From Litorivicinus sp. (GTDB lineage: Bacteria; Pseudomonadota; Gammaproteobacteria; Pseudomonadales; Litorivicinaceae), in NCBI GenBank assembly GCA_028339155.1, contig JAOLBK010000002.1:1-64000 (forward strand): a DNA stretch of 64,000 nucleotides, given 5' to 3'. The position numbers and the translations under genes were made by a program. This document shows, in pieces, positions 1 through 64,000 of the stretch (position 1 is its first letter; each line of letters begins with the position of its first letter). The notes under the pieces are model-generated. The model worked only from the letters and a program-made list of their open reading frames with translations, searched no databases and was not told where the DNA came from.

Positions 1-320
1 ACTGTATCTGCTAGTTCTGCCTCCGTAACCACGGCATCCTCAGTCGCTTCTGGCGGAGTGGCGATTGTTTCAGGCAGCGCCACGGTTGTTTCTTTTGGTC
101 CGACATTGCGCGACGTTTCCGCCGAATCGTCAGCTTCTGTTTTCTTTGGATCGGCTACGCGAGCGGTCTCGACTTGGTCTGCAGCTATCGCTGCTGCTGC
201 TGCTGCCCGCTCTGTTTGCTCTTTCGCTCGTTGCGCATAATTGGCATCAGCAATAACAACTGGCGCAACGCACACAAATACGAACGCTAAAAATTTCGCT
301 TTGAGGTACTTTAAATACAT
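1..320 (-). CDS. Exported Ala/Glu-rich protein, 3' part cut by window edge
   Basis: An open frame runs leftward from an ATG at 318-320 to base 1 without a stop, giving 106 codons of a longer gene. The first 25 or so residues are a convincing Sec signal peptide: a basic start (MYLKYLKAKF), a Phe/Val/Ala-rich core, and a likely cleavage site near VVIADA. The visible mature part is low-complexity, with a run of six alanines near residues 39-45 followed by Glu/Thr/Pro/Ala-rich sequence, so it is probably disordered or a coiled linker ahead of a domain lying outside the window. An AAGGGAT Shine-Dalgarno sits just upstream of the ATG on the minus strand. I do not recognise the family. The call as a real gene is fairly safe from signal peptide plus ribosome site; the function is unknown. 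Confidence 0.6.
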   Translation of the reverse strand, partial: MYLKYLKAKFLAFVFVCVAPVVIADANYAQRAKEQTERAAAAAAIAADQVETARVADPKKTEADDSAETSRNVGPKETTVALPETIATPPEATEDAVVTEAELADT

Positions 321-859
321 CTGTATCCCTTTGGTATAAACAGTCCCTGGACAGAATGTACAGAAGACAACTGCATTGGGCAACGATTCTTGGCCGTGGC
401 GGTCCTGATGCTTAACATTTTGCTAGCTTTGATAGCGTACATGAGCGTTTCTTATTGATTATTAAAGATAATGAATGTTTTGTGCTGCGCTGGTGCGGAC
501 GCACCTCGGTTTTAGTTAAAAAAGTCTAGAAAACGTTGACCTGTAGAGACCTGCAGCCTTTCGGTTTATTTTTAATCTTCTTCTAGGATATCGGTTCAAA
601 TGGCAATTGAATGTCGCGAATGGTTGTATGATAAGCAGTATTATCGGTTTGGTTTATTTTTTAGGATACGAAGGGGTGCGGACCTCTGACGGTTAGGAAA
701 ATTTTCAATACATGAGCATAGCTATCAAGGAATGGTGCCCAATTGTAGGTACAACAATGGGTAGAATATTTTCATCAGCTGTTCCATACACCTACCTCAA
801 ACGTGGTGTGTATTATTTTGTGATTTAATTCAACACTTTATTTATAGTCGGAATTTCAT
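321..859. other. 539-bp intergenic region
   Basis: AT-rich DNA between the leftward gene ending the left edge and the rightward DUF218 gene. I see no open frame of believable length or composition. It contains the left copy of the 32-bp repeat (710-741). Promoters for both flanking genes must lie here, but I could not pick out a convincing -35/-10 pair. Confidence 0.5.
710..741 (+). repeat. 32-bp direct repeat, left copy
   Basis: Bases 710-741 match 3310-3341 in 31 of 32 positions (single G/A difference at 730 versus 3330). The shared block starts acatgagcatagctatcaag and ends in aatggtgccca. The last ten bases also equal the tail end of the tRNA-Leu gene at 12661-12670. This looks like an old attachment-site flank, with the segment between the copies (742-3309) as a possible separately acquired unit. 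Confidence 0.75.
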
Positions 860-1603
860 GTGATTTATCTTCACAAGCTATTGCCTCTGCTTGTATCGCC
901 ACTTGGTTTACTAACGGGCCTGATGTTTCTCGCTTTGTTGTTCAAGCGGCAGTGGCCGGTTTATGCGGCAATGGCGATATTGTTTCTTTGTTCCTTCCCG
1001 TTAACTGCTCGCTCCATCTGGATGAACCTTGAGTCCGAATATCCATATCAACCGATGTCCACAGTGCCTAAAGCGGATGCAGTATTGGTGCTAAGCGGTA
1101 TGTTGGGAGGCTTTGAATCTGAGTATGGGTACGTAACTGAGTGGGGTGATCCAGATAGATTCTTTGTAGGGGTGCAGTTAGTTCAATCCGGTAAGGCTGA
1201 TAAATTGATTTTTACACGTGGTCAAATGCCGTGGAGTGACCTTCCTTCCGAAGGCGAGTTGCTCAAACAAAAGGCGATAGAGATGGGTGTTGCGTCAGAG
1301 CAGATACTACTAACGTCCGCTGTTTCAAATACAGCTGAGGAATCATTAGCAGTCAAATCAGTGATGGAACAACATGGCTTCAATGAAATCATTCTGGTTA
1401 CATCAAGCTTCCACCTGCCCAGAGCAAAGCGATTGTTTGATGAAGTTGGTATCAAAACCTATCCATATTCAACTGACTTTAAAGCCGCCAATACCATACT
1501 GGATTGGTTAGACTTTATTCCTAGTGCAGAAGCTTTCAGGGACACGTCTGATGGCATCAGAGAGTACATAGGGAGACTTTACTACTGGCTTAAATTTGTG
1601 TAG
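860..1603 (+). CDS. DUF218 (YdcF/ElyC/SanA-like) membrane protein
   Basis: 247 residues. Two N-terminal hydrophobic segments (about residues 10-28 and 33-50) are followed by a soluble DUF218 domain: a beta strand with the hallmark ADAVLVLSG around residue 72, and the later motif TSSFHLPRAKRLF near residue 185 that forms the nucleotide-like pocket in this family. ElyC and SanA affect envelope integrity and peptidoglycan or lipid-carrier metabolism in enterobacteria; the precise reaction is unsettled. The start is GTG at 860, because an in-frame TAG at 845 closes the frame upstream and the nearby ATG at 858 is out of frame. No good Shine-Dalgarno is visible. The gene stands alone between repeat copies at the island's left edge. 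Family call good, biochemical role unknown. Confidence 0.8.
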   Translation: MIYLHKLLPLLVSPLGLLTGLMFLALLFKRQWPVYAAMAILFLCSFPLTARSIWMNLESEYPYQPMSTVPKADAVLVLSGMLGGFESEYGYVTEWGDPDRFFVGVQLVQSGKADKLIFTRGQMPWSDLPSEGELLKQKAIEMGVASEQILLTSAVSNTAEESLAVKSVMEQHGFNEIILVTSSFHLPRAKRLFDEVGIKTYPYSTDFKAANTILDWLDFIPSAEAFRDTSDGIREYIGRLYYWLKFV

Positions 1604-1626
1604 CTGTCTGATGGAGAGCTATCAAG

Positions 1627-1698
1627 CTATAGCCATTTCCGTAACCCTGACCCAAGAACAATAAGGGTGAGAAAAGCCGGAAAAGTAATCTGCTTCAT
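1627..1698 (-). CDS. Candidate 23-aa hydrophobic small protein
   Basis: A leftward frame of 23 codons (MKQITFPAFLTLIVLGSG then LRKWL, TAG stop at 1627-1629) is preceded by a textbook TAAGGAGAT Shine-Dalgarno centred about eight bases upstream of the ATG at 1698. The peptide has one positively charged start, a 14-residue hydrophobic stretch and a basic tail, which fits a single-pass inner-membrane miniprotein. It is convergent to the DUF218 gene and divergent from the Rap1a-like gene. No family is recognised; the ribosome site is the main support. Confidence 0.4.
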   Translation of the reverse strand: MKQITFPAFLTLIVLGSGLRKWL

Positions 1699-1850
1699 GA
1701 GTTATCTCCTTACTTTGCATGCGAGAAAAAATTGCTGTGTTATTAATTTATCCAATGGCTTACTTATGTAAAAACTAATAGGGATTAAAACGTACTGAGG
1801 AGTAGTAAAAGTGGAATTTCTACGCAAGCTGACGTCGTTCATATGCTGCC

Positions 1851-2210
1851 ATGTTTAAGGGAAAATCAAAAAATCGGACAGGGGGCGGATCCCGTGTGAT
1901 GGAATTAGTTGTAGGGCTAATCTTGTCGCAGAATGTGTTTGCAGCCGACTTTTCATATTCGTTTATGAGTGGGCAAGATCTCTTTGATGCTTTGTCCCAG
2001 AGCAATGATGTTGCTCGCGGATATTTGTTGGGTATTGCAGATTTGGGTAAAAATATTAAAGGATCTGAGTGTTTTAGGGTGCCAATGAGGGCGGATGCAG
2101 ATGAGTCTCTAATTTCGGCTTATTTAGAGTTCTGGCCGAATAATGTCGACTTTGCGAAACAGGCACCAGATGCAGTTTTGGACATGATGGTTGAACACTT
2201 TCCATGCTAA
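1851..2210 (+). CDS. Rap1a/Tai-like periplasmic immunity protein
   Basis: 119 residues from the first ATG. A hydrophobic stretch (VMELVVGLILSQNVFA, residues 16-31) ends in a signal-peptidase-like AxA site before ADFSYS. The mature ~85 residues follow the Rap1a/Tai pattern: a start of the form SGQDLFDALSQ, a central GYLLGIADLG helix, a lone Cys (SECFRVP), and a C-terminal half ending AVLDMMVEHFPC. Family members are periplasmic proteins that neutralise type VI secretion amidase effectors. No effector, VgrG or other secretion gene lies beside it, so here it is an orphan, possibly a defensive stray immunity gene. The start is unsure: ATG at 1851 lacks a ribosome site, while GTG 1896 or ATG 1899 follow a GGGGGCGGA stretch and would still leave a short signal peptide. 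Confidence 0.6.
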   Translation: MFKGKSKNRTGGGSRVMELVVGLILSQNVFAADFSYSFMSGQDLFDALSQSNDVARGYLLGIADLGKNIKGSECFRVPMRADADESLISAYLEFWPNNVDFAKQAPDAVLDMMVEHFPC

Positions 2211-2361
2211 TTTTAATTTATTCCAAGGTTGATCACTTATGAGTTTTTTTTAATACTTTTGTCTAAATTTTTCAGGATTTTATGGAATTAATGTGCTCTT
2301 TCGGACTATGGTCGAAAATAGTTATAACGTTAGAACAAATAGTATTGTTAGAGTGAGAATC

Positions 2362-2529
2362 GTGAATAAGATAGCTGTATTGATTTTATTAGCAGTTTTT
2401 TGTGTAGGAATCTCCGGATCCTTCACTCAATCCGTGCATGCTTCTGAACCCGAGGTATGCGCTGATGGGAAGCCCTGCGACTCTGATGAGGACTTGGAAG
2501 ATTCTTGCTCTGATGACGAAGTCATTTAG
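2362..2529 (+). CDS. Small secreted acidic Cys-containing protein
   Basis: A 55-residue product if started at the GTG at 2362: VNKIAVLILLAVFCVG forms a signal-peptide core, with probable cleavage after SVHA, leaving a 29-residue acidic tail (SEPEVCADGKPCDSDEDLED then SCSDDEVI) with three cysteines. A longer frame begins at 2293 but adds a basic, non-hydrophobic leader that would spoil the signal peptide. No homologous family is recognised. It lies 52 bp ahead of the rhodanese gene on the same strand and may be co-transcribed with it. Both are exported and Cys-bearing, so a shared redox or sulfur role is conceivable but unproven. Confidence 0.45.
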   Translation: MNKIAVLILLAVFCVGISGSFTQSVHASEPEVCADGKPCDSDEDLEDSCSDDEVI

Positions 2530-2581
2530 GCAAAGTGAAGTGATAAAAAAAAAATAAAAATAAAAATAAAAGGAAAAGTAT

Positions 2582-3244
2582 ATGAATTTAGTGAAATCTT
2601 TTGTTAGTGCCATTTTGGGCACAACTATCGTGATTACTGCTGTCTCTGTACAAGCAGAAAGCAAGCCAGTAGGCATTGGATTTGGTGGTTTGACTGAGGT
2701 GGCGGTTAAGCACAAGGGTAAGACAGTTGTGATTAAGCGTAATCAAAACAACGATGCAATGGTTGATCCTTCATTCGCTAAGACATCTCGCGCATGTCCC
2801 CCTTTCTGTATTCAGCCCATTTCCTTGGCGCCTGGAGTCGACACGATTGGAGAAATAGAGATGCTGGATTACCTGGCTCAAATGTCCGGTGGGGATGATT
2901 CGATTATGGTAATCGACAGTAGAACACCTAATTGGGTCGAACGCGGCCAAATCCCGGGTGCTGTGAATTTGCCATGGACGCTTTTGAATACTGCTAAAGG
3001 AGCAGATCCTATTTCGATCGGAGAGATTATGGAGAATGAGTTTGGTGCAACGCAATTTGACGGCTTATGGAAATTTGGCGCCGTTAAAACTTTGGTGATG
3101 TACTGTAACGGGATGTGGTGCGGCCAATCACCGGCGAACATTAAGGCGCTCCTTGACTTCGGCTATCCCGCCCACAAAATAAAATGGTACCGTGGTGGTA
3201 TGCAGAATTGGGCAAATTTGGGTCTTACTATAGTAAAGCCTTAA
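2582..3244 (+). CDS. Exported single-domain rhodanese
   Basis: 220 residues with a Sec signal peptide (MNLVKSFVSAILGTTIVITA, cleavage near VQAES). The mature protein has a ~60-residue N-terminal extension containing a CPPFC pair, then a rhodanese domain: VIDSRTPNWVERGQIPGAVN at about residues 106-125, and the active-site loop YCNGMWCGQSP with the predicted catalytic Cys at residue 175 and a second Cys at 180. Rhodaneses carry persulfide sulfur on that Cys; extra cysteines in an exported form suggest a periplasmic sulfur-transfer or redox job. The AAAAGGAAAAG ribosome site follows an A-rich tract. The gene is closed by a very strong terminator at 3245-3305. Domain call is firm; substrate unknown. 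Confidence 0.8.
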   Translation: MNLVKSFVSAILGTTIVITAVSVQAESKPVGIGFGGLTEVAVKHKGKTVVIKRNQNNDAMVDPSFAKTSRACPPFCIQPISLAPGVDTIGEIEMLDYLAQMSGGDDSIMVIDSRTPNWVERGQIPGAVNLPWTLLNTAKGADPISIGEIMENEFGATQFDGLWKFGAVKTLVMYCNGMWCGQSPANIKALLDFGYPAHKIKWYRGGMQNWANLGLTIVKP

Positions 3245-3305
3245 CTAATTTCCCCACCCATAAAAAAGCCCGCAAAGCGGGCTTTTTTATGGGTGGGGAA
3301 ATTAG
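3245..3305. terminator. Perfect 29-bp-arm bidirectional terminator
   Basis: Arms 3245-3273 and 3277-3305 are exact reverse complements around an AAA loop. The inner GC stem (gcccgc/gcgggc) is flanked by AAAAAA on the left and TTTTTT on the right, so it can terminate transcription from either side. The outer 15 bp of perfect pairing is more than a terminator needs and ends five bases before the right copy of the 32-bp repeat. Confidence 0.9.
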
Positions 3306-3309
3306 CTTT

Positions 3310-3349
3310 ACATGAGCATAGCTATCAAGAAATGGTGCCCAGGAGAGGA
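3310..3349 (+). repeat. 32-bp repeat right copy fused to tRNA-Leu 3'-end copy (att remnant)
   Basis: 3310-3341 repeats 710-741 with one mismatch. 3332-3349 (atggtgcccaggagagga) is identical to 12661-12678, the 3' end of the tRNA-Leu gene on the same strand orientation, and agreement continues for 20 of 21 bases. This is the signature left at the far end of an element integrated by tyrosine recombinase into a tRNA 3' end. Confidence 0.8.
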
Positions 3350-3622
3350 TTTAGTTCCTGTACACATCACCAATGCTTCAATGATTACCTGCAATTGATA
3401 GTGTTCACTAGGCGTGAGTTCACAGTCAATACTGATAAATGTTCTTCTATTTGTGCACCCATTAAGAATGCTGATGCTAAACGTTATCAGTGCCCACTCA
3501 CATATGCCTCACTACAAACACTCCATCTGCATGTGATCACATCAGGTGCATTTAATATCCCTGAATAAACCACTTAGTTAGTTTATAGTTTTTTTGAGGT
3601 ACAAACGTTTGAAGGTAGCTCA

Positions 3623-5650
3623 ATGGCAATAATCACTTATGAAGACGGTTCTAGCTATAGTGGCGATCTTTTAGATGGCCAGTTTCATGGTGCAGGTACT
3701 TATACTTTGGCCAATGGTGATAGCTACTCAGGCGAGTGGGTAAATAATGTCGTTTCTAGTGAAGTTACTTATACTTGGGCCAATGGTGATAGCTACACCG
3801 GCGCATGGGTAAATGGTAAAGTTATTGGTGGCCTGATTGCTGGAGAAATTCCGTATTACGTGGGTACGGCAACAGTTAATAAACCAAAAACAGGTATTAA
3901 CACTGTAGATGCATTGCTATTTGATAACCCAGAAGCGTGGGCCTCCAATAAGACCTACGATAGTGGCACTTCTACGACCATAACCTACAGTTTTATTGAT
4001 CCCTCAGGGCCTTCCCTTTTTGCTGATGGCTATTACTCGCCTGATCCTGAAGTAGATTCTATTTATGGTATGTCTGTGGACCGTGGTCACCAAGAAGCTG
4101 TCAGGCTGGCATTAAGCCAATGGAGCGATGTTGCTGATCTAACCTTTGTAGAAGTTGCAGAAACGGCTGCGGAGGTGGGGACACTCCGATTTGGTTTTAC
4201 GGATCATCAATTATTAGCAGAACAACCATGGGGTTGGGGCCACGCAACATCTGCAGAGCCTATAGGCGGTGACATTTGGATTGACCAAAATCAAAATGAA
4301 GTGATACTGAGCAGCGGGGAATTGTACTTTCAAAAATATAATGAATTCTCTTATCACTTTTTAGGTGTGGTTCATGAAATTGGACATGCTCTTGGACTAG
4401 ATCATCCATTCGACGGTGTGGACACTTTGACTGCGTCTCTGGACATCAAAAACAATACAATCATGGCCTATAACACCCCAGAAAACTTTTATTATATTGA
4501 TGATTCTGGTTTTTATTATCTATTCTCAGCACCCATGGTTTACGACATTGCAGCGATCCAATATCTTTATGGGGCTCCAAGTCACAATGCTGGCGATACA
4601 GTATACAAATATGATCCAGCCAGGCCTTTTGTAGAAGCAATTTGGGATTCAGCTGGATACGACACATTGGACCTAAGCGATTTCACTAAAGCCTGTACGA
4701 TAAGTTTGGTCCCCGGAGCCTACTCAACAATCGTGTGTAACGATTGGTCTATGACCGAAAATCTGGGCATTGCTTTTGGGGCTATTATTGAGAAAGCCAT
4801 TGGCGGCTCTGGCAATGATATAATTATAGGCAACTCTGCAAATAATACTCTGCATGGTGAGGCTGGTGATGACGCCCTTAATAGTGGCTCTGGCAACGAT
4901 ACGCTAGATGGTGGCGTAGGAAACGATACGATAATCCTCGAAAGCAACGGTACCTTCGGCTCAGATTTATACGCCTACAACACCACCTCATTGCTACAAA
5001 CAGGTACAGAAGAGTGGATAGTTCTGGATGACAAAACACGCTTTGGGGACGTCATGGATGGTGGGGCTGATGTAGACACAGTCGAGCTTACAGATAGCTC
5101 AGATGCCTTCTTCCTGCATGATAACTTTGGTGGGTTTCACTCGTCTGTTACTCTTGTTGAAGACTATGACAGCCACCTTGGAGCCGCACGTATTGCGAAT
5201 ATAGAGAACATAATCTCTGGCGCAGGCGATGATATAATTGATCTCACATCCCCGGACTATTCACTCGCAGGTCAAAACATCACCGTTGATGGTGGGTCTG
5301 GGAATGACACGCTCTGGGGCTCTGATGCGAATGAAACGTTAAAAGGCGGCGAAGGTGATGACGAACTCTTTGGTGGTGCAGGAACAAATGCTTTAACAGG
5401 TGGTGCAGGTGCTGATGAGTTTCAGTTCACGAAGACATCAACGAACGACACGGTTAAAGATTTCAGCTTCAATGATGGTGATACCCTAAAGTTCGTCAAC
5501 ACTGGTGGTGCGCAGTTTGACCGTGGCAGTGTTAGCCTGACAGGTGATGTACTTTCCATCTCAGATGGAACTGACGTTCTTACCATTACCCTTGAGGGTG
5601 CTGGATTACAGTTGGACGATCTCCAGAGTGATGTCTTGATCATAGTCTGA
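3623..5650 (+). CDS. MORN-repeat / serralysin-like RTX metalloprotease
   Basis: 675 residues, no signal peptide. Residues ~4-70 hold two to three MORN repeats (YEDGSSYSGDLLDGQFHGAG; ANGDSYSGEWVN; ANGDSYTGAWVNGK). Residues ~85-380 form an M10 metalloprotease: zinc motif HEIGHALGLDH with ligands His251, His255, His261 and catalytic Glu252, a Met-turn IMAYN near residue 283, and the family's PMVYDIAAIQYLYG segment. Two blocks of nonapeptide RTX repeats follow (from ~394 and ~557, for example GGSGNDIIIGN, GGAGADEFQF), which bind calcium after export. A C-terminal hydrophobic tail ending DVLIIV is the expected type I secretion signal. No type I exporter genes are nearby, so export must use one encoded elsewhere. 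Start ATG 3623 has GAAGGT upstream. The MORN front end is unusual for a serralysin. Confidence 0.88.
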   Translation: MAIITYEDGSSYSGDLLDGQFHGAGTYTLANGDSYSGEWVNNVVSSEVTYTWANGDSYTGAWVNGKVIGGLIAGEIPYYVGTATVNKPKTGINTVDALLFDNPEAWASNKTYDSGTSTTITYSFIDPSGPSLFADGYYSPDPEVDSIYGMSVDRGHQEAVRLALSQWSDVADLTFVEVAETAAEVGTLRFGFTDHQLLAEQPWGWGHATSAEPIGGDIWIDQNQNEVILSSGELYFQKYNEFSYHFLGVVHEIGHALGLDHPFDGVDTLTASLDIKNNTIMAYNTPENFYYIDDSGFYYLFSAPMVYDIAAIQYLYGAPSHNAGDTVYKYDPARPFVEAIWDSAGYDTLDLSDFTKACTISLVPGAYSTIVCNDWSMTENLGIAFGAIIEKAIGGSGNDIIIGNSANNTLHGEAGDDALNSGSGNDTLDGGVGNDTIILESNGTFGSDLYAYNTTSLLQTGTEEWIVLDDKTRFGDVMDGGADVDTVELTDSSDAFFLHDNFGGFHSSVTLVEDYDSHLGAARIANIENIISGAGDDIIDLTSPDYSLAGQNITVDGGSGNDTLWGSDANETLKGGEGDDELFGGAGTNALTGGAGADEFQFTKTSTNDTVKDFSFNDGDTLKFVNTGGAQFDRGSVSLTGDVLSISDGTDVLTITLEGAGLQLDDLQSDVLIIV

Positions 5651-5925
5651 TCTGGAAGTAACCAAACTCAATACCATCCCACACCACTAAAGACAGCAAT
5701 AAGGTCAGTCACACCTCTAAAAAGAATAAAAAGTAGCAGAAAATAAACCTAACTAATCCTAAATATTAAACACTAATAATTTAGTGAACCAAATCTATGA
5801 ATGTAATTTCTCTCTAGTCATATATATAACCATTTTCCATCAAAGATGCTGATTGGATGTCAAGAAAGTGTGGGGTAATTAATTCATTCTGGTAATGGAA
5901 TGCACCTAGGAGTGTGTGATTCACT
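5651..5925. other. 275-bp AT-rich spacer
   Basis: Sequence between the metalloprotease stop and the next small frame. No hairpin terminator with a T-run and no promoter of good quality are visible. Confidence 0.4.
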
Positions 5926-6069
5926 GTGTCAGATAAAGAAGATACATATCGTAATAATTATAGGCTTAACTCAAGACCTTTAGATGTACACAGATGGAGT
6001 GATTATCCTGAAGTAAAACTGTTGATTGGCCGCTTATGGGATCCGACGCTATGCGCTTACTTATTTTAG
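5926..6069 (+). CDS. Small 47-aa frame overlapping the lyase-like gene
   Basis: A GTG-started frame of 47 codons (VSDKEDTYRNNYRLNSRPLD, then VHRWSDYPEV and a shorter tail) ends with TAG at 6067-6069, inside the start of the lyase-like gene. Its amino-acid composition (Arg, Trp, Tyr, Asp rich) looks like real protein rather than noise, and an AGGAG lies 13 bases upstream of the start. It may be a translated leader peptide or the surviving front of a larger gene destroyed by insertion. I cannot assign a family. Confidence 0.3.
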   Translation: MSDKEDTYRNNYRLNSRPLDVHRWSDYPEVKLLIGRLWDPTLCAYLF

Positions 6070-7268
6070 TTATACTGTTTTCCAGCTCATCATTTGGAAC
6101 TAATTTTAATAAGAAATCTGCACCAATAGTGCAGGAGCCTATCAATTTCATAGTCCCATCCGATGTGTTAGCGGATTTCGCTAAAGGCTCAGATCTAGAT
6201 AAAAAGAAATTTTGTTCGGCCTCCCCTAATTCTGTAAGTCTGGTTGATTCATATGGATCCGGCGAAAAAGAAATACCCCTATTGATTAAGGGATATAACA
6301 GCAGAATGGATAATGGACGAGACATACCATTTGCGGATGAGACAGGCCTTTTTATTTTGCGCATGTCGGAAGTGGTCACTGACGCTTGGGTCTTTAACGA
6401 TGAACGAAAAAAAGAGATTGCTTTAGGGGCCCTCAATCAATGGGCAAGTCAAGATGGATTATTAAAGACGAAATCTTGCACCCGAAATGGGAGGCTTGTT
6501 CAAGGCTGTACAGCATGGACCCAATCTGATGGTCAAGATTTATCCGACTCAAAGGACTTCTCCACGGTACAGATGTGGATTATGAAACTAGCCAATGCAT
6601 ATTTCTTTGCTCTATCAAACTTTAGACCTAATGACTCAAGGCACAAAACTATTCAAACGTGGCTTGGAGAGTTCTTCGAACGCAATAAAAGGGCTAATAA
6701 CGTCTATTTTGGGTTGGATCACGGGTGGTTCTATCCAGCCATCCTAGACAGATTGAGGCGAAATAAGTCGCCAGAGGCGCTTGTAACTAAGCTTTTGAAG
6801 GATCTAGATAAACAAGTGTTCGATGATGGATCAATGAAAGATCGTACAACCAGAGGTAACAGAGCCCTCTGGTATCACCATGACGCTGTCAAAGAAGCAA
6901 TGATCACCATTGAAATTGCACGGACTGCAGGTGTGGTGATACCAGATAAATTGAATGCTAAACTTAGCAAAGCAGGAGCGGTTTTCGTTAATGGCTATTT
7001 CGACCACTCAACTTTGGACAAGTGGGCAAAAGAAGCGCAAAACTCAGTGTACGAACAGGGAAAACAAGATTTTAAAAATAAGTTAAATCAAATGCCAAAT
7101 GGTCATTCTTGGTTCTACATATTTTCGTACCGAAATCCTCATGATCCACTAAGCATTAAATTAGATGACATGATCCGACAAGGTAATAACCAAGCTGTTA
7201 AAGATGGGCAGATCGGTATTGGTCTTGGGTGTATTTATGCTGTAGCAAAGGGTGGACGCAACCTTTGA
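6036..7268 (+). CDS. Alginate-lyase-superfamily secreted enzyme
   Basis: 410 residues; the better start is ATG 6051, giving the signal peptide MRLLILVILFSSSSFG. The mature protein is all-helical in character and follows the alginate-lyase (PF05426, PL5-like) fold: NVYFGLDHGWFY near residue 228-240 recalls the family's Asn/His site, DDGSMKDRTTRGNRALWYHH near residues 265-285 carries the Arg and Tyr-His cluster equivalent to the catalytic RGxRALHYHN of AlgL, and NGHSWFYIFSYRNP lies near the end. Known members cleave polymannuronate-type alginate by beta-elimination in the periplasm. No alginate synthesis genes are nearby, so a role in degrading algal or self polysaccharide is an inference. Sequence divergence is high; substrate may differ. 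No clear ribosome site. Confidence 0.65.
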   Translation: MGSDAMRLLILVILFSSSSFGTNFNKKSAPIVQEPINFIVPSDVLADFAKGSDLDKKKFCSASPNSVSLVDSYGSGEKEIPLLIKGYNSRMDNGRDIPFADETGLFILRMSEVVTDAWVFNDERKKEIALGALNQWASQDGLLKTKSCTRNGRLVQGCTAWTQSDGQDLSDSKDFSTVQMWIMKLANAYFFALSNFRPNDSRHKTIQTWLGEFFERNKRANNVYFGLDHGWFYPAILDRLRRNKSPEALVTKLLKDLDKQVFDDGSMKDRTTRGNRALWYHHDAVKEAMITIEIARTAGVVIPDKLNAKLSKAGAVFVNGYFDHSTLDKWAKEAQNSVYEQGKQDFKNKLNQMPNGHSWFYIFSYRNPHDPLSIKLDDMIRQGNNQAVKDGQIGIGLGCIYAVAKGGRNL

Positions 7269-7345
7269 TTCAAAGTGGTGAAAACATTTTTATCGGGCAT
7301 TTTCCACGTACAAAACAATAGATCAGAGGATGGCGGAGAGAATTT

Positions 7346-7600
7346 TTGATCCTAATTACGATCTTACTTTTGCTCGTTCTTTTATCTCTGTCGCTTCCAA
7401 GTTTTGGCGCTGACTTTAAGAAGGGACTCACTGCTTACAACAACGGAGACTATTCAACTGCCCTGAAAGAATTTACGCCGCTCGCAGAACAAGGGGATGC
7501 GGATTGGGCGTTAGAGTGGAACGGTATGATACAAATTCATATCACGCCTCTATATGGATGATGAAACTATCGAAAATGTCCTGGAGAACTTATTATGACT
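7346..7600 (+). pseudogene. Truncated, frameshifted Sel1-repeat protein
   Basis: A TTG-started frame (7346-7561) encodes a signal peptide (LITILLLLVLLSLSLPSFGA) and the first half of a Sel1/TPR-like unit: FKKGLTAYNNGDYSTALKEF then PLAEQGDADWA. Family members continue with NLGxMYxxG and many repeats; here the frame runs out at a TGA. In the next frame the DNA still reads YDTNSYHASIWMMKLSKMS up to a TAA at 7598-7600, consistent with a frameshift near 7520 and loss of the rest. Intact Sel1 proteins are exported scaffold or signalling proteins. An intact Sel1 gene with a different sequence occurs at 60933. Likely non-functional. Confidence 0.6.
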
Positions 7601-7966
7601 AAAATTAAGAGGTTTATGGGTCTAACGATATGCTTTGCAATAATTTTTGGAGCAATCACTCACGTAGGAGTTAGCCTGTATAGCGACATCATGAGCGCAA
7701 GTTTCGTATTCGGGGGAGCCGTAGGCTATGTGTTCCTTAAAAATGAACCTAACCAGCGAATTAAGAGTTTTGGTAGAGGATTAATATTTTTTGGTTGGTT
7801 AGGTGCCTTGATCGGTGTAATTGCCATTACCGGCGATGCATTTGGAACGTTAGGGAGTGTTGAAAAAATAGCTTCCGCGTTCTCAGTCGCTTTGCTCCCA
7901 ATACTCTATGGTTACCTCGGTAACTTAGTCTGTTTAACCATTTATTCGGATAGTAGCTCTGCATAG
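7595..7966 (+). CDS. Small four-helix membrane protein, MotA-like
   Basis: 123 residues with four predicted membrane segments (about 8-25, 33-50, 62-80, 92-115). The third and fourth resemble the proton/sodium-channel helices of MotA/TolQ-type stators: GWLGALIGVIAITGD followed by ASAFSVALLPILYGYLGN, to be compared with GTLVGLVLMLGN and AVALLTTLYGALLAN in the PomA encoded at 58961. The ~100-residue cytoplasmic domain that MotA carries between helices 2 and 3 is missing, replaced by a 15-residue loop. No MotB partner is adjacent. A CTGGAGAAC ribosome site stands 8-10 bases before the ATG. TctB of tricarboxylate transporters is an alternative four-helix protein of similar size but fits less well. 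Confidence 0.5.
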   Translation: MTKIKRFMGLTICFAIIFGAITHVGVSLYSDIMSASFVFGGAVGYVFLKNEPNQRIKSFGRGLIFFGWLGALIGVIAITGDAFGTLGSVEKIASAFSVALLPILYGYLGNLVCLTIYSDSSSA

Positions 7967-8405
7967 GAGTTAGTAATTGAAACTTCTGCTAGACATCCTT
8001 TCCTGTCAAAACTGAGCTTTCGATAGGCTATGGTGCTTTGATGGCTGTAAGTTATTCACATACAAGCTAGCAAGTATTAATTACGAATAAGTCACTGATT
8101 TTGATAGAATTAGTTAATTTTTTACATCTATCTAATCTTATTTTTTATCACTGCTCATACCACTAAGGTGATTCCTTAAATTCTGTTCTGCACAGATCAT
8201 GATCTTTATTTACTTGGTGGGCCAGTAGGGGCCCCCGGGGGGGGCTAAACAGCCTTTAAAGTATTCTTAGTATCCACTTCCATTTACCAAAAGCTGATTT
8301 CAAACAGGCGTTGTATCTTTGTTAAGAAAAATAAAATCAGTCTTTCTAGACGGTCATTTTAACGAAAGATTCGGGTAAAATTTGAATAGTTGGTTTTGAA
8401 GAGCG
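7967..8405. other. Non-coding spacer with a G/C homopolymer block
   Basis: About 440 bp of AT-rich DNA without a credible gene. At 8227-8244 it contains an abrupt run of GGGG-CCCCC-GGGGGGGG, very unlike its surroundings. I see no tRNA, inverted terminal repeat or insertion sequence end. Confidence 0.5.
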
Positions 8406-8561
8406 GTGTGCCGATTGTTGCCCTTATTTTTGTGAATTGTTTTGATGCTTGGGTGCAACAGTAGTGAGCGGATAAAGAATAGATATTCTGAATATAGTAT
8501 CAACGAATTTAATAAAGCCTTCATCGAGCGAAGTCATGAATCGAGTAAAGACATAAACTGA
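8406..8561 (+). pseudogene. Possible broken small lipoprotein
   Basis: One frame reads VPIVALIFVNC (hydrophobic signal core) and another, one base over, reads IVLMLGCNSSERIKNRYSEY up to a TGA at 8559-8561. Joined, they would make a ~50-residue lipoprotein with lipobox LMLGC; as written, an in-frame TGA at 8433-8435 separates them. It ends ten bases before the first possible start of the channel gene. Weak call: it could be chance. Confidence 0.25.
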
Positions 8562-8570
8562 ATTTAATTT

Positions 8571-9674
8571 GTGGCTCTATTTGTTATTCTGGGCCCACGC
8601 TTTTATCAAAAGGAATGCAAATTGACGTTTAGATTTTTTTTAGAGCGTTTTGTAACTTTAATAACAGTATTTTTATTAGCAGTAAATGCGTTTGGACAAG
8701 CCAGCGAGTCGATCGTGAGGTCATCCTTAATAGTGACCGAAATTAGTGATATCAGCATCCAAGAATCTACTTTTTATGCGAAGGCTGAATTATCCCTTAT
8801 GTGGCGCCCCACAGACGAAACAAGCGTCGCCTTGAATCTAGGAAACACGATTAAATATTCACTGGCGCAACTCGCTTCTGAAGGCCGATTGCCGTGGATT
8901 CCAGAATTTTTCGTTGCCAACTCTGTGCTTCCAAGAGAGCGGATGGCGCAAACGCTGACCGTTTATCCGGATGGGACTTTTGAGTTATTCGAACGGTTTG
9001 GGGCCGCGCTAAAGTTAAGTGATCCCATGCCTTCCTACCCTTTTGGCTCTCAAAAAATCGAATTAATAATAATGCCAACGAATGACTCAGTTGAAACCTT
9101 CAGATTTATTCCCAAGCTCTTTCAGGTGGGCAATGCTAATTCTCAAGAAGCCATCACTGGTAATTGGAATTTGATTCGCAACTATTCTTCAACACAAGAT
9201 TACCCGACCTTGAAATATGACGGCGTAGAGTATCTTTCAAAATTGAATTACACCCTACTTTTAGATCATGATTTTTTTGTGATTTTACAAGCGGCTTTGG
9301 GGCCAATATTTTTGATTACACTTCTTTCGTTATTCATCAACCGATATTGCGTGATACAGGAAACTGAGTCTGGAGGCGATAACGGAAACTGGCGAATTGG
9401 TGGGCAGTTGACGCTTCTGCTAACAGTTTTTGCTCTCAAGTTTTCGCTGGGAGACCAGATGCCTCAGGTTGAATATCTGACTTTTCTGGACGCTCTATTT
9501 ATCATCTCTGAGATTGTAATCAGCCTATGTCTTTTCGTTGGTATATTCTCCATTTACAAAGTCCAAACTGGTGATTTGGTGGTCGGGCAAAAAATCGACC
9601 GCCTCGGGACACCAATTATAAGCGTAGTTACCCTCATTCTTTTTACATGGTCAGTTTTTTATGCGTTTATTTAA
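8571..9674 (+). CDS. Pentameric ligand-gated ion channel (GLIC/ELIC-type)
   Basis: The best start is TTG 8622 (AAAGGA nine bases upstream), giving 350 residues with signal peptide MTFRFFLERFVTLITVFLLA. The frame is open from GTG 8571. The extracellular domain shows the prokaryotic channel pattern: STFYAKAELSLMW, then WIPEFFVANS, then VYPDGTFELFERFGAAL, then the Pro-loop MPSYPFGSQKIEL (Gly where most members have Asp). Four membrane helices follow at roughly 218-240, 258-277, 287-312 and 328-350. The pore helix reads WRIGGQLTLLLTVFALKFSL and aligns with ELIC M2 through the shared T-L-x-L-T-V core and with GLIC through PYMTY-like sequence before M3. There is no acidic residue at the -1'/-2' ring. 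The next gene, a binding protein, overlaps by 14 bp. Function as a cation or anion channel is not determinable here; the ligand is unknown. Confidence 0.88.
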   Translation: MALFVILGPRFYQKECKLTFRFFLERFVTLITVFLLAVNAFGQASESIVRSSLIVTEISDISIQESTFYAKAELSLMWRPTDETSVALNLGNTIKYSLAQLASEGRLPWIPEFFVANSVLPRERMAQTLTVYPDGTFELFERFGAALKLSDPMPSYPFGSQKIELIIMPTNDSVETFRFIPKLFQVGNANSQEAITGNWNLIRNYSSTQDYPTLKYDGVEYLSKLNYTLLLDHDFFVILQAALGPIFLITLLSLFINRYCVIQETESGGDNGNWRIGGQLTLLLTVFALKFSLGDQMPQVEYLTFLDALFIISEIVISLCLFVGIFSIYKVQTGDLVVGQKIDRLGTPIISVVTLILFTWSVFYAFI

Positions 9675-10659
9675 TAAATTTCGATTCCAAAACAGAGCTA
9701 ATTGTGTTGTGAATGTTTTGCGTTTTTTGTTAATGATAACCACTCTTATTATTCAAAATATAGGTATAGCGGACACTGTTGAGGAGATACATTTTTTAAT
9801 TCCTGGTGGCGCTGGTGGCGGTTGGGATGGGACAGGGCGTGGGGTTGCGGAGGCCCTTCTCTTGAGTCAATCGTTAGCGAAAGGAATGTCGGTCGAGAAT
9901 ATGTCCGGAAAAGGTGGTGGCAAAGCCATTCGATTCTTGATGGAGGAGGCGGCTGACTCGCCAGTAGTCATGGTGAATTCGACACCTATAATTTTACGAA
10001 ATCTTGTGGGAGTTTTCCCAGAGAGTTTTCGTGACCTTACACCGCTTGCCTGCTTGATTGGGGACTATGGTGCTTTAGTAGTGCGCAACGAGAGCAAAAT
10101 TAAGAATTTTTCGGATCTGGTTGCTGAATTCGAATCAGACTCTACTAAATTAAAAGTCGCTGGTGGCTCGTTAGCTGGAGGTATGGATCACCTGGTTATG
10201 GCTCTTGCACTCAAGTCAGCAGGCGCTGATCCGAAAGATCTCGTTTACGTCCCATACGACGGCGGTGGAAATGCCATGAAATCACTTTTATTTGGGGAAA
10301 CGCAGATTTTGTCTACCGGATTGTCGGAAGCACTAGCCTTGGCTGCTCAAGGTAATGTCCGCGTGCTGGTGACGACAGCCCCGGATAAAATTAATGATCT
10401 TCCATCACTTCGTTCTGAAGGATATCCGGCGGATTTCGTAAATTGGCGTGGCTTATTTGGACCACCCAACTTATCGGTCACGCGGCAAGAGAAGCTCCAT
10501 AAAGTGCTAGAAAAGATGTATCAGACTGAGGTCTGGGAACGAATTCGAGAAAAGAATGCGTGGACAAATCTTTTTATTCCCGGAAGTGATTTTACTGACT
10601 TCTTGGGGGTACAAGAATTGCAGATCCAAGCCCTATTAGCTGAGCTAGGTTTTTTGTAA
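9661..10659 (+). CDS. TctC/Bug-family periplasmic solute-binding protein
   Basis: 332 residues from ATG 9661; GTG 9709 (VNVLRFLLMITTLIIQNIGI) would give a cleaner signal peptide with cleavage after GIA. The mature protein opens with EEIHFLIPGGAGGGWDGTGR, the ligand-cradling loop of tripartite tricarboxylate transporter receptors, and has other family marks: NSTPIILRNL, LTPLACLIGDYGALVV, AGGSLAGGMDHLVMALAL, VPYDGGGNAMKSLLFGE, and a C-terminal FLGVQELQIQALLAELGF helix. Bug proteins bind carboxylates or other small metabolites in the periplasm, often as orphans and sometimes as co-receptors for signalling proteins. No tctA/tctB permease genes are present. The 14-bp overlap with the channel gene indicates translational coupling, so the likely partner is the channel. 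Ligand unknown. Confidence 0.85.
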   Translation: MRLFNKFRFQNRANCVVNVLRFLLMITTLIIQNIGIADTVEEIHFLIPGGAGGGWDGTGRGVAEALLLSQSLAKGMSVENMSGKGGGKAIRFLMEEAADSPVVMVNSTPIILRNLVGVFPESFRDLTPLACLIGDYGALVVRNESKIKNFSDLVAEFESDSTKLKVAGGSLAGGMDHLVMALALKSAGADPKDLVYVPYDGGGNAMKSLLFGETQILSTGLSEALALAAQGNVRVLVTTAPDKINDLPSLRSEGYPADFVNWRGLFGPPNLSVTRQEKLHKVLEKMYQTEVWERIREKNAWTNLFIPGSDFTDFLGVQELQIQALLAELGFL

Positions 10660-11015
10660 TTTTGCTATCCGGGCCAAGCTCTTATTAGGTCTTGGACTTT
10701 GGCAAACATTGCTTTTACTTCAGGATGTTCTGAGTAAATTTCTATGCACAGATAACTGACATCTTTCACAGGCTATCCTTAATTTTTCCTAATACCCAAA
10801 ACACTTCCTCCTCCTAGTTATTATCCTTTGTGTATCTAGCTCTCTAGAGCATTACAGCTATGCAGTCATCAAAGTCTCAGAAAGTATTAATAATAGATGT
10901 ATTCAATTATCATCAAAAAGTCGCTATATGTTCTAAAAAGTGCTTAAAAATTATTAAATAACTCAAAATTACCTATAATTAGAACAATATATAGCGCCTA
11001 TACAGGCACATTCTT
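10660..11015. other. 356-bp AT-rich spacer
   Basis: Between the converging binding-protein gene and integrase remnant. Strongly AT-rich toward its right end; no open frame or strong hairpin seen. Confidence 0.45.
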
Positions 11016-12543
11016 TTAGGCTTTGTAGAGCTGAATAACCTTTTCATTGTTCTCATTGAGAAAGCCCATCGCTTTGCTTACCGCCATTTCGAACCGTTTC
11101 ACCATCTCTGTCGAGCCGATTCCCTGCCGCCCGTAATGTTTGAGCATTTGCGATTGCCCATTGTCTCCGGCCCATCCTGCGAGGTAGAGGATATCCATCG
11201 GTTTGGCATCGGCCGCGTGCAGATAAAATTTGAAGCTGTGGCGAGTGCAGTAGGTTGTGTAGCCTACACGGCCGGGATCACAGGCTTTAAAATAGTCGTT
11301 GAGCTGACGGTTAATGTTGGATTCAGAGGTTGCCCATTGGTAGCCGTTAGCCGTCATCACTACCAGTGCTTTTGGCAGTGCTGTGGGCTGCCCTTCATCC
11401 ATGCAGTCTAGAAGTTGTTGAAGTCGCTCGACCCGCAACGGTAAAGGCACGATCCGCTTGCGATCTTTGGTTTTCAGTTCAGTGTCATACAGACTGATGT
11501 GGGGGGTGCCTGCCTCCAAATGGATGTCATGACGCTCCAGCCGGATCAGCTCCGACATAATGGTCGACGATTGGCAAAGTATCGTGAAGACAAATTCCTT
11601 CCAAGGCTGATACTTTTTGTCTGCTTGGTCTTGGATCAGATTCCATAATACCCGATAGGTGTCTTTTGGTATGACTGGGCGTTGCTTCTCTTCCGTTTTG
11701 ATATCAAGCCGCGGCATAACCCACTGAAGGTCAAGCGCTTTGGCTTGCCGTGCATAATTTAATACGGCGCGGATCACACCTAATTCCCGTTTCAACGTTT
11801 GATCCTGAACCTGTCTGCCTTTTTGAGCATCCAGCCATGCTCTGAGTCCATCGTTGATGGATTGATTGGTAAGCACTTCGTCACCGACAACAGAGACAAA
11901 CGATTGCCATCGGCGGAGTGTCTTCTGGTGCTTTTGGCTGCTTACATCGAGGTTTTTTCTGGAGGCATAAATATCCCACAGATCGCCGAAAATGACGGGT
12001 TTTCTCGATGATTTCTATTCGGTGTAAGCAATCCAAGCTTCTCGCTGTAATTGCACCTCTGGAAGCATCTGGTGAACTCTAGGAAGAAGCCCACTCCCAT
12101 TCTCACGGGCTTCCACCTGATGGCGCTGTGTCCAATCTACGAGGTCATTAAATGCCCCAGAGAACTCTCGTGTATTGTCGATAAATTCAAAATGATGATT
12201 GTGTTCGTTTTCGTCGGCGATCCCGCCTAGAGCGCCGCCGTGAGTATTGAGGTTAAATATCTTGAGGTGAGCTTCAGCCCTCCCTGCGACGCTCTCTTTG
12301 ATCCAATGTGTGTGGGTTTCGTTCTTTGATATTGGTGAGCGATGTTTCAAAAGTTTGATGAATTAGCGTCCAAGCACTGATGACTTCAGTAACGGGCGCA
12401 TCAATTTTAAGGCCCAAGGGGCGTTTCCAAGATTTTTTTTCATTCCAATAGGGATGCGCTAAGACAGCTTTCGGTACGCGCCGTTCGTACTGCCAGTACC
12501 CGTTATTTCCGGTAAGATGTTTGATGTTCATTAGCTCATCCAT
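11016..12543 (-). pseudogene. Tyrosine-recombinase integrase, frameshift plus nonsense
   Basis: Read leftward from ATG 12543, a first frame encodes ~75 residues of an N-terminal segment (HLTGNNGYWQYERRVPKAVL, typical of phage-like integrases), then a frameshift lies between about 12350 and 12300. The second frame continues with ISKNETHTHWIKESVAGRAE and runs into a TAG at 12015-12017, after which the same frame is open to 11016 and holds the SAM-like core-binding and catalytic domains. In the catalytic part I see LYDTELKTKDRKRIVPLPLR, the TRHSFKFYLH box (R and H) and HYGRQG with the presumed nucleophile Tyr. Full length would be ~509 residues. It abuts the tRNA-Leu target, consistent with its role in integrating the island. 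Two lesions make activity improbable unless the pieces are expressed separately. Confidence 0.85.
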
Positions 12544-12660
12544 ACGGGCAGTGTACGAACAAAAATAAATAATGTCCCTACTAATGTCCCTAAATTAGGC
12601 GCATTTCAAAGGCTAAATATTCAATAAGATAATGATTTAATTGATTTTTTAAATATAAAG

Positions 12661-12678
12661 ATGGTGCCCAGGAGAGGA
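12661..12678 (+). repeat. Attachment core within tRNA-Leu 3' end
   Basis: Eighteen bases identical to 3332-3349, covering the encoded CCA, acceptor stem and part of the T-arm of the tRNA. The integration therefore left a complete tRNA gene at this end. Confidence 0.75.
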
Positions 12679-12748
12679 CTTGAACCTCCACGGAGTTTCC
12701 CCCACTAGCACCTGAAGCTAGCGCGTCTACCAATTTCGCCACCTGGGC
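12662..12748 (-). tRNA. tRNA-Leu (anticodon CAG)
   Basis: 87 nt with a seven-pair acceptor stem (GCCCAGG with CCTGGGC), discriminator A and encoded CCA at 12662-12664. The D-arm contains AAATTGGTAGAC, the anticodon loop is TTCAGGT inside a CTAGC/GCTAG stem (anticodon CAG, reading CUG), a long class II variable arm follows, and the T-loop is GGTTCAAGTCC. The structure is complete despite serving as the island target. Confidence 0.95.
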
Positions 12749-12818
12749 AAGGGCAACCTGAGGCGCAAAAATATAGAGAGGACTCTACCGTAAGTCAAGG
12801 ATAGGCTAGACTATTGCA

Positions 12819-13784
12819 ATGTCCAATAAACGACTTTCTCTTCTTGTTATAACCGGACCTACCGGAGTCGGTAAAACATCACTAGCGATAGGATTGGCCG
12901 ACGAGGCGCCGCTAAGTTTGATCAGCGCAGATTCTGTTATGGTTTATCAGGGGCTTGACATAGGATCGGCTAAGCCTTTGCCGGCTGAGCTGGAGCGTTA
13001 CCCGCATGCTCTGGTCGATCTGGTGCCGCCAGAGCAAAAATTTGATGCGGGCCAGTTTGTGCAGCATGCGCGAGAGTCGATTTTAGGATGCATCGATAGT
13101 GGGCGAGTCCCGTGCTTAGTGGGTGGCACAATCTTGTATCTGAAAGCTTTGTTGGACGGATTGCACGATATGCCGGGATCTGATCCTATTATTAGAGCTA
13201 ATATACGATCAGAGGCAAGTAAATCTGGTTGGCCTGCCGTACATTCTTGGCTAGCTCGACTGGATCCATTAGTGGCTAAAGAGATCCATCCAAATCATTC
13301 TTCGCGCATCGAGCGTGCGCTTGAAGTGGTATTGCTGACGGGTCAGTCAATTCGAACGTATTGGAAGACTTCTGTGAGACCACTCGAGCTAAATGGGAAG
13401 CCAGTCGACATAAGAATACTGGTGCTTTTACCAGAAGATAGGACTGTATTGAAGGCGGCGCTCGATCAAAGATTTGAACAGATGATCAAGCAAGGCCTTT
13501 TAGGTGAAGTTGCTGAGTTAAAAAAAAGGCCCGGCTTAACTGGGGACTGCTCATCTATCCGAAGTGTAGGATACAGGCAGGTATGGCAATATCTTGATGG
13601 TCGGCTCGATTACCAAACCATGTGTGATCAGGCGAAGGCTGCAACAAGACAGGTTGCAAAAAGACAACTGACTTGGCTGAGATCTTGGCGGAATAGTACA
13701 AATACTTTTATTGAGGTTGCCAACAGTATTCCTATTGAATCTGGGCGCCGATGGCTCGGGGAGTCTTTAACACATGTTCTTTGA
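12819..13784 (+). CDS. miaA: tRNA dimethylallyltransferase
   Basis: 321 residues. MiaA transfers the dimethylallyl group from DMAPP to N6 of A37 in tRNAs that read codons starting with U, the first step to ms2i6A. The P-loop GPTGVGKTSLA spans residues 13-23; SADSVMVYQGLDIGSAKP, the substrate Thr/Asp region, and LVGGTILYLKALLDGL follow, as does RSVGYRQVWQYLDG near residue 248. Length is normal for gammaproteobacteria. It overlaps hflX by 11 bp, so the two are co-translated; the hfq gene that normally separates them is absent. The start is ATG 12819, 71 bp beyond the divergent tRNA-Leu, and no strong ribosome site precedes it. Confidence 0.96.
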   Translation: MSNKRLSLLVITGPTGVGKTSLAIGLADEAPLSLISADSVMVYQGLDIGSAKPLPAELERYPHALVDLVPPEQKFDAGQFVQHARESILGCIDSGRVPCLVGGTILYLKALLDGLHDMPGSDPIIRANIRSEASKSGWPAVHSWLARLDPLVAKEIHPNHSSRIERALEVVLLTGQSIRTYWKTSVRPLELNGKPVDIRILVLLPEDRTVLKAALDQRFEQMIKQGLLGEVAELKKRPGLTGDCSSIRSVGYRQVWQYLDGRLDYQTMCDQAKAATRQVAKRQLTWLRSWRNSTNTFIEVANSIPIESGRRWLGESLTHVL

Positions 13785-15036
13785 GCGTGAATCTGGTGGC
13801 GAACGTGCGATTTTATGTTCTGTGTCTATCCGGGAGCCTGTGTACGTGCCCGATCCAGACGAATTTCGATCTTTGGTGAAGTCTGCCGGCGCGGTCATCG
13901 TCGGTGAGCTGGCTGCACAACGCCAAAGGCCTAGTCCGGCTAACTATGTTGGCCTCGGTAAGGTCGAAGAGTTGGCAGCTCTGGTTGAGGCGGAAGAAGC
14001 TGATCTCATAATTTTTGATGGGCACTTGTCGCCAAGTCAGGAGCGTAATTTGGAATCGCAGGTCAAGGCCCGCGTGATTGATAGATCTGGTTTGATTCTT
14101 GATATTTTTGCCAGTCGAGCTCAAACTTTTGAAGGTAAGTTGCAAGTAGAGCTGGCACAGCTTAATCACATTCGGACCCGTTTGGTCCGCGGCTGGACTC
14201 ACTTGGAGCGTCAGAAGGGCGGTATTGGGTTGCGAGGCCCTGGGGAGACTCAGCTAGAGACTGACCGTCGTTTGATCGCAGTACGTATGACTTCGCTTAA
14301 AAACCGTTTAGAAAAGGTACGAAAAACTCGTGAGCAGGGTCGTCGGGCGAGGCGGCGAAATGCACTGCCAACTGTAGCATTGGTGGGTTACACCAATTCG
14401 GGTAAGTCGACGCTTTTTAATCGACTTGCTGAGGCAGATATCTTTGCCGCAGACCAGTTATTTGCCACGCTTGATCCCACGCTACGCAAAATTACATTAC
14501 CTGGCGGCGCGACTACAATACTTGCAGATACTGTGGGTTTTGTACAAAACCTGCCGCATGCTTTGGTGGATGCCTTTAGGGCAACCCTTGAGGAGGCTGC
14601 TGAGGCTGATGTGCTGTTGTTTATTCAGGATGGTGCGCATGAAGATCGCTTGATGCAGGAGAAGGCTGTGCTGGATGTTTTACAAGAGATTGGCGCTGGT
14701 GACGTGCCAAGAATTGTTGTGATGAATAAGGTTGATAAGCGCCCTGAAGTAAGGCCCGGCACCGATGAGTTGGCTCGAGTATGGATTTCGGCTTCAACCG
14801 GTGCTGGCTTGAGCGACTTAAAAGATGCGATTGCGGACGCTATTGGGCAGCATCCAGAAGAGTTGCAATTAATATTGACTCCTTCTGAAGGCAAGCTCAG
14901 GGCTCGCTTATATGATGAAGCTGATGTGTTAAGTGAATCCCCGACAAATTTGGGTGAAATTTGTTTAACTGTTCGAATTTCTGAAGCTCGCCTGAGCACA
15001 TTGCTTCGGGAGGTTGGTCGAAGTTCCCCTCACTGA
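13774..15036 (+). CDS. hflX: Ribosome-associated GTPase HflX
   Basis: 420 residues. HflX binds 50S/70S ribosomes and splits stalled or heat-damaged ribosomes. The N-terminal HflX-specific domain includes GLGKVEELAALVEAEEADLI and the glycine-rich GGIGLRGPGETQLETDRR linker around residues 149-168. The G domain has G1 GYTNSGKST (~204-212), G3 DTVGF and G4 NKVD. The start ATG 13774 lies within the end of miaA. The C-terminal domain is of normal length. Together with miaA it forms the conserved miaA-hflX unit, but the hflK-hflC pair usually attached to it lies 6.6 kb downstream, beyond dnaB and the aap operon. Confidence 0.95.
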   Translation: MFFERESGGERAILCSVSIREPVYVPDPDEFRSLVKSAGAVIVGELAAQRQRPSPANYVGLGKVEELAALVEAEEADLIIFDGHLSPSQERNLESQVKARVIDRSGLILDIFASRAQTFEGKLQVELAQLNHIRTRLVRGWTHLERQKGGIGLRGPGETQLETDRRLIAVRMTSLKNRLEKVRKTREQGRRARRRNALPTVALVGYTNSGKSTLFNRLAEADIFAADQLFATLDPTLRKITLPGGATTILADTVGFVQNLPHALVDAFRATLEEAAEADVLLFIQDGAHEDRLMQEKAVLDVLQEIGAGDVPRIVVMNKVDKRPEVRPGTDELARVWISASTGAGLSDLKDAIADAIGQHPEELQLILTPSEGKLRARLYDEADVLSESPTNLGEICLTVRISEARLSTLLREVGRSSPH

Positions 15037-15065
15037 ATGTGACGCAGGGCCTTTCGGGAGAATTC

Positions 15066-16445
15066 ATGACGAACCAAGATCAATCGCTAGAACAATTAAA
15101 AACGCCTCCGCACTCTAGAGAAGCTGAGCAGTCTTTATTAGGTGGGTTGCTGCTCGATGCTAATGCTTGGGATGATGTCGCGAGCGTGGTGACGCGAGAT
15201 GATTTTTATTTGCCGCAGCATCGCTTGATATTCGAGTCGATACTGCGTGTGTTTGAACGCAATCAGCCAATTGATGTACTGACTGTTTCAGAACAGCTCG
15301 AAACCATGGAAGAATCCGAAAATGCCGGAGGCCTCGGATACTTATCTGAAATTGCGGCTAGTGCATCCAGCGCGAGCAATGTAACTGCTTATGCTGAAAT
15401 CATACGAGACCGATCTGTTCTTCGTCAGCTCATTCGAGTGGCAGGTGAAATCTCCGAAAATGCGCGACGCCCTGTTGGGCGTAGTGTGGGTGAAATTCTT
15501 GATGAAGCGGAATCTAAGGTCTTTAAGATAAGCGAAGAGCGGCCGTCTCGAGGCGGCCCTGAAGCGGTTAATCATTATTTAAAGTTGGCACTAAAACGAA
15601 TCGATGATCTGTATGCGTCGGACTCGGCGATAACTGGTGTATCAACAGGATTCAAAAAGCTTGATGAGATGACTGCTGGCCTTCAATCATCTGATTTGGT
15701 AATTGTTGCCGGCCGCCCATCTATGGGTAAGACAGCATTTGCTATGTGTCTCGTGGAGTCTTGCCTGATTAAGTCTGAAAAGCCGACATTGGTGTTTTCC
15801 ATGGAAATGCCGGGCGAATCTATTGTAATGAGAATGCTCTCCTCTTTAGGGCGAATAGATCAAACAAAGGTTAGAACGGGCAAACTTAGTGATGAGGATT
15901 GGCCGCGGTTAACATCTGCATTTAGCTTGTTAAATGAAAAGCCACTGTATATCGATGATACGCCAGCGTTGACGCCCACTGAATTGCGTTCGCGAGCCCG
16001 GCGCATCGCCCGACAGCATCCGGAAGGTATTGGCATGATCATGATCGATTATATTCAGCTTATGCAGGTCGCAGGAACCGGTGAAAATAGGGCAGGAGAG
16101 ATTTCCGAGATTTCTCGCTCACTTAAAACTCTGGCAAAAGAGCTTGAATGCCCCGTAGTTGCACTCTCCCAGCTTAATCGTTCACTGGAGCAGAGGCCCA
16201 ATAAGAGGCCCGTGATGTCAGACTTGAGAGAATCAGGTGCAATCGAGCAGGATGCGGATTTAATCTGTTTTATCTATAGGGATGAAGTTTACAACGAGAA
16301 TACTGAATATAAGGGCATTGCCGAAATTATTATCGGCAAACAGCGAAACGGACCGATTGGCACCACGCGACTCGCATTTCTGGGCCAGTACACACGCTTT
16401 GAGGACCTTGCTGAAGGGTTCTATGAGGATTATCCGCATGAGTAA
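15066..16445 (+). CDS. dnaB: Replicative DNA helicase DnaB
   Basis: 459 residues from ATG 15066, chosen because GGGAGAA precedes it by seven bases; the frame is also open from GTG 15039 but without a ribosome site. The N-terminal DnaB domain (PPHSREAEQSLLGGLLLDAN) binds primase; the C-terminal RecA-like domain carries Walker A AGRPSMGKTA (~214-223), MIDYIQLM (Walker B, ~325) and the FIYRDEVYN and GKQRNGPIGT motifs. DnaB is the hexameric helicase that unwinds DNA ahead of the replisome in the 5'-3' direction. No intein is visible. It starts 30 bp after the hflX stop and overlaps the following DUF2058 gene by 8 bp. Confidence 0.96.
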   Translation: MTNQDQSLEQLKTPPHSREAEQSLLGGLLLDANAWDDVASVVTRDDFYLPQHRLIFESILRVFERNQPIDVLTVSEQLETMEESENAGGLGYLSEIAASASSASNVTAYAEIIRDRSVLRQLIRVAGEISENARRPVGRSVGEILDEAESKVFKISEERPSRGGPEAVNHYLKLALKRIDDLYASDSAITGVSTGFKKLDEMTAGLQSSDLVIVAGRPSMGKTAFAMCLVESCLIKSEKPTLVFSMEMPGESIVMRMLSSLGRIDQTKVRTGKLSDEDWPRLTSAFSLLNEKPLYIDDTPALTPTELRSRARRIARQHPEGIGMIMIDYIQLMQVAGTGENRAGEISEISRSLKTLAKELECPVVALSQLNRSLEQRPNKRPVMSDLRESGAIEQDADLICFIYRDEVYNENTEYKGIAEIIIGKQRNGPIGTTRLAFLGQYTRFEDLAEGFYEDYPHE

Positions 16446-16971
16446 CTCGCTACAAGATCAACTGCTTTCATTGGGAGTTGCCGATAAGAAAAAAGTGAAG
16501 CAGGCGAGGCATAAACAGCGTTTAGAAGGCCAGGTAAGAGAAAAGCGTGCGTCTGTTCAGGAAAGTCTGGCGGAAAGTCAAAAAAAGGCTCGAGAGGAAA
16601 AAAAGGCTCGAGATAAGTCTTTGGCAGTTGACCGCGACGCAAAGCGTCTGCACGCCGAGCGTTTAGCGCAGGTGCGTGATATGGTCAAATCGAGTTCGCT
16701 GGATCGAGGTCTTGTGTCGACACGTGTTGATTTTCGTTTCCCTTATGGGAAGAAAATTCGGCCGTTTCCGGTGTCAGCTGAAGTGCGTGAGAGACTGGCA
16801 AAAGGACAGGCTGGACTACTGGAGATTGATGGAGCGATATTGATTATCCCGCGTGACGTGCTTCAGCGTTGTCTTGACCGACTCGACGGACAGGCCATTT
16901 TCACTCATCTCGCTAAGCTCGATATTGATGATGAAAACTACCCGCCGATTCCTGATGATCTTGACTGGTAA
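16438..16971 (+). CDS. DUF2058 (YaiL-like) protein
   Basis: 177 residues from ATG 16438 (GAGG nine bases upstream); another in-frame ATG lies at 16423. The N-terminal half (SLQDQLLSLGVADKKKVKQA, then about 70 residues) is a highly charged Lys/Arg/Glu coiled coil. The C-terminal half (STRVDFRFPYGKKIRPFPVS, then a LEIDGAILIIPRDVLQRC segment) is the compact DUF2058 domain. YaiL of E. coli is a nucleoprotein/polynucleotide-associated protein of unclear role; related proteins have been linked to ribosome or translation stress. Overlap with dnaB suggests co-expression. Length matches the family. Confidence 0.85.
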   Translation: MSNSLQDQLLSLGVADKKKVKQARHKQRLEGQVREKRASVQESLAESQKKAREEKKARDKSLAVDRDAKRLHAERLAQVRDMVKSSSLDRGLVSTRVDFRFPYGKKIRPFPVSAEVRERLAKGQAGLLEIDGAILIIPRDVLQRCLDRLDGQAIFTHLAKLDIDDENYPPIPDDLDW

Positions 16972-17390
16972 ATGTCTGCCGACGAAATAGCCGCCATGAC
17001 AGCATCTGCTTGTTTTTTTGTTGAATAAATTGTGGCTGTCGAGCATGCTTTTTTGAGTTCACTAATTTTCTTTATTGCGGAAATGATTCCTAAGAGGGTC
17101 TGAATTTCCACCTGTACTATATTTGTCTGAACGGCAACCATGTCGTCTCGAAAATGGACTATTTCTGCAACAAAATTGACTCAAAAATTATCGAAAAGTC
17201 TGTATTCGTTTGCAGCAATATTTAAATTGCCTTGTGTCGCTGTATTTCGGGTGCTAGTTTTTGGTTTAAAGGAAGCGGGTTCGCTTGAAAAGATAGAGGG
17301 ATAATTAGAATCCTTTTGCTATTTTTTAGTGCTTAGAGATTAATCTGACCCATCTAAATTTGGAAGTAATGTTTATTCAGGAGTGAATCC
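16972..17390. other. 419-bp intergenic region ahead of aapJ
   Basis: AT-rich leader upstream of the aap operon. Its length suggests regulation, but I could not identify a convincing promoter, operator or riboswitch. A 67-codon leftward frame here (16938-17141) has no ribosome site and overlaps the DUF2058 gene. Confidence 0.4.
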
Positions 17391-18410
17391 ATGAAATGTT
17401 CGTTTAAAATTATAACTGGCCTAGTGGCCGTTGCTTTTGGAGCGGCCCAAGTCGCTAGTGCAAGTACGCTCGACGATGTGAAGGCACGTGGCGCACTCAA
17501 ATGCGGTATTAGTGGTGGCGTACCAGGCTTTTCATCGCCCAATGATGCAGGCCGAATGGTAGGTATTGACGCGGCTGTTTGTGATGCTGTTGCGGCTGCC
17601 GTGTTGGGCGACGCAAGCAAGGTCACCTTTATTCCTTTAACTGCGAAAGAGCGTTTCACTGCTTTGTCATCCGGCGAAGTTGATGTGCTGTCTCGTAATA
17701 CTACGCACACGCTTACGCGTGAAGCGTCGTTGGGTCTGAACTTTACCTATTATAATTATATTGATGGTCAAGGCTTTATGGTCAAGAAAGACTCAGGTAT
17801 CAAGTCTGCACTTGAGCTTGATGGTGCAAGTATCTGCGTTCAGGCAGGCACAACCACTGAGCTGAATATGGCCGATTATTTCCGTAATAACAAGATGGAC
17901 TTCAAGCCAGTCGGCTATGAAACGTCAACTCAAACACGTGAGGGATTCGAAGGAGGTGCTTGTGATGTACTGACTTCTGATAAGTCTCAGCTTGCAGCAC
18001 TTCGGACAGAAATGAAGAATCCGAACAATGCTACGCTTCTTCCGGAGACTATTTCGAAAGAGCCGCTTGGACCTGTAGTTCGTCAGGGTGATGATCAATG
18101 GATGGATATCGTGGCATTTACGCTCTACGCATTGATCAATGCAGAAGAGCTTGGCATTACATCTAAGAACGTCGATGAGATGAAGAGCAATCCACCAAGT
18201 CCTAGTGTTGCTCGAATCCTCGGTACTGAAGGCAATACAGGAGAGCTTCTCGGTTTGGGTGCGGACTGGGCATATAATGCGATTAAGCAAGTGGGTAATT
18301 ATGGAGAAATTTACGCAAATACTGTAGAGCCGATCGGTATTCCACGTGCTGGTTCAGTTAATGATTTATGGACTCGCGGCGGAATTCTTTACGCCCCACC
18401 TGTTCGCTAA
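17391..18410 (+). CDS. aapJ: General L-amino-acid ABC transporter, periplasmic binding protein
   Basis: 339 residues with a signal peptide (FKIITGLVAVAFGAAQVASA) and the extended AapJ/BztA-type binding fold: TLDDVKARGALKCGISGGVP, then GFDAAVC-like GIDAAVCDAVAAAVLG, SRNTTHTLTREASLGLNF, YNYIDGQGFMV, and a C-terminal segment with VEPIGIPRAGSVNDLWTRGG. AapJ captures many L-amino acids in the periplasm and hands them to AapQM. GGAG lies seven bases before ATG 17391. First gene of aapJQMP. A GC hairpin after its stop (18427-18445) probably trims transcription so that the binding protein is made in excess over the membrane parts. Confidence 0.94.
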   Translation: MKCSFKIITGLVAVAFGAAQVASASTLDDVKARGALKCGISGGVPGFSSPNDAGRMVGIDAAVCDAVAAAVLGDASKVTFIPLTAKERFTALSSGEVDVLSRNTTHTLTREASLGLNFTYYNYIDGQGFMVKKDSGIKSALELDGASICVQAGTTTELNMADYFRNNKMDFKPVGYETSTQTREGFEGGACDVLTSDKSQLAALRTEMKNPNNATLLPETISKEPLGPVVRQGDDQWMDIVAFTLYALINAEELGITSKNVDEMKSNPPSPSVARILGTEGNTGELLGLGADWAYNAIKQVGNYGEIYANTVEPIGIPRAGSVNDLWTRGGILYAPPVR

Positions 18411-18426
18411 TCATACTAAATCTAAG

Positions 18427-18445
18427 GACCGGGCAACGCCCGGTC
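18427..18445 (+). terminator. Intercistronic hairpin between aapJ and aapQ
   Basis: Perfect 8-bp stem gaccgggc / gcccggtc with an AAC loop, followed by TTCTCTAG rather than a T-run. More likely a partial attenuator or mRNA 3'-end stabiliser than a full terminator. Confidence 0.5.
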
Positions 18446-18471
18446 TTCTCTAGTAATAACTGGACACAGCA

Positions 18472-19653
18472 GTGACAGACCGAGTACGTATCCCGCTTCA
18501 CCGTGACCCTAAAGCACGCGCTATAGCAATTCAATTGATTGCTTTATCTCTTGTCGTTTACGGTGCTTATTCTTTGTTCCAAACAACTGTTGGGAATTTG
18601 GTTGCTCGTGGCATACAAACGGGCACTAGTTTTTTTGATGAAGTCGCGCCATTCAATATTGGGTTTAGTCCACTCCTTGATTTTAAGCTTGGCGAGTCGA
18701 CTTATATCGAAGTGTTCTTTATTGGCATCCAAAATACTATTTTGGTATCGATTCTAGGCATTGTTGCGGCCACAGTTTTGGGTTTTATTGTTGGTGTGGT
18801 TCGTCTTTCGCCAAATTGGTTGGCGTCAAAAGTAGCTCTTTGTTACATCGAGATCTTTCGTAACGTACCTCTTCTCTTGCAAATTATGTTTTGGAATTTT
18901 GCAATTTTTTTACCAAGCCTTCCTGCGCCGAAAAACTCAATTGAAATTGGTTCTTTTTATTTAAATGCTCGTGGCCTGCATATGCCCACTCCAATAATTG
19001 ATAACAGCTCAGGTTTTATATTGTGGGCACTTACTCTTGCGCTCTTAACATTCGGTTTATTCATATTTGCCCGGCGGGCGAAAGTAAGATTTGAAGAAAC
19101 GGGGCGACGTTTACCCGTATTTTCGATTAATTTCTTTGCATTTGTTTTTTGTGGATTTATTTTTTATAAAATCTGTGGCTCACCATTGGCTTTTGACATA
19201 CCGGAACTGGGGCGGTTTAACTTTAAAGGTGGCGGGCAATTACCGTTGCCATTGTTTTCGCTTTGGTTCGCTCTGACTGTATATACAGCCGCATTTATTG
19301 CTGAAAACGTCAGGGCTGGCATTCAGTCAGTTTCCCATGGTCAGACAGAGGCATCTCACGCACTAGGGATGTCTCGGCGGGACACGGTGCGCCTCGTTGT
19401 TATTCCGCAGGCACTCAGGGTAATCATCCCACCAACAATTAGTCAGTTCTTGAATTTGACTAAAAATTCATCACTTGCCGTTGCCGTAGGTTTTGAGGAA
19501 ATTGTTGCGGTTTGGGCGGGTATTTCACTAAATCAAACTGGTCAGGCTTTAATTATTATTGCTATGACGATTGCGGTTTATGAATGCTTAAGCCTGCTGA
19601 CATCCGCATTTCTCAACTGGTACAACCGCCGCATTCAGTTGTCGGAGCTTTGA
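18472..19653 (+). CDS. aapQ: Amino-acid ABC transporter permease AapQ
   Basis: 393 residues starting with GTG 18472 (VTDRVRIPLHRDPKARAIAI). Multiple membrane helices with the long central insertion typical of AapQ/BztB, and the ABC-interacting EAA loop near the C-terminus: GQTEASHALGMSRRDTVRLV then VIPQALRVIIPP. AapQ pairs with AapM to form the inner-membrane channel for L-amino acids. It is separated from aapM by one base. The size agrees with AapQ rather than the shorter HisM/GlnP types. Confidence 0.93.
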   Translation: MTDRVRIPLHRDPKARAIAIQLIALSLVVYGAYSLFQTTVGNLVARGIQTGTSFFDEVAPFNIGFSPLLDFKLGESTYIEVFFIGIQNTILVSILGIVAATVLGFIVGVVRLSPNWLASKVALCYIEIFRNVPLLLQIMFWNFAIFLPSLPAPKNSIEIGSFYLNARGLHMPTPIIDNSSGFILWALTLALLTFGLFIFARRAKVRFEETGRRLPVFSINFFAFVFCGFIFYKICGSPLAFDIPELGRFNFKGGGQLPLPLFSLWFALTVYTAAFIAENVRAGIQSVSHGQTEASHALGMSRRDTVRLVVIPQALRVIIPPTISQFLNLTKNSSLAVAVGFEEIVAVWAGISLNQTGQALIIIAMTIAVYECLSLLTSAFLNWYNRRIQLSEL

Positions 19654-19654
19654 G

Positions 19655-20779
19655 ATGATAGATGACTTAAAAACCTTCACCACTTTGCCGGATAGGGCGC
19701 CACCAGGCTCAGAAATCGGGCTAATCGCATGGATCCGTCAGAACTTATTTGGCTCGGCCGGCAGCTCGATTACTACGTTAATCTTAGTGTTTTTGTTCCT
19801 AATGTATTTGCCACCTTTTGTTGAATGGGCGTTGATAAATGCGAATTGGGTGGGTAATGAACGCTCGATTTGTGATGCTAATAAAGCGGGTGCTTGTTGG
19901 GCATTTATTGGCGTCAGGATGGATCAAATTCTGTTTGGCTTGTACTTTGGGGCCAATCCAGATCAGGTATGGCGTCCAGTCACCATCTTCATTATATTTT
20001 TTACACTTTTGATTCCTTTAATGATTGATAAGACGCCGCGTAAAGATATTCTGGGCATTCTACTGTTGCTCGTTTTTCCTGCACTGTTTTACGTTCTTAT
20101 ATACGGGGGTGTTTTTGGGATTCCGGTTGCTGATACGACTCAGTGGGGCGGATTTTTGCTGACGTTTGCGCTGGCATTTATCGGAATTCTATTTGCTCTA
20201 CCGATCGGTATTCTGTTGGCACTTGGGCGGCGTTCAGAAATGCCCGTTATCCGTGCGATTTGTGTGACCTACATCGAGTTTTGGCGTGGTACGCCATTGA
20301 TCACGATCTTATTCATGGCGTCTGTGATGCTGCCACTTTTCTTTCCTGCGGGCGTAGATTTTGACAAAGTGGTTCGAGCAATGATCGGGATTACTTTATT
20401 TCAATCAGCTTATACTGCTGAAGCGGTCCGCGGTGGGCTTTCAGCTATTCCAAAAGGCCAGTACGAAGCCGCTATGGCGCTTGGCCTCGGTTATTGGAAA
20501 CGAACTATTTTTATCATTCTTCCACAGGGTCTCAAGATCTCAATTCCTGCGATAGTGAATACATTTATTGCACTATTTAAAGATACGTCATTGGTATCCA
20601 TTATTGGCTTGTTGGATCTTCTGAACATGGCGCAAACAGCCTCTCGTTCGTTGGAATGGAACGGCTATGATATTGAAGGTTATCTTTTTGCGGGTTTCAT
20701 TTTTTGGATGTTCTGTTTCGGCATGTCTCGCTACAGCCAAAATCTTGAACGGAAACTGGATACGGACCGGAGAAATTAA
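19655..20779 (+). CDS. aapM: Amino-acid ABC transporter permease AapM
   Basis: 374 residues. N-terminal ~120 residues carry an extra helix plus a periplasmic loop with two cysteines ([20 protein letters not shown]), which is characteristic of AapM/BztC. The permease core holds [19 protein letters not shown] and the EAA loop [20 protein letters not shown] followed by [15 protein letters not shown]. It is the second inner-membrane subunit of the general amino-acid importer, two bases before aapP. Confidence 0.93.
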
Positions 20780-20781
20780 CG

Positions 20782-21555
20782 ATGACTATCGATATACAGG
20801 CAAATAGCATCGAACTTGGTGAAACCATCATAAAAATTGATGGTTTAAATAAGTGGTATGGCCAGTTTCATGTCTTGAAGGATATCAATCTTGATGTAAA
20901 GCGTGGTGAAAGAATTGTGATTTGTGGTCCGTCGGGTTCCGGAAAATCTACGCTTATTCGTTGTATCAACAGGCTTGAGGTGCATCAGGAAGGCTCTATT
21001 GTAGTCGATGGCATTCTACTGACTGAGGACACCAAGCATATCAATGATGTCCGAAGAGAGGTCGGCATGGTATTTCAGCATTTTAATTTGTTCCCTCATT
21101 TGACAGTGCTCGAAAATTGTACTTTAGCCCTTATTTGGGTGCGCAAAATGCCAAAAAAAGAGGCTGAAGAAATTGCTATGCGCTATCTCGAGCGGGTCAA
21201 AATTCCTGAGCAATCACAAAAATATCCGGGCCAATTATCTGGAGGTCAGCAGCAGCGAGTGGCGATCGCTCGTTCCTTATGCATGAATCCGCGAGTTATG
21301 TTGTTTGACGAGCCCACATCCGCTCTTGATCCTGAAATGATTTCAGAAGTGCTTGATGTGATGGTTGGGTTAGCTGAAGACGGTATGACGATGCTATGTG
21401 TCACGCATGAGATGGGATTCGCACGCAAAGTAGCCAACCGCGTCATTTTTATGGATGAGGGTCAAATCGTTGAGCAAAACGAGCCAGAGGCATTTTTTAA
21501 TCATCCTCAAAATGATCGTACGCGGCTTTTTCTTTCACAAATCCTTCAACACTGA
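20782..21555 (+). CDS. aapP: Amino-acid ABC transporter ATPase AapP
   Basis: 257 residues. Cytoplasmic ATPase of the AapJQMP importer. Walker [10 protein letters not shown] near residues 51-59, Q-loop [12 protein letters not shown], signature [15 protein letters not shown] near 155-169, Walker [16 protein letters not shown] and the switch His in [13 protein letters not shown]. All key residues are intact. Closest to the HisP/GlnQ polar-amino-acid subfamily. It closes the operon; a 7-bp-stem hairpin (21561-21583) follows its stop. Confidence 0.94.
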
Positions 21556-21560
21556 ACGCA

Positions 21561-21583
21561 GGGTGGTGTAAAACCGACCACCC
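21561..21583 (+). terminator. Hairpin after the aap operon
   Basis: Stem gggtggt / accaccc with a 9-base loop starts five bases after the aapP stop. The downstream tract is GCCCTTATC, without a T-run, so termination would be weak or Rho-assisted. Confidence 0.4.
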
Positions 21584-21631
21584 GCCCTTATCATAGAAGT
21601 ATTAGTCAATTAACATATTAAAGGAGCTCCT

Positions 21632-22840
21632 ATGGCTTGGAATGAGCCCGGAAAAGACGACAGTGGCCCTTCTTGGGGAAATGGCGGTAACCGGAATGAT
21701 CAAGGGCCACCTGACTTAGATGAGGTGGTGAAGAAGTTGCAGGAAGGGTTAGGCGGCTTCTTTGGCAAGTCTGGTGGCTCAGGGTCTAATGGGAACGGCG
21801 AAGGATTTACTCCGTCAGGTAAAATGCTGGGTGTCGCGGCTCTTATCGGACTGATTGCATACAGTGCCCTTGGCTTATATAAGGTTGATGAGCAAGAACG
21901 CGCAGTTGTTCTTCGTTTTGGTCAATACCTTGAGACTAAAACCCCAGGACTTCGCTGGAATGCCCCAATCTTTGAAGAAGTGAATAATGTGAATGTGACT
22001 CGTGTTCGAACGCATACTTCGCAGGGCGTCATGTTGACTGAAGATGAAAATATTGTGGACGTTGCCCTGGGTGTCCAGTACGTCATTTCAAATCCAAAAG
22101 ACTTTCTTTTGAGCGTACGAGATCCTGAAGTATCTTTAACGCATGCTACCGATTCTGCAATTCGCCATGTGGTCGGTTCGGCTGAGATGACGGCTGTTAT
22201 TTCTGAAGGCCGAGAGGCTTTGGGCGTCGATGTTCAAACGCGTCTTCAGTCTTATATTGATAGCTATGGAGCGGGTTTGCGCGTCGTAAAGGTGAATCTC
22301 GAGAATAGCCAGCCTCCTTCTCAGGTACAGGCAGCATTTGATGATGTAATTAAGGCTCGAGAAGACGAACAGCGTTTTAAGAACCAAGCCGAAGCATACT
22401 CAAACGGAGTGATTCCTGAAGCGCGCGGACGAGCACAGCGTGTGATTGAGGAAGCGAATGCTTATCGAGAACAGGTCGTTGCCCAAGCGAAGGGTGAGGC
22501 AGATCGTTTCTTGAAATTACTCGCAGAATATCAAAAGTCACCTGAGGTAACGCGTCAGCGGCTCTATATCGATTCAGTACAAGAAGTCATGCAGAAATCA
22601 TCTAAGGTGATGGTAGATGTCGATTCTGGATCCAATATTATGTATTTACCATTGGATCGTATAGCAGGACAGGTCGCTCCAGCGCTTGGACCTCAGTCGC
22701 GAGGAACATTATCTCAGCCTTCCGTGGGTGCCACGTCCGGCTCGATGACGCCGGGTAATATTCGTTCGCTGACTGATCAAGTTATTCAAGAATTGCGTTC
22801 GCGACAAACTAATGAACCAGATAGTGGGAGTATCCGTTGA
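21632..22840 (+). CDS. hflK: FtsH protease modulator HflK
   Basis: 402 residues. The Gly/Asn/Ser-rich cytoplasmic N-terminus (about 1-65) precedes one membrane helix (AALIGLIAYSALGLYK, ~69-85) and a periplasmic SPFH/band-7 domain starting DEQERAVVLRFGQYLETKTP. A coiled-coil region with ARGRAQRVIEEANAYREQVV follows. HflK and HflC form a large membrane cage around FtsH that modulates its proteolysis. AAAGGAG stands seven bases before ATG 21632. It is coupled to hflC by a TGATG overlap. Confidence 0.95.
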   Translation: MAWNEPGKDDSGPSWGNGGNRNDQGPPDLDEVVKKLQEGLGGFFGKSGGSGSNGNGEGFTPSGKMLGVAALIGLIAYSALGLYKVDEQERAVVLRFGQYLETKTPGLRWNAPIFEEVNNVNVTRVRTHTSQGVMLTEDENIVDVALGVQYVISNPKDFLLSVRDPEVSLTHATDSAIRHVVGSAEMTAVISEGREALGVDVQTRLQSYIDSYGAGLRVVKVNLENSQPPSQVQAAFDDVIKAREDEQRFKNQAEAYSNGVIPEARGRAQRVIEEANAYREQVVAQAKGEADRFLKLLAEYQKSPEVTRQRLYIDSVQEVMQKSSKVMVDVDSGSNIMYLPLDRIAGQVAPALGPQSRGTLSQPSVGATSGSMTPGNIRSLTDQVIQELRSRQTNEPDSGSIR

Positions 22841-23712
22841 TGTCAGGACGTCAGATGACTATTTTGATAAGTTTGGTGTTGTTGTTGGGTGTCGTATCCA
22901 ATTCTCTTTATGTGGTGAATGAGCGCGAACGTGCGGTTATGTTGAAGTTTGGTGAGGTGGTCGAGACAGATATTCAGCCGGGGCTACATTTCAAGATACC
23001 TATAGTTAATGATGTGCAGCGATTTGAAGCACGGTTAATCACTTTGGACTCAAGCCCACAGCGGTATTTGACGGCTGAGAAAAAAGCACTGATCGTGGAC
23101 TCGTACGTGAAATGGCAAGTTGCAGATGCGGGAACTTATTATACGGCAACGGGTGGTGATGAGTTTACTGCAAATAATTTGCTGACTTCTCGCGTCGATA
23201 ATGGGCTTAGAAATAAATTCGGTGAGCGAACGGTGTTCGAGGTTGTCTCTGGCGAACGAGATGCTTTGATGGCCGAGATTACTAAAGAGCTTGATGATAT
23301 CGCTTTCCGTGAGCTGGGAATCCATGTTTTGGATGTGCGGGTTAAGGGCATTGATTTACCACCTGAGGTATCCAACGCGGTGTATTCTAGAATGCGTACC
23401 GAGCGTGAGCGAGAAGCGAAGGATCACCGATCTCGTGGCCGCGAACTTGCGGAAGGTATAGAAGCGGATGCTGATCGTCAAAACACGGTTATTGAAGCTA
23501 ATGCGTACCGTGAATCTGAGCAAATTCGTGGTGGAGGTGATGCCGTTGCGGCAGAAATTTATGCCAGCGCGTTTAATAAAGACCCTGAGTTCTACTCATT
23601 TTCTCGGTCGATTCAGGCATATCGAACGGCGTTTTCAGGTAAGGAAGATTTGCTTGTCATTGATCCAAAATCTGAGTTTTTCAGATACTTGAATAATCCA
23701 TTAGGTAATTAA
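22840..23712 (+). CDS. hflC: FtsH protease modulator HflC
   Basis: 290 residues from ATG 22840, which shares one base with the hflK stop; TTG 22837 also begins the frame. A signal-anchor helix (ILISLVLLLGVVSNSLYVV) is followed by the SPFH domain beginning NERERAVMLKFGEVVET, then VRVKGIDLPPEVSNAVYSRM and a C-terminal Ala/Glu-rich helix ending in SEFFRYLNNP. It forms the HflKC complex with HflK. A hairpin (23720-23748) shared with the converging psd gene follows. Confidence 0.95.
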   Translation: MSGRQMTILISLVLLLGVVSNSLYVVNERERAVMLKFGEVVETDIQPGLHFKIPIVNDVQRFEARLITLDSSPQRYLTAEKKALIVDSYVKWQVADAGTYYTATGGDEFTANNLLTSRVDNGLRNKFGERTVFEVVSGERDALMAEITKELDDIAFRELGIHVLDVRVKGIDLPPEVSNAVYSRMRTEREREAKDHRSRGRELAEGIEADADRQNTVIEANAYRESEQIRGGGDAVAAEIYASAFNKDPEFYSFSRSIQAYRTAFSGKEDLLVIDPKSEFFRYLNNPLGN

Positions 23713-23719
23713 GGGAAGG

Positions 23720-23748
23720 CACTCGGGTAGTTTAAAATTGCCCGAGTG
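23720..23748. terminator. Shared hairpin between convergent hflC and psd
   Basis: Stem cactcggg / cccgagtg around a 13-base loop. It overlaps the last codons of psd and lies 8 bp past hflC. Short T-tract only, so strength is uncertain. Confidence 0.4.
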
Positions 23749-24580
23749 TTTCGCCTGTCCGGATCGATTGTTCCGACTTTAAATTCTTAGCAAAGCCTTG
23801 TGTATTGCTTGGCAAAATTGTGATGACTGTAGATCCGTATTGAAACCGGCCTACCTCGTCACCCTGCTCAAACTTCAAATGTGCCCCTTTGTGGTAGTTC
23901 CAATGACTGATTGATTGACCCACAGGCGTTATCACGCCTGCAAATGTCGTTTCAATGGACGCAACGAGCATTGCTCCAACCAAGACCATAGAGAAAGGCC
24001 CATGCTCGCCTTTGAAGTGCAGAATTACACGCTCATTTCTGGCAAATACAGCGGGAATTGATGTAGTCGTAGACTCGTTCACTGAAAACAGTCGACCTGG
24101 AATGAAGGTCATTTGTTTGAGTTCGCCTTTCATCGGACAGTGTACTCGGTGATAGTCTCTCGGGGAGAGATAAATAGTCAGAAATTCCCCATCTTTATAT
24201 GTCTGATCATATTGCTCTGTCCCTAAAAGTTCGGCCAACGAAAATTTATGTCCTTTCGCCTCAAGGCGAGCGTTAGAAGATAACTCTCCCAGACCAAAAA
24301 TAGTTCCATCGGCTGGTGATGCAATGTGTCCTTCCCCGGCCATCGGACGGGCCCCTTGTTTTAGTGCGCGGGTAAAAAAGGCGTTGAAGTGTGGATACGC
24401 GTCAAGTGAGACGACAGAAACCTCGTCCATCGAAACATTAAAATGCTTGATGAACTTTTGAATAAGAAAGTTCTTTATTTGTTGGTTTTCGCACAGGGCC
24501 AGTTTTCCAGCCAATCGTGAGAGTGGGTGTGCGGGTAAGATCTGTTGGATCAAGGTATTTACGTTTTGAGTCAGGTTCAT
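23732..24580 (-). CDS. psd: Phosphatidylserine decarboxylase proenzyme
   Basis: 282 residues. Psd converts phosphatidylserine to phosphatidylethanolamine at the inner membrane. The self-cleavage site is YGST (usually LGST) in GRFQYGSTVITIL near residue 249; cleavage before the Ser makes the pyruvoyl cofactor. Other family marks are FFTRALKQGARP, ASPADGTIFG, IYLSPRDYHRVHCP (catalytic His) and FKGEHGPFSMVLVGAMLVAS. The ATG overlaps the rsgA stop as ATGA, so the pair is translationally coupled, a common gammaproteobacterial arrangement. Leu-to-Tyr at the first position of the cleavage motif is a tolerated variation in other members. Confidence 0.94.
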   Translation of the reverse strand: MNLTQNVNTLIQQILPAHPLSRLAGKLALCENQQIKNFLIQKFIKHFNVSMDEVSVVSLDAYPHFNAFFTRALKQGARPMAGEGHIASPADGTIFGLGELSSNARLEAKGHKFSLAELLGTEQYDQTYKDGEFLTIYLSPRDYHRVHCPMKGELKQMTFIPGRLFSVNESTTTSIPAVFARNERVILHFKGEHGPFSMVLVGAMLVASIETTFAGVITPVGQSISHWNYHKGAHLKFEQGDEVGRFQYGSTVITILPSNTQGFAKNLKSEQSIRTGETLGQF

Positions 24581-25617
24581 GCGTCACCTCCCGTTAGGGT
24601 GTCGAGAATGCGTTGGAAAGATTCGAGTCGCCTCCTTGAGACATTGCCTTTTTCTACCGCATCTAATACCGCGCATCCAGGTTCTTGTCGGTGTCTGCAG
24701 TCTCGAAAACGACAATATTCGGCAAATTCATTGATATCGACAAACCCCCGCTCAACATCTTTTCGTGAGATTTGATCGAGCCCAAAATCTCTGATTCCTG
24801 GAGAATCAATAATCGATCCACCAGCTTTGTAACCATAGAGTCTGGCTGTAGAAGTGGTGTGTCGACCCAGTCGAGTCTGTTTGTGCAAGTGGCCTACGCG
24901 GATATCTTCATTAGGCAATAAGGCGTGTATAAGGCTTGATTTTCCAACCCCCGACTGTCCAATAAAGACCGAACTCTTACCAATTAAGTACTTCGAAAGC
25001 TCAGCGAGTCCTCCGACATCTTTGGTCGTGGATTCCACTACGGTATACCCAAGCACTTGATACAAGTTTTTAATTGCTGCCAGAAAATTCTGATTTACGG
25101 TGGATTCTTGCATCAGATCAGCTTTATTGATTACGATCAACGGCTTCATTCCAGCCACTTCGGTCGCTACTAGATACCGATCTAGTAATTCGGGCTGGGG
25201 GGCGGGCTCAAGTGCTGAAACAATTACAATCTGGTCAACATTGGCCGCCATCGCTTTGATGACGCCCCGAGAGTCTGGTCGCTCGAGGACATTGCGACGA
25301 ATTTCGCATGCGATCACTATTCCCGCATCGCTTGAACTTTGAAAGACTACTGAGTCGCCGGTCACCAGATTAGTAAGGTTGGCCCGTAAATGGCAATGAA
25401 TGGCCTTACCATTTGGTTGCCCGAAGTCGTCAACAGGAACGACTTCAACTTGTTTTCCAAAGCGCGCGACAATTCTTCCAGGCTGTTCAGGACCTAAATC
25501 ACCATTATCCAAAAGCCCTTCAACCTTCACTTTATGGCGAGAAACCCGGCTAAGCCGTTCCTTTTGAACCTTTTCTATACGCCATGATTGCTGGCGCGTC
25601 AGTTTGCGTTTGCTCAT
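24577..25617 (-). CDS. rsgA: Ribosome small-subunit-dependent GTPase RsgA
   Basis: 346 residues. RsgA checks late 30S assembly near the decoding site. It has an N-terminal OB fold, then a circularly permuted GTPase in G4-G5-G1-G3 order: NKADL (G4), GQSGVGKSSLIHALLP (G1), DSPGIRDFG (G3). The C-terminal zinc knuckle is CRFRDCRHRQEPGCAVLDAV. A Lys/Arg-rich N-terminus (SKRKLTRQQSWRIEKVQ) contacts rRNA. All catalytic motifs are present. It is divergent from rnr with a 71-bp gap that must hold both promoters. No orn gene accompanies it. Confidence 0.95.
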   Translation of the reverse strand: MSKRKLTRQQSWRIEKVQKERLSRVSRHKVKVEGLLDNGDLGPEQPGRIVARFGKQVEVVPVDDFGQPNGKAIHCHLRANLTNLVTGDSVVFQSSSDAGIVIACEIRRNVLERPDSRGVIKAMAANVDQIVIVSALEPAPQPELLDRYLVATEVAGMKPLIVINKADLMQESTVNQNFLAAIKNLYQVLGYTVVESTTKDVGGLAELSKYLIGKSSVFIGQSGVGKSSLIHALLPNEDIRVGHLHKQTRLGRHTTSTARLYGYKAGGSIIDSPGIRDFGLDQISRKDVERGFVDINEFAEYCRFRDCRHRQEPGCAVLDAVEKGNVSRRRLESFQRILDTLTGGDA

Positions 25618-25688
25618 ATCTCTATATAAGTGATGCGTGACTTCCTATGGATCGACCCCCATTATTGCAGGCATTGAAAGGAGAAACT

Positions 25689-28043
25689 ATGTCTGATCCC
25701 TATGGTGATGCCGAATCGTCCCGTTACGAGTCCCCGGTGGCGTCACGTCGGTGGCTAATCGAGCTTTTGGAAAAAGCGGGCCGACCGGTGGAATTTGAAG
25801 AACTATTATTGCTAACAGGCACGTTGGATCCGAAGCGGGATGGTTTATTCACTCGGCTGACGGCGATGGCGCGCGATGGTCAAGTTATTACAGACCGGAT
25901 TGGCCGTTATGTTTTAGTGGATCGAGCTGGTTTATTGTCTGGCCGTGTAGCTGCACATCGTGATGGCTTCGGATTTTTTGAACCAGATGATGAGTCAGAA
26001 AGTCTATATCTGCACGATCGGCAAATGCGAAAGGTTTATCACGGAGACCGAGTGCTGGTCGCGGCGATACCACCTAACAAAAATTCTCGTAACAAGCGTG
26101 AAGCTAGAATCGTTGAAGTCATTGAGCGGAAAACTAAAAGGCTGATAGGTAGGCTGCGTGAACAGGCTGGAACTCGTTTTGTTACGCCGGAGGATGACCG
26201 TTTGTTGCACGAAGTAATTGTCCCAGAAGGTGGGGTCCATGGTGCAATGTTTGGTCAGTACGTAGTCGTCGAGATCGACAGTTATCCAGAAAATAATCGT
26301 CAGCCGGTGGGCCATGTTGTGGACATCGTAGGAGAGGCATCAGACCGGGGAATAGAGGTTCAAGTGGCGGTTAGAACCCATGACCTCCCGTATGAATTTT
26401 CTCCGGAGGCATTAGTACAGGCCGACTCTTTTGGTGATGTGATTGACCCGGAAGTGGCAACTAATCGGCTAGATTTAAGAGACTTGCCGTTCGTAACTAT
26501 TGACGGCGCAGATGCTAAAGATTTTGATGATGCTGTATGCGCGATACCTCGCGATAAATCAGGCTGGACGCTTTGGGTTGCGATTGCAGACGTCGCTCAC
26601 TATGTAGCTCAAGATTCAGCATTGGATCAAACTGCGATTGATCGGGGGACTTCAGTATATTTTCCGAGTGAAGTGATACCGATGTTGCCGGAAACACTTT
26701 CTAACGGCTTATGTTCTCTAAATCCGGATGTCGACCGCCTGGCGCTGGCAGTATCATTGGAAATTTCAGGTACAGGGCTTGTGACCAAGTATCGGTTCCA
26801 TGAGGTAGTTTTTCGCTCAAAAGCACGACTTACGTATGAGCAAGTGCAGGATGCACTCGATACTGTTGGCGCGTCTGATCTTGATCACAGCGGCTTGCTT
26901 TCTCAGTTGATAGCCATCAACTATTTCGGATCGAAGGATGTTGATGAAAATATTGGTCAATTGTTCAGCATCTATAGAATGTTGCGCGCAACACGTGAAG
27001 ATCGCGGTGCGCTCGATTTTGATTCCGTAGAGCCTAAGTTTGAGTTTGACGAACGTGGTAAAATCACCGGTGTGGCACCGCGGCAGCGTTTAGAAACTTA
27101 TAAATTGATCGAAGAATGCATGCTTGCCGCAAATGTTGCTGCTGCCCGTTGCTTAAAAAAATTCAAATTACCAACGCTTTATCGAATTCATGAAGGTCCA
27201 TCTGACGAACGACTTGCTGCTTTGCGTCAGTTTTTGGGTTCTATGGGCCTCGGCCTCGGAGGTGGAGAGAAACCCGAGCCCGCAGACTATCAAAGCTTGT
27301 TGGAGCAAGCGCATCAACGGGCTGATTTCGCATTGATTCAGGCGATGGTGTTACGGTCAATGCAGCAAGCCAAGTATGCGCCCGATCCAGATATTGGTCA
27401 TTTTGGATTATCTTATGAAAACTATACCCACTTTACTTCGCCAATTCGCAGGTACCCAGACCTAACCGTACACCGACTGCTAAAACGGATTATTCAAACA
27501 GGGGCGCAAGATGATGTGTCGAGCCTAGAGCGTGAAGGGTTGCCTGACATGACGCGAATGGTGGCTTTGGGAGAGCACTGTTCAATGGTTGAGAGACGTG
27601 CTGATGAGGCTAGTCGGGATGTGGGGCAGTGGCTTAAATGTCAGTTTATGCGTGAGAAAATCGGTGAGGAATATCAAGGTACCATCACTGGCGTCGCAGG
27701 GTTTGGTCTGTTCATTCTATTGGATTCCCTTTTTGTTGAGGGTATGGTTCATGTGACCCAACTCCCGCCAGACTATTGGGTTTTCAATGAGCACCAGCAC
27801 ACCCTTGCTGGAGAGCGAACGCATCAGGTGTATCGGTTAGCAGATTCTGTAAAGGTGCAAGTGGCTCGAGTGGATTTAGAGGCTAGACGAATAGACTTTG
27901 CGATATCAGGTTTTGGTTCGCAACCACGAGCGTCGAAGGGTTCTGGTCGGGGTCGGTTCAAGACGGGAAATGTTCCTGGAAAAAGTCAAACTAAGTCGCC
28001 AAAAGTGAATAAGCAAGGTAAGTCAGTGAAGAGGCGTGGATGA
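25689..28043 (+). CDS. rnr: Ribonuclease R
   Basis: 784 residues from ATG 25689, favoured by AAAGGAG seven bases upstream; the frame is open from 25647. RNase R is a processive 3'-5' exoribonuclease that degrades structured RNA and cooperates with trans-translation. Domains in order are a winged helix (SRRWLIELLEKAGRPVEFEE), two cold-shock domains, the RNB catalytic domain with DGADAKDFDDAV near residue 275 holding the metal-binding Asp residues and FTSPIRRYPDLTVHRLL near 580, a C-terminal S1 domain (GEEYQGTITGVAGFGLFILL), and a basic tail rich in Lys, Ser and Gly. It overlaps rlmB by 4 bp. Confidence 0.95.
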   Translation: MSDPYGDAESSRYESPVASRRWLIELLEKAGRPVEFEELLLLTGTLDPKRDGLFTRLTAMARDGQVITDRIGRYVLVDRAGLLSGRVAAHRDGFGFFEPDDESESLYLHDRQMRKVYHGDRVLVAAIPPNKNSRNKREARIVEVIERKTKRLIGRLREQAGTRFVTPEDDRLLHEVIVPEGGVHGAMFGQYVVVEIDSYPENNRQPVGHVVDIVGEASDRGIEVQVAVRTHDLPYEFSPEALVQADSFGDVIDPEVATNRLDLRDLPFVTIDGADAKDFDDAVCAIPRDKSGWTLWVAIADVAHYVAQDSALDQTAIDRGTSVYFPSEVIPMLPETLSNGLCSLNPDVDRLALAVSLEISGTGLVTKYRFHEVVFRSKARLTYEQVQDALDTVGASDLDHSGLLSQLIAINYFGSKDVDENIGQLFSIYRMLRATREDRGALDFDSVEPKFEFDERGKITGVAPRQRLETYKLIEECMLAANVAAARCLKKFKLPTLYRIHEGPSDERLAALRQFLGSMGLGLGGGEKPEPADYQSLLEQAHQRADFALIQAMVLRSMQQAKYAPDPDIGHFGLSYENYTHFTSPIRRYPDLTVHRLLKRIIQTGAQDDVSSLEREGLPDMTRMVALGEHCSMVERRADEASRDVGQWLKCQFMREKIGEEYQGTITGVAGFGLFILLDSLFVEGMVHVTQLPPDYWVFNEHQHTLAGERTHQVYRLADSVKVQVARVDLEARRIDFAISGFGSQPRASKGSGRGRFKTGNVPGKSQTKSPKVNKQGKSVKRRG

Positions 28044-28858
28044 CAGAGAAGCGCGGTCGGATAAAGCAAAAGATACTTAACCATACGCCAAATACACTTG
28101 TGATTTCTGGTCTTCATCCAGTGCGTGCTCTGCTCAAAACTGGGCGAGTGTCCGAAGTCTGGATTCGTGAAGGGTCGAAAGGGCACCGCTTAAGTGAGGT
28201 GATCTTAGAGAGCAAAATGAATAATATTTTTGTCAAAACTGTTGCTGCTCGTATTTTTGAGGACGCCCTTCCCCAGGTGGAGAGCAACCATCAGGGTGTA
28301 ATAGCGATTGCGCGACCACGTGAGATGGAGCCAGAAAATTCGTTACCGATTCTTTTAGATAATGTCAAAAATCCTCTAATTTTAGTACTGGATGGGATTA
28401 CAGACCCTCATAATTTTGGCGCTTGTTTGCGCTCAGCCGAGGCTTTTGGGGTGACATGCGTGGTTGTTCCAAAAGATAATTCTGCACCGTTAAATCATAT
28501 TGCTCGAAAGACTTCATCCGGAGCCAGTGAATTCATTCCCGTGGTCCGAGTGACGAATTTGGCGCGCTGCTTAAAAGGTCTTCAGAAGAACGGATTTTGG
28601 GTGATTGGGGCTGCTGGTGATTCGACTGGAGGCCTTGATCAGATGGAGGGTGCTGGTTCTGTAGCGCTGGTCATGGGTTCGGAGGGGGCTGGGCTTCGAC
28701 GATTAACGCGGGAAAACTGCGATGCGTTAGTATCCATCTCTATGTGCGGCCAGATAGAAAGTTTAAATGTATCAGTCGCCACAGGGGTTTTGCTATTTGA
28801 CCTGCAAACGCGGCGAGGTAAATTGGACAGTGATTCAGCATTTAAGGAACGTGTTTGA
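28040..28858 (+). CDS. rlmB: 23S rRNA Gm2251 2'-O-methyltransferase
   Basis: 272 residues. SpoU-class (SPOUT, knotted) methyltransferase that modifies G2251 in the peptidyl-transferase P-loop. N-terminal substrate-binding domain begins [25 protein letters not shown] motifs are [20 protein letters not shown] (motif 1, Asn/Arg), [18 protein letters not shown] (motif 2) and [16 protein letters not shown] (motif 3). The ATG lies inside the end of rnr (ATGA), the standard rnr-rlmB arrangement. A short basic N-terminal extension ([14 protein letters not shown]) precedes the family start. Confidence 0.95.
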
Positions 28859-29310
28859 TGCGGTGTCCATTTTGTCAGGCTTTGGATACTAAGGTTATTG
28901 ATTCGAGGCTACATGCTGAGGGTTCTCAAATTCGACGTCGTCGTATCTGTTCTAATTGCGATCAGCGATTCTCTACCTATGAAACTGTGGAATTGGTGAT
29001 GCCTCGGATTGCTAAGAGCAATGGCCAGCGTGAAAATTTTGATGAGGAGAAGTTACGCAGAGGTCTTATCCGTGCCTTAGAAAAACGCCCTGTGACCACT
29101 GTGAGTATTGACGCTTGTATTCAGCGTATTAAACGATCACTACAAAGTGAGTCTGACAAAGAAATTGAGTCGCGTAGAATCGGTGATCATGTCATGCGTG
29201 AACTAAAGGCGCTCGATCAAGTTGCCTATGTGCGTTTTGCATCCGTTTATCGGAGTTTTAGTGATGTAACGGAATTTATTGGCGAAATTGAGAAGCTTAC
29301 TGATGATTGA
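28858..29310 (+). CDS. nrdR: Transcriptional repressor NrdR
   Basis: 150 residues from ATG 28858, which shares a base with the rlmB stop. The N-terminal zinc ribbon is [18 protein letters not shown] with CSNCDQRF; the ATP-cone domain begins [20 protein letters not shown] and carries the nucleotide-sensing residues. NrdR represses ribonucleotide reductase genes when dATP is high. It commonly precedes ribD, as here. No NrdR box was noticed within this window, so its targets lie elsewhere. Confidence 0.96.
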
Positions 29311-30430
29311 GTTTACTGACTTTGATCGTCTGGCAATGTGGAGGTCCCTACAACTGGCATCAGCTGGGATCAACAGCACGCGTGAAAACCCTCGGGTGGG
29401 GGCCGTGCTTACAAAAGGCTCAGAGTTTCTTGCTGAGGGATTCCATCGCGCGCCAGGGTTCCCACATGCTGAGGTTGAAGCGCTCAACGCCCTGAATGAT
29501 GTGACCGACGCTTTTGGCGCGACTTGTTATGTCACGTTGGAGCCTTGCTCTTATCAGGGAAGGACCGGGCCCTGTGTGGAGGCTTTGATTGATGCCGGTA
29601 TTGAACGAGTGGTTGCGGCTATGGAAGACCCCAACCCCAGGGTTTCTGGGAGCGGATTTGCCATATTGCGACAAGCCGGCGTTAAGGTTGATGTCGGCTT
29701 GTGCTCGGAAGAAGCTCGCGCCATGAATCCTGGTTTTATTAGTCGAATGACGAGGGGCCGCCCAATAGTTTGGGTCAAAAATGCAGCCAGCTTAGATGGT
29801 AAAATCGCAATGGCCGATGGCGAATCTCAATGGATTACAGGAGATTCGGCACGCCAAGATGTGCAGCGGCTCCGAGCGCGGGTTGGTGCGGTTGTAACAG
29901 GTATCGAAACAGTGTTGGTGGACAATCCACGTCTGACCGTCCGGCATGATGAGGCAACGATTGATTGGCCGGATCAAGTGCCGGTCACTCAGCCCCTGAG
30001 AGTGATTTTAGACTCTCAGGGGCGGTTGCCACTTGATGCGGCACTGTGCCTCGAGGGAGGACCTATTTTGTGGGTCACCACTAAATCTGGTTTCAATCTT
30101 GAAGGTAGGCTTGGTGATATTTCCCACTGGGAAGCGCCGGCTGACGCGAAAGGTCGAGTTGACCTAACGGTCTTGCTTTTGCACTTGGCTTCCTTGGGAA
30201 TCAACGAGATTTTAGTTGAGGCTGGTGCCACCTTATCCAGTAGTTTTATCGAAATTGGATTGGTTGATAAGGGTGTTTTATATCTCGCGCCGAAATTTCT
30301 AGGGCAGCCTGCACGTTCGCTGTATAATTTAGCTCCCGCGCATCTTGCTGATGCGCCGACAGTTTTTATTTCTGAGGTACGTAAAGTCGGAGATGATCTT
30401 CGATTGGACTGGATTCTGAGGACCGAATAA
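29303..30430 (+). CDS. ribD: Bifunctional riboflavin deaminase/reductase
   Basis: 375 residues from ATG 29303; earlier in-frame codons lie inside nrdR. RibD does the second and third steps from GTP to riboflavin. The deaminase domain has zinc ligands in HAEVEAL and [12 protein letters not shown] (His, Cys, Cys), with [10 protein letters not shown] before them. The NADPH reductase domain starts [19 protein letters not shown], with [18 protein letters not shown] and [17 protein letters not shown]. It overlaps nrdR by 8 bp and is followed directly by ribBA. The riboflavin synthase gene usually found next is missing from this cluster. Confidence 0.95.
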
Positions 30431-30432
30431 AA

Positions 30433-31539
30433 ATGGCATTGGCTTCCGTCGAAACGCTGATTTCAGACATTCGTGCTGGCAAGATGGTCATCTTGATGGA
30501 TGATGAAGATCGGGAAAATGAGGGTGACATTGTTGTTGCAGGCACCCATTGTACATCCGAGCATATAAACTTTATGGCGCGCCATGCGAGAGGTCTCGTT
30601 TGCCTGACACTGACCGAAGATAGGTGTCGTCAGCTCGGCCTCCCGCCAATGGTTGCTGAAAATACAGAGCGGTTAAAAACTGCATTCACAGTCAGTATTG
30701 AAGCGGCTACTGGCGTAACTACAGGAATCAGTGCAGCCGATCGCGCTCGAACTGTTCAGGCCGCGGTCTCGCCAGCAGCGAAGCCCATTGACCTTGTTCA
30801 GCCAGGCCATATTTTTCCGGTTCAGGCGAGACCGGGTGGTGTCTTGATGCGAGCGGGTCACACTGAGGCCGGATGCGATTTGGCGCGATTGGCCGGCTTG
30901 GAGCCGGCGTCGGTGATTTGCGAAATCATGAATGATGATGGCACGATGGCGAGGCGCCCTGAATTAGAAATCTTTGCCGGCCACCACGGTCTATCAATTG
31001 GAACTATTGCGGATCTGATTCAGTACCGAGCGACCCAAGAAACGACGATTGAGTTAATTCGGGATGAAGACGTAGAGACTGCCTTTGGGCCATTTCGGCT
31101 GCAAGTATTCCGAGACCAGATTCTAGGCGGAACTCATTTGTGTTTAATTAAGGGTGTCCCGTCGCCTGAGCGGCCTTGTCTGGTACGGGTGCATATACCA
31201 GATACGCTGAGAGATTTAGTGCAGTTAGACTGGAGCGGACGAGGTAGCTGGCCATTATCGGGTGCGATGGCAGCAGTTGCCGATGCTGGTACCGGGGTCG
31301 TGGTGATTTTGGAGCATCGTGGACACGAATTGATCGATGAACGCTTGGCGCAGTATCTTGACGACAGTTTGCCAAATCTGGGCAGTCGGTTAATACCATA
31401 TTTGACGGTGGGAACGGGATCACAGATTCTCCGCCATGCTAATGTTGGCCAAATGCTATTATTGTCGGCACCGATGAAATTCAGTGCGCTATCGGGGTTT
31501 GATCTCGAAGTGGTGGAATATTTGGAATATAAGGGATAG
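30433..31539 (+). CDS. ribBA: DHBP synthase with degenerate GTP cyclohydrolase II domain
   Basis: 368 residues. The N-terminal RibB half (about 1-200) is intact: MDDEDRENEGDIVVAG near residue 19, MARHARGLVCLTLTEDR and RAGHTEAGCDLARLAGL. It makes 3,4-dihydroxy-2-butanone 4-phosphate from ribulose 5-phosphate. The C-terminal half aligns in outline with GTP cyclohydrolase II but lacks the zinc cysteines (the CLTGD...RCDCG stretch of true RibA), reading instead LVRVHIPDTLRDLVQLDWSG, so it should not hydrolyse GTP. That fits the separate intact ribA at 33867. Degenerate RibBA proteins of this type occur in many gammaproteobacteria. It is two bases after ribD and three before ribH. Confidence 0.93.
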   Translation: MALASVETLISDIRAGKMVILMDDEDRENEGDIVVAGTHCTSEHINFMARHARGLVCLTLTEDRCRQLGLPPMVAENTERLKTAFTVSIEAATGVTTGISAADRARTVQAAVSPAAKPIDLVQPGHIFPVQARPGGVLMRAGHTEAGCDLARLAGLEPASVICEIMNDDGTMARRPELEIFAGHHGLSIGTIADLIQYRATQETTIELIRDEDVETAFGPFRLQVFRDQILGGTHLCLIKGVPSPERPCLVRVHIPDTLRDLVQLDWSGRGSWPLSGAMAAVADAGTGVVVILEHRGHELIDERLAQYLDDSLPNLGSRLIPYLTVGTGSQILRHANVGQMLLLSAPMKFSALSGFDLEVVEYLEYKG

Positions 31540-31542
31540 TCA

Positions 31543-32010
31543 ATGCAGATGATAGAAGGGAATTTTACAGACGCTGACGGACGTTACGTGATTGTGGTTG
31601 GGCGTTTCAACCAGTTTGTGGTGGATTCGCTGGTCGAGGGGGCATTAGATACTTTGGTGCGCCATGGCGTAAATGAAGACAATATTACTGTGATTCGAGT
31701 CCCTGGTGCTTATGAAATTCCACTAGCCGCTCAGGCCGTTGCGGAACGCGGTGAGGTAGATGCAATTATTGCTTTGGGAGCGGTGATTCGTGGGTCGACA
31801 CCTCATTTTGATTATGTCGCTGGGGAGTTGGCTGGCGGTTTGAATAAGGTGCAATTGGACACCGGATTACCATGTGCGTTTGGGGTGCTTACTGTCGATA
31901 CTATTGAGCAAGCGATTGAGCGCGCTGGAACAAAAGCGGGCAATAAGGGTTCAGATGCTGCATTAGCAGCGATTGAAATGGTTTCGATTTTGAGACAACT
32001 GGGTGAGTGA
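31543..32010 (+). CDS. ribH: 6,7-dimethyl-8-ribityllumazine synthase
   Basis: 155 residues. Condenses the RibD product with the RibB product to give lumazine. Marks: [18 protein letters not shown] at residue 18, [12 protein letters not shown] near 56, [17 protein letters not shown] with the catalytic His near 90, and [20 protein letters not shown] with the C-terminal Lys-Ala-Gly-Asn-Lys-Gly segment. It overlaps nusB by 8 bp, the usual ribH-nusB pairing. Confidence 0.95.
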
Positions 32011-32473
32011 AGAAGGTCTTTTGGAGCCAACAGCATCGCAGCGACATCGTGCACGCGAGGCTGTAATACAAGCTCTTTATCAGTGGGAATTATCGGGATA
32101 TCCAATGACGCAGGTTGAAGCGTTGTTTCGAGCCGATAATAATCTAAAGCGTGCTGATTTGGCATTTTTTCATCAGGCTCTTCGAGCGATTGACGAGGGT
32201 CATGAAGGCTTTGTAGATGCATTGAAGCCACATTTAAATCGTGATTTCCAGGAGTTAACACCAATTGAAAGAAACATTCTGCTTATAGGTGCCTATGAGT
32301 TAATCGATCGGATCGATATTCCATTCAAGGTGGTCATTTCCGAAGCGGTTTCACTCTGTAAAAAGTTTGGTACTACTGACGGACATAAGTTTGTAAACGG
32401 AGTGCTTGATCGGCTGGCAGCCGCGGCTCGTAATGTTGAGTTTAACGCGCAAGGGCCGCGTGACCGAATTTGA
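32003..32473 (+). CDS. nusB: Transcription antitermination factor NusB
   Basis: 156 residues from GTG 32003 inside ribH. An all-helical NusB fold: [20 protein letters not shown] near the N-terminus binds boxA RNA, and the C-terminal [20 protein letters not shown] then [14 protein letters not shown] is the family signature. NusB with S10 (NusE) assembles the rRNA antitermination complex. A short acidic N-terminal extension ([10 protein letters not shown]) and a C-terminal tail past the family end arise from overlap with ribH and thiL. Confidence 0.94.
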
Positions 32474-33389
32474 GCTGATCGAAACTTACTTCCGTCGGGG
32501 AGCGCATGGCCCTTCGGTGGTTCTGGGTAACGGTGATGATGCTGCGGTTTTTCGCACAGATCCAGGTTTTGAAACAGTTATTTCGGTGGATGCGTTAATT
32601 GCGGGACAGCATGTGCCTTCGATATGCTCTCCACAAGGCTTTGCCGCGCGGTTACTTGGCCGGGGACTCAGTGATCTTGCCGCCATGGCTGCCGAGCCTC
32701 AATATGTCTTGCTCTCTCTGAGCTTACCCGTTCTGCAAACTAACTGGATAGAGCAGTTTGCTGAAAAATTTCATCAATTAGCTGTGCAGTGGGGCCTTGA
32801 TTTAATCGGTGGAGATACCGCCAAAGGCCCCTTAGCGGCGCAAGTCACAGTGATTGGCCGAGTTCAGAGTGGGAGAGCGATTTCTCGTGTGGGTGCTCAG
32901 CCTGGGGATCAGTTATGGCTATTTGGTTCTGATTTGGGTGGCGCTCGAGCCTACCTTGAAGTACTAAATGGATCCTGCGATGGTAATTTGGTCTGGGCTG
33001 AGCGTTACTGGCGTCCGCAACCTCTTGTTAGCCAGGGCCTCGCCTTATCGGGACGGGCTAACGCGTTGATTGATATATCTGACGGACTCTGCCAGGACTT
33101 GCTTCACATCCTGAGGCAATCAGATGGACCGCTGAGTGTTGATTTGGACTCGGGTGTAGTGCCGTTGGCGCCCGGTCTGATTGAATCGTTTGGTGAGACT
33201 CGAGCAATGGAAATGGCGCTGACAGGTGGTGACGATTATTGTCTTTTGGCGGCGGTCCCGGAAGGCACTGATGTTCCTCCAGATGGCGTGTGCCTTGGTC
33301 ATCTTCATTTAGCAGATACTTCAAGAATTACGATAGATGGATTGCCTTTGCCACCAGAGTGGTCTCTTGGCTGGGATCACAGTCGATGA
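32460..33389 (+). CDS. thiL: Thiamine-monophosphate kinase
   Basis: 309 residues from GTG 32460, picked because [11 protein letters not shown] matches the family start and AAGGG precedes it; the frame is open from 32406. ThiL phosphorylates thiamine monophosphate to the active diphosphate. Motifs: GNGDDAAVF near residue 25, SVDALIAGQHVP, RGLSDLAAMAAEP, GGDTAKGPLAAQVTVIG, and ISDGLCQDLLHIL near 205, which bind ATP-Mg and substrate in PurM-fold enzymes. It overlaps nusB by 14 bp and pgpA by 4 bp. Confidence 0.94.
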   Translation: MTEFELIETYFRRGAHGPSVVLGNGDDAAVFRTDPGFETVISVDALIAGQHVPSICSPQGFAARLLGRGLSDLAAMAAEPQYVLLSLSLPVLQTNWIEQFAEKFHQLAVQWGLDLIGGDTAKGPLAAQVTVIGRVQSGRAISRVGAQPGDQLWLFGSDLGGARAYLEVLNGSCDGNLVWAERYWRPQPLVSQGLALSGRANALIDISDGLCQDLLHILRQSDGPLSVDLDSGVVPLAPGLIESFGETRAMEMALTGGDDYCLLAAVPEGTDVPPDGVCLGHLHLADTSRITIDGLPLPPEWSLGWDHSR

Positions 33390-33862
33390 ATTCACTTAAG
33401 TTTTGGATTGCCGTTGGGCTCGGCACCGGTTTGTCGCCAAAAGCACCAGGTACAACTGGGACATTGGGTATTCTACCCCTTGTCGTTTTAGCGTGGGATG
33501 CACCAGTTTGGGTTTGGATATTGGTGTTTTTAATACTCGTTACATTATCACTTTGGAGTATTCCAGAAGCTGGAAGACGTCTCGGCGAGATCGATCACGG
33601 ACAGATTGTGATTGATGAGTGGGCTGGAATGTGGCTCGCAGGTTTCGGTGTGGCCATGATTACGGATGCACCAGTTTTTATAGGAATTTCTGTAGCTTTT
33701 CTCGGATTTCGGTTCTTCGATATATTGAAGCCTTGGCCAGTGTCTTGGTGCGAGCAGCGTATTCCGGATGCTTGGGGAGTACTTGCGGATGATTTGGCGG
33801 CGGGGCTTTATGTGCACCTGTTGGTGGCGGTATTTGTTATGATTAATATGCTGATTGGATAG
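33386..33862 (+). CDS. pgpA: Phosphatidylglycerophosphatase A
   Basis: 158 residues from ATG 33386, whose ATGA overlaps the thiL stop. Four membrane segments. Family marks: GLGTGLSPKAPGTTGTLGIL near residue 11-30, DHGQIVIDEWAGMWLA (acidic catalytic site) near 73-88, FRFFDILKPWPVSWCEQRIP and the C-terminal GVLADDLAAGLYVHLL. It dephosphorylates phosphatidylglycerol phosphate in the inner membrane. thiL-pgpA pairing is conserved in gammaproteobacteria. Confidence 0.95.
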   Translation: MNSLKFWIAVGLGTGLSPKAPGTTGTLGILPLVVLAWDAPVWVWILVFLILVTLSLWSIPEAGRRLGEIDHGQIVIDEWAGMWLAGFGVAMITDAPVFIGISVAFLGFRFFDILKPWPVSWCEQRIPDAWGVLADDLAAGLYVHLLVAVFVMINMLIG

Positions 33863-33866
33863 GTAC

Positions 33867-34454
33867 ATGACCCTCGAACATATCGACACTTGCCAACTTC
33901 CAACGCAATGGGGCACATTTCAGTTGCATGGGTTTCGTGATTCAATGTCTGATAAAGAGCATTTAGCGCTCTCTATAGGATCTCCCGGAGACGAACAGCC
34001 AGTTCTTATTCGTATGCATTCTGAATGTCTTACAGGAGATGCATTGTTCTCGCAGCGTTGTGATTGTGGTGCACAACTTGAACATGCTTTAGCTGTTATT
34101 GCGGCTAAAGGATCGGGCATTTTACTGTACTTGAGGCAAGAGGGTCGTGGTATCGGCTTGCTCAACAAGATTCGGGCATACCATCTTCAAGACGAGGGGG
34201 CTGATACTGTAGATGCAAATGAAGCTTTAGGCTTTGAGGCCGATCAGCGAGATTATTCGATCGCATTGCCGATGCTTCAGTATTTTGGAGTGACACGGGT
34301 TGAGATTTTGACAAATAATCCAAGAAAAATTGAAGCCCTGACCGAATTGGGTATTGAGGTAGTTAAGCGTCATTCAATCGAAACTGGATTGACCCCGCAC
34401 AATTCAAATTACCTAAAAACGAAGTCCACGAGGCTTGGGCATTTGCTGAGTTAG
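33867..34454 (+). CDS. ribA: GTP cyclohydrolase II
   Basis: 195 residues from ATG 33867. First committed step from GTP to riboflavin. All key parts are present: IRMHSECLTGDALFSQRCDC with three zinc cysteines near residues 50-69, YLRQEGRGIGLLNKIRAYHL with the nucleophilic Arg region, the Tyr in the catalytic loop, and ILTNNPRKIEALTELGIEVV. It is therefore the working RibA that complements the degenerate RibBA C-terminal half. It ends in a 4-bp convergent overlap with dxs. Confidence 0.95.
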   Translation: MTLEHIDTCQLPTQWGTFQLHGFRDSMSDKEHLALSIGSPGDEQPVLIRMHSECLTGDALFSQRCDCGAQLEHALAVIAAKGSGILLYLRQEGRGIGLLNKIRAYHLQDEGADTVDANEALGFEADQRDYSIALPMLQYFGVTRVEILTNNPRKIEALTELGIEVVKRHSIETGLTPHNSNYLKTKSTRLGHLLS

Positions 34455-36346
34455 CTGCAAGGTCTTTGGCTGAGCCGTGTTTTGATCGCTTCTTGAATAC
34501 CCTCCGCATCAAGCCCGACACGCTTGAGCATGTTTTCCGGGTTACCATGAGCCTCAAATCGATCTGGAAGACCAAGAGAAAGGAGGTTAACTGGCATTCC
34601 GATGTCGGCATAAAACTCACCTACCGCAGATCCAGCTCCTCCCATGCGTTGATGCTCTTCCACAGTGACAATTAACTGAGTATGCGCGACCTTCCCAAGT
34701 AGTTTTGCGTCGAGTGGTTTTACAAATCTCATATCATAAACGCTCGCGTCCAAATACTCAGCTGCATCCAGGGCGGCTGCCACTCGAGAGCCGAATGCAA
34801 GAATAGTAATTTGTGCTGCGCCCTCCCTCCTGCACACCGCCTGCCCAATCTCTACCGGATCTAGGCTGGAGTCAGGTCGCTCACCTGTACCATGCCCCCT
34901 CGGATAACGAACAGCTGAAGGTCCGGGATAGTGATAACAGGTTGACAGCAATAACCGACATTCGGCCTCAGTAGATGGTGTTGCAATAATCATGCTGGGT
35001 AAAGCCCGTAAGTAAGCAATGTCGTAAACCCCTGCATGGGTAGGACCATCCTCTCCAACTAGACCAGCCCGGTCGATAGCGAAAGTCACATCAAGTCCTT
35101 GAACGCAGACATCGTGTACGACCTGGTCATAGGCGCGTTGCAGAAAGGTTGAATAAATGGCAACAACTGGTTTCGTTTTTTGGGTCGCAAGCCCCGCGGC
35201 TATGCAGACCGCGTGCTGCTCGGCGATGGCAACATCAAAGTAGCGGTTAGGGAACTGCTTAGAAAAATTCGTTAAATCAGACCCTTCTTGCATAGCAGGA
35301 GTTATAGCCACAAGCCGAGTGTCTATCTCCGCCATATCGCAAAGCCATTGACCAAAAATATTAGAATAAGTGAGTTTTGGAACGTTTCGGGAGTCGTTCT
35401 TGGCTTTGATTTTCCCGATTGCATGGTATTTGATTGGATCGGCTTCGGCGGGAGAAAAGCCGCGACCTTTTTGAGTAACAACGTGCAAAAATTGGGGGCC
35501 ACTTAGGTCTTTCATGTTGTTTATAGTCGTCACCAGTCCTTGCAGATCATGCCCATCCACAGGCCCGATATAATTAAATCCGATTTCTTCGAATAGCGAG
35601 GCTGGACTTACCATCCCTTTTAAGTGTTCTTCAGTTTTTTTTGCTAAATGGGCAAGTGGGGGGAGCGGCTCTAAAAGCTTTCTGGCCTCGTCTCGGCTCC
35701 GTGTGTACGCTTTTGATGACAATAGTTTGGCGAGATAATCTCGAATACCACCCACGTTTCTTGAAATCGACATGTCATTGTCATTCAGTATTACGAGGAG
35801 GTTAGCTTTTTCACTGGCCGCATGATTTAACGCTTCAAACGCAAGTCCTGCGGTGAGGGCTCCATCGCCTATGACGGCAACATGACGGCGACTTGATTGA
35901 TTTAATCTTGCATCAATTGCCATCCCTAACGCTGCGCTAATTGAGGTGCTTGAATGGCCGACGCCAAAAGCGTCATAAGGACTTTCTCCTCGATCTGGAA
36001 ATGCCGCTAACCCGCCTTCCTTTCGAATAGTCGGGAGCTGATCTCTTCGACCTGTGAGAATTTTATGGGGGTATGCTTGATGCCCAACATCCCAGACAAG
36101 TTGATCAAAGGGCGTGTCGAAACAAAAATGCAGTGCCACAGTTAATTCAACTACGCCAAGCCCAGCACCCAAATGGCCGCCAGATATGCCAACTGAATAA
36201 AGTAAGTACTCTCTGACCTCATCTGCTATCTGGCTTAGTTGTCCACGATCAAGTTGTCTGAGTTCGAAGGGCGAGCTTAAATTCGACAGAAGTGGTGTAT
36301 TCGGCTTTTCTTCCGGAATTTTATCGAATAGCTTTATTCGGGACAT
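34451..36346 (-). CDS. dxs: 1-deoxy-D-xylulose-5-phosphate synthase
   Basis: 631 residues. Thiamine-diphosphate enzyme joining pyruvate and glyceraldehyde 3-phosphate, the entry to the MEP isoprenoid route and the source of DXP for thiamine and pyridoxal. Motifs: GHLGAGLGVVELTVALHFCF near residue 56, WDVGHQAYPHKILTGRRD, GDGALTAGLAFEALN (TPP-Mg binding), NDNDMSISRNVGG, and the transketolase-like central domain DRAGLVGEDGPTHAGVYDIA. Normal length. ispA ends where dxs starts, within one base, so xseB-ispA-dxs is one operon supplying isoprenoids. Confidence 0.96.
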   Translation of the reverse strand: MSRIKLFDKIPEEKPNTPLLSNLSSPFELRQLDRGQLSQIADEVREYLLYSVGISGGHLGAGLGVVELTVALHFCFDTPFDQLVWDVGHQAYPHKILTGRRDQLPTIRKEGGLAAFPDRGESPYDAFGVGHSSTSISAALGMAIDARLNQSSRRHVAVIGDGALTAGLAFEALNHAASEKANLLVILNDNDMSISRNVGGIRDYLAKLLSSKAYTRSRDEARKLLEPLPPLAHLAKKTEEHLKGMVSPASLFEEIGFNYIGPVDGHDLQGLVTTINNMKDLSGPQFLHVVTQKGRGFSPAEADPIKYHAIGKIKAKNDSRNVPKLTYSNIFGQWLCDMAEIDTRLVAITPAMQEGSDLTNFSKQFPNRYFDVAIAEQHAVCIAAGLATQKTKPVVAIYSTFLQRAYDQVVHDVCVQGLDVTFAIDRAGLVGEDGPTHAGVYDIAYLRALPSMIIATPSTEAECRLLLSTCYHYPGPSAVRYPRGHGTGERPDSSLDPVEIGQAVCRREGAAQITILAFGSRVAAALDAAEYLDASVYDMRFVKPLDAKLLGKVAHTQLIVTVEEHQRMGGAGSAVGEFYADIGMPVNLLSLGLPDRFEAHGNPENMLKRVGLDAEGIQEAIKTRLSQRPCS

Positions 36347-37230
36347 TAGTGGCTACGCTCCACACTCTGTGTGGCAAGGTATTTTAAAAAGCGGGTGTCG
36401 CCATCGAGCTGGGCCAAAGCCAAGTGTGCTTCAGCCACCAGTCGTCTCGCTTCAGCCAGACTATTATCGAGGCCAAGTAGTTTGGGAAAAGTTGATTTAC
36501 CAAGAGCTTGATCTCTTCCTTGTTCTTTCCCCAGTAATTTTGTGGGGGTAGTTTCGTCGAGAATATCATCCCGAATTTGGAATGCTAGACCAATAGCACG
36601 CCCAGCCTCGGCCAGCGCTTTCCACGAATCAGAATTGGTCGATCCACAGGAAGCGCCCATCAGCATGGAGGCAGCTATCAGTACACCAGTTTTCTTTTCA
36701 TGCATAAATCTTAAAGCGTTCAACTCTAAGACTCTACCTTCGCTCGCGAGATCTGTGGCTTGTCCGAGCGCCATGCCGGTGAATCCGACGGCATCACCGA
36801 GTAATTTCAGTTGTTTTACTCGCATCGCGTCAGAACGACGATCTTTTTTTGAGAGTACCGAAAAAGCTAGAGCCTGCAGAGCATCTCCTGCGAGTACAGC
36901 GGTGGCTTCATCAAAGGCGATGTGAGTCGTTGGGCGGCCGCGCCTAAGCGCATCATCATCCATGCAAGGTAAATCATCATGAATGAGGGAATAGGTATGG
37001 ACTAGCTCAACAGATACCGCGCAGGCGTCTGCAGACTCGAGCGAAGCCCCGGCCGCAGCTGCTGCAGCATATACTAGAGCTGGCCGCAGCCTTTTCCCGC
37101 CACCAAGTACACTATAGCGCGCAGCTTCTAGTAAACGAGAAGAAGTCAAATGTGACCCAAGAACCTGATCTAGTTCTGAATTAACTCGATTGGTTACGCT
37201 TTGAAGCCATAAGCCTATATCATCACTCAT
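36346..37230 (-). CDS. ispA: Farnesyl diphosphate synthase
   Basis: 294 residues. Short-chain trans-prenyltransferase making geranyl then farnesyl diphosphate. The first Asp-rich motif is DDLPCMDDDALRRG near residues 87-100, the second DDILDETT near 228. LGGGKRLRPALVYAAA near the N-terminus binds isopentenyl diphosphate. The chain-length region before the first Asp motif (SVELVHTYSLIHDD) fits a C15 product. It overlaps xseB by 4 bp and dxs by 1 bp. Confidence 0.95.
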   Translation of the reverse strand: MSDDIGLWLQSVTNRVNSELDQVLGSHLTSSRLLEAARYSVLGGGKRLRPALVYAAAAAAGASLESADACAVSVELVHTYSLIHDDLPCMDDDALRRGRPTTHIAFDEATAVLAGDALQALAFSVLSKKDRRSDAMRVKQLKLLGDAVGFTGMALGQATDLASEGRVLELNALRFMHEKKTGVLIAASMLMGASCGSTNSDSWKALAEAGRAIGLAFQIRDDILDETTPTKLLGKEQGRDQALGKSTFPKLLGLDNSLAEARRLVAEAHLALAQLDGDTRFLKYLATQSVERSH

Positions 37231-37454
37231 GCGTCGGTTTCGAGATCGCTTTGTTCGCCAGTTTGCTTAATTTCAGTCACTTTTTGTGATGCAGAATCTA
37301 AAATTTGGTGACAGTCTTTTGCGAGCTTTACGCCTTTTTCAAAGGCATCAAGTGATGAATCAAGAGGCATAGATCCTTGTTCCATCTGACGGACTAAGTG
37401 CTCCAGTTCAGCCAGTTTTGATTCAAATGAATGTGGTTTTTCATGCGCGCTCAT
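37227..37454 (-). CDS. xseB: Exodeoxyribonuclease VII small subunit
   Basis: 75 residues. The helical-hairpin family is clear: SFESKLAELEHLVRQMEQGS then MPLDSSLDAFEKGVKLAKDC. XseB subunits wrap the XseA catalytic subunit of the single-strand nuclease ExoVII. An AAAGGGGGGCAAG ribosome site stands just upstream of ATG 37454. First gene of xseB-ispA-dxs, as in E. coli. Confidence 0.94.
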   Translation of the reverse strand: MSAHEKPHSFESKLAELEHLVRQMEQGSMPLDSSLDAFEKGVKLAKDCHQILDSASQKVTEIKQTGEQSDLETDA

Positions 37455-37633
37455 CTTGCCCCCCTTTAATAAGAAAATTGTGATGCCCCAACCGTAGAAT
37501 AATGAATTATGTGTTTCGTAAACTCCAAAATTCCTATGACAGTTTGTATGAAGAGGAATAGCACCAATTCAAAAAAAACGCTTGGGCCCGTAGTAGCAGG
37601 ATTTTATGTCGATATTGACGATCCAATTCATCT

Positions 37634-39532
37634 TTATTTATTGGTCTTAATTAAAGGATCAGCTAAATCTTCTAATCTCTTCGATCCTCTAGTATACCGC
37701 CAATCGTAGATGACTTGGGCCGCCAAGACTCGTTGAACATAATTTCGTGTTTCAGTAAACGGAATAGATGCTACCCAGGCATCCATTGGCATGGCCTTAT
37801 CGGGCGTCCACTGTTTTACGCGATGAGGTCCTGCATTATAAGCTGCTGTGGCGAGGGCCGGATGTCCAAAGCGTTTTAACTGATTTGCAAGATAGTGGCT
37901 GCCGATACGGATATTTTTTGAAGGGTCGATTAATGTTCTGTTACCACGCCATGTCATGTTGAGTTGTTTCGCAGTCTGGCGACCAGTTCTTGGCATAACT
38001 TGCATCAATCCAAGGGCGCCAGCTGGGCTCCTAATATCATGCATAAATAGGCTCTCTGATCTCATTATTCCAGATAACCAACTGAGTTGAATATTGTATT
38101 TCTGAGCGGAGCGGCGCAGAGGCTCCTCAAAAGCTAGCGGATAGCGAAGTTCGTAATCATCGGTGAGGCCCGACTGATGGGCTGTTACCGCAGAGCGAGA
38201 ATGCCAGTTCCAGTCATTGGCGAGAATTGCTGCAGCCTTCTGCTCTTCTTCTGTTAAGCGCCCAAGCGTAAAGTCCCATTGCCGCCTTGCCATCACTGTA
38301 AGGCCATCCTTAAATAGTAGCTTAGCTATAATGATGTCATTCCGGACCCTGACAGCATTGATTGTATTTGTCGTTGGACGGATGGTTTTGGGATTTAAAT
38401 CATAGGGCAGCTTAAGATAATCTGCTGCTAGAAAACCGTACCAGGAATTCGACTTCGCAACTTCTCTAAATCCGTCTAATGCGAGGTCTGGACTGCCAAT
38501 CATGGTTAGAGCTTTGGACGCCCAATAAGACCATTCGATCTCCGTGCGTTCTTCTGGAGAAAGCTTTGCGATCGCATTTAAAATATCTCGCCATTGTTGG
38601 AAATGGATAAAATATCGGACCCGCCATAGGTCTAGAATTGGATGCGGGGGCAGCTCCATCCGAAGCAGCGCAGTGGCTGCTGGATCCAAATTAATTGCCA
38701 TAGTGCGAGCGGTTCCTAAAATAGCCTGTTTCCGCGAAGCGTCTGGAATTTTACGATCCTTGATTAAGCTTAATGCAAGATCGGGCTCTCGCCGAGCCAG
38801 CCGAGATGCAGCCATAGCTACTAACTCGGGAAATTCGGCCGATTTTTGAGTCAGGAACTCAGCTGGTTTCCGCCTTGCTTGGTCCCAGGCATTAACGTGT
38901 GCTGAGCCGCTTTTTTTCAATCGTTTCGCGAGCCATCGCGCTAGCTGAAGTTGATTTTTTTCAAGTGCGTTATCAATTCTTCGAAGTACGACTTCATCTG
39001 TGATCCATCTTTTTTGATCCATTAGATGAAACAGGGGGTCACAGGTTTTTGGTTGGCTTTTCCCACGCGTCCACATTTGGATGGCTTCGCGTCGATCAGC
39101 ATCGGTGTCGCGTTTGAGCTTTATTTTAGCTTCGATCTTGTAACAGTTCAGTTGGGTCGAGTCAGTTGTTCTGTAAAGAGTTAAAAAGTCTTCGTGCCAG
39201 TTGGCCCGTCCCAATCGAAATAGTTTTTTCCAGCGTAGATTCGCTATGGCGACACTGTCGGGATATCGATTTATAAGGGCCTCAAGATCTTTGGTGGAAA
39301 TTTGGCCAAGTCTCTTTCCGTTCTCTGCAGCAATTAGTTCAGGGTAAAGTGGAGAGTCCTTCCAGGTTTTTTTAATGGCCGAATTGATTCGACCTGATCC
39401 ATCAACGGACATCCATGCACGGCTGAATGAATTTGCATATGATTGATGAATACTAAGTACAAGACCCAGTAATAAGCCAATGATTATTTTGAAAATGCGG
39501 TTGATGCCTTGCACATGCACCTCTTTGCCCAA
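37634..39532 (-). CDS. slt: Soluble lytic murein transglycosylase (Slt70-like)
   Basis: 632 residues with a signal peptide (RIFKIIIGLLLGLVLSIHQS, cleavage near SYANS); GTG a few codons downstream is an alternative start. The long N-terminal half is the alpha-superhelical U/L ring of Slt70, and the C-terminal lysozyme-like domain has the catalytic Glu in MRSESLFMHDIRSPAGALGL near residue 490, then MQVMPRTGRQTAKQLN and AAYNAGPHRVKQW. It cleaves peptidoglycan with 1,6-anhydro product formation in the periplasm. Divergent from the SDR epimerase gene with a 53-bp gap. Confidence 0.93.
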   Translation of the reverse strand: MGKEVHVQGINRIFKIIIGLLLGLVLSIHQSYANSFSRAWMSVDGSGRINSAIKKTWKDSPLYPELIAAENGKRLGQISTKDLEALINRYPDSVAIANLRWKKLFRLGRANWHEDFLTLYRTTDSTQLNCYKIEAKIKLKRDTDADRREAIQMWTRGKSQPKTCDPLFHLMDQKRWITDEVVLRRIDNALEKNQLQLARWLAKRLKKSGSAHVNAWDQARRKPAEFLTQKSAEFPELVAMAASRLARREPDLALSLIKDRKIPDASRKQAILGTARTMAINLDPAATALLRMELPPHPILDLWRVRYFIHFQQWRDILNAIAKLSPEERTEIEWSYWASKALTMIGSPDLALDGFREVAKSNSWYGFLAADYLKLPYDLNPKTIRPTTNTINAVRVRNDIIIAKLLFKDGLTVMARRQWDFTLGRLTEEEQKAAAILANDWNWHSRSAVTAHQSGLTDDYELRYPLAFEEPLRRSAQKYNIQLSWLSGIMRSESLFMHDIRSPAGALGLMQVMPRTGRQTAKQLNMTWRGNRTLIDPSKNIRIGSHYLANQLKRFGHPALATAAYNAGPHRVKQWTPDKAMPMDAWVASIPFTETRNYVQRVLAAQVIYDWRYTRGSKRLEDLADPLIKTNK

Positions 39533-39585
39533 ACAGTGTCAGTGTGACGAAAGGTCACTGTTGTCGCAATGGGGTGTGTTAATCA

Positions 39586-40485
39586 ATGTCAGAGATTTTA
39601 ATTACAGGTGGTTCTGGATTCATCGGAGATGCACTGATGCCGGTACTCGTAGCAAAGGGATATGAACCGATTGTTTTTACTCGCGATGTAAAAAGATCAA
39701 AAAAACGGCATGGCCAACTATCCGATCACCTCAGATACATATTCGACTTTGATCAATTAAAATCGATGCCCTGGGCTGTCATCAATTTAGCGGGCGCAGG
39801 GATTGCAGATCGACGTTGGACTGATGCCAGAAAGCGTTTACTAAGAGATTCTCGGATTGGGGTTACAGAGCGATTGGTCCAGCGACTGGGTTCTTTAAAT
39901 GGCGCTCCTGAAAAAATTATTTCGGGTAGCGCTGTTGGTTACTATGGCCCATTAGTTGATGCTATAGCCACGGAGAAAACTGGACCAGGTTCAGATTTCT
40001 CTGCTCTTCTTTGCAGTGACTGGGAAGGTGCAATCGCTCCCTTAGGCTTGGGCACAACCGCGCTTTCGATTCTACGAATTGGTGTAGTTCTCGGTCGTCC
40101 GGGAGGTTTTCTTGGGCGTCTTGAGCCCGTTTTTCGTTTAGGCGCAGGTGGCCCTTTGGGGGATGGTCAGCAGATGTTTTCTTGGATCCACAGGGATGAC
40201 TTGGTCAACTTGATGGTTTGGTGTCTTGAGCATTCGACGGGTGGGATATACAACGCGACGAGCCCGGGCCCTGTTTCCAACGAAGGTTTTACTCGAGCAT
40301 TGGGGCGAACGTTGAGGCGGCCAACTATATTTCGAATTCCAGAACATCCAGCTCGTTGGATTTTAGGTGATCTGGCTTCGCTCTTATTTGAAGGTCAGGC
40401 CGTTAGGCCTAAGGCAGCAATCGATGAAGGATTTATTTTTAACCATCCAGATCTTGACGAGGCACTTGCCGATTTATTCAGGTGA
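39586..40485 (+). CDS. SDR39U1-type epimerase (YfcH-like)
   Basis: 299 residues. An extended short-chain dehydrogenase-like protein of the TIGR01777 group: Rossmann start ILITGGSGFIGDALMPVLVA, then AVINLAGAGIADRRWTDARK, the active-site-like GSAVGYYG near residue 124, and RIGVVLGRPGGFLGRLEPVF. A C-terminal DUF1731 portion (RPTIFRIPEHPARWILGDLA) completes it. Reaction not established for the family. The last 12 bp overlap the converging SlyB-like gene. Confidence 0.9.
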   Translation: MSEILITGGSGFIGDALMPVLVAKGYEPIVFTRDVKRSKKRHGQLSDHLRYIFDFDQLKSMPWAVINLAGAGIADRRWTDARKRLLRDSRIGVTERLVQRLGSLNGAPEKIISGSAVGYYGPLVDAIATEKTGPGSDFSALLCSDWEGAIAPLGLGTTALSILRIGVVLGRPGGFLGRLEPVFRLGAGGPLGDGQQMFSWIHRDDLVNLMVWCLEHSTGGIYNATSPGPVSNEGFTRALGRTLRRPTIFRIPEHPARWILGDLASLLFEGQAVRPKAAIDEGFIFNHPDLDEALADLFR

Positions 40486-40941
40486 CACTCGTGCTAGTTG
40501 TCCCTGAACCAGGACGCGCACGCGCTGCCCTTTTTGAAATTCATTGATGGTCTCGACTTCTTGTACAATTGAGATAATTCTACTGGAATCTAGACGGATG
40601 GAAAGTTCGAGTCCTTGCGTGCGCGTAGCCTTTTCCTCAACCATACTGCCTATTACTGCGCCACCGACAGCACCCAGGATCATGAAGATCTCTTTTCCTT
40701 TGCCCTCGCCGATCGAGGAGCCGGCAACTCCTCCAATGATTGCACCAGGAAATTGCCCTTTTTCCGATTGTGTTCCTTGAATCACGACAGGCCGTGTTGA
40801 AAGCAATATTCCAAATTCAAGATCCTGGATTTGAAGGGCCTCCGACCGAGAGTAGCTACTTCCTTGAAGCCCTGAAACGCAGCCCATTAGGGTCAGGCTT
40901 AAAATACCTATGCCGCAAATAAAGCCTAACGACACCTTCAT
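40474..40941 (-). CDS. SlyB/Pcp-like glycine-zipper outer-membrane lipoprotein
   Basis: 155 residues. Lipoprotein signal with lipobox LMGC (Cys21), then a glycine-zipper 2TM domain: GAIIGGVAGSSIGEGKGKE followed by LGAVGGAVIGSMVEEKAT near residues 67-105. The rest is a beta-rich domain (GLELSIRLDSSRIISIVQEV). SlyB-type proteins help keep the outer membrane intact. The start is marked by a GA-repeat GAGGAGAGAGAG ribosome region immediately before the ATG. Size and order of parts fit the family. Confidence 0.88.
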   Translation of the reverse strand: MKVSLGFICGIGILSLTLMGCVSGLQGSSYSRSEALQIQDLEFGILLSTRPVVIQGTQSEKGQFPGAIIGGVAGSSIGEGKGKEIFMILGAVGGAVIGSMVEEKATRTQGLELSIRLDSSRIISIVQEVETINEFQKGQRVRVLVQGQLARVSPE

Positions 40942-41021
40942 TCTCTCTCTCCTCTCTCTCGCACAGCGCCTTTGAACTGTGCTCCACCTGTGACACCATG
41001 ATATAGCAATTTAAATATATC

Positions 41022-42432
41022 TTGCCTGAGACTTTTTATTATATACGTAATAAAATCTTTGTTTTAGAGACCAAAGTTTTTTTACATGACCCCATAGGTG
41101 TCTTTGATTTTCATCAGCATTCGGTGGTTATTCCAATGGCGGTTCTGGAGGAATTGGATGACATCAAGGACCGAAAAAAGAGTGTTGCAGCTGAGGTAAG
41201 GACGGCGATTCGTCTGATTGATGAAGTATTAGGCGGCTCAAAACCCGAAGATGTTGCTCGGGGCGGTAAAAATACTTGTCGCACTCAATGGCAATTCCCT
41301 GGCTCGAGAGGGTACGTTTTCTACTCATTGGTCACCAATGGCTGATGAGTCACAAGGACGACTTGATGATATTGAGTCGGGTGATAATCGTTTCATTAAT
41401 TCTGCTCTTCAGGCCCAAAACAGGGCAATTGATAGCTAAGTTATATTGGTGACTGAGGACATCAATATGCGTTTAAAGGCGCTTGGTGCAGGACTGGGAG
41501 CGGTCGAGGATTATAGGCGTGATAAATTGGTCAGCGATTTAGAGTTATTGCCGTCTGGGTATCTGGGATTTGTATCTGAGTTCTGGATAATGGTCGAAAA
41601 TGTTGAGACCTGGGATGAAAGGGAGCAAAACCTTTCATCGGGTGCCGTGTGATGTATTTCAGGAGGAAATATATGCCAATCAAGACCTAATCGATCCCAC
41701 TGGCGAATTCGCACTTAGAGTGAGTCAAATTATTGATAATAATGTAGTTTTACTAGATATTGGCCGCGTACGTCTTGCAGAAATGGAGACTTGGGGGATA
41801 CGTCCTTTGAGCGTTTATTAGGGTACTGCTATGCATGCGCTATTGGATTCAGCTTTAGATGTAAACTGGATAATCGGGGCTGCAGGTTCGGGTAAAAGAC
41901 TTTTGTCCTTGGCTTTGCCCTTGAGCTAGTTTTAAAGCAGAAGCGATACTCTAAAATTGTTGCAACTCGATCTACGCTACCAGTCGCAGAAGATGCTGGG
42001 CTTTTACCGCGAACTGAGGAAGAGAAAATGATGCCTTGGCTTGCGGCTACTCACGGCAACCTGGAGGCATTGCATGAGCACAATGAAAATCCAGAAGCAT
42101 CGATGCGCTATGCTTTGGAGAAGGGTAATATTCAGTTTAAGTCATTGAATTTTATTCGAGGGTGGTCAATTCAAGATGCCATTATTTTGTTGGATGAGGT
42201 GCAGGACTGAACTCCTCAACAATTGAAAACTATCATAACGCGCTGTGGTAAGGGGTCAAAAATTTTGTGTTTAGGGAATCTGGGACAAATTGATAGCAAT
42301 TACCTGACGGCTTTGACGTCAGGCCTCACCTACGTGGTTGAGAGTTTTAAAGGCTGGACTGGCGCTTCGATCCTGCATCTTGAGGGTGTCGTACGGTCTC
42401 GATTGGCATCGTATGCAGAGCAGAATCTTTAA
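41022..42432 (+). pseudogene. Degraded PIN-PhoH (YlaK-like) ATPase gene
   Basis: Pieces of one PIN-plus-PhoH protein lie in order on the + strand but in different frames. 41022-41345 encodes the PIN front (VFLHDPIGVFDFHQHSVVIP, MAVLEELDDIKDRKKSVA); the normal IDTNV acid site reads LETKV. 41251-41652 continues with RFINSALQAQNRAIDS, a stop at 41437, then VTEDINMRLKALGAGLGAVE. 41600-41821 gives VVLLDIGRVRLAEMETWGIR. A P-loop-like GAAGSGKRLLSLA follows near 41876, then 42028-42210 with KGNIQFKSLNFIRGWSIQDA, IILLDEVQD and a TGA, and 42223-42432 with the C-terminal part. At least three frameshifts and two stops rule out one intact product. Confidence 0.88.
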
Positions 42433-43899
42433 GTGAGACGGATTTTAATACTTGTCTCGTTAGTTTTAGTTATCGCTCTTGGTCTTGCCGGGATTCCAGT
42501 GCATTTCGATGAAGCTCAGTACGCGACCTGGCTTGCCCATCCGGACTGGAGTTACCAGACTAAGGGCCCTCTGGTCACGGCGGTGCAGTCAGTCACCCAC
42601 GGGATCGAGATTTTGCCACAGGTCGTACAAGTTCGGATGACGGCTTGGATTGCATGGTTATGTTCTGCGGTTTTGATTCTTTGGTTGGCGCGTCTATCCG
42701 GATTTGATGTATCCCGCTCGCGTAAGCTACTCATTCTTTTCGTCACAAGTCCAATGCTTCTTATTGTGGGGGCAATTCAAACTACCGATATTTGGTTGTT
42801 GTTTTTTATGCTGTTGGCACTTTGTGCCTTTGCCCAAGTCCTTCATTGCCGGCCAAATACGCATACAGAACTTTGGTGGATATTGATGGGTGGAGCCTTG
42901 GGCTTTGGTGCGTTGGCGAAGTTGTCGGTTGCCTTGGTTCCTCTCTCAATTGCACCTTGGGTTTTACTTCGGAATCCACGGTTCATCTTCACGACGGGTC
43001 CTTACCTTGGTGTCTTTTTTTGTGGCTTATGTATGACACCATGGATTCTGTGGAATGACCTAAATGGCTATGCGCATTTATTCCATGAATTTAGCCATGT
43101 TGGTGCGAATACGAATGCGGATTCATTTCTACACTTGATCGACTGGATTCCATTCCTGCTCCTAGCCGCTCCAATGACAATTTTTATCTCAATTTTTGGT
43201 GGTTTGTCGATCTATAACGAGGGTTTCTTCAGTGAGGCTGAGTCTTCTGTACGTGAGATGCTTAAATATAGCTTCTTGACCATGTTTGTGCTGTTCGTCT
43301 TTAAAGGTTTTTTTGGCGAGATTCTCATTAACTGGACGCTGCCTCTCGTGCCGGTCTTTTTGATGGGTTTGGCATCGCGATTAAAATGGCCGGCAAAGAC
43401 GCTATTAGCTGTTGGTATTGCGCAGATCGTTCTTCTGGTTGTGGTCTTGTTCCCTTATGGTGTCGGGCTCGGGCATAGCCAAGATTTATTTCAGAAGAAT
43501 CGGGGCTGGGATGAAATGATTGAGCGCGCGGCTCGAATCGCAGGTCCTGTGGATGTAATTACCGCAGACCGTTACACAACGTTGGCCCTTGCTTTGTATC
43601 TGTGGCCCTCCAAAGCATCGAATGATGCTCGGTATATTGAGCCAACCGGCCAAGTCATTCCATCGGTCTCACGGCGCCGAAATCAATATGATAATTGGCA
43701 AGTTTTAGATCATGACTATGCGCGAGTAGTTCATTTGGGTGAGCATTCACAGCCTTTGGCGCGACGTTGTTTGAGTTTTAAAAAGCTGGGTGAGGTGCCG
43801 CAGGTGATGCCTGATGGGACTATTCGCTCAGTTTTGGGCATCCATGAGTGCCTTGGCTTTTCGCCAGTTCCTGCTTGGCCACAGGTTACTCGTCATTGA
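42433..43899 (+). CDS. GT39/PMT-family membrane glycosyltransferase
   Basis: 488 residues from GTG 42433, directly after the PhoH remnant. About ten membrane helices. The first periplasmic loop has VHFDEAQYATWLAHPDWSYQ then KGPLV, matching the catalytic Asp-Glu loop of ArnT/PMT-type glycosyltransferases that take sugars from polyprenyl phosphate. A soluble C-terminal domain begins near residue 360 (GWDEMIERAARIAGPVDVIT). Acceptor unknown; lipid A or a cell-surface glycan is possible. There are no neighbouring polysaccharide genes. A missing ribosome site at the GTG leaves the start uncertain. Confidence 0.78.
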   Translation: MRRILILVSLVLVIALGLAGIPVHFDEAQYATWLAHPDWSYQTKGPLVTAVQSVTHGIEILPQVVQVRMTAWIAWLCSAVLILWLARLSGFDVSRSRKLLILFVTSPMLLIVGAIQTTDIWLLFFMLLALCAFAQVLHCRPNTHTELWWILMGGALGFGALAKLSVALVPLSIAPWVLLRNPRFIFTTGPYLGVFFCGLCMTPWILWNDLNGYAHLFHEFSHVGANTNADSFLHLIDWIPFLLLAAPMTIFISIFGGLSIYNEGFFSEAESSVREMLKYSFLTMFVLFVFKGFFGEILINWTLPLVPVFLMGLASRLKWPAKTLLAVGIAQIVLLVVVLFPYGVGLGHSQDLFQKNRGWDEMIERAARIAGPVDVITADRYTTLALALYLWPSKASNDARYIEPTGQVIPSVSRRRNQYDNWQVLDHDYARVVHLGEHSQPLARRCLSFKKLGEVPQVMPDGTIRSVLGIHECLGFSPVPAWPQVTRH

Positions 43900-44086
43900 T
43901 TCCAATTTTCACTATGAGTTAGTTTTTCGGATTTGTTCAGGTTAAATATTTTTTAAAGTGCCTACCTACCCTGCAAGAAGTAACGTGTGGCCGATTATTT
44001 AAGAGATTAAATTCAGCGAAAAGAAATTTCTAGGGCTGGATTCGATTTCTACTGCTTAAAAGCTTTTTGGGGATTACGGTAGGATT

Positions 44087-44113
44087 TTGAAAGCGCTGGT
44101 CAAGTGTTACAAT
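44087..44113 (+). promoter_or_regulatory. Possible sigma-70 promoter for bioY
   Basis: TTGAAA (44087-44092), a 15-base spacer and TACAAT (44108-44113) about 74 bp before the chosen bioY start. Spacing is short, so tentative. No BirA-type operator is evident. Confidence 0.35.
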
Positions 44114-44186
44114 CTTCAAATTAGTGACGTCCTGCATTTTTTAGGGCTTCAATTTGCATTTTGCTGAAGGTAGAGAAGGACGAAGT

Positions 44187-44777
44187 ATGATTGGTGCCCG
44201 CCACGGAGTTTTAATGGATGCCCTTTGCGAAAAAGGGTCGATCAAGTTCCGGAACTACTTTTTGGTAGTCTCCGGTTCGCTTTTACTGACCTTGTCAGCC
44301 AAATTTCAGGTGCCTTTCTATCCTGTTCCAATGACGTTACAAACATTGACAGTTTTATTGTTGGGTATTTCTTTCGGGTGGCGCCTTGGCGTTGTGACTG
44401 TTTTATTTTATCTCGCTCAGGGAGCTGCTGGGCTACCTGTATTTGCTGGTACTCCAGAAAAAGGACTCGGCCTTTTGTACATGATGGGTCCGACTGGTGG
44501 ATATTTGTTTGGTTTCGTTTTGGCCGCCGGCCTGACTGGATGGTTAGCTGAACGCGGACTAGACCGGACGGCTCTAGGAACTGCGATTGCAATGGTCTTG
44601 GGTAATGTTGCCATTTATGTTTTTGGATTATTGTGGCTGGGTAGCTTTGTTGGTTATAACGAAAAAGTCTTAGCTCTTGGTTTAATGCCATTTATTTTTG
44701 GTGATTTGGTCAAGATCGCACTAGCGACACTAACCATGCCGCTAGTTTGGAAATTTCTAAACCGCCGCTTACTTTGA
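44187..44777 (+). CDS. bioY: Biotin transporter BioY
   Basis: 196 residues from ATG 44187 (GAAGGA six bases upstream); the frame is open from 44154. Six membrane helices with the family signatures LLTLSAKFQVPFYPVPMTLQ, TLTVLLLGISFGWRLGVV, LYLAQGAAGLPVFAG-like LFYLAQGAAGLPVFAG and MMGPTGGYLFGFVLAA. BioY is the substrate-capture component of ECF-type biotin uptake and can act with or without the EcfAT motor; no bioM/bioN genes lie here. The position between a glycosyltransferase and a converging kinase suggests a single-gene unit. Confidence 0.93.
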   Translation: MIGARHGVLMDALCEKGSIKFRNYFLVVSGSLLLTLSAKFQVPFYPVPMTLQTLTVLLLGISFGWRLGVVTVLFYLAQGAAGLPVFAGTPEKGLGLLYMMGPTGGYLFGFVLAAGLTGWLAERGLDRTALGTAIAMVLGNVAIYVFGLLWLGSFVGYNEKVLALGLMPFIFGDLVKIALATLTMPLVWKFLNRRLL

Positions 44778-44782
44778 GCGGA

Positions 44783-45790
44783 TTATCCTTGACTCATTTT
44801 TTTAAATTCTGTTAAGAGAATCCCATGTTCTGCCAAAGGCAATCGCGGTCCATATTTAGTCACAAGATGTCCAGAGGCATGAACTGCAAAGCGCGCGGAT
44901 TGCTCGAAACTCCAGCCCTGCCTTATCCCGAAAAGAAAGGCCCCAGCAAACATGTCGCCGGCACCATTGGTATCGACAGCATCCACAGATTTCCCAGGGA
45001 CGCGAGACCTTTTCGCTCCATCAAATACTATGGCTCCTGATTTGCCTAGTGTGCAGACCCATTTTGATGCTGTTTCCGTGAGTCGATCAAGAGCCGCATC
45101 GATCGTGGTCTCATTTGTCCAGGTCATTGCTTCTTGTGCATTACAAAATAGTAAGTCCACACCTTCACCAATGATCTCAGCCACTTCGTTTTTAAAGTAG
45201 GTGACCATGGCGGGATCAGAAAAGGTCAGGGCAACCGAAATTCCTTTGGAGCGAGCAATTTCATGGGCGCGAATCGCGGCAGCGCGGGCTTTATCAGAAC
45301 TTGCTAGATAACCTTCTATGTATAAGGTTTTGGAGCCGGCCAAGGCTACTTCGTTGATCTCATTGACACTTAAGTCGCCAGTAATCCCAAGAAAAGTATT
45401 CATAGTGCGCTCGGCATCATCACTGACCATTACCATGCAGCGTCCCGTCGCTCCTTCTTCGCGGATCTCATCTAGGTTCGTGAAAACTCCCGAGTCGATC
45501 AAGTCGGATTGATAAAAGTCACCGAGGGGATCGTTAGCTACCTTGCAACTGTAGAACACTGAGGCACCAAAATTCGCAAGCGCGATTAGGGTATTGGCTG
45601 CAGAACCCCCGCTTGCTTGTTTTTTTAGTTCGGCCTCTTTAAGTAGCCGTTTTTCGAGCTGATTTAATTGATCTGAATCTATTAGGGTCATCATGCCTTT
45701 TTCGATTCCGAGATCTTCAAGTAGTTGGTCGCTCACATGGTATTCTGTGTCGACCAGAGCATTCCCAAGACCGTAAATATCGTAAGTCAT
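44783..45790 (-). CDS. PfkB-family sugar/nucleoside kinase (adenosine-kinase-like)
   Basis: 335 residues. Ribokinase fold with SGGSAANTLIALANFG near residue 61 and the ATP/catalytic motif DTNGAGDMFAGAFLFG near 272-287, in which the Asp is the catalytic base. GLGNALVDTEYHV at the N-terminus and GITGDLSVNEIN are like the adenosine-kinase-type PfkB proteins found in many proteobacteria. Substrate cannot be fixed by motif alone; adenosine or another nucleoside is likely. The start is two bases upstream of the aminotransferase stop, so both are probably one transcript. Confidence 0.85.
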   Translation of the reverse strand: MTYDIYGLGNALVDTEYHVSDQLLEDLGIEKGMMTLIDSDQLNQLEKRLLKEAELKKQASGGSAANTLIALANFGASVFYSCKVANDPLGDFYQSDLIDSGVFTNLDEIREEGATGRCMVMVSDDAERTMNTFLGITGDLSVNEINEVALAGSKTLYIEGYLASSDKARAAAIRAHEIARSKGISVALTFSDPAMVTYFKNEVAEIIGEGVDLLFCNAQEAMTWTNETTIDAALDRLTETASKWVCTLGKSGAIVFDGAKRSRVPGKSVDAVDTNGAGDMFAGAFLFGIRQGWSFEQSARFAVHASGHLVTKYGPRLPLAEHGILLTEFKKMSQG

Positions 45791-45792
45791 TG

Positions 45793-46980
45793 TTAAAGTA
45801 CCTTAGCGATTGCGTCGCACAGTGGGTCGATATTTTTGGGAGTAATTCCTGCAACATTGATACGTCCAGAGCCGACAATATAAATGTGATTATCCTTGCG
45901 AAGTTTTAAAACTTGCTCTTGATTCAATCCGGAGAAGCTAAACATTCCTTTTTGATGATTAATGAAGTTGAAGTCAACTGCCGCTTGGCGATCAGTCATG
46001 CCGTTTACAAATGCCAGCCGCATCGCTTTAATTCGTTCTCGCATTGTGTCAAGTTCCTTGATCCAAAGTGCTCGAAGAGTTTTATCACCTAAAACAGAGG
46101 CAACGATTTTACCGCCATGCGCAGGTGGACTCGAATAAATCGCTCGGATGGCGGCTTCAATGTGGCTGAAGGTATTCCGGGCTTCTTGGGCGTTACTTTC
46201 GATCACAGTTAGCGTGCCAATTCGTTCGTTGTAGAGCCCAAAATTCTTAGAGAATGAAGCTGCAATTAATATGGACAATCCGGCATTTAATAGGACGTGG
46301 AAACCAGTTCGATCCTCTTCCAGGCCCTCTCCAAAACCTTGGTATGCAAAATCGACCAGGCACACGAGCCCTTTGTGCTTTGCAGCTTCGGCCACTGCTG
46401 CCCATTCAGTTTCGGTTAGATCGATGCCGGACGGGTTGTGACAGCAAGCATGAAGAACTAGCACGTCACCAGTTTTCATCCTATCGAGATCTTGTATAAA
46501 GCCGCTGCTATCCAGGGCTTGCGATTCTTTGTCGTAGTAACGGTAATGTTGCACATCAAAACCCGCTGCTTCGAAAATGGTGACATGGTTAGACCAGCTT
46601 GGATCAGAGAGCCAGATAGTGGCGTTGGATTTGACACGTTTCAGGAAATCAGCGGCCACGCGCAATGCACCTGTTCCCCCGGGCGTTTGAGCCGTTTTAG
46701 CACGGCCTTCCAGGATGATTTTATGGCCAACTCCGAACAAAAGTTCTTGCGCTTGATCAGCCAAGTCAGCTAACCCCGGAATTGGAAGGTAACTTTTTGT
46801 ACCCTCCATTATAAGAAGTTGTTTTTCTGCAAGTTTTACCGATTCTAAAATCGGTGTTTTCCCGGTATTGTCCTGATAAACTCCGACGCCTAAGTTGATC
46901 TTATCTGGATGGGTATCCGACTTGAATGCTTCGGTGAGGCCAAGTATTGGATCGGCGGGCGCTAAATCAAGTTCAAACAT
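45793..46980 (-). CDS. Aspartate/aromatic aminotransferase (class I)
   Basis: 395 residues. Fold-type I PLP enzyme of the AspC/TyrB subgroup: FELDLAPADPILGLTEAFKS, KINLGVGVYQDNTGKTPILE, CCHNPSGIDLTETEWAAVAE, and the PLP Lys in AASFSKNFGLYNERIGTL near residue 245. A C-terminal Arg-binding segment reads IYIVGSGRINVAGI. It interconverts aspartate or aromatic amino acids with their 2-oxo acids using 2-oxoglutarate. AspC versus TyrB cannot be separated here. It reads toward and likely with the PfkB kinase gene. Confidence 0.9.
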   Translation of the reverse strand: MFELDLAPADPILGLTEAFKSDTHPDKINLGVGVYQDNTGKTPILESVKLAEKQLLIMEGTKSYLPIPGLADLADQAQELLFGVGHKIILEGRAKTAQTPGGTGALRVAADFLKRVKSNATIWLSDPSWSNHVTIFEAAGFDVQHYRYYDKESQALDSSGFIQDLDRMKTGDVLVLHACCHNPSGIDLTETEWAAVAEAAKHKGLVCLVDFAYQGFGEGLEEDRTGFHVLLNAGLSILIAASFSKNFGLYNERIGTLTVIESNAQEARNTFSHIEAAIRAIYSSPPAHGGKIVASVLGDKTLRALWIKELDTMRERIKAMRLAFVNGMTDRQAAVDFNFINHQKGMFSFSGLNQEQVLKLRKDNHIYIVGSGRINVAGITPKNIDPLCDAIAKVL

Positions 46981-47057
46981 GCAGGATAATTCCAGAAAAT
47001 AGGCGTAAATAGAAAATTAAATTGTCGCACAAAGCGTTAATAAAGTGTGAGCCAAAC

Positions 47058-48014
47058 TCATTTGACGGGCAGCGTGGCTAGCATGGCAGCGCGAGTTGGT
47101 CTGGGTAGTCCCTCGACCGTTTGAAGGGTATTTTTTGGATCTATTGCGAATTCTAATGATTCGAATTGCATCCAGGGTGTTTCGCGCTGTTCTTCGAAGG
47201 TTGTGATTGATACATCCAGACACTTGATTTCCCTAAACCCAAGTCGTTTGAGCCAACCAGTCAGCATGGCGATTGAGGGTAAGAACCAAACATTATTCAT
47301 CCGGGCATAACGATCTGGCGGCACTAAGCAGGTATTTTTATCGCCATCGACTACGAGTGTTTCTAGCACTAGTTGGCCACCGGGTGAGACCCATTTTTTT
47401 AATTGTTCGATATGAGTGATAGGGTCTTTTCGGTGGTACAAAACGCCCATTGAAAAGACTGTATCGAAACGCAGATTTCGAGGAGAAAATTGCTCAAGCG
47501 TTAGCGGTAGACTGGCTGCTTTTGGGTGTCCGAGTAAACTTTTTATGGCGGCAAACTGGCAATGGGATAGGATACTCGGATCTATACCCAAAACCTCTTC
47601 AGCGCCCGCATCGAACATTCTCCAGATGTGATATCCAGATCCTGAGCCAACGTCCAGCACGCGTTGGCCAGAAAGGTCTATATGTGGGGTGAGCCGGTCC
47701 CACTTAAGATCTGAACGCCACTCAGCATCGACTGAAATGTTTCCGAAGCGGAATGGCCCTTTTCGCCATGGCATGAGTCCTCTCAAAGCGGTTTCCAGTG
47801 CGTAAGATGTATCCTCGGGAATCGTTTTGAGACCGACTGCGCGTCCAAAAGTTGCTGAGCTCGATGTAATTTCGGGGATAGACTCCAGCGCTTGCTGCCA
47901 TCGTCTGAGATCACCATTTTTCATGCGAGCATCGATTTGCGGTTGATGGTGACTTACCAGATCCCTGAGCCAGGGAAGACTATTATTTTCCCAGGCATCT
48001 CTGATGCTAATCAT
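47058..48014 (-). CDS. cmoB: tRNA U34 carboxymethyltransferase
   Basis: 318 residues. CmoB uses carboxy-SAM to convert 5-hydroxyuridine-34 to cmo5U in tRNAs. Motifs: RKGPFRFGNISVDAEWRSDL (Lys/Arg and Trp that bind carboxy-SAM), the SAM loop VLDVGSGSGYHIWRM, GVLYHRKDPITHIEQLK, and PPDRYARMNNVWFLPSI. The cmoA gene, which makes carboxy-SAM and normally precedes cmoB, is not here; instead a 101-aa unrecognised gene overlaps the start by four bases. Confidence 0.95.
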   Translation of the reverse strand: MISIRDAWENNSLPWLRDLVSHHQPQIDARMKNGDLRRWQQALESIPEITSSSATFGRAVGLKTIPEDTSYALETALRGLMPWRKGPFRFGNISVDAEWRSDLKWDRLTPHIDLSGQRVLDVGSGSGYHIWRMFDAGAEEVLGIDPSILSHCQFAAIKSLLGHPKAASLPLTLEQFSPRNLRFDTVFSMGVLYHRKDPITHIEQLKKWVSPGGQLVLETLVVDGDKNTCLVPPDRYARMNNVWFLPSIAMLTGWLKRLGFREIKCLDVSITTFEEQRETPWMQFESLEFAIDPKNTLQTVEGLPRPTRAAMLATLPVK

Positions 48015-48316
48015 TTGATACCCAGGCGGGTATCAAAGTTCATGCGCTGAAGGAGCTCGATAAGCAGGGTGAAATTTGACGGTTGCATTCGCTGTACCTG
48101 CGTGCTTTTGGTTTCTGGGATAAAGCAGTCATCCATGGACTGTGGTATTTCTGAAAGGCCGAATGCTGGAAAGCTTGTAATTTTCATAAAGTTTAAATAC
48201 TGATCAGCACGGATATTTGATTGCAATTGGTTTCCAAGTTCAATTTTCTCATTACATTGAGCGTTGTCAATTCTTGCCCGTGAGGCCTTAGATGGCTGGT
48301 CTTCGTTATTGTGCAT
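48011..48316 (-). CDS. Unrecognised 101-aa protein coupled to cmoB
   Basis: 101 residues with no signal peptide or membrane helix. The N-terminal ~35 residues are polar (NNEDQPSKASRARIDNAQCN), followed by a less polar part (FMKITSFPAFGLSEIPQSMD, DCFIPETKSTQVQRMQPSNF, TLLIELLQRMNFDTRLGIK). A CCGGAG ribosome site stands eight bases upstream of ATG 48316, and its stop overlaps the cmoB ATG as ATGA. Coupled translation suggests a function linked to cmoB or tRNA modification, but nothing in the sequence matches CmoA or another modification enzyme I know. It diverges from rmuC. Confidence 0.6.
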   Translation of the reverse strand: MHNNEDQPSKASRARIDNAQCNEKIELGNQLQSNIRADQYLNFMKITSFPAFGLSEIPQSMDDCFIPETKSTQVQRMQPSNFTLLIELLQRMNFDTRLGIK

Positions 48317-48381
48317 CGATACTCCGGTGGTGAGGCGTGACTATGGATGTCATGATACTGGAGGTAGAGGAGATCTTAGTA

Positions 48382-49539
48382 ATGGAAATCACCTGGGTGC
48401 TGGCCGCCCTGACTGTTCTGGGTTTTGGCCTCGCCGCTTATTTTGGACTTGCCTGGGTCAAGCTGAAAGTTGAACTTAGTGACGTTGATGTTAAGCGAGT
48501 TTTGGCGGACGATTTCGAGCATAAACGTCAGTTAATGAAGGCGGAATTCGAATCCCTCTCTCAGCGGCTCCTTGCGGAACGATCTAAGGATTTGACGGAT
48601 AGCCATAATGAATCTCTTGCGCAAGTGATTAAGCCTCTGGCAACTGAGCTTGATGGCTTCAAAAAACGTATCAACGAGGTTTATGAGCGAGAAACTCGTG
48701 ACCGAGTCTCTCTACGGCAAGAGATTCTTTCGCTTAAATCGCTTAATCACAAAATGTCAGAAGATGCGATTAATCTAACTCGGGCATTGAAGGGAGAGAA
48801 TAAAACGGCTGGGAATTGGGGCGAGTTAGTTTTGGAGCAAGTCTTATCTGCTTCTGGGTTGCGGGAGGGCCACGAATTTAGCTGCCAACAAAGTTTCACT
48901 GGTGAGGATGGCAGGCGTTTGCAGCCGGATGTGGTGATCTCGTTACCAGATAACAAATGTTTGATAGTAGATGCAAAGTTATCTCTTAAGGATTATCAAC
49001 GAGCGATCTCGGCTATTGACGAGGTAACTCGTCTTGATGCACTAAAGGCGCATGCTAATTCTCTAAAAGCACACGTTCGTGGCTTATCTGGAAAGAACTA
49101 TTCGGGGCTATCCCAAATCACGACAGTCGATTTTGTAATCATGTTTGTGCCGGTTGAGCCCGCATTTTCAGCGGCCTTCGAAAGTCAGCCTCACTTATTC
49201 ACTGATGCCTTGGCGCAAGGCGTTGTGATTGCTTCGCCATCAACTTTGTTGGCATTACTACGAACGATTGAGCATGTTTGGCGGATTGAGCGTCAAAATG
49301 CAAATACTCGAAAGATCGCGGATCTAGGAGGCAAACTTTATGATCAGTTTGTTCTGTTTGCGGAGAGCTTCCAGGATGTTGGTGACAAGCTAAAGCGGGC
49401 TCAGGATGCGTACGAGAAAGCCGGAAGTCGGCTCGCTAGTGGGCGAGGTAATCTGGTGCGTCGTGCTGGGCAATTAAAAATTCTGGGAGTGTCTTCGACT
49501 AAACAGATGCCTCCTGAGCTTCAAGAGCTGGAGGATTGA
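48382..49539 (+). CDS. rmuC: DNA recombination protein RmuC
   Basis: 385 residues from ATG 48382, preceded by GAGGAGATC; the frame is open from 48337. An N-terminal membrane anchor (WVLAALTVLGFGLAAYFGLA) leads to a long coiled coil (about 30-125) and a RmuC nuclease-like domain: GNWGELVLEQVLSASGLREG near residue 147, RLQPDVVISLPDNKCLIVDA, AKLSLKDYQRAI, and FVPVEPAFSAAFE. RmuC limits inversion and rearrangement at short repeats. Its last 19 bp overlap the converging ferredoxin-reductase gene. Confidence 0.92.
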   Translation: MEITWVLAALTVLGFGLAAYFGLAWVKLKVELSDVDVKRVLADDFEHKRQLMKAEFESLSQRLLAERSKDLTDSHNESLAQVIKPLATELDGFKKRINEVYERETRDRVSLRQEILSLKSLNHKMSEDAINLTRALKGENKTAGNWGELVLEQVLSASGLREGHEFSCQQSFTGEDGRRLQPDVVISLPDNKCLIVDAKLSLKDYQRAISAIDEVTRLDALKAHANSLKAHVRGLSGKNYSGLSQITTVDFVIMFVPVEPAFSAAFESQPHLFTDALAQGVVIASPSTLLALLRTIEHVWRIERQNANTRKIADLGGKLYDQFVLFAESFQDVGDKLKRAQDAYEKAGSRLASGRGNLVRRAGQLKILGVSSTKQMPPELQELED

Positions 49540-50711
49540 AGAAGTGAAAAAATTGAGCCCGCTTGTTGCACTGTATTGAGAGAGATAGACTTTTCGTTGC
49601 TCTCGAAAAGACGCCGCGCGGCCATGTATTCACGGGCTGCATTGATGGCTTCGACTGCTGTTACTCGCCCGTCTTTGTGGCGTAGTACTACCCGTTGGTG
49701 GGGTTTATCCATTAACAAGAAGCTGTCATCAGAACGCTCAGAAAATCCGGCAATCTGTAATTTTTCGGATCCTTGATTGGACCAGAACCAGGGAATTTTG
49801 TGACGTACAGATTGTTGTTCAAGGAGGTGTGTGGCGAGTATGCACGCGGTCTCGTTGGCTTGAGCGATGGACTCAATGCGCAGTTTTTTTCCGATGAGGG
49901 TATGATGATATTCAGCCACCTCACCAATCGCTGAAACCCGTGGATGGTTCGTTTGCATGTTTACATCCACTGGAATGCCTGAGGTTGTTGCTAATCCTGA
50001 CGCCTCAGCAAGCTCTATATTTGGTTCGCTTCCGATCGCGGTGATAACTAGGTCGCAAGAAATTGGCCCTTGATTTGAAAGAAGAGATTGCGCCTTACGG
50101 TCAAATTTGATCAACCTTGTTTCGGTCATAATCAGAGCATCAGATCGTGAGCTAAGGTATTCGGCTGTGTCTAGGCCTACTTGCGGGAGCGCTCGCGGGC
50201 CTTTGGCTAAAATTCTCACGGTTATCCCGAATTTCGAGAGACTTGCCGCTAGTTCGAAGGCCAAAAATCCGGCGCCGACAATATTGATTGTAGAAGCCTG
50301 AGCCAAATTCAACCTCAGGTTTTCAGCATCATTTAGAGTTCTTAGCGAAACATTCTGTTGTGCCGATAGTCCGGGAATTTCGAGTTTTTTTGCGCGAGTG
50401 CCTGTGGCTAGAATAATGTGGTCAACAGTGTGGGCTGTATCTCTTGTTCGGATGGTCCCTCGGCCTGGATCAATTGATGTCACTGTCCGCGAGATCCAGG
50501 TTATCCGGGAGTCCTGCTCAATGATCTTTGGTAGTAAATTAAGGCGGTCGCGTGATGGATTCTGAAGCCAGTCTTTAGAAAGGGGTGGACGCTGGTATGG
50601 TGGTATAGCTTCGCCATTGAATATTAGGACTTGCCCTCGAAAATTACCTCGGATTAGCTCTAGTATTAGGGTGCAAGCAGCCTGTCCGGCGCCAACTATG
50701 CCAAGGATCAT
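49521..50711 (-). CDS. FAD-dependent ferredoxin reductase
   Basis: 396 residues. Pyridine-nucleotide-disulfide-type flavoprotein: FAD-binding GIVGAGQAACTLILELIRG at the start, PYQRPPLSKDWL near residue 38, ILATGTRAKKLEIPG, the NAD-binding IVGAGFLAFELAASLSKFGI near 147, and the C-terminal FAD-contact VSAIGEVAEYHH (usual GDVA reads GEVA). It matches reductases of the BphA4/putidaredoxin-reductase type that pass electrons from NADH to a [2Fe-2S] ferredoxin. The ferredoxin gene two bases upstream is the obvious partner. The terminal oxygenase is not here. Confidence 0.87.
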   Translation of the reverse strand: MILGIVGAGQAACTLILELIRGNFRGQVLIFNGEAIPPYQRPPLSKDWLQNPSRDRLNLLPKIIEQDSRITWISRTVTSIDPGRGTIRTRDTAHTVDHIILATGTRAKKLEIPGLSAQQNVSLRTLNDAENLRLNLAQASTINIVGAGFLAFELAASLSKFGITVRILAKGPRALPQVGLDTAEYLSSRSDALIMTETRLIKFDRKAQSLLSNQGPISCDLVITAIGSEPNIELAEASGLATTSGIPVDVNMQTNHPRVSAIGEVAEYHHTLIGKKLRIESIAQANETACILATHLLEQQSVRHKIPWFWSNQGSEKLQIAGFSERSDDSFLLMDKPHQRVVLRHKDGRVTAVEAINAAREYMAARRLFESNEKSISLNTVQQAGSIFSLLQSSSS

Positions 50712-50713
50712 GA

Positions 50714-51034
50714 TCAGTATTGCCGCTTTGCGACATTTAGTGTGAGGCCGTTATGCTCTGTTTTGAGTTGGACCTGGCATGCGAGTCGACTTTGGGGCGT
50801 CGGATCAACTGCAAAAGTCAGCATATCAGCTTCTTGTGGTCCCGGTGGTTCCAGTGTGCCTGCCCAGGCGCTGCTGAGAATTACGTGACAAGTTGCACAT
50901 GAGCAACCGCCACCGCATTCAGCGAGTATGCCATCGACTCCGGCGTGAACGGCAGCTTGTAATAAGCTATCTCCAGGCTCAAAATTTGCCTCGATTTCGT
51001 TTTCTGATGGATCTATAAAAGTTACATACAGCAT
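50714..51034 (-). CDS. [2Fe-2S] ferredoxin
   Basis: 106 residues. Adrenodoxin/putidaredoxin-type cluster ligands C40-x5-C46-x2-C49 and C86 within ECGGGCSCATCHVILSSAW and SRLACQVQL. An extra Cys44 lies inside the loop. No Isc genes are near, so the pairing with the following reductase points to a short electron-transfer chain for an oxygenase or P450 encoded elsewhere. Divergent from the pirin gene. Confidence 0.93.
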   Translation of the reverse strand: MLYVTFIDPSENEIEANFEPGDSLLQAAVHAGVDGILAECGGGCSCATCHVILSSAWAGTLEPPGPQEADMLTFAVDPTPQSRLACQVQLKTEHNGLTLNVAKRQY

Positions 51035-51144
51035 CCTAAGTCCTTGTATTACTTCCAGTCTGGACTGAATCCTATCCTGAGCTGGCGCTTTGAAATAATT
51101 AATTGGTCATTACACTATGGTCAAAATTTAAAAAGGAAAGTTCA

Positions 51145-51996
51145 ATGCGGTCAATTGCGAGGATTATTCAGGGTCGGGCTGTCTCGGATGGGGCAGGTGT
51201 TAATATTCGCCGTGTCATCGGATTGGCAGGTGCTGAGTATATTGATCCATTTCTAATGTTTGATGATTTTAGAAATGACGATCCTTCTGGTTATGTGGCT
51301 GGTTTTCCTCCTCATCCGCATCGTGGGTTTGAAACGGTGACATATATGGTGAAAGGTAAGATGCGTCATCGAGATTCCAATGGCAATTCGGGCCTTTTGG
51401 AAGATGGAGCGGTGCAGTGGATGACAGCCGGTCGGGGAATATTGCATTCTGAAATGCCGGAGCAGACTGATGGGAGTCTTTGGGGCTTTCAAATTTGGTT
51501 GAACTTGCCGCAGCATTTGCAAATGTCTGAGCCTAGTTATCAGGACATTCCTGCCGCGGATGTCGAAGAATTTTCTGAGGGTGGTGTTGAATTTAGGTTA
51601 GTTGCTGGCCCGTTGTTTGGGTATGTTGGCCCTGTCCAGACTCTATTGCCGGCGTTGATGGTTGATATCATGATAGAGCAAGGTCAAGTGGAATTGCCAT
51701 TGCACGCAGACCATACGGTGATCCTATTCTGCTTTGAGGGAGCGCTTTCGGTGGCTGGGAAGGAGATTCGGGACGGTGAACTTGCTATTCTAACTGGGCA
51801 AGGCCCAGTTGGAATAGGAGCTGAGCGCGGCCGAGGCATCTTACTAAGTGCTGAGCCTCTTAATGAACCGATAGCGCGCCACGGGCCATTCGTGCTGTCA
51901 ACCGAATCTGAGCTCAAGCAGGCTTTTACGGATTATCAGTTGGGCCGGTTGGCTCCAAATCAGGCGTCGTTTTTGGCGTCAAGTAACCTCGAGTAA
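51145..51996 (+). CDS. Pirin-family bicupin protein
   Basis: 283 residues from ATG 51145 (AAGGAAA eight bases upstream); the frame is open from 51103. Pirin signatures: FLMFDDFRNDDPSGYVAGFP, PHPHRGFETVTYMVKGKMRH with the metal-binding His pair near residues 55-58, GRGILHSEMPEQTDGSLWGF with another His and Glu, and GFQIWLNLP. Family members bind iron and some act as quercetinases or redox sensors. Its last 71 bp overlap the MarR gene on the other strand, so antisense effects are possible. Confidence 0.9.
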   Translation: MRSIARIIQGRAVSDGAGVNIRRVIGLAGAEYIDPFLMFDDFRNDDPSGYVAGFPPHPHRGFETVTYMVKGKMRHRDSNGNSGLLEDGAVQWMTAGRGILHSEMPEQTDGSLWGFQIWLNLPQHLQMSEPSYQDIPAADVEEFSEGGVEFRLVAGPLFGYVGPVQTLLPALMVDIMIEQGQVELPLHADHTVILFCFEGALSVAGKEIRDGELAILTGQGPVGIGAERGRGILLSAEPLNEPIARHGPFVLSTESELKQAFTDYQLGRLAPNQASFLASSNLE

Positions 51997-52474
51997 TCTC
52001 ACCCGTATCTAATAGCGGTGCTGCATCGATGTGCCGCGCCCCCATCATCTCAGCGACTTGTTGAAGAACGCAAACTAACTGGTGTTGCTCCCATTCGCGC
52101 AGTCCTTCAAATCGATGTAAAAAATTTTCCTGCAGTGGCTTAGGGGCTTTCAGTAGTAAGTCTTTCCCAGCATCAGTAATGACTAAAAACACTTTACGGC
52201 GGTCGACGACCGAGCGTTGGCGCTCGAGTAATCCGCGACGCTCAAGTCGGTCAACGATGGAAGTCACCGTTGCTTGAGATAGATTGACCTCCGCGCTGAT
52301 GACTCGAATGGGCTGTTCTTTCGTATTAGCAACTGTTTGGAGCACCAGGAGCTGTGGCGTGGTGAGGCCAAACTCTTTGCCCAGCCGATTTGAGTGCTGG
52401 TCTATTGCTCGTACGATGCGTCGGAGTGATACCAGCACCTCTGTTTCGAGATTATTTGCTTGCACGAAAATCAT
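51926..52474 (-). CDS. MarR-family regulator, CosR/EctR-like
   Basis: 182 residues. A winged helix typical of MarR: LVSLRRIVRAIDQHSNRLGK then EFGLTTPQLLVLQTVANTKE, SQATVTSIVDRLERRGLLER (recognition helix) and RSVVDRRKVFLVITDAGKDL (wing). The front half is particularly like CosR of vibrios and EctR1 of methylotrophs, repressors of compatible-solute genes under low salinity. It is divergent from proXWV, which supports that role. A Pro/Thr-rich tail of ~20 residues follows the domain. Overlaps pirin by 71 bp. Confidence 0.82.
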   Translation of the reverse strand: MIFVQANNLETEVLVSLRRIVRAIDQHSNRLGKEFGLTTPQLLVLQTVANTKEQPIRVISAEVNLSQATVTSIVDRLERRGLLERQRSVVDRRKVFLVITDAGKDLLLKAPKPLQENFLHRFEGLREWEQHQLVCVLQQVAEMMGARHIDAAPLLDTGEITRGYLTPKTTPDLEPTGPTDNP

Positions 52475-52659
52475 CTTCTAAGTCATGGATTTGACTCACA
52501 GTGTGCCAGTACTTTGGAAGTTTGTAACTTGGTAAGTTTAGTGTTTTGCAACTCCGAATTTCTGTTTCGGTACTTAAATTTTGCCTACAAAACAAAATTT
52601 AAGGATTTTTTTATCAAATTTTTCAGAGATTTTAATTAACTTATTGTTTTTACTAAAAT

Positions 52660-52688
52660 TTGCTGAAACGCATATATTTAGCTAAACT
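52660..52688 (+). promoter_or_regulatory. Sigma-70 promoter for the proXWV operon
   Basis: TTGCTG (52660-52665), a 17-base spacer and TAAACT (52683-52688), 59 bp before the ATG of the binding protein, inside the 272-bp divergent region next to the MarR gene. A CosR-type operator would be expected here, but I could not identify a clear palindrome. Confidence 0.55.
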
Positions 52689-52746
52689 AATTAAAACCTT
52701 CGTGGGTGAAAAGAAAAGATAGAAATATTAATTTTTTGAGGATGAT

Positions 52747-53751
52747 ATGAAGCAATTATTAATTAGTATAGCTCTTACAGCAAGTGCTCTTCTTGCTGGC
52801 GGACAAGCCTTGGCCGCGGATTGCGGGAAGGTTGTTATTGGTGAAATGAATTGGGCCAGTGGCGAATTTCTCGCCCGGCTGGATGGATTTATTTTGAAGG
52901 AAGGATACGGTTGTGAGGTTGAATATTTAACCGCAGGTACGATGCCTCAGGTTACATCAATGAATGAAAAAGGATCGCCGGATTTTGCGTCAGAGCTTTG
53001 GGCTAACGCTGCCGCTGTTGCGATCGATGCCGCCGTTGGTGAGGGAAGGCTGGTTAAGCTAAATCCAGCGCCTATTTCTGGTGCCGGTGAGGGTTGGTTT
53101 GTTAGCGCTGCTGCTGCAGCTGCTTATCCGGAGCTTAAAACGATTGATGACATCATTAAGCGCCCTGATCTTTTTCCTCATCCTGAGGATCCAGGGAAGG
53201 GTGGCCTCCATACATGTCCTCCTGGTTGGGGCTGCCAGCTAGCAACAGCAAATTTGTTTCGTGCTCTTGATATGGAAGCAAAGGGATGGAAAATCATTGA
53301 AACTGGCTCAGGTGCTGGTCTAAATGGATCAATCTCCAAGGCTGGTGAGCGCAATGAAAATTGGATCGGCTATCACTGGGCTCCAACATTACTGGTTGGA
53401 AAGTATAACTTGAAGCAGGTAGATCTTAATTCTGGATTTGATCAAGCGCATTGGGATAACTGCATCTCGAAGGCTGTTGAGGAATGTGCGAATCCAAAGC
53501 GCAGCAATTGGACTGTGTCTGAAGTTGTGTCGCTTGCGCAAACAGATTTTGCAAAACGAGAGCCTGCGGCAGCAGATTATATAAAGGCACGGACGTTTGG
53601 CTTGGAGCTTCTTGGAAAGTACTTGACTTATATGGGTGACAATCAAGCCTCAGGTGAGGATACTGCGATAGAATTCTTGCTTAAAGAAGAGTCTGCGTGG
53701 AATGGATGGGTATCGGCTAGCGCCTTAACGAGAATCAAGGCAGCGCTGTAA
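52747..53751 (+). CDS. proX: Glycine-betaine/proline-type ABC binding protein
   Basis: 334 residues with signal peptide ISIALTASALLAGGQALAAD. OpuAC-type binding domain: CGKVVIGEMNWASGEFLARL, then EYLTAGTMPQVTSMNEKGSP, PDFASELWANAA, and ENWIGYHWAPTLLVGKYNLK, in which the Trp/Tyr residues resemble those that form aromatic cages for quaternary amines. Six cysteines suggest disulfides. First gene of proX-proW-proV; a leaky hairpin (53781-53808) separates it from proW. Substrate could be glycine betaine, choline, proline betaine or a related osmolyte; motif alone does not decide. Confidence 0.88.
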   Translation: MKQLLISIALTASALLAGGQALAADCGKVVIGEMNWASGEFLARLDGFILKEGYGCEVEYLTAGTMPQVTSMNEKGSPDFASELWANAAAVAIDAAVGEGRLVKLNPAPISGAGEGWFVSAAAAAAYPELKTIDDIIKRPDLFPHPEDPGKGGLHTCPPGWGCQLATANLFRALDMEAKGWKIIETGSGAGLNGSISKAGERNENWIGYHWAPTLLVGKYNLKQVDLNSGFDQAHWDNCISKAVEECANPKRSNWTVSEVVSLAQTDFAKREPAAADYIKARTFGLELLGKYLTYMGDNQASGEDTAIEFLLKEESAWNGWVSASALTRIKAAL

Positions 53752-53780
53752 CTAAACAACTAGCAGAATTTAAAGTATCA

Positions 53781-53808
53781 AGACTCGAGGTTCGCCCCGG
53801 GTCTTTTT
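53781..53808 (+). terminator. Attenuating hairpin between proX and proW
   Basis: Imperfect stem agactcgagg / ccccgggtct around TTCG, running into TTTTT. One G-T pair and one mismatch leave it a partial terminator, which would set higher levels of binding protein than of permease. Confidence 0.55.
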
Positions 53809-53821
53809 TATGAGATGACAT

Positions 53822-54712
53822 ATGAATTGGTTGACAGACTTTCCAACGCTGGGTCGGGAAGATCTCCGTGATTTCAGGATGGCCATCGATCGGGGGTTTA
53901 AAGACTTTACCCGCTCCTACGGGGACAATATTGAGTCATTTTTTGATCCTTTGCTTTATTTTTTGATTTGGCTAGAAAAACTGCTATTAGCCACTCCTTG
54001 GCCAGTATTTATTCTTGCTGTTTGTGGCCTTGCATGGATCGCAAGCCGGAGTAAAAGCATCGTTATTGGCTCAGCCGTGAGCTTCTTTCTGATCGGATTC
54101 CTAGGTATGTGGGAAGACACAATGAGTACGGTTAGTATTATCATGGTGTGCACGATTGTTTGTATCGGATTGGGGTTACCAATCGGTATTTTGATGTCCC
54201 GTTCTGATCGTACGCAGGCTGTGATCACTCCAGTACTTGACGTCATGCAGACGATCCCAAGTTTTGTATATCTGATTCCTGTGGTGATGCTGCTTGGGAT
54301 CGGTAAAGTGCCTGGACTAATTTCCGTTGTGATTTATGCGATTCCTCCAATGATCCGATTAACTAATTTAGGAATCCGCTTGGTCGACCGCGAGGTTCTT
54401 GAGGCAGCTGACGCGTTCGGTGCTAGTGCCTGGCAAAAGCTTATCGGAGTGCAAATTCCTTTGGCACTTCCTAATATTTTTGCGGGCGTAAATCAGACTA
54501 TCATGATGTCTTTGGCAATGGTGGTGATCGCGTCGATGATCGGAGTTACCGGTTTGGGACAACCTGTGTTGAGGGCGATCTCGAATCAGTACCTCGCTAT
54601 GGGATTGTTGAATGGTCTTGCGCTTGTGGCGTTGGCGATTATCTTTGATCGCATTAGTCAATCTTATGGAAAGCGCTTACAGAGTCATCGAACTGGAGGT
54701 CATGATGAGTAA
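53822..54712 (+). CDS. proW: Glycine-betaine-type ABC permease
   Basis: 296 residues, six or so membrane helices. N-terminal cytoplasmic stretch (DLRDFRMAIDRGFKDFTRSY), then DVMQTIPSFVYLIPVVMLLG, the family core, and the ATPase-contact loop LEAADAFGASAWQKLIGVQI then PLALPNIFAGVNQTIMMSLA. Single permease of the OpuAB/ProW class, used as a homodimer. It overlaps proV by 8 bp. Confidence 0.92.
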   Translation: MNWLTDFPTLGREDLRDFRMAIDRGFKDFTRSYGDNIESFFDPLLYFLIWLEKLLLATPWPVFILAVCGLAWIASRSKSIVIGSAVSFFLIGFLGMWEDTMSTVSIIMVCTIVCIGLGLPIGILMSRSDRTQAVITPVLDVMQTIPSFVYLIPVVMLLGIGKVPGLISVVIYAIPPMIRLTNLGIRLVDREVLEAADAFGASAWQKLIGVQIPLALPNIFAGVNQTIMMSLAMVVIASMIGVTGLGQPVLRAISNQYLAMGLLNGLALVALAIIFDRISQSYGKRLQSHRTGGHDE

Positions 54713-55748
54713 CGCCAAAATCGAAATTCGTCACCTCTACAAGATCTTTGGTCCTGATCCAGTTGCGATGATGGAGAAGGTTCGTGAAGGTGTCGGTAAA
54801 GACCAGATGATCGAAGAGTTTGGTCATGTCCTGGGCCTTAGCGACATCAATTTGAAAATACCCGAGAAGGGAATTCAAGTCGTTATGGGCCTGTCTGGAT
54901 CTGGAAAGTCTACTTTGATTCGTCACATCAATCGATTGATTGAGCCAACTACTGGCGATGTTTTGGTCGAAGGAGAAAATGTCCTTGAAATGAATGAGCA
55001 GGCATTGCGAAACTTCAGGAGACACCGGGCATCGATGGTTTTTCAGAAGTTTGCTCTCCTACCTCACCGAACGGTCATGGAAAATACGGTTTACGGGCTT
55101 GAGATTCAGGGATTAGCCGAAAAAGAAGCGCGCAAGCAGGCTGCACATTGGATCGACCGGGTCGGGCTATCTGGGTATGAGGAAAATTATCCGCAACAGC
55201 TGTCAGGCGGAATGCAGCAGCGGGTTGGGCTCGCAAGAGCGCTTGCTACGGATGCGGATATTCTTTTAATGGATGAAGCCTTTAGTGCATTGGACCCATT
55301 GATTCGTGCTGATATGCAAAATATCTTGTTAGATTTGCAGCAAGAGCTACACAAAACTATTGTATTTATAACGCATGACCTCGAGGAGGCCTTGCGTATT
55401 GGCGACCAGATTGCAATTTTACGCGATGGCGAAGTTGTTCAGCAGGGCACGCCACAGCAAATCATCTTGAAACCTAAAGATGATTACATCGCTGATTTTA
55501 CGAAAGACATCAATCGGGGTCGAGTGATTCAGCTGAAGACGATTATGTCTCCAGTGAATGATTTACTCGGCCCGGAATTATCGGGGGAAATGATGGTTGA
55601 GGATGCTGCTCAGGTGGTAACTGAGTCCCCGTCATCGCAGGCACGTGTTATTGATGATTCTGGCCGAGTGATTGGGGCCGTCAATATTACTAATTTGATC
55701 CGGGCTATGGCCCGGCCTGATATCGAAACTCGACTCGAAGAATTGTAG
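54705..55748 (+). CDS. proV: Glycine-betaine-type ABC ATPase
   Basis: 347 residues from ATG 54705, six bases after GGAGG and inside the end of proW; ATG 54702 is too close to the ribosome site. ProV-type ATPase: YKIFGPDPVAMMEKVREG, Walker A GLSGSGKST near residue 63, VFQKFALLPHRTVMENT, signature LSGGMQQRVGLARALA, Walker B ILLMDEAFSALDPLIR and THDLEEALRIGDQIA. A C-terminal extension (about 275-347) contains one CBS-like repeat (SQARVIDDSGRVIGAVNITN), the osmo/ionic-strength sensing module in OpuA, which is here shorter than the usual tandem pair. Confidence 0.9.
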   Translation: MSNAKIEIRHLYKIFGPDPVAMMEKVREGVGKDQMIEEFGHVLGLSDINLKIPEKGIQVVMGLSGSGKSTLIRHINRLIEPTTGDVLVEGENVLEMNEQALRNFRRHRASMVFQKFALLPHRTVMENTVYGLEIQGLAEKEARKQAAHWIDRVGLSGYEENYPQQLSGGMQQRVGLARALATDADILLMDEAFSALDPLIRADMQNILLDLQQELHKTIVFITHDLEEALRIGDQIAILRDGEVVQQGTPQQIILKPKDDYIADFTKDINRGRVIQLKTIMSPVNDLLGPELSGEMMVEDAAQVVTESPSSQARVIDDSGRVIGAVNITNLIRAMARPDIETRLEEL

Positions 55749-56075
55749 ATGCCTAAAGATGCTCGGCTTGTATATTCAACGGAGTCGGGCCGTATTCGAA
55801 CCAACCCTGAAAATACGTCACTAATTAATCCGGAAGATGCCGTCTGCTCAGTTCGACGAGAAAAGAAAGGTCGGGGCGGCAAAGAGGTGACCGTAGTTTT
55901 CGACGTTCCTGGCGGCGACATGGAATTGAAAAAGCTGGGTAAGGGGATCAAGAAGAAACTTGGCACGGGCGGATCAGCGAAGGACGGTTGCATTGTGATA
56001 CAGGGCAATCATGTTGATGCTATTTTAGCATTTTTAAAAGACATTGGGCATCAAGCTAAAAAGACAGGTGGATGA
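55749..56075 (+). CDS. yciH: SUI1/YciH-type translation factor
   Basis: 108 residues. SUI1/eIF1-like fold: VCSVRREKKGRGGKEVTVVF then VPGGDMELKKLGKGIKKKLG, TGGSAKDGCIVIQGNHVDAI and LAFLKDIGHQAKKTGG. Bacterial YciH can stand in for part of IF3 function in start-codon checking and has been implicated in stress translation. It begins directly at the proV stop and overlaps the next gene by four bases, so it probably shares the proXWV transcript. Confidence 0.92.
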   Translation: MPKDARLVYSTESGRIRTNPENTSLINPEDAVCSVRREKKGRGGKEVTVVFDVPGGDMELKKLGKGIKKKLGTGGSAKDGCIVIQGNHVDAILAFLKDIGHQAKKTGG

Positions 56076-56557
56076 CAGTTCCTATAGATATTTTTAAGCA
56101 GGCCATGGGATCATTCCCAACCGGTGTCACTGTGACGACAGCTTATAGCCGGGCTGGCAAAGTAACTGGTATGACGGCTAGTGCATTTAGTTCGGTTTCA
56201 CTTGATCCATTGCTGGTTATGATGTGTCCAGCCCGGGATTCGGAATGCTTTGGTTCTCTAACCGAGGCAGAGTATTTTAGCATCCATATTCTGGGCGGTG
56301 ACCAAGAAGAACTTGCCTGGCAGTTTGCGAAGCCAGGTATTGAGAAAACCTTGGGATTAGAGATCAATAGGGGGCCGTGCGGCGCACCCAAAATTGAAGG
56401 ATGTCTGGCTTTCCTAGAATGTCGTCATTATGCGCTTTACGAGGGTGGTGATCACGGAATTTTGTTGGGCGAGGTTATGCACATTGATCTTCCTGACCCT
56501 GATCGGCCACCATTGGTATACTGTAAAAGCGTTATTGGTTCGTTACCTGCATTTTAA
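56072..56557 (+). CDS. Flavin reductase-like (HpaC/NtaB) protein
   Basis: 161 residues. FMN-binding split-barrel domain: FKQAMGSFPTGVTVTTAYSR, VTGMTASAFSSVSLDPLLVM, MCPARDSECFGSLTEAEYFS, IHILGGDQEELAWQFAK and the C-terminal GDHGILLGEVMHIDLP. Such proteins reduce free FMN with NAD(P)H for a partner monooxygenase. None is adjacent. The start overlaps the yciH stop (ATGA). Confidence 0.88.
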   Translation: MTVPIDIFKQAMGSFPTGVTVTTAYSRAGKVTGMTASAFSSVSLDPLLVMMCPARDSECFGSLTEAEYFSIHILGGDQEELAWQFAKPGIEKTLGLEINRGPCGAPKIEGCLAFLECRHYALYEGGDHGILLGEVMHIDLPDPDRPPLVYCKSVIGSLPAF

Positions 56558-56695
56558 TGTTGACAATTTTGGTTGGTTTTTTTTGACTCTAGTAATGATC
56601 ACTTTTTTTCCCTTTGACTTTCAAATCCGAGGGTGTTTTTGCGCCGCGAAACGTAATTCTCTTTTATTGAATAAAGAAAAAATTTGGTTCAGTGC

Positions 56696-57448
56696 ATGCT
56701 CCGAATAGGACAATTTTTAATACTCCTTTTAAGCTTTGAGGCACCTGCCTCTGATGGCAAAATTTTGCATTATGAAATTGATTGGGGTCCCGTAATATTG
56801 GCAGACCTCGAGATGGAATTATTGGCAGAAGACCCCATTCGATCGGTCAAAGTTAATATAGCTTCGCGTGGTGTGACTACTTGGATTAGCGAGTTTCAGT
56901 CCAAATTAGAGATTGTAATGCTCAAGGGTGGCGCCAGAATTCTGGATGGGACTGGTAAGTGGGGTGATTCTCTTAGCAATATTACGGTAAGTTGGCTACC
57001 TGATCAGTCCGAGCCTTTAGTTGATTTATATCGATCGAAGCCACGAAAGTACGCACTTACTCCGCTGCCTCCGGGCTCGACTGGGGGCACTGTTGATCCA
57101 TTTACACCATTGTTTGAAATCAGCGCTAAATTAGCTCAGGGTGGAGCTTGTAAAGGTGATTATCGGGTGTTTGATGGTGTTCGTCGATACGACTTGGTGA
57201 TTACAAATGGCGGCCAGGTAAGTTTGCCTGATGGCACGCCGTCAGTCGTGGGCGAGATAGGATTTGTTTGCGACGTTGAATTGACGAAAATCGGCGGGTT
57301 TTCTGCTCGGCGAGGTTTATTTAGCTCCAGTGAAGCAGAGATTACTCGAACGGTGTGGTTTGGAAATTTGCGTAATCACTGGATTCCAGTTCGGGTAGAA
57401 GTAAATTCTCCATTTGGTGCGATCGTAGCGCGATTTATCGAGCCTTAA
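56696..57448 (+). CDS. DUF3108 periplasmic protein
   Basis: 250 residues from ATG 56696; the frame is open from TTG 56684. A signal peptide (MLRIGQFLILLLSFEAPASD) precedes a beta-rich DUF3108-like domain: KILHYEIDWGPVILADLEME, SRGVTTWISEFQSKLEI, WLPDQSEPLVDLYRSKP, and TVDPFTPLFEISAKLAQGGA, ending WIPVRVEVNSPFGAIVARF. Two Cys (residues near 155 and 193) could pair. Family function is unknown but it is found in envelopes of many gammaproteobacteria. No ribosome site of note. Confidence 0.72.
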   Translation: MLRIGQFLILLLSFEAPASDGKILHYEIDWGPVILADLEMELLAEDPIRSVKVNIASRGVTTWISEFQSKLEIVMLKGGARILDGTGKWGDSLSNITVSWLPDQSEPLVDLYRSKPRKYALTPLPPGSTGGTVDPFTPLFEISAKLAQGGACKGDYRVFDGVRRYDLVITNGGQVSLPDGTPSVVGEIGFVCDVELTKIGGFSARRGLFSSSEAEITRTVWFGNLRNHWIPVRVEVNSPFGAIVARFIEP

Positions 57449-57805
57449 TATTCCCTGTCGAATCAAAATTGATGCAGTTTGATCCGCATCGCGAATTTTT
57501 TGCTTAGACAGTCAAAATTAAGAATCCTACTTAACTGGCTTGCATTATTTAAAAAACGGCCAGCTTATGTGACTGATGAATTGGCGTGGATGAAGGAAGT
57601 CGCATTTCTAGATGAACTCTATTCCTAATCAGTCCAGATAAATGTGATGGCGGCTGCCAATTTGAACTCGCAATTTCCTAATTTGTTATCGGTAGAATAT
57701 TTCAACGGTCACGGGCATGCCGCACATTCAAGTTACGAAAACTAAAAATAGCCAGCAGTGTTGACCTTTTTCGGTTTTGAGAATTAAACGTGCAACGTAT
57801 ACTCT
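57449..57805. other. 357-bp intergenic region
   Basis: No gene seen. A candidate promoter for the next gene lies at its right end: TTGAGA, 15 bases, TATACT with the -10 at 57798-57803, which places transcription start near 57810 and supports the later of two possible start codons. Short remnants of open frame toward 57480-57620 look random. Confidence 0.45.
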
Positions 57806-57829
57806 ATGAGGAATATTGATTGGGAGTCT

Positions 57830-58051
57830 ATGATGTTTCGCTTCGGCGGTCCTAACTGCAAAGTATGTCGTTTGATTCGTGTGTATCTGCTAGTTGCAGT
57901 GCCTGTTTTGATGATGATGTGGATTCGCCCTGAGTTCCAGATTCCGGCGGGTATTGACGGCCGCGCAGTCGTTGGTTATGGATTTGGCATCATCTTGGTG
58001 TTGGTGATTGTCTACCGTTATTATATAGACATATATCGTAAAAAGAGATGA
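57830..58051 (+). CDS. Small two-helix membrane protein with CxxC
   Basis: 73 residues from ATG 57830 (GGGAG four to eight bases upstream); the frame is open from 57806 but that codon would precede the predicted transcription start. N-terminal FRFGGPNCKVCRLIRV carries a CxxC pair just ahead of membrane helix 1 (YLLVAVPVLMMMWI), then helix 2 (GYGFGIILVLVIVYRYY) and a basic tail. It overlaps the next gene by four bases. Family unknown to me; CxxC beside a membrane helix suggests metal or thiol chemistry. Confidence 0.6.
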   Translation: MMFRFGGPNCKVCRLIRVYLLVAVPVLMMMWIRPEFQIPAGIDGRAVVGYGFGIILVLVIVYRYYIDIYRKKR

Positions 58052-58290
58052 TTTTGGAGAGGCCAAATTGTTGGAAGTGCGAATTTTTTCGTATTAGCTG
58101 GGATCGAAAATTCCCTTATAAATGCGAAGCGTTGGGTTTTAAGAGTCAGTCCTTGCCTTGTATTCAGGTGATGAGTATTGATGGTCGTCCATGTCAGGCC
58201 TTTCAGGTAAAGCCGCAAAGCGAGATGGACGAGCGCTCTGACGATTCGAGGCCTGGTATTAAAGGGCGAGAGACGGATCGCTATGTCTGA
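58048..58290 (+). CDS. Small Cys-rich (zinc-ribbon-like) protein
   Basis: 80 residues. NCWKCEFFRISWDRKFPYKC holds CxxC plus a further Cys; ALGFKSQSLPCIQVMSIDGR and PCQAFQ add two more, in total five. The pattern CWKCxxFxIxWDxxFPYxCxA is one I know from a small conserved proteobacterial family often found near flagellar genes and sometimes mislabelled uracil-DNA glycosylase; a zinc-binding fold is likely. The polar C-terminal ~22 residues are outside the conserved part. Translationally coupled (ATGA) to the membrane protein upstream, so the two probably act together. Confidence 0.7.
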   Translation: MILERPNCWKCEFFRISWDRKFPYKCEALGFKSQSLPCIQVMSIDGRPCQAFQVKPQSEMDERSDDSRPGIKGRETDRYV

Positions 58291-58291
58291 T

Positions 58292-58801
58292 TTAATCTCT
58301 GACCATTAATATTGGTTGAGAGGCGTCAGACCTCTGACGACAGAAGACTGAGCCCTGATATATATAGATAGAGCATGCAAACCGGTCACCATGCCACGAG
58401 TCTTCATTTAACCAGTAGTTCTCGACTGTAAGACCAGGAAAAACGTTGGGATTCAACGCCGGGCTGTCACAACTTTTTTCAATGATCTCTTTGAACTCTG
58501 ATTTTGTCGGTAAGCGCCACTGCTCTCCTGATTTTTTGGAGAAATCTTGAAGGTAAGAATCTGCCTCGATTCTCGTCATTTCGAATGGTTCACCTAAGCA
58601 TTTCTTGCCCTGAAATGATTGCCCAGCTTTACATCGGTACCAAACTGTTCCACTGATGTGTTGCGCAAGCCCCTGGGTCTCGTTGACCATGAAGCGGCCA
58701 TAATCTTGAGGTGAAAAGGTCTCTGTGCAATTGGGCTGCTCGCCCCTTCGCTCGCAACCAATGAGCATTATCGTGGAGATGATTAGACACCAGAAACGCA
58801 T
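58292..58801 (-). CDS. DUF1566 lipoprotein
   Basis: 169 residues from ATG 58801 (AAGGGGAAAG upstream); the frame is open from 58828. Lipoprotein signal peptide ends in lipobox LIGC. The rest is a DUF1566 (Lcl-like) domain: CTETFSPQDYGRFMVNETQG, WYRCKAGQSFQGKKCLGEPF, EQWRLPTKSEFKEIIEKSCD (the WRLPT mark), NYWLNEDSWHGDRFACSIYI. Six or more cysteines likely form disulfides. Such domains occur in surface adhesins and exported proteins. It is convergent with the Cys-rich small gene and divergent from pomA. Confidence 0.78.
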   Translation of the reverse strand: MRFWCLIISTIMLIGCERRGEQPNCTETFSPQDYGRFMVNETQGLAQHISGTVWYRCKAGQSFQGKKCLGEPFEMTRIEADSYLQDFSKKSGEQWRLPTKSEFKEIIEKSCDSPALNPNVFPGLTVENYWLNEDSWHGDRFACSIYIYQGSVFCRQRSDASQPILMVRD

Positions 58802-58885
58802 GCTTTCCCCTTGTTCACTAGAAATCATTTACTCTTCATGACTTGGATACTATATCGGACGATTTTCAAAAACGTTGATTTGCTG

Positions 58886-58912
58886 TAAATGTTTTGGTGA
58901 AGTTGCCGATAT
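58886..58912 (+). promoter_or_regulatory. Sigma-28 (FliA) promoter for pomAB
   Basis: TAAATGTT (58886-58893), 11-base spacer, GCCGATAT (58905-58912). It differs from the TAAAGTTT-N11-GCCGATAA consensus at only three positions in all, with exact spacing, and lies 48 bp before the pomA start. Motor genes are typical class IV targets. Confidence 0.85.
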
Positions 58913-58960
58913 ATCAGCCTGAGTTAATCGGGATTAACTTTTTTGATTTTGGAGAAGTAG

Positions 58961-59719
58961 ATGGATATTGCCAGTATCGTTGGGTTGATTGGTGCACTCG
59001 CTTTAATTGTGATGGCGATGGGCGATCCAGGCCCGTTCTTTGATATTCCTTCGATGTTGATTGTTGTTGGCGGTTCTATTAGCGCCACTCTTTACAGGTC
59101 GACGCTTCCTGAATTTATTGCTTTTACTGGTGTTATGGGCAAGGCATTCGGCGGTTACCCAGACCAGCCCGATGAACTTATAGTGCAACTCGCTGAACTT
59201 GGGACGATCGCGCGAAAAGACGGGATGATCGCTCTTGAGGGGCAGGAAATTAAAAATAGTTTTATGGCCAAAGGTATTTCGATGTTGGTCGATGGAACAG
59301 ACGGGAAATTGATACGGGGCTCGCTAGAGCGTGAGAATGATCAGATGAAAGTTCGCCATACTGCCGGTGCTGGATTTTTTGAGGCTTGGGCCGAAATTGC
59401 TCCGGCTATGGGAATGATCGGCACACTTGTTGGCCTGGTATTAATGCTCGGAAACATGTCCGATCCAAAGTCAATTGGACCAGCGATGGCAGTGGCATTG
59501 TTGACGACGCTTTATGGAGCGCTTTTGGCGAACGTTGTCTTGATTCCATGTGCGATGAAATTGAAGACCAAGTCGAGAATGGAGGCACTCAATAATGAAC
59601 TTGTCATTGAGGGTGTGATGTTTATTAATGGCGGTGGAAATCCCCGCATTATGGGCGATATGTTGGGCTCCTTTTTGGATACTAAGCAACGAGCCCGCGC
59701 AGTTGCAGCGATGGGCTAA
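58961..59719 (+). CDS. pomA: Flagellar stator protein PomA/MotA
   Basis: 252 residues. Four membrane helices and the large cytoplasmic loop between helices 2 and 3 that touches FliG. Marks: ASIVGLIGALALIVMAMGDP, FFDIPSMLIVVGGSISATLY, GFFEAWAEIAPAMGMIGTLV (the family's Pro-containing helix 3) and GPAMAVALLTTLYGALLANV (helix 4). Loop residues such as Arg/Glu in IRGSLERENDQMKVRH correspond to the FliG-contact region. Start pattern and sequence are of the PomA sodium type rather than E. coli MotA. GGAGAAG precedes ATG 58961. Forms an operon with pomB. Confidence 0.94.
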   Translation: MDIASIVGLIGALALIVMAMGDPGPFFDIPSMLIVVGGSISATLYRSTLPEFIAFTGVMGKAFGGYPDQPDELIVQLAELGTIARKDGMIALEGQEIKNSFMAKGISMLVDGTDGKLIRGSLERENDQMKVRHTAGAGFFEAWAEIAPAMGMIGTLVGLVLMLGNMSDPKSIGPAMAVALLTTLYGALLANVVLIPCAMKLKTKSRMEALNNELVIEGVMFINGGGNPRIMGDMLGSFLDTKQRARAVAAMG

Positions 59720-59722
59720 CGG

Positions 59723-60943
59723 ATGGCTGAAGAAGAAAACTTAGACGAGGCAGAAGAGTCCGCTGAGGAGTCCGAGGCTGCCGAGGAGGCGGTTCTTGAA
59801 GAGGAGGAGCAGCAGAAGTGCGAAGAATGTGCTCCTTGCAAGTCTGGTGCTCCGGCATGGATGGCTACTTTTGCAGATATGGCAACGCTTTTGATGGCAT
59901 TCTTCGTGTTGATCCTCTCATTTGCTGAAATGAACGTCCCGAAGTACAAGCAGATTACTGGTTCATTAAAAGCTGCTTTTGGTGTTCAGCGACTTATTCC
60001 AATTGTTGAGCCACCGAAAGCGCAGAGTCTTATTGCTAAAGAGTTCTCGCCGGCAGTCACTAAACCAACGCCTCAACAGACTGTCAAACAAGATACCACC
60101 GATGCTATGAAGCGTGAGATTGAGCCGCAGGTAGAGAATAAAACAGAAGATTTCAAGGAAAATGCGGATCTAAAAGCGGTTCAGCAGGTACTCGCTCAAG
60201 AAATTGCGGAAGGTCAGGTTGAGGTTAAGGTAGATGACGAGAAGATTGTTGTCGAATTGATTTCACCCGCGAGTTCTGGTGGCGAAGGTGAAGCGGATAA
60301 CGGAAAAAAAGACGCAGGTATCATCGATCAAAAGACATTGGAGTTGTTTGCCAAGGTAGCCGATGCACAAGCCACGATAGAATCGGAACTTGTTGTTAAA
60401 GATACCTCGCAAATGGCTGAGTCTCAGCAAAATCAAGGTGATAACGGGACTGCCGGCACTTCGGGAGAGGCTTCTGGTGGCGCATCTGACAAGAGTGTGG
60501 ACGAGCAGCTTGAGAAGATACGAATGGAGTTGTCTCAAGATATTCAAAATGGCTTGGCAGAAGTTGAGCGTGAAGGTGACAAGATCATCGTTCGGCTCGC
60601 GGAGCAGGGTTCCTTTCGCTCTGGATTTGCGGACCTTCAGCCTGGGTTCGAGCCGTTGTTGAACCGGGTGGGCAAGGCCATTGCTCAAACAAACGGACAA
60701 GTCATGGTTGAGGGTCATACAGATAATGTGCCTGTCGCATTTAGCGAGCGATTCCAGTCGAATTGGGATTTGTCAGCAGGTCGTTCAGCTGCAGTGGCCG
60801 ACTATCTCTTGGGTAATACAGATATGCAGCAGGGCCGCATCACGGTGGCTGGGTATGCGGATACGAAGCCATTGGAGTCTAATGATACTGCGGCAGGTCG
60901 GGCTAAAAACAGGCGGATTGAGATTATCGTCGATGGTGGCTAA
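59723..60943 (+). CDS. pomB: Flagellar stator protein PomB/MotB with duplicated periplasmic module
   Basis: 406 residues, against 310-330 for usual PomB. An acidic N-terminus (about 1-35, mostly Glu) is followed by CEECAPCKSGAP, then the single membrane helix WMATFADMATLLMAFFVLIL with the ion-binding Asp in FAD. The C-terminal OmpA domain (GHTDNVPVAFSERFQSNWDL, NRRIEIIVDGG) binds peptidoglycan. In between, residues ~155-180 (LAQEIAEGQVEVKVDDEKIV) resemble residues ~260-290 (LSQDIQNGLAEVEREGDKII), so the segment before the OmpA domain appears duplicated and degenerated, explaining the extra length. Stator ions pass through PomA/PomB. It overlaps the Sel1 gene by 11 bp. Confidence 0.92.
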   Translation: MAEEENLDEAEESAEESEAAEEAVLEEEEQQKCEECAPCKSGAPAWMATFADMATLLMAFFVLILSFAEMNVPKYKQITGSLKAAFGVQRLIPIVEPPKAQSLIAKEFSPAVTKPTPQQTVKQDTTDAMKREIEPQVENKTEDFKENADLKAVQQVLAQEIAEGQVEVKVDDEKIVVELISPASSGGEGEADNGKKDAGIIDQKTLELFAKVADAQATIESELVVKDTSQMAESQQNQGDNGTAGTSGEASGGASDKSVDEQLEKIRMELSQDIQNGLAEVEREGDKIIVRLAEQGSFRSGFADLQPGFEPLLNRVGKAIAQTNGQVMVEGHTDNVPVAFSERFQSNWDLSAGRSAAVADYLLGNTDMQQGRITVAGYADTKPLESNDTAAGRAKNRRIEIIVDGG

Positions 60944-61631
60944 GTATGCTGTTGCGTTGGCAGCCTTGTTACTTTCTTTTCCGGTACTGGCCAACGTCGC
61001 ACCAGGTGCAAAGGCACTTGAGCGGGGGCGTCCTTTCACTGCTCTCCGGTCTTGGTTGCCGCTGGCACGAGAAGGTAATCCTAAAGCTCAAAATAATGTT
61101 GGTTTAATTTATGAGCGGGGTGCGGGAGTATCACAAAATTATAGTGAGGCCATGAAGTGGTACCGGCTTGCGGTTGCTCAAGGGCTTCCTGAAGCCCACC
61201 ATAATATAGGTCTTCTTTATTATTCAGGTTATGGGACCGAAGTGAATGATAGGGAAGCTCTCCGATATTTTCGATTTTCTGCCGACAAACAGTTGCCTGA
61301 ATCGCAATATATGTTGGGTTTGATGGTGTATTACGGTCGAGGTACCGAGATAAATGCTGTTAGGGCAAAGAACTTATTTGAGTTTGCCGCTATTCAAGGG
61401 TATCCGGAAGCTCAGTATATGCTCGGCTTCTTATATCAGTCAGGTGACTTGGGCAATGTACGGCCTGATTTGGCTTATGTGTGGTCGAAAATATCGATGG
61501 ATCAAGGCGTTGAGCTGGCTGCCGAGTTGAATTACCTTTCGACGCTAATTCTTGATGAAGAAGGGCAGCAACAGGGCATTGCGTTGGCTGACCTTTGCCG
61601 AAATTCTAATTACACCGATTGCCCCAAGTAA
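60933..61631 (+). CDS. Exported Sel1-repeat protein
   Basis: 232 residues from ATG 60933, inside the end of pomB. Signal peptide MVAKYAVALAALLLSFPVLA. Then four to five Sel1 repeats, each about 36 residues with AxxxLGxxYxxGxGV pattern: AQNNVGLIYERGAGVSQNYS, AHHNIGLLYYSGYGTEVNDR, SQYMLGLMVYYGRGTEINAV, AQYMLGFLYQSGDLGNVRPD. Sel1 proteins scaffold protein complexes; MotX of vibrios, a T-ring component that holds PomAB stators, is a periplasmic Sel1 protein, and this gene's place directly after pomB supports a MotX-like role. That is an inference; the sequence is not a clear MotX match. Confidence 0.75.
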   Translation: MVAKYAVALAALLLSFPVLANVAPGAKALERGRPFTALRSWLPLAREGNPKAQNNVGLIYERGAGVSQNYSEAMKWYRLAVAQGLPEAHHNIGLLYYSGYGTEVNDREALRYFRFSADKQLPESQYMLGLMVYYGRGTEINAVRAKNLFEFAAIQGYPEAQYMLGFLYQSGDLGNVRPDLAYVWSKISMDQGVELAAELNYLSTLILDEEGQQQGIALADLCRNSNYTDCPK

Positions 61632-61643
61632 TTAAAAAAACGC

Positions 61644-61670
61644 TAAAGACTTTTCCCGTTTTCCCGATTA
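61644..61670 (+). promoter_or_regulatory. Sigma-28 (FliA) promoter for fliS
   Basis: TAAAGACT (61644-61651), 11-base spacer, CCCGATTA (61663-61670), 43 bp before fliS. Near-consensus at both boxes with exact spacing. Confidence 0.75.
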
Positions 61671-61713
61671 AATATGCAACGGAAATAATCTCGAACAAAA
61701 AAGGGGCAAGTTC

Positions 61714-62130
61714 ATGGCATTTCGTAAAAAAGGTCTGGCGAGTTATGGTGAAGTCGGGGTTAAGGCGGGCACGGCTTACGCAGATAGTGTGCAGCTGATA
61801 CAGATGCTGTTTGATGGTTTGATTGACTCTCTTTCTGTCGCCGAAGGCCAGATCCAGCGTAACGAAATTCAAGAAAAAGGCGATTCGTTGAGTAGGGCAA
61901 TTCGAATAATATTGGGCCTCCAGGGTTCTTTAGATGTTGAAAAGGGTGGGGAGATTGCCGCTAATTTAGCTGATCTTTATGATTATTGTACTCGCCGCCT
62001 TCTGCATGCCAACCTGAGAAACGATCTCGAGGCTGTGCAGGAAGTGAAGAAGCTGATGTCTGAAATCAGAGAGGCTTGGTCCCAAGTTCCCGATCTTATA
62101 CAAAAACAACCCCTAGTGAGCGTTGGTTAG
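61714..62130 (+). CDS. fliS: Flagellin chaperone FliS
   Basis: 138 residues. The helical-bundle family: AGTAYADSVQLIQMLFDGLI near residues 18-37 (family YxxxxxxLI(x)MLYDG pattern), AIRIILGLQGSLDVEKGGEI, AANLADLYDYCTRRLLHANL. FliS binds the C-terminus of flagellin in the cytoplasm and delivers it to the export gate. An AAAAGGGG ribosome site lies 9-12 bases before the ATG. A sigma-28 promoter precedes. The next small gene starts four bases after. Confidence 0.94.
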   Translation: MAFRKKGLASYGEVGVKAGTAYADSVQLIQMLFDGLIDSLSVAEGQIQRNEIQEKGDSLSRAIRIILGLQGSLDVEKGGEIAANLADLYDYCTRRLLHANLRNDLEAVQEVKKLMSEIREAWSQVPDLIQKQPLVSVG

Positions 62131-62133
62131 ATT

Positions 62134-62424
62134 GTGATTGAAACAATAGAGTCAATTGCCAACTTAGCTGCTCACGGCTCTGAAATAAAAAGGCCTGCGA
62201 CTGCAGGGCCTTTGTTTAAAGAGATTTATACTGGATTTATTGATGTTGAGAATCCAGCCGAATGGCAGCCGTTGTTGGCTGGAGAGACGCGTTCCCTCCT
62301 TGCGCATACGACCGATGTGCAGAGTCTAGCCCAATTTCGCTCGCTTCATCATGTCCCTGAAAAATGGGGTACTCAGTATCATCATCAGGCGTATTTGCGC
62401 ACTGCGGAAACCCTCGGAGTCTGA
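62134..62424 (+). CDS. Unrecognised 96-aa protein downstream of fliS
   Basis: 96 residues from GTG 62134. IETIESIANLAAHGSEIKRP is followed by a less helical part (PLFKEIYTGFIDVENPAEWQ, LLAGETRSLLAHTTDVQSLA). FliT, the usual neighbour, is a helical bundle of the same size, but this sequence does not show the FliT pattern. The location in the fliS transcript implies a flagellar role. Stop is embedded in a 14-bp palindrome (62418-62431). Confidence 0.55.
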   Translation: MIETIESIANLAAHGSEIKRPATAGPLFKEIYTGFIDVENPAEWQPLLAGETRSLLAHTTDVQSLAQFRSLHHVPEKWGTQYHHQAYLRTAETLGV

Positions 62425-62453
62425 TCAGACTTTAAAAGTCGTGGCTGAAAACA

Positions 62454-62481
62454 TTGAGTCATGGCGTAAGAGTTCTATACT
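62454..62481 (+). promoter_or_regulatory. Sigma-70 promoter for the sigma-54 activator gene
   Basis: TTGAGT (62454-62459), 16-base spacer, TATACT (62476-62481), 41 bp before the ATG. This is as expected for a class I flagellar master regulator, which must be made without other flagellar factors. Confidence 0.6.
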
Positions 62482-62521
62482 ACCTTCTTAGTACTTTAAT
62501 AATTTCAGAGGTTGCCTATTC

Positions 62522-63604
62522 ATGGCGCTTGAAATGATCATCGGTAAAAGCCGAGAGGTTAGTGAATTGCGTGGCTTAATACGTCAGGCAGCAAAATCCG
62601 ATGCGAGTGTTCTTATTCTCGGGGAAAGTGGAACCGGCAAGGAATTGGTGGCGAAGGCGTTGCATGCTGGATCGGCCCGCTCAGCTAAACAATTTGTCCC
62701 AGTGAACTGTGGTGCGATTCCATCTGAGCTGCTTGAATCTGAGTTGTTTGGCCACAAAAAAGGTGCTTTTACGGGCGCGATTTCGGATCGAGTGGGCCGT
62801 TTTGAACTGGCTAGTAAGGGAACGCTATTTCTTGATGAAATTGGCGATATGCCGCTCGAAATGCAGGTTAAACTGCTTCGTGTTCTGCAAGAGCGCTCGG
62901 TAGACCCGGTTGGGTCAAGCCGGTCCGTTGCTATTGATGTGCGCGTGGTCGCAGCCACACATCGAAATCTCGAGATGCATATTGAAAAAGGGATGTTTCG
63001 TGAGGATCTCTTTTACCGTCTTAATGTCATCCCGATTGTTTTGCCCAGTTTAAGGGAGCGAAAGCAGGATATTCCTGAATTGATTAATCATTTCATAAAC
63101 CAGCACAGGGTCGAGCATGGTCGACCAACATTTGATGCTGATTTATTTGAAGCGCTGTGCGAGTACGAGTGGCCAGGAAATATCCGAGAACTCTTAAATC
63201 TTGTACACCGATTATGTTGTTTCTTTCCAAACCAAAAGATTGCGCTTTCCAAAATCCCAGCGAGTTTACTTCCGGGACCTATCGCTCCTTACGGAGCGAG
63301 ACACTCATCGGCATTCATAGACGGAGCACCTCAGCAGTCAGAACTTGATTTATCACTATTTGAGCCAGAGGCAGCCAATCCAGTTGAGGATGTCATCATG
63401 CGGGCTCAGAGCAGCAATCCGGGGTCTGACAATAATCTTCCTGAGAGCGGATTGAATCTGAAAGATCATTTAGCCGATATCGAGAAGAATCTAATCATCA
63501 AAGCGCTGCAAGAGTCCGATGGAAATGTGTCGCAATCGGCAAGACTTTTGAATTTGCAGCGGACTACGCTTATTGAGAAAATAAATAAATACAAGCTCGC
63601 TTAA
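62522..63604 (+). CDS. Sigma-54-dependent activator, FlrA/FleQ-like, no receiver domain
   Basis: 360 residues. The AAA+ domain starts at once (MIIGKSREVSELRGLIRQAA), with Walker A GESGTGKE near residue 34, the sigma-54 contact loop GAFTGA near 82-87, Walker B LFLDEIGDMPLEMQ, sensor I ATHRNLE and FYRLNVIPIVLPSLRERKQD. The C-terminal Fis-type helix-turn-helix reads IIKALQESDGNVSQSARLLN then LQRTTLIEKINKYKL, like the one in FleQ and FlrA. Those proteins normally carry a ~120-residue N-terminal receiver-like domain, which is absent here. A sigma-70-like promoter lies upstream; a sigma-54 promoter (63699-63714) follows for the next gene. It is the likely flagellar master activator. Confidence 0.85.
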   Translation: MALEMIIGKSREVSELRGLIRQAAKSDASVLILGESGTGKELVAKALHAGSARSAKQFVPVNCGAIPSELLESELFGHKKGAFTGAISDRVGRFELASKGTLFLDEIGDMPLEMQVKLLRVLQERSVDPVGSSRSVAIDVRVVAATHRNLEMHIEKGMFREDLFYRLNVIPIVLPSLRERKQDIPELINHFINQHRVEHGRPTFDADLFEALCEYEWPGNIRELLNLVHRLCCFFPNQKIALSKIPASLLPGPIAPYGARHSSAFIDGAPQQSELDLSLFEPEAANPVEDVIMRAQSSNPGSDNNLPESGLNLKDHLADIEKNLIIKALQESDGNVSQSARLLNLQRTTLIEKINKYKLA

Positions 63605-63698
63605 TCTGCCCGTCAGAATAACGTCAATTTTTTAAGCTCGCCTCCCGGATTGGGATTGCCGGGGCGTAAAGACAGGCGTGGCGCTATCTTGCCGCTTT

Positions 63699-63714
63699 TG
63701 GCATGCCACTTGCT
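63699..63714 (+). promoter_or_regulatory. Sigma-54 promoter
   Basis: TGGCATG-N4-TTGCT with -24 GG at 63700-63701 and -12 GC at 63712-63713, exact ten-base separation. Predicted transcript start near 63725, 27 bp ahead of the ATG of the next gene. In related flagellar systems the FlrA/FleQ activator turns on such a promoter in front of a second regulatory pair. Confidence 0.75.
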
Positions 63715-63751
63715 TTCCACTTGGCAGAACTTAACCAGGTGAGCAACGACG

Positions 63752-64000
63752 ATGTATTCAAACCCTTCTTCTAGATTATTGGGAATCGCTGATCCAGCAT
63801 GGCCAGAGGCTTCGCCGATAGAAAAGTTGGCGATTGATCTCGGTTTTGAGGCAATCGTTTCGACACAAGTATCTGGATTGATTTCCAAGCGAAATGGTCT
63901 GGGGATGGTCGTCATAAAGTTATCCAAGAATGAATCGCTAGCAAACATAATTGAGTCTATGAAGGTGTTTAGCGACGAGGTTCAGTTTGTGATCCGAGCA
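63752..64000 (+). CDS. 5' part of a sigma-54-driven gene, receiver-like N-terminus
   Basis: 83 codons open from ATG 63752 to the window end. GGTGAG lies 11-14 bases upstream. The protein reads MYSNPSSRLLGIADPAWPEA, then IEKLAIDLGFEAIVSTQVSG, LISKRNGLGMVVIKLSKNES and LANIIESMKVFSDEVQFVIR, an alternating beta/alpha pattern compatible with a degenerate receiver domain. The expected second-tier genes in this position are FlrB/FleS sensor kinase or a further sigma-54 activator; I cannot choose. The leftward frame over the same DNA (63613-63948) is less protein-like. Confidence 0.6.
   Translation, partial: MYSNPSSRLLGIADPAWPEASPIEKLAIDLGFEAIVSTQVSGLISKRNGLGMVVIKLSKNESLANIIESMKVFSDEVQFVIRA

Follow-up and report, generated by a model that had tools for sequence, protein, structure and literature searches.

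In a stretch of 64,000 nucleotides from Litorivicinus sp. (hereafter the window), a gene for a pentameric ligand-gated ion channel stands directly before a gene for a periplasmic solute-binding protein of the TctC/Bug family (hereafter Bug). Does the binding protein cooperate with the channel, does it serve a transporter encoded elsewhere in the genome, or are the two genes incidental neighbours? The pairing is a correctly read, unusual combination of two known families on a mobile-looking segment, the features of which are collected in Table 1.

Table 1. Features of the channel-Bug segment (window coordinates).
Feature	Position	Strand	Remarks
Distal copy of 18-bp direct repeat, attachment-site-like	3332..3349	.	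repeat search
Protein with MORN, matrixin/serralysin-C and RTX repeat matches	3623..5650	+	same segment
Alginate-lyase domain match	6036..7268	+	25 bits vs cut-off 22.2; same segment
Pentameric ligand-gated ion channel gene	8622..9674	+	350 aa from likelier TTG start; listed ORF begins GTG 8571
TctC/Bug periplasmic solute-binding protein gene	9661..10659	+	332 aa; alternative start GTG 9709
Integrase-like remnant	11016..11876	-	Pfam Phage_integrase 4.9e-4, 20.4 bits, below cut-off 27.1
Two short ORFs, 12015-12350 and 12274-12543	12015..12543	-	between integrase-like ORF and tRNA; no Pfam match
18-bp repeat copy at tRNA-Leu 3' end, attachment-site-like	12661..12678	.
tRNA-Leu (CAG), presumed integration target	12662..12748	-

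The channel, the binding protein and their junction

Judged by its homologs and its predicted fold, the ORF at 8571-9674 is a genuine pentameric ligand-gated channel of the GLIC/DeCLIC-like kind. Inspection of the ribosome-binding sites favours TTG 8622, with AAGGA 7 nt upstream, over GTG 8571 as its start. In phmmer comparisons with PDB sequences, the protein matches the GLIC-GABA-receptor chimera 5osa at an E-value of 2.7e-10, and GLIC (3eam) and DeCLIC (6v4a) at about 5e-8; the PDB matches span residue 51 to about 360 of 367 (best match 51-353). The AlphaFold2 model, a single chain built from an 11-row alignment (mean pLDDT 77, pTM 0.60), consists of a signal-like helix, a beta-sandwich and four long helices (235-259, 270-294, 304-332 and 336-366). 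The 50 top-ranking Foldseek hits of this model in the PDB all belong to GLIC, GLIC chimeras, DeCLIC or sTeLIC, with E-values from 3e-20 (a GLIC mutant) to 2e-18 and TM-scores by query of 0.50-0.57, and the Pro-loop motif YPFG is present in 11/11 rows of the channel alignment. The phmmer, AlphaFold2 and Foldseek results bear out the preliminary description, which had assigned the gene to the GLIC/ELIC-type pentameric channels; the ligand-gated pentameric pore itself is a prediction, with homology and a monomer model behind the class assignment. The window channel thus resembles GLIC, DeCLIC and sTeLIC in its fold, Pro-loop region and four helices as well as in sequence and structure matches, whereas DeCLIC differs in carrying an additional N-terminal domain in the same chain. 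We know of no separate binding protein for any of these three channels.

A Pfam search with the window channel yields no match at E<=1. Two of its relatives (L039 and L041) pass the cut-off of the Pfam LBD model, another (L037) and the paralog in the same genome match below the cut-off, and two more (L038 and L023) have no Pfam match at E<=0.01. The pore positions were read from the phmmer alignment to the glycine-receptor part of 4x5t; in the prime numbering that we presume for this pore (-2' to 23'), the channel residues Asn-Trp-Arg align at -2', -1' and 0', and continuing without gaps from there places Leu at 9', Asp at 20' and Pro at 23'. In the 11-row alignment, position -2' is occupied by Asp or Glu in 8/10 channel relatives, by Ser in another and by an unread residue (X) in the last; because the window channel has Asn at this position, its ion selectivity is not readable with confidence.

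The second gene had been described as a TctC/Bug periplasmic protein, and both Pfam (TctC, 5.5e-16, above the family cut-off) and homologs in the PDB (TTT binding protein 25hk, 3.1e-16; Bug27, 4.5e-12) agree with this identity. If Bug starts at ATG 9661, 14 bp (9661-9674) are common to both ORFs, so the reported overlap holds for this start; the ATG is without a good Shine-Dalgarno sequence, and with the in-frame GTG 9709 as start the overlap gives way to a 34-bp gap. Both reading frames are open. Altogether, the families, the gene order and the tight linkage of the pair stand as first read. A signal scan of positions 7900-11050 found no terminator-like site on the + strand, but hits in this region are at chance level (observed vs shuffles: terminators 1 vs 2.8, promoters 6 vs 7.4), and co-transcription of channel and Bug is therefore assumed. 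Overlapping genes on the same strand are usually co-transcribed. Three promoter-like hits on the + strand lie inside the channel gene, so that Bug may also have a separate promoter.

A segment bounded by a tRNA-Leu repeat

The 18-mer ATGGTGCCCAGGAGAGGA is found at 12661, at the 3' end of tRNA-Leu, and again at 3332. The chance expectation of one given 18-mer in the window is about 2e-6 under a uniform base model, or ~2e-4 allowing for roughly 100 positions tried. The two copies bound a 9.3-kb segment (3332-12678) that holds the channel and Bug. Since this segment also contains an integrase-like remnant, the pair is probably acquired mobile cargo and the segment a putative island. The two short ORFs between the integrase-like ORF and the tRNA are taken as further remnants, by position only.

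The tRNA-Leu lies beside miaA in 11/11 loci of the genus with a miaA match, the own locus included. On the 3' side of the tRNA, viewed in 4/10 other loci, three loci have an 85-aa ORF and a second ORF in common; no integrase was seen there within 1.3 kb. A tblastn search of the 10 other genus loci with two proteins of the left flank and with the window's protease gave no match. The tRNA-Leu site has the look of a hotspot for integration.

In the fourth of the viewed loci, from a different species of the genus (L059 1055-1312), a DUF6538 ORF lies beside the same tRNA-Leu. This domain, which we take to be an integrase-associated N-terminal domain, suggests a repeatedly used integration site.

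Occurrence and neighbours of related channels

Channels of this kind are rare and patchy. With the own genome counted in every n, a channel is present in 1/22 genomes of the genus (with two copies there), in 1/25 genomes of the family (the 22 genus genomes included), and in 9/390 genomes of the order sample at E<=1e-3. At E<=1e-15, 1/398 genomes of the phylum sample and 4/369 of the class sample have one. None of the 21 other genus genomes contains the channel; many of them are incomplete, and the channel is absent from all 10 of the 22 genomes that are at least 90% complete. In the family of G260, 2/22 genomes match at E<=1e-8, the second match being L088. The Pfam LBD model, a search that misses the window channel itself, matches in 7/398 genomes of the phylum sample and in 3/48 genomes of the order of G405, the latter three already among the collected loci. 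No channel relative was found on viral contigs in three scans, nor on plasmids by protein comparison; at the DNA level, no plasmid matched the segment. The first scan of genome contigs returned no channel and the second 11 matches, one of which (L047) agrees with L024 in length and ORFs and counts as its duplicate; no TctC gene lies within 3.5 kb of the channel at any of the 11.

The neighbourhood comparison covers 28 channel loci, drawn from no more than 25 other genomes: L023-L030 (8, order search), L037-L046 (10, genome contigs) and L077-L086 (10, phylum and class). Twelve of the 28 (L023, L024, L037-L046) belong to the subfamily of the window channel, with 26-45% identity. Some loci are poor: the channel is fragmentary in L024 and L083, L042 and L046 start within the channel gene, and L086 offers 94 bp downstream. 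In addition, L025 and L026 represent one neighbourhood, as do L084-L086. A TctC profile, trained on Bug together with four of the seven other TctC matches of the own genome, recovers its training proteins (window, L031) and the independent controls L012 and L049, but matches in 0/28 of these loci. We found no second genome with a channel-TctC/Bug pair in any genome searched. A conserved pairing of the two families had been proposed as a test of the first reading, in which loaded Bug docks on the channel and gates it, and the result is mostly against that reading: with TctC in 0/28 loci and the channel in 0/21 other genus genomes, homologous channels usually occur without Bug. Taken as a whole, the first reading is partly supported, its interpretation weakly.

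Among the neighbouring ORFs of at least 180 aa (66, two per side), 49 were compared with Pfam, along with two shorter ones, at E limits from 0.01 to 1e-8. A gene for a periplasmic sensor adjoins the channel in 3/28 loci, with one Phosphonate-bd and two dCache_3 domains. In G405 (L080 1503-7013), the channel, a Phosphonate-bd protein 27 bases downstream and a hybrid histidine kinase form a compact same-strand run; at L077 389-2658 and L081 5253-7672, the channel ORF overlaps a dCache_3 ORF, and the two are either separate genes or a fused gene split by a frameshift. The remaining neighbours are a mixed set that includes amidohydrolase, P450, Band_7, TPR, M50 peptidase and Na/Ca exchanger genes. 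A single binding protein next to 28 channels does not clearly exceed what chance would give.

In three genomes of one genus (L084, L085 and L086), a Peptidase_M50 gene adjoins the channel.

The second channel of the own genome (G000:C12:149793-150938; L011 5794-6942) is 34-40% identical to the window channel. It is followed on the same strand by genes for a Peripla_BP_5 protein (urtA-like) and a BPD_transp_2 permease, by transporter-like ORFs, and by UreD and urease gamma, while an Ion_trans gene in divergent orientation lies about 180 bp upstream; urt names, and the identities of ORFs without a Pfam run, are presumed from gene context. Hence, each of the two channels found in this genome, which is 88% complete, is followed by a gene for a binding protein, and the two proteins belong to different superfamilies; the pattern is post hoc and comprises two cases. 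Because the urtA-like gene is the first of a transporter operon of its own and, counted from the in-frame ATG, would begin about 290 bp from the channel stop, its adjacency to the channel may be incidental. At 34 to 40% identity, the urt-linked paralog is ruled out as a recent duplicate of the window channel.

Cooperation, transport or incidental linkage

The general idea that a channel cooperates with a stand-alone sensor is already published. According to the excerpted text of a 2004 study (Genome Biol., 2004-12-20, PMC549065), channel genes adjoin genes for stand-alone PBP-II proteins and, in a single bacterium, a Cache gene; channel and binding protein were proposed to cooperate in chemoreception. 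The corresponding excerpt of a 2016 article (PMC4795631) has such domain associations evidenced at genome level only. The window pair resembles the ART-LGIC/PBP-II and Cache neighbourhoods in that a stand-alone periplasmic binding-protein gene adjoins the channel gene, here on the same strand; it differs in that the excerpt names the PBP-II superfamily for those partners, while the partner here is TctC, with both genes on a putatively mobile island. A precedent exists in Bordetella, where the TctC protein BctC functions in transport and, when loaded, also acts on a membrane receptor, BctE (PMC5812351, PMC9602780, as excerpted); this receptor is a histidine kinase, not a channel, and adjoins a bctCBA operon of its own. 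A search of the full text of open-licence papers found none linking tripartite tricarboxylate terms with pentameric ligand-gated ones. The pair is a variant of the neighbourhood type described in 2004; new here are the location of the pair on a 9.3-kb island-like segment and the second channel that also precedes a binding-protein gene.

Another possible partner for Bug is a transporter. The preliminary description had pointed out that no tctA or tctB gene lies nearby, which is correct for the ORFs listed around the pair but misleading for the genome. At G000:C30, tctC, tctB and tctA stand together, each confirmed by Pfam, and the encoded TctC shares 59% identity with Bug across 294 residues; ORFs divergent from tctCBA resemble a response regulator and a kinase (named from sequence). 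Altogether, the genome contains 8 Pfam TctC matches, 7 of them over the cut-off, Bug included. Of the 21 other genus genomes, 8 give one match each at E<=1e-40, seven at 58-61% identity and one at 33%. We aligned Bug with the own TctC and five full-length genus orthologs, leaving out the partial hits L054 and L055. The six TctC proteins are mutually 86-95% identical and Bug is 54-56% identical to each, which rules out Bug as a recent duplicate of the genus TctC. Across seven motifs selected visually, 59/61 residues of Bug agree with the resident TctC, vs 171/291 over the mature protein; as the motifs were picked from the alignment itself, this comparison is descriptive and does not amount to a test. 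The pattern suggests that Bug has the same ligand class as the resident TctC and diverges elsewhere, and binding of a carboxylate is predicted from the retained motifs.

Among the readings considered, we favour a co-expressed sensor pair, in which Bug would cooperate with the channel and both would be cargo of a tRNA-Leu-integrated island, at a probability of roughly 40%. It is favoured because of the same-strand adjacency (overlapping by 14 bp or separated by no more than 34 bp), the retention of the seven motifs in comparison with the resident TctC (59/61), the analogous neighbourhoods with other sensors in L080, L077 and L081, the second own-genome channel that also precedes a binding-protein gene (urtA-like), and the published proposal (PMC549065) together with the BctC-BctE precedent (PMC5812351, PMC9602780), both as excerpted. 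Counting against it are the lack of TctC in 28/28 other loci and of a second genome with the pair, the unrelated genes on the segment, the chance level of promoter- and terminator-like hits, the possibly incidental place of the urtA-like gene, and tctCBA in the same genome, which provides another possible partner for Bug.

It is a realistic possibility, short of even odds, that Bug is a second solute-binding protein working in trans for the resident TctAB, or for another permease, and that the channel is an independent neighbour. The complete tctCBA set with its 59% identical TctC and shared motifs fits this explanation; moreover, the excerpt of PMC5812351 describes orphan TctC proteins without neighbouring tctAB as common in some bacteria, and the sharing of few TctAB by them as suggested, without evidence so far. 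The tight linkage of Bug to the channel is left unexplained, however, and Bug differs at 81/246 columns that are invariant in the six genus TctC proteins, so that a shared docking face is not assured. Cooperation with the channel is slightly favoured over service to TctAB. Unrelated cargo genes that have become neighbours on a decaying island, without being connected in function, would agree with the bounding repeat, the integrase-like remnant, the unrelated genes on the segment, the 0/28 loci with TctC and the heterogeneous channel neighbours; but both frames have stayed open, overlapping genes of this kind usually share a transcript, and each of the two channels found in the genome has a binding-protein gene after it. 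We regard such a chance arrangement as unlikely.

If channel and Bug do form a sensor pair, they would be transcribed together, and Bug would bind the same small carboxylate as the resident TctC or a similar one. Bug may then help the channel to respond, either by concentrating the ligand and handing it over, in line with the idea published in 2004, or by docking in its loaded form, like BctC on BctE; opening of the channel would change the membrane potential or the ion balance. A more specific candidate, in our view distinctly improbable, is that loaded TctC docks on the outer domain of the channel and gates it, which would make the pair a mobile two-gene sensor converting ligand binding into ion flux; the urea-type binding protein may act likewise on the paralogous channel.

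To our knowledge, few bacterial relatives of neurotransmitter receptors have a settled role in the cells that carry them. A unit of two genes whose ligand-binding partner comes from a family of known ligand chemistry would offer a direct handle on both agonist and physiology, and if docking proves true, ion channels would join the receptors that are driven by loaded binding proteins.
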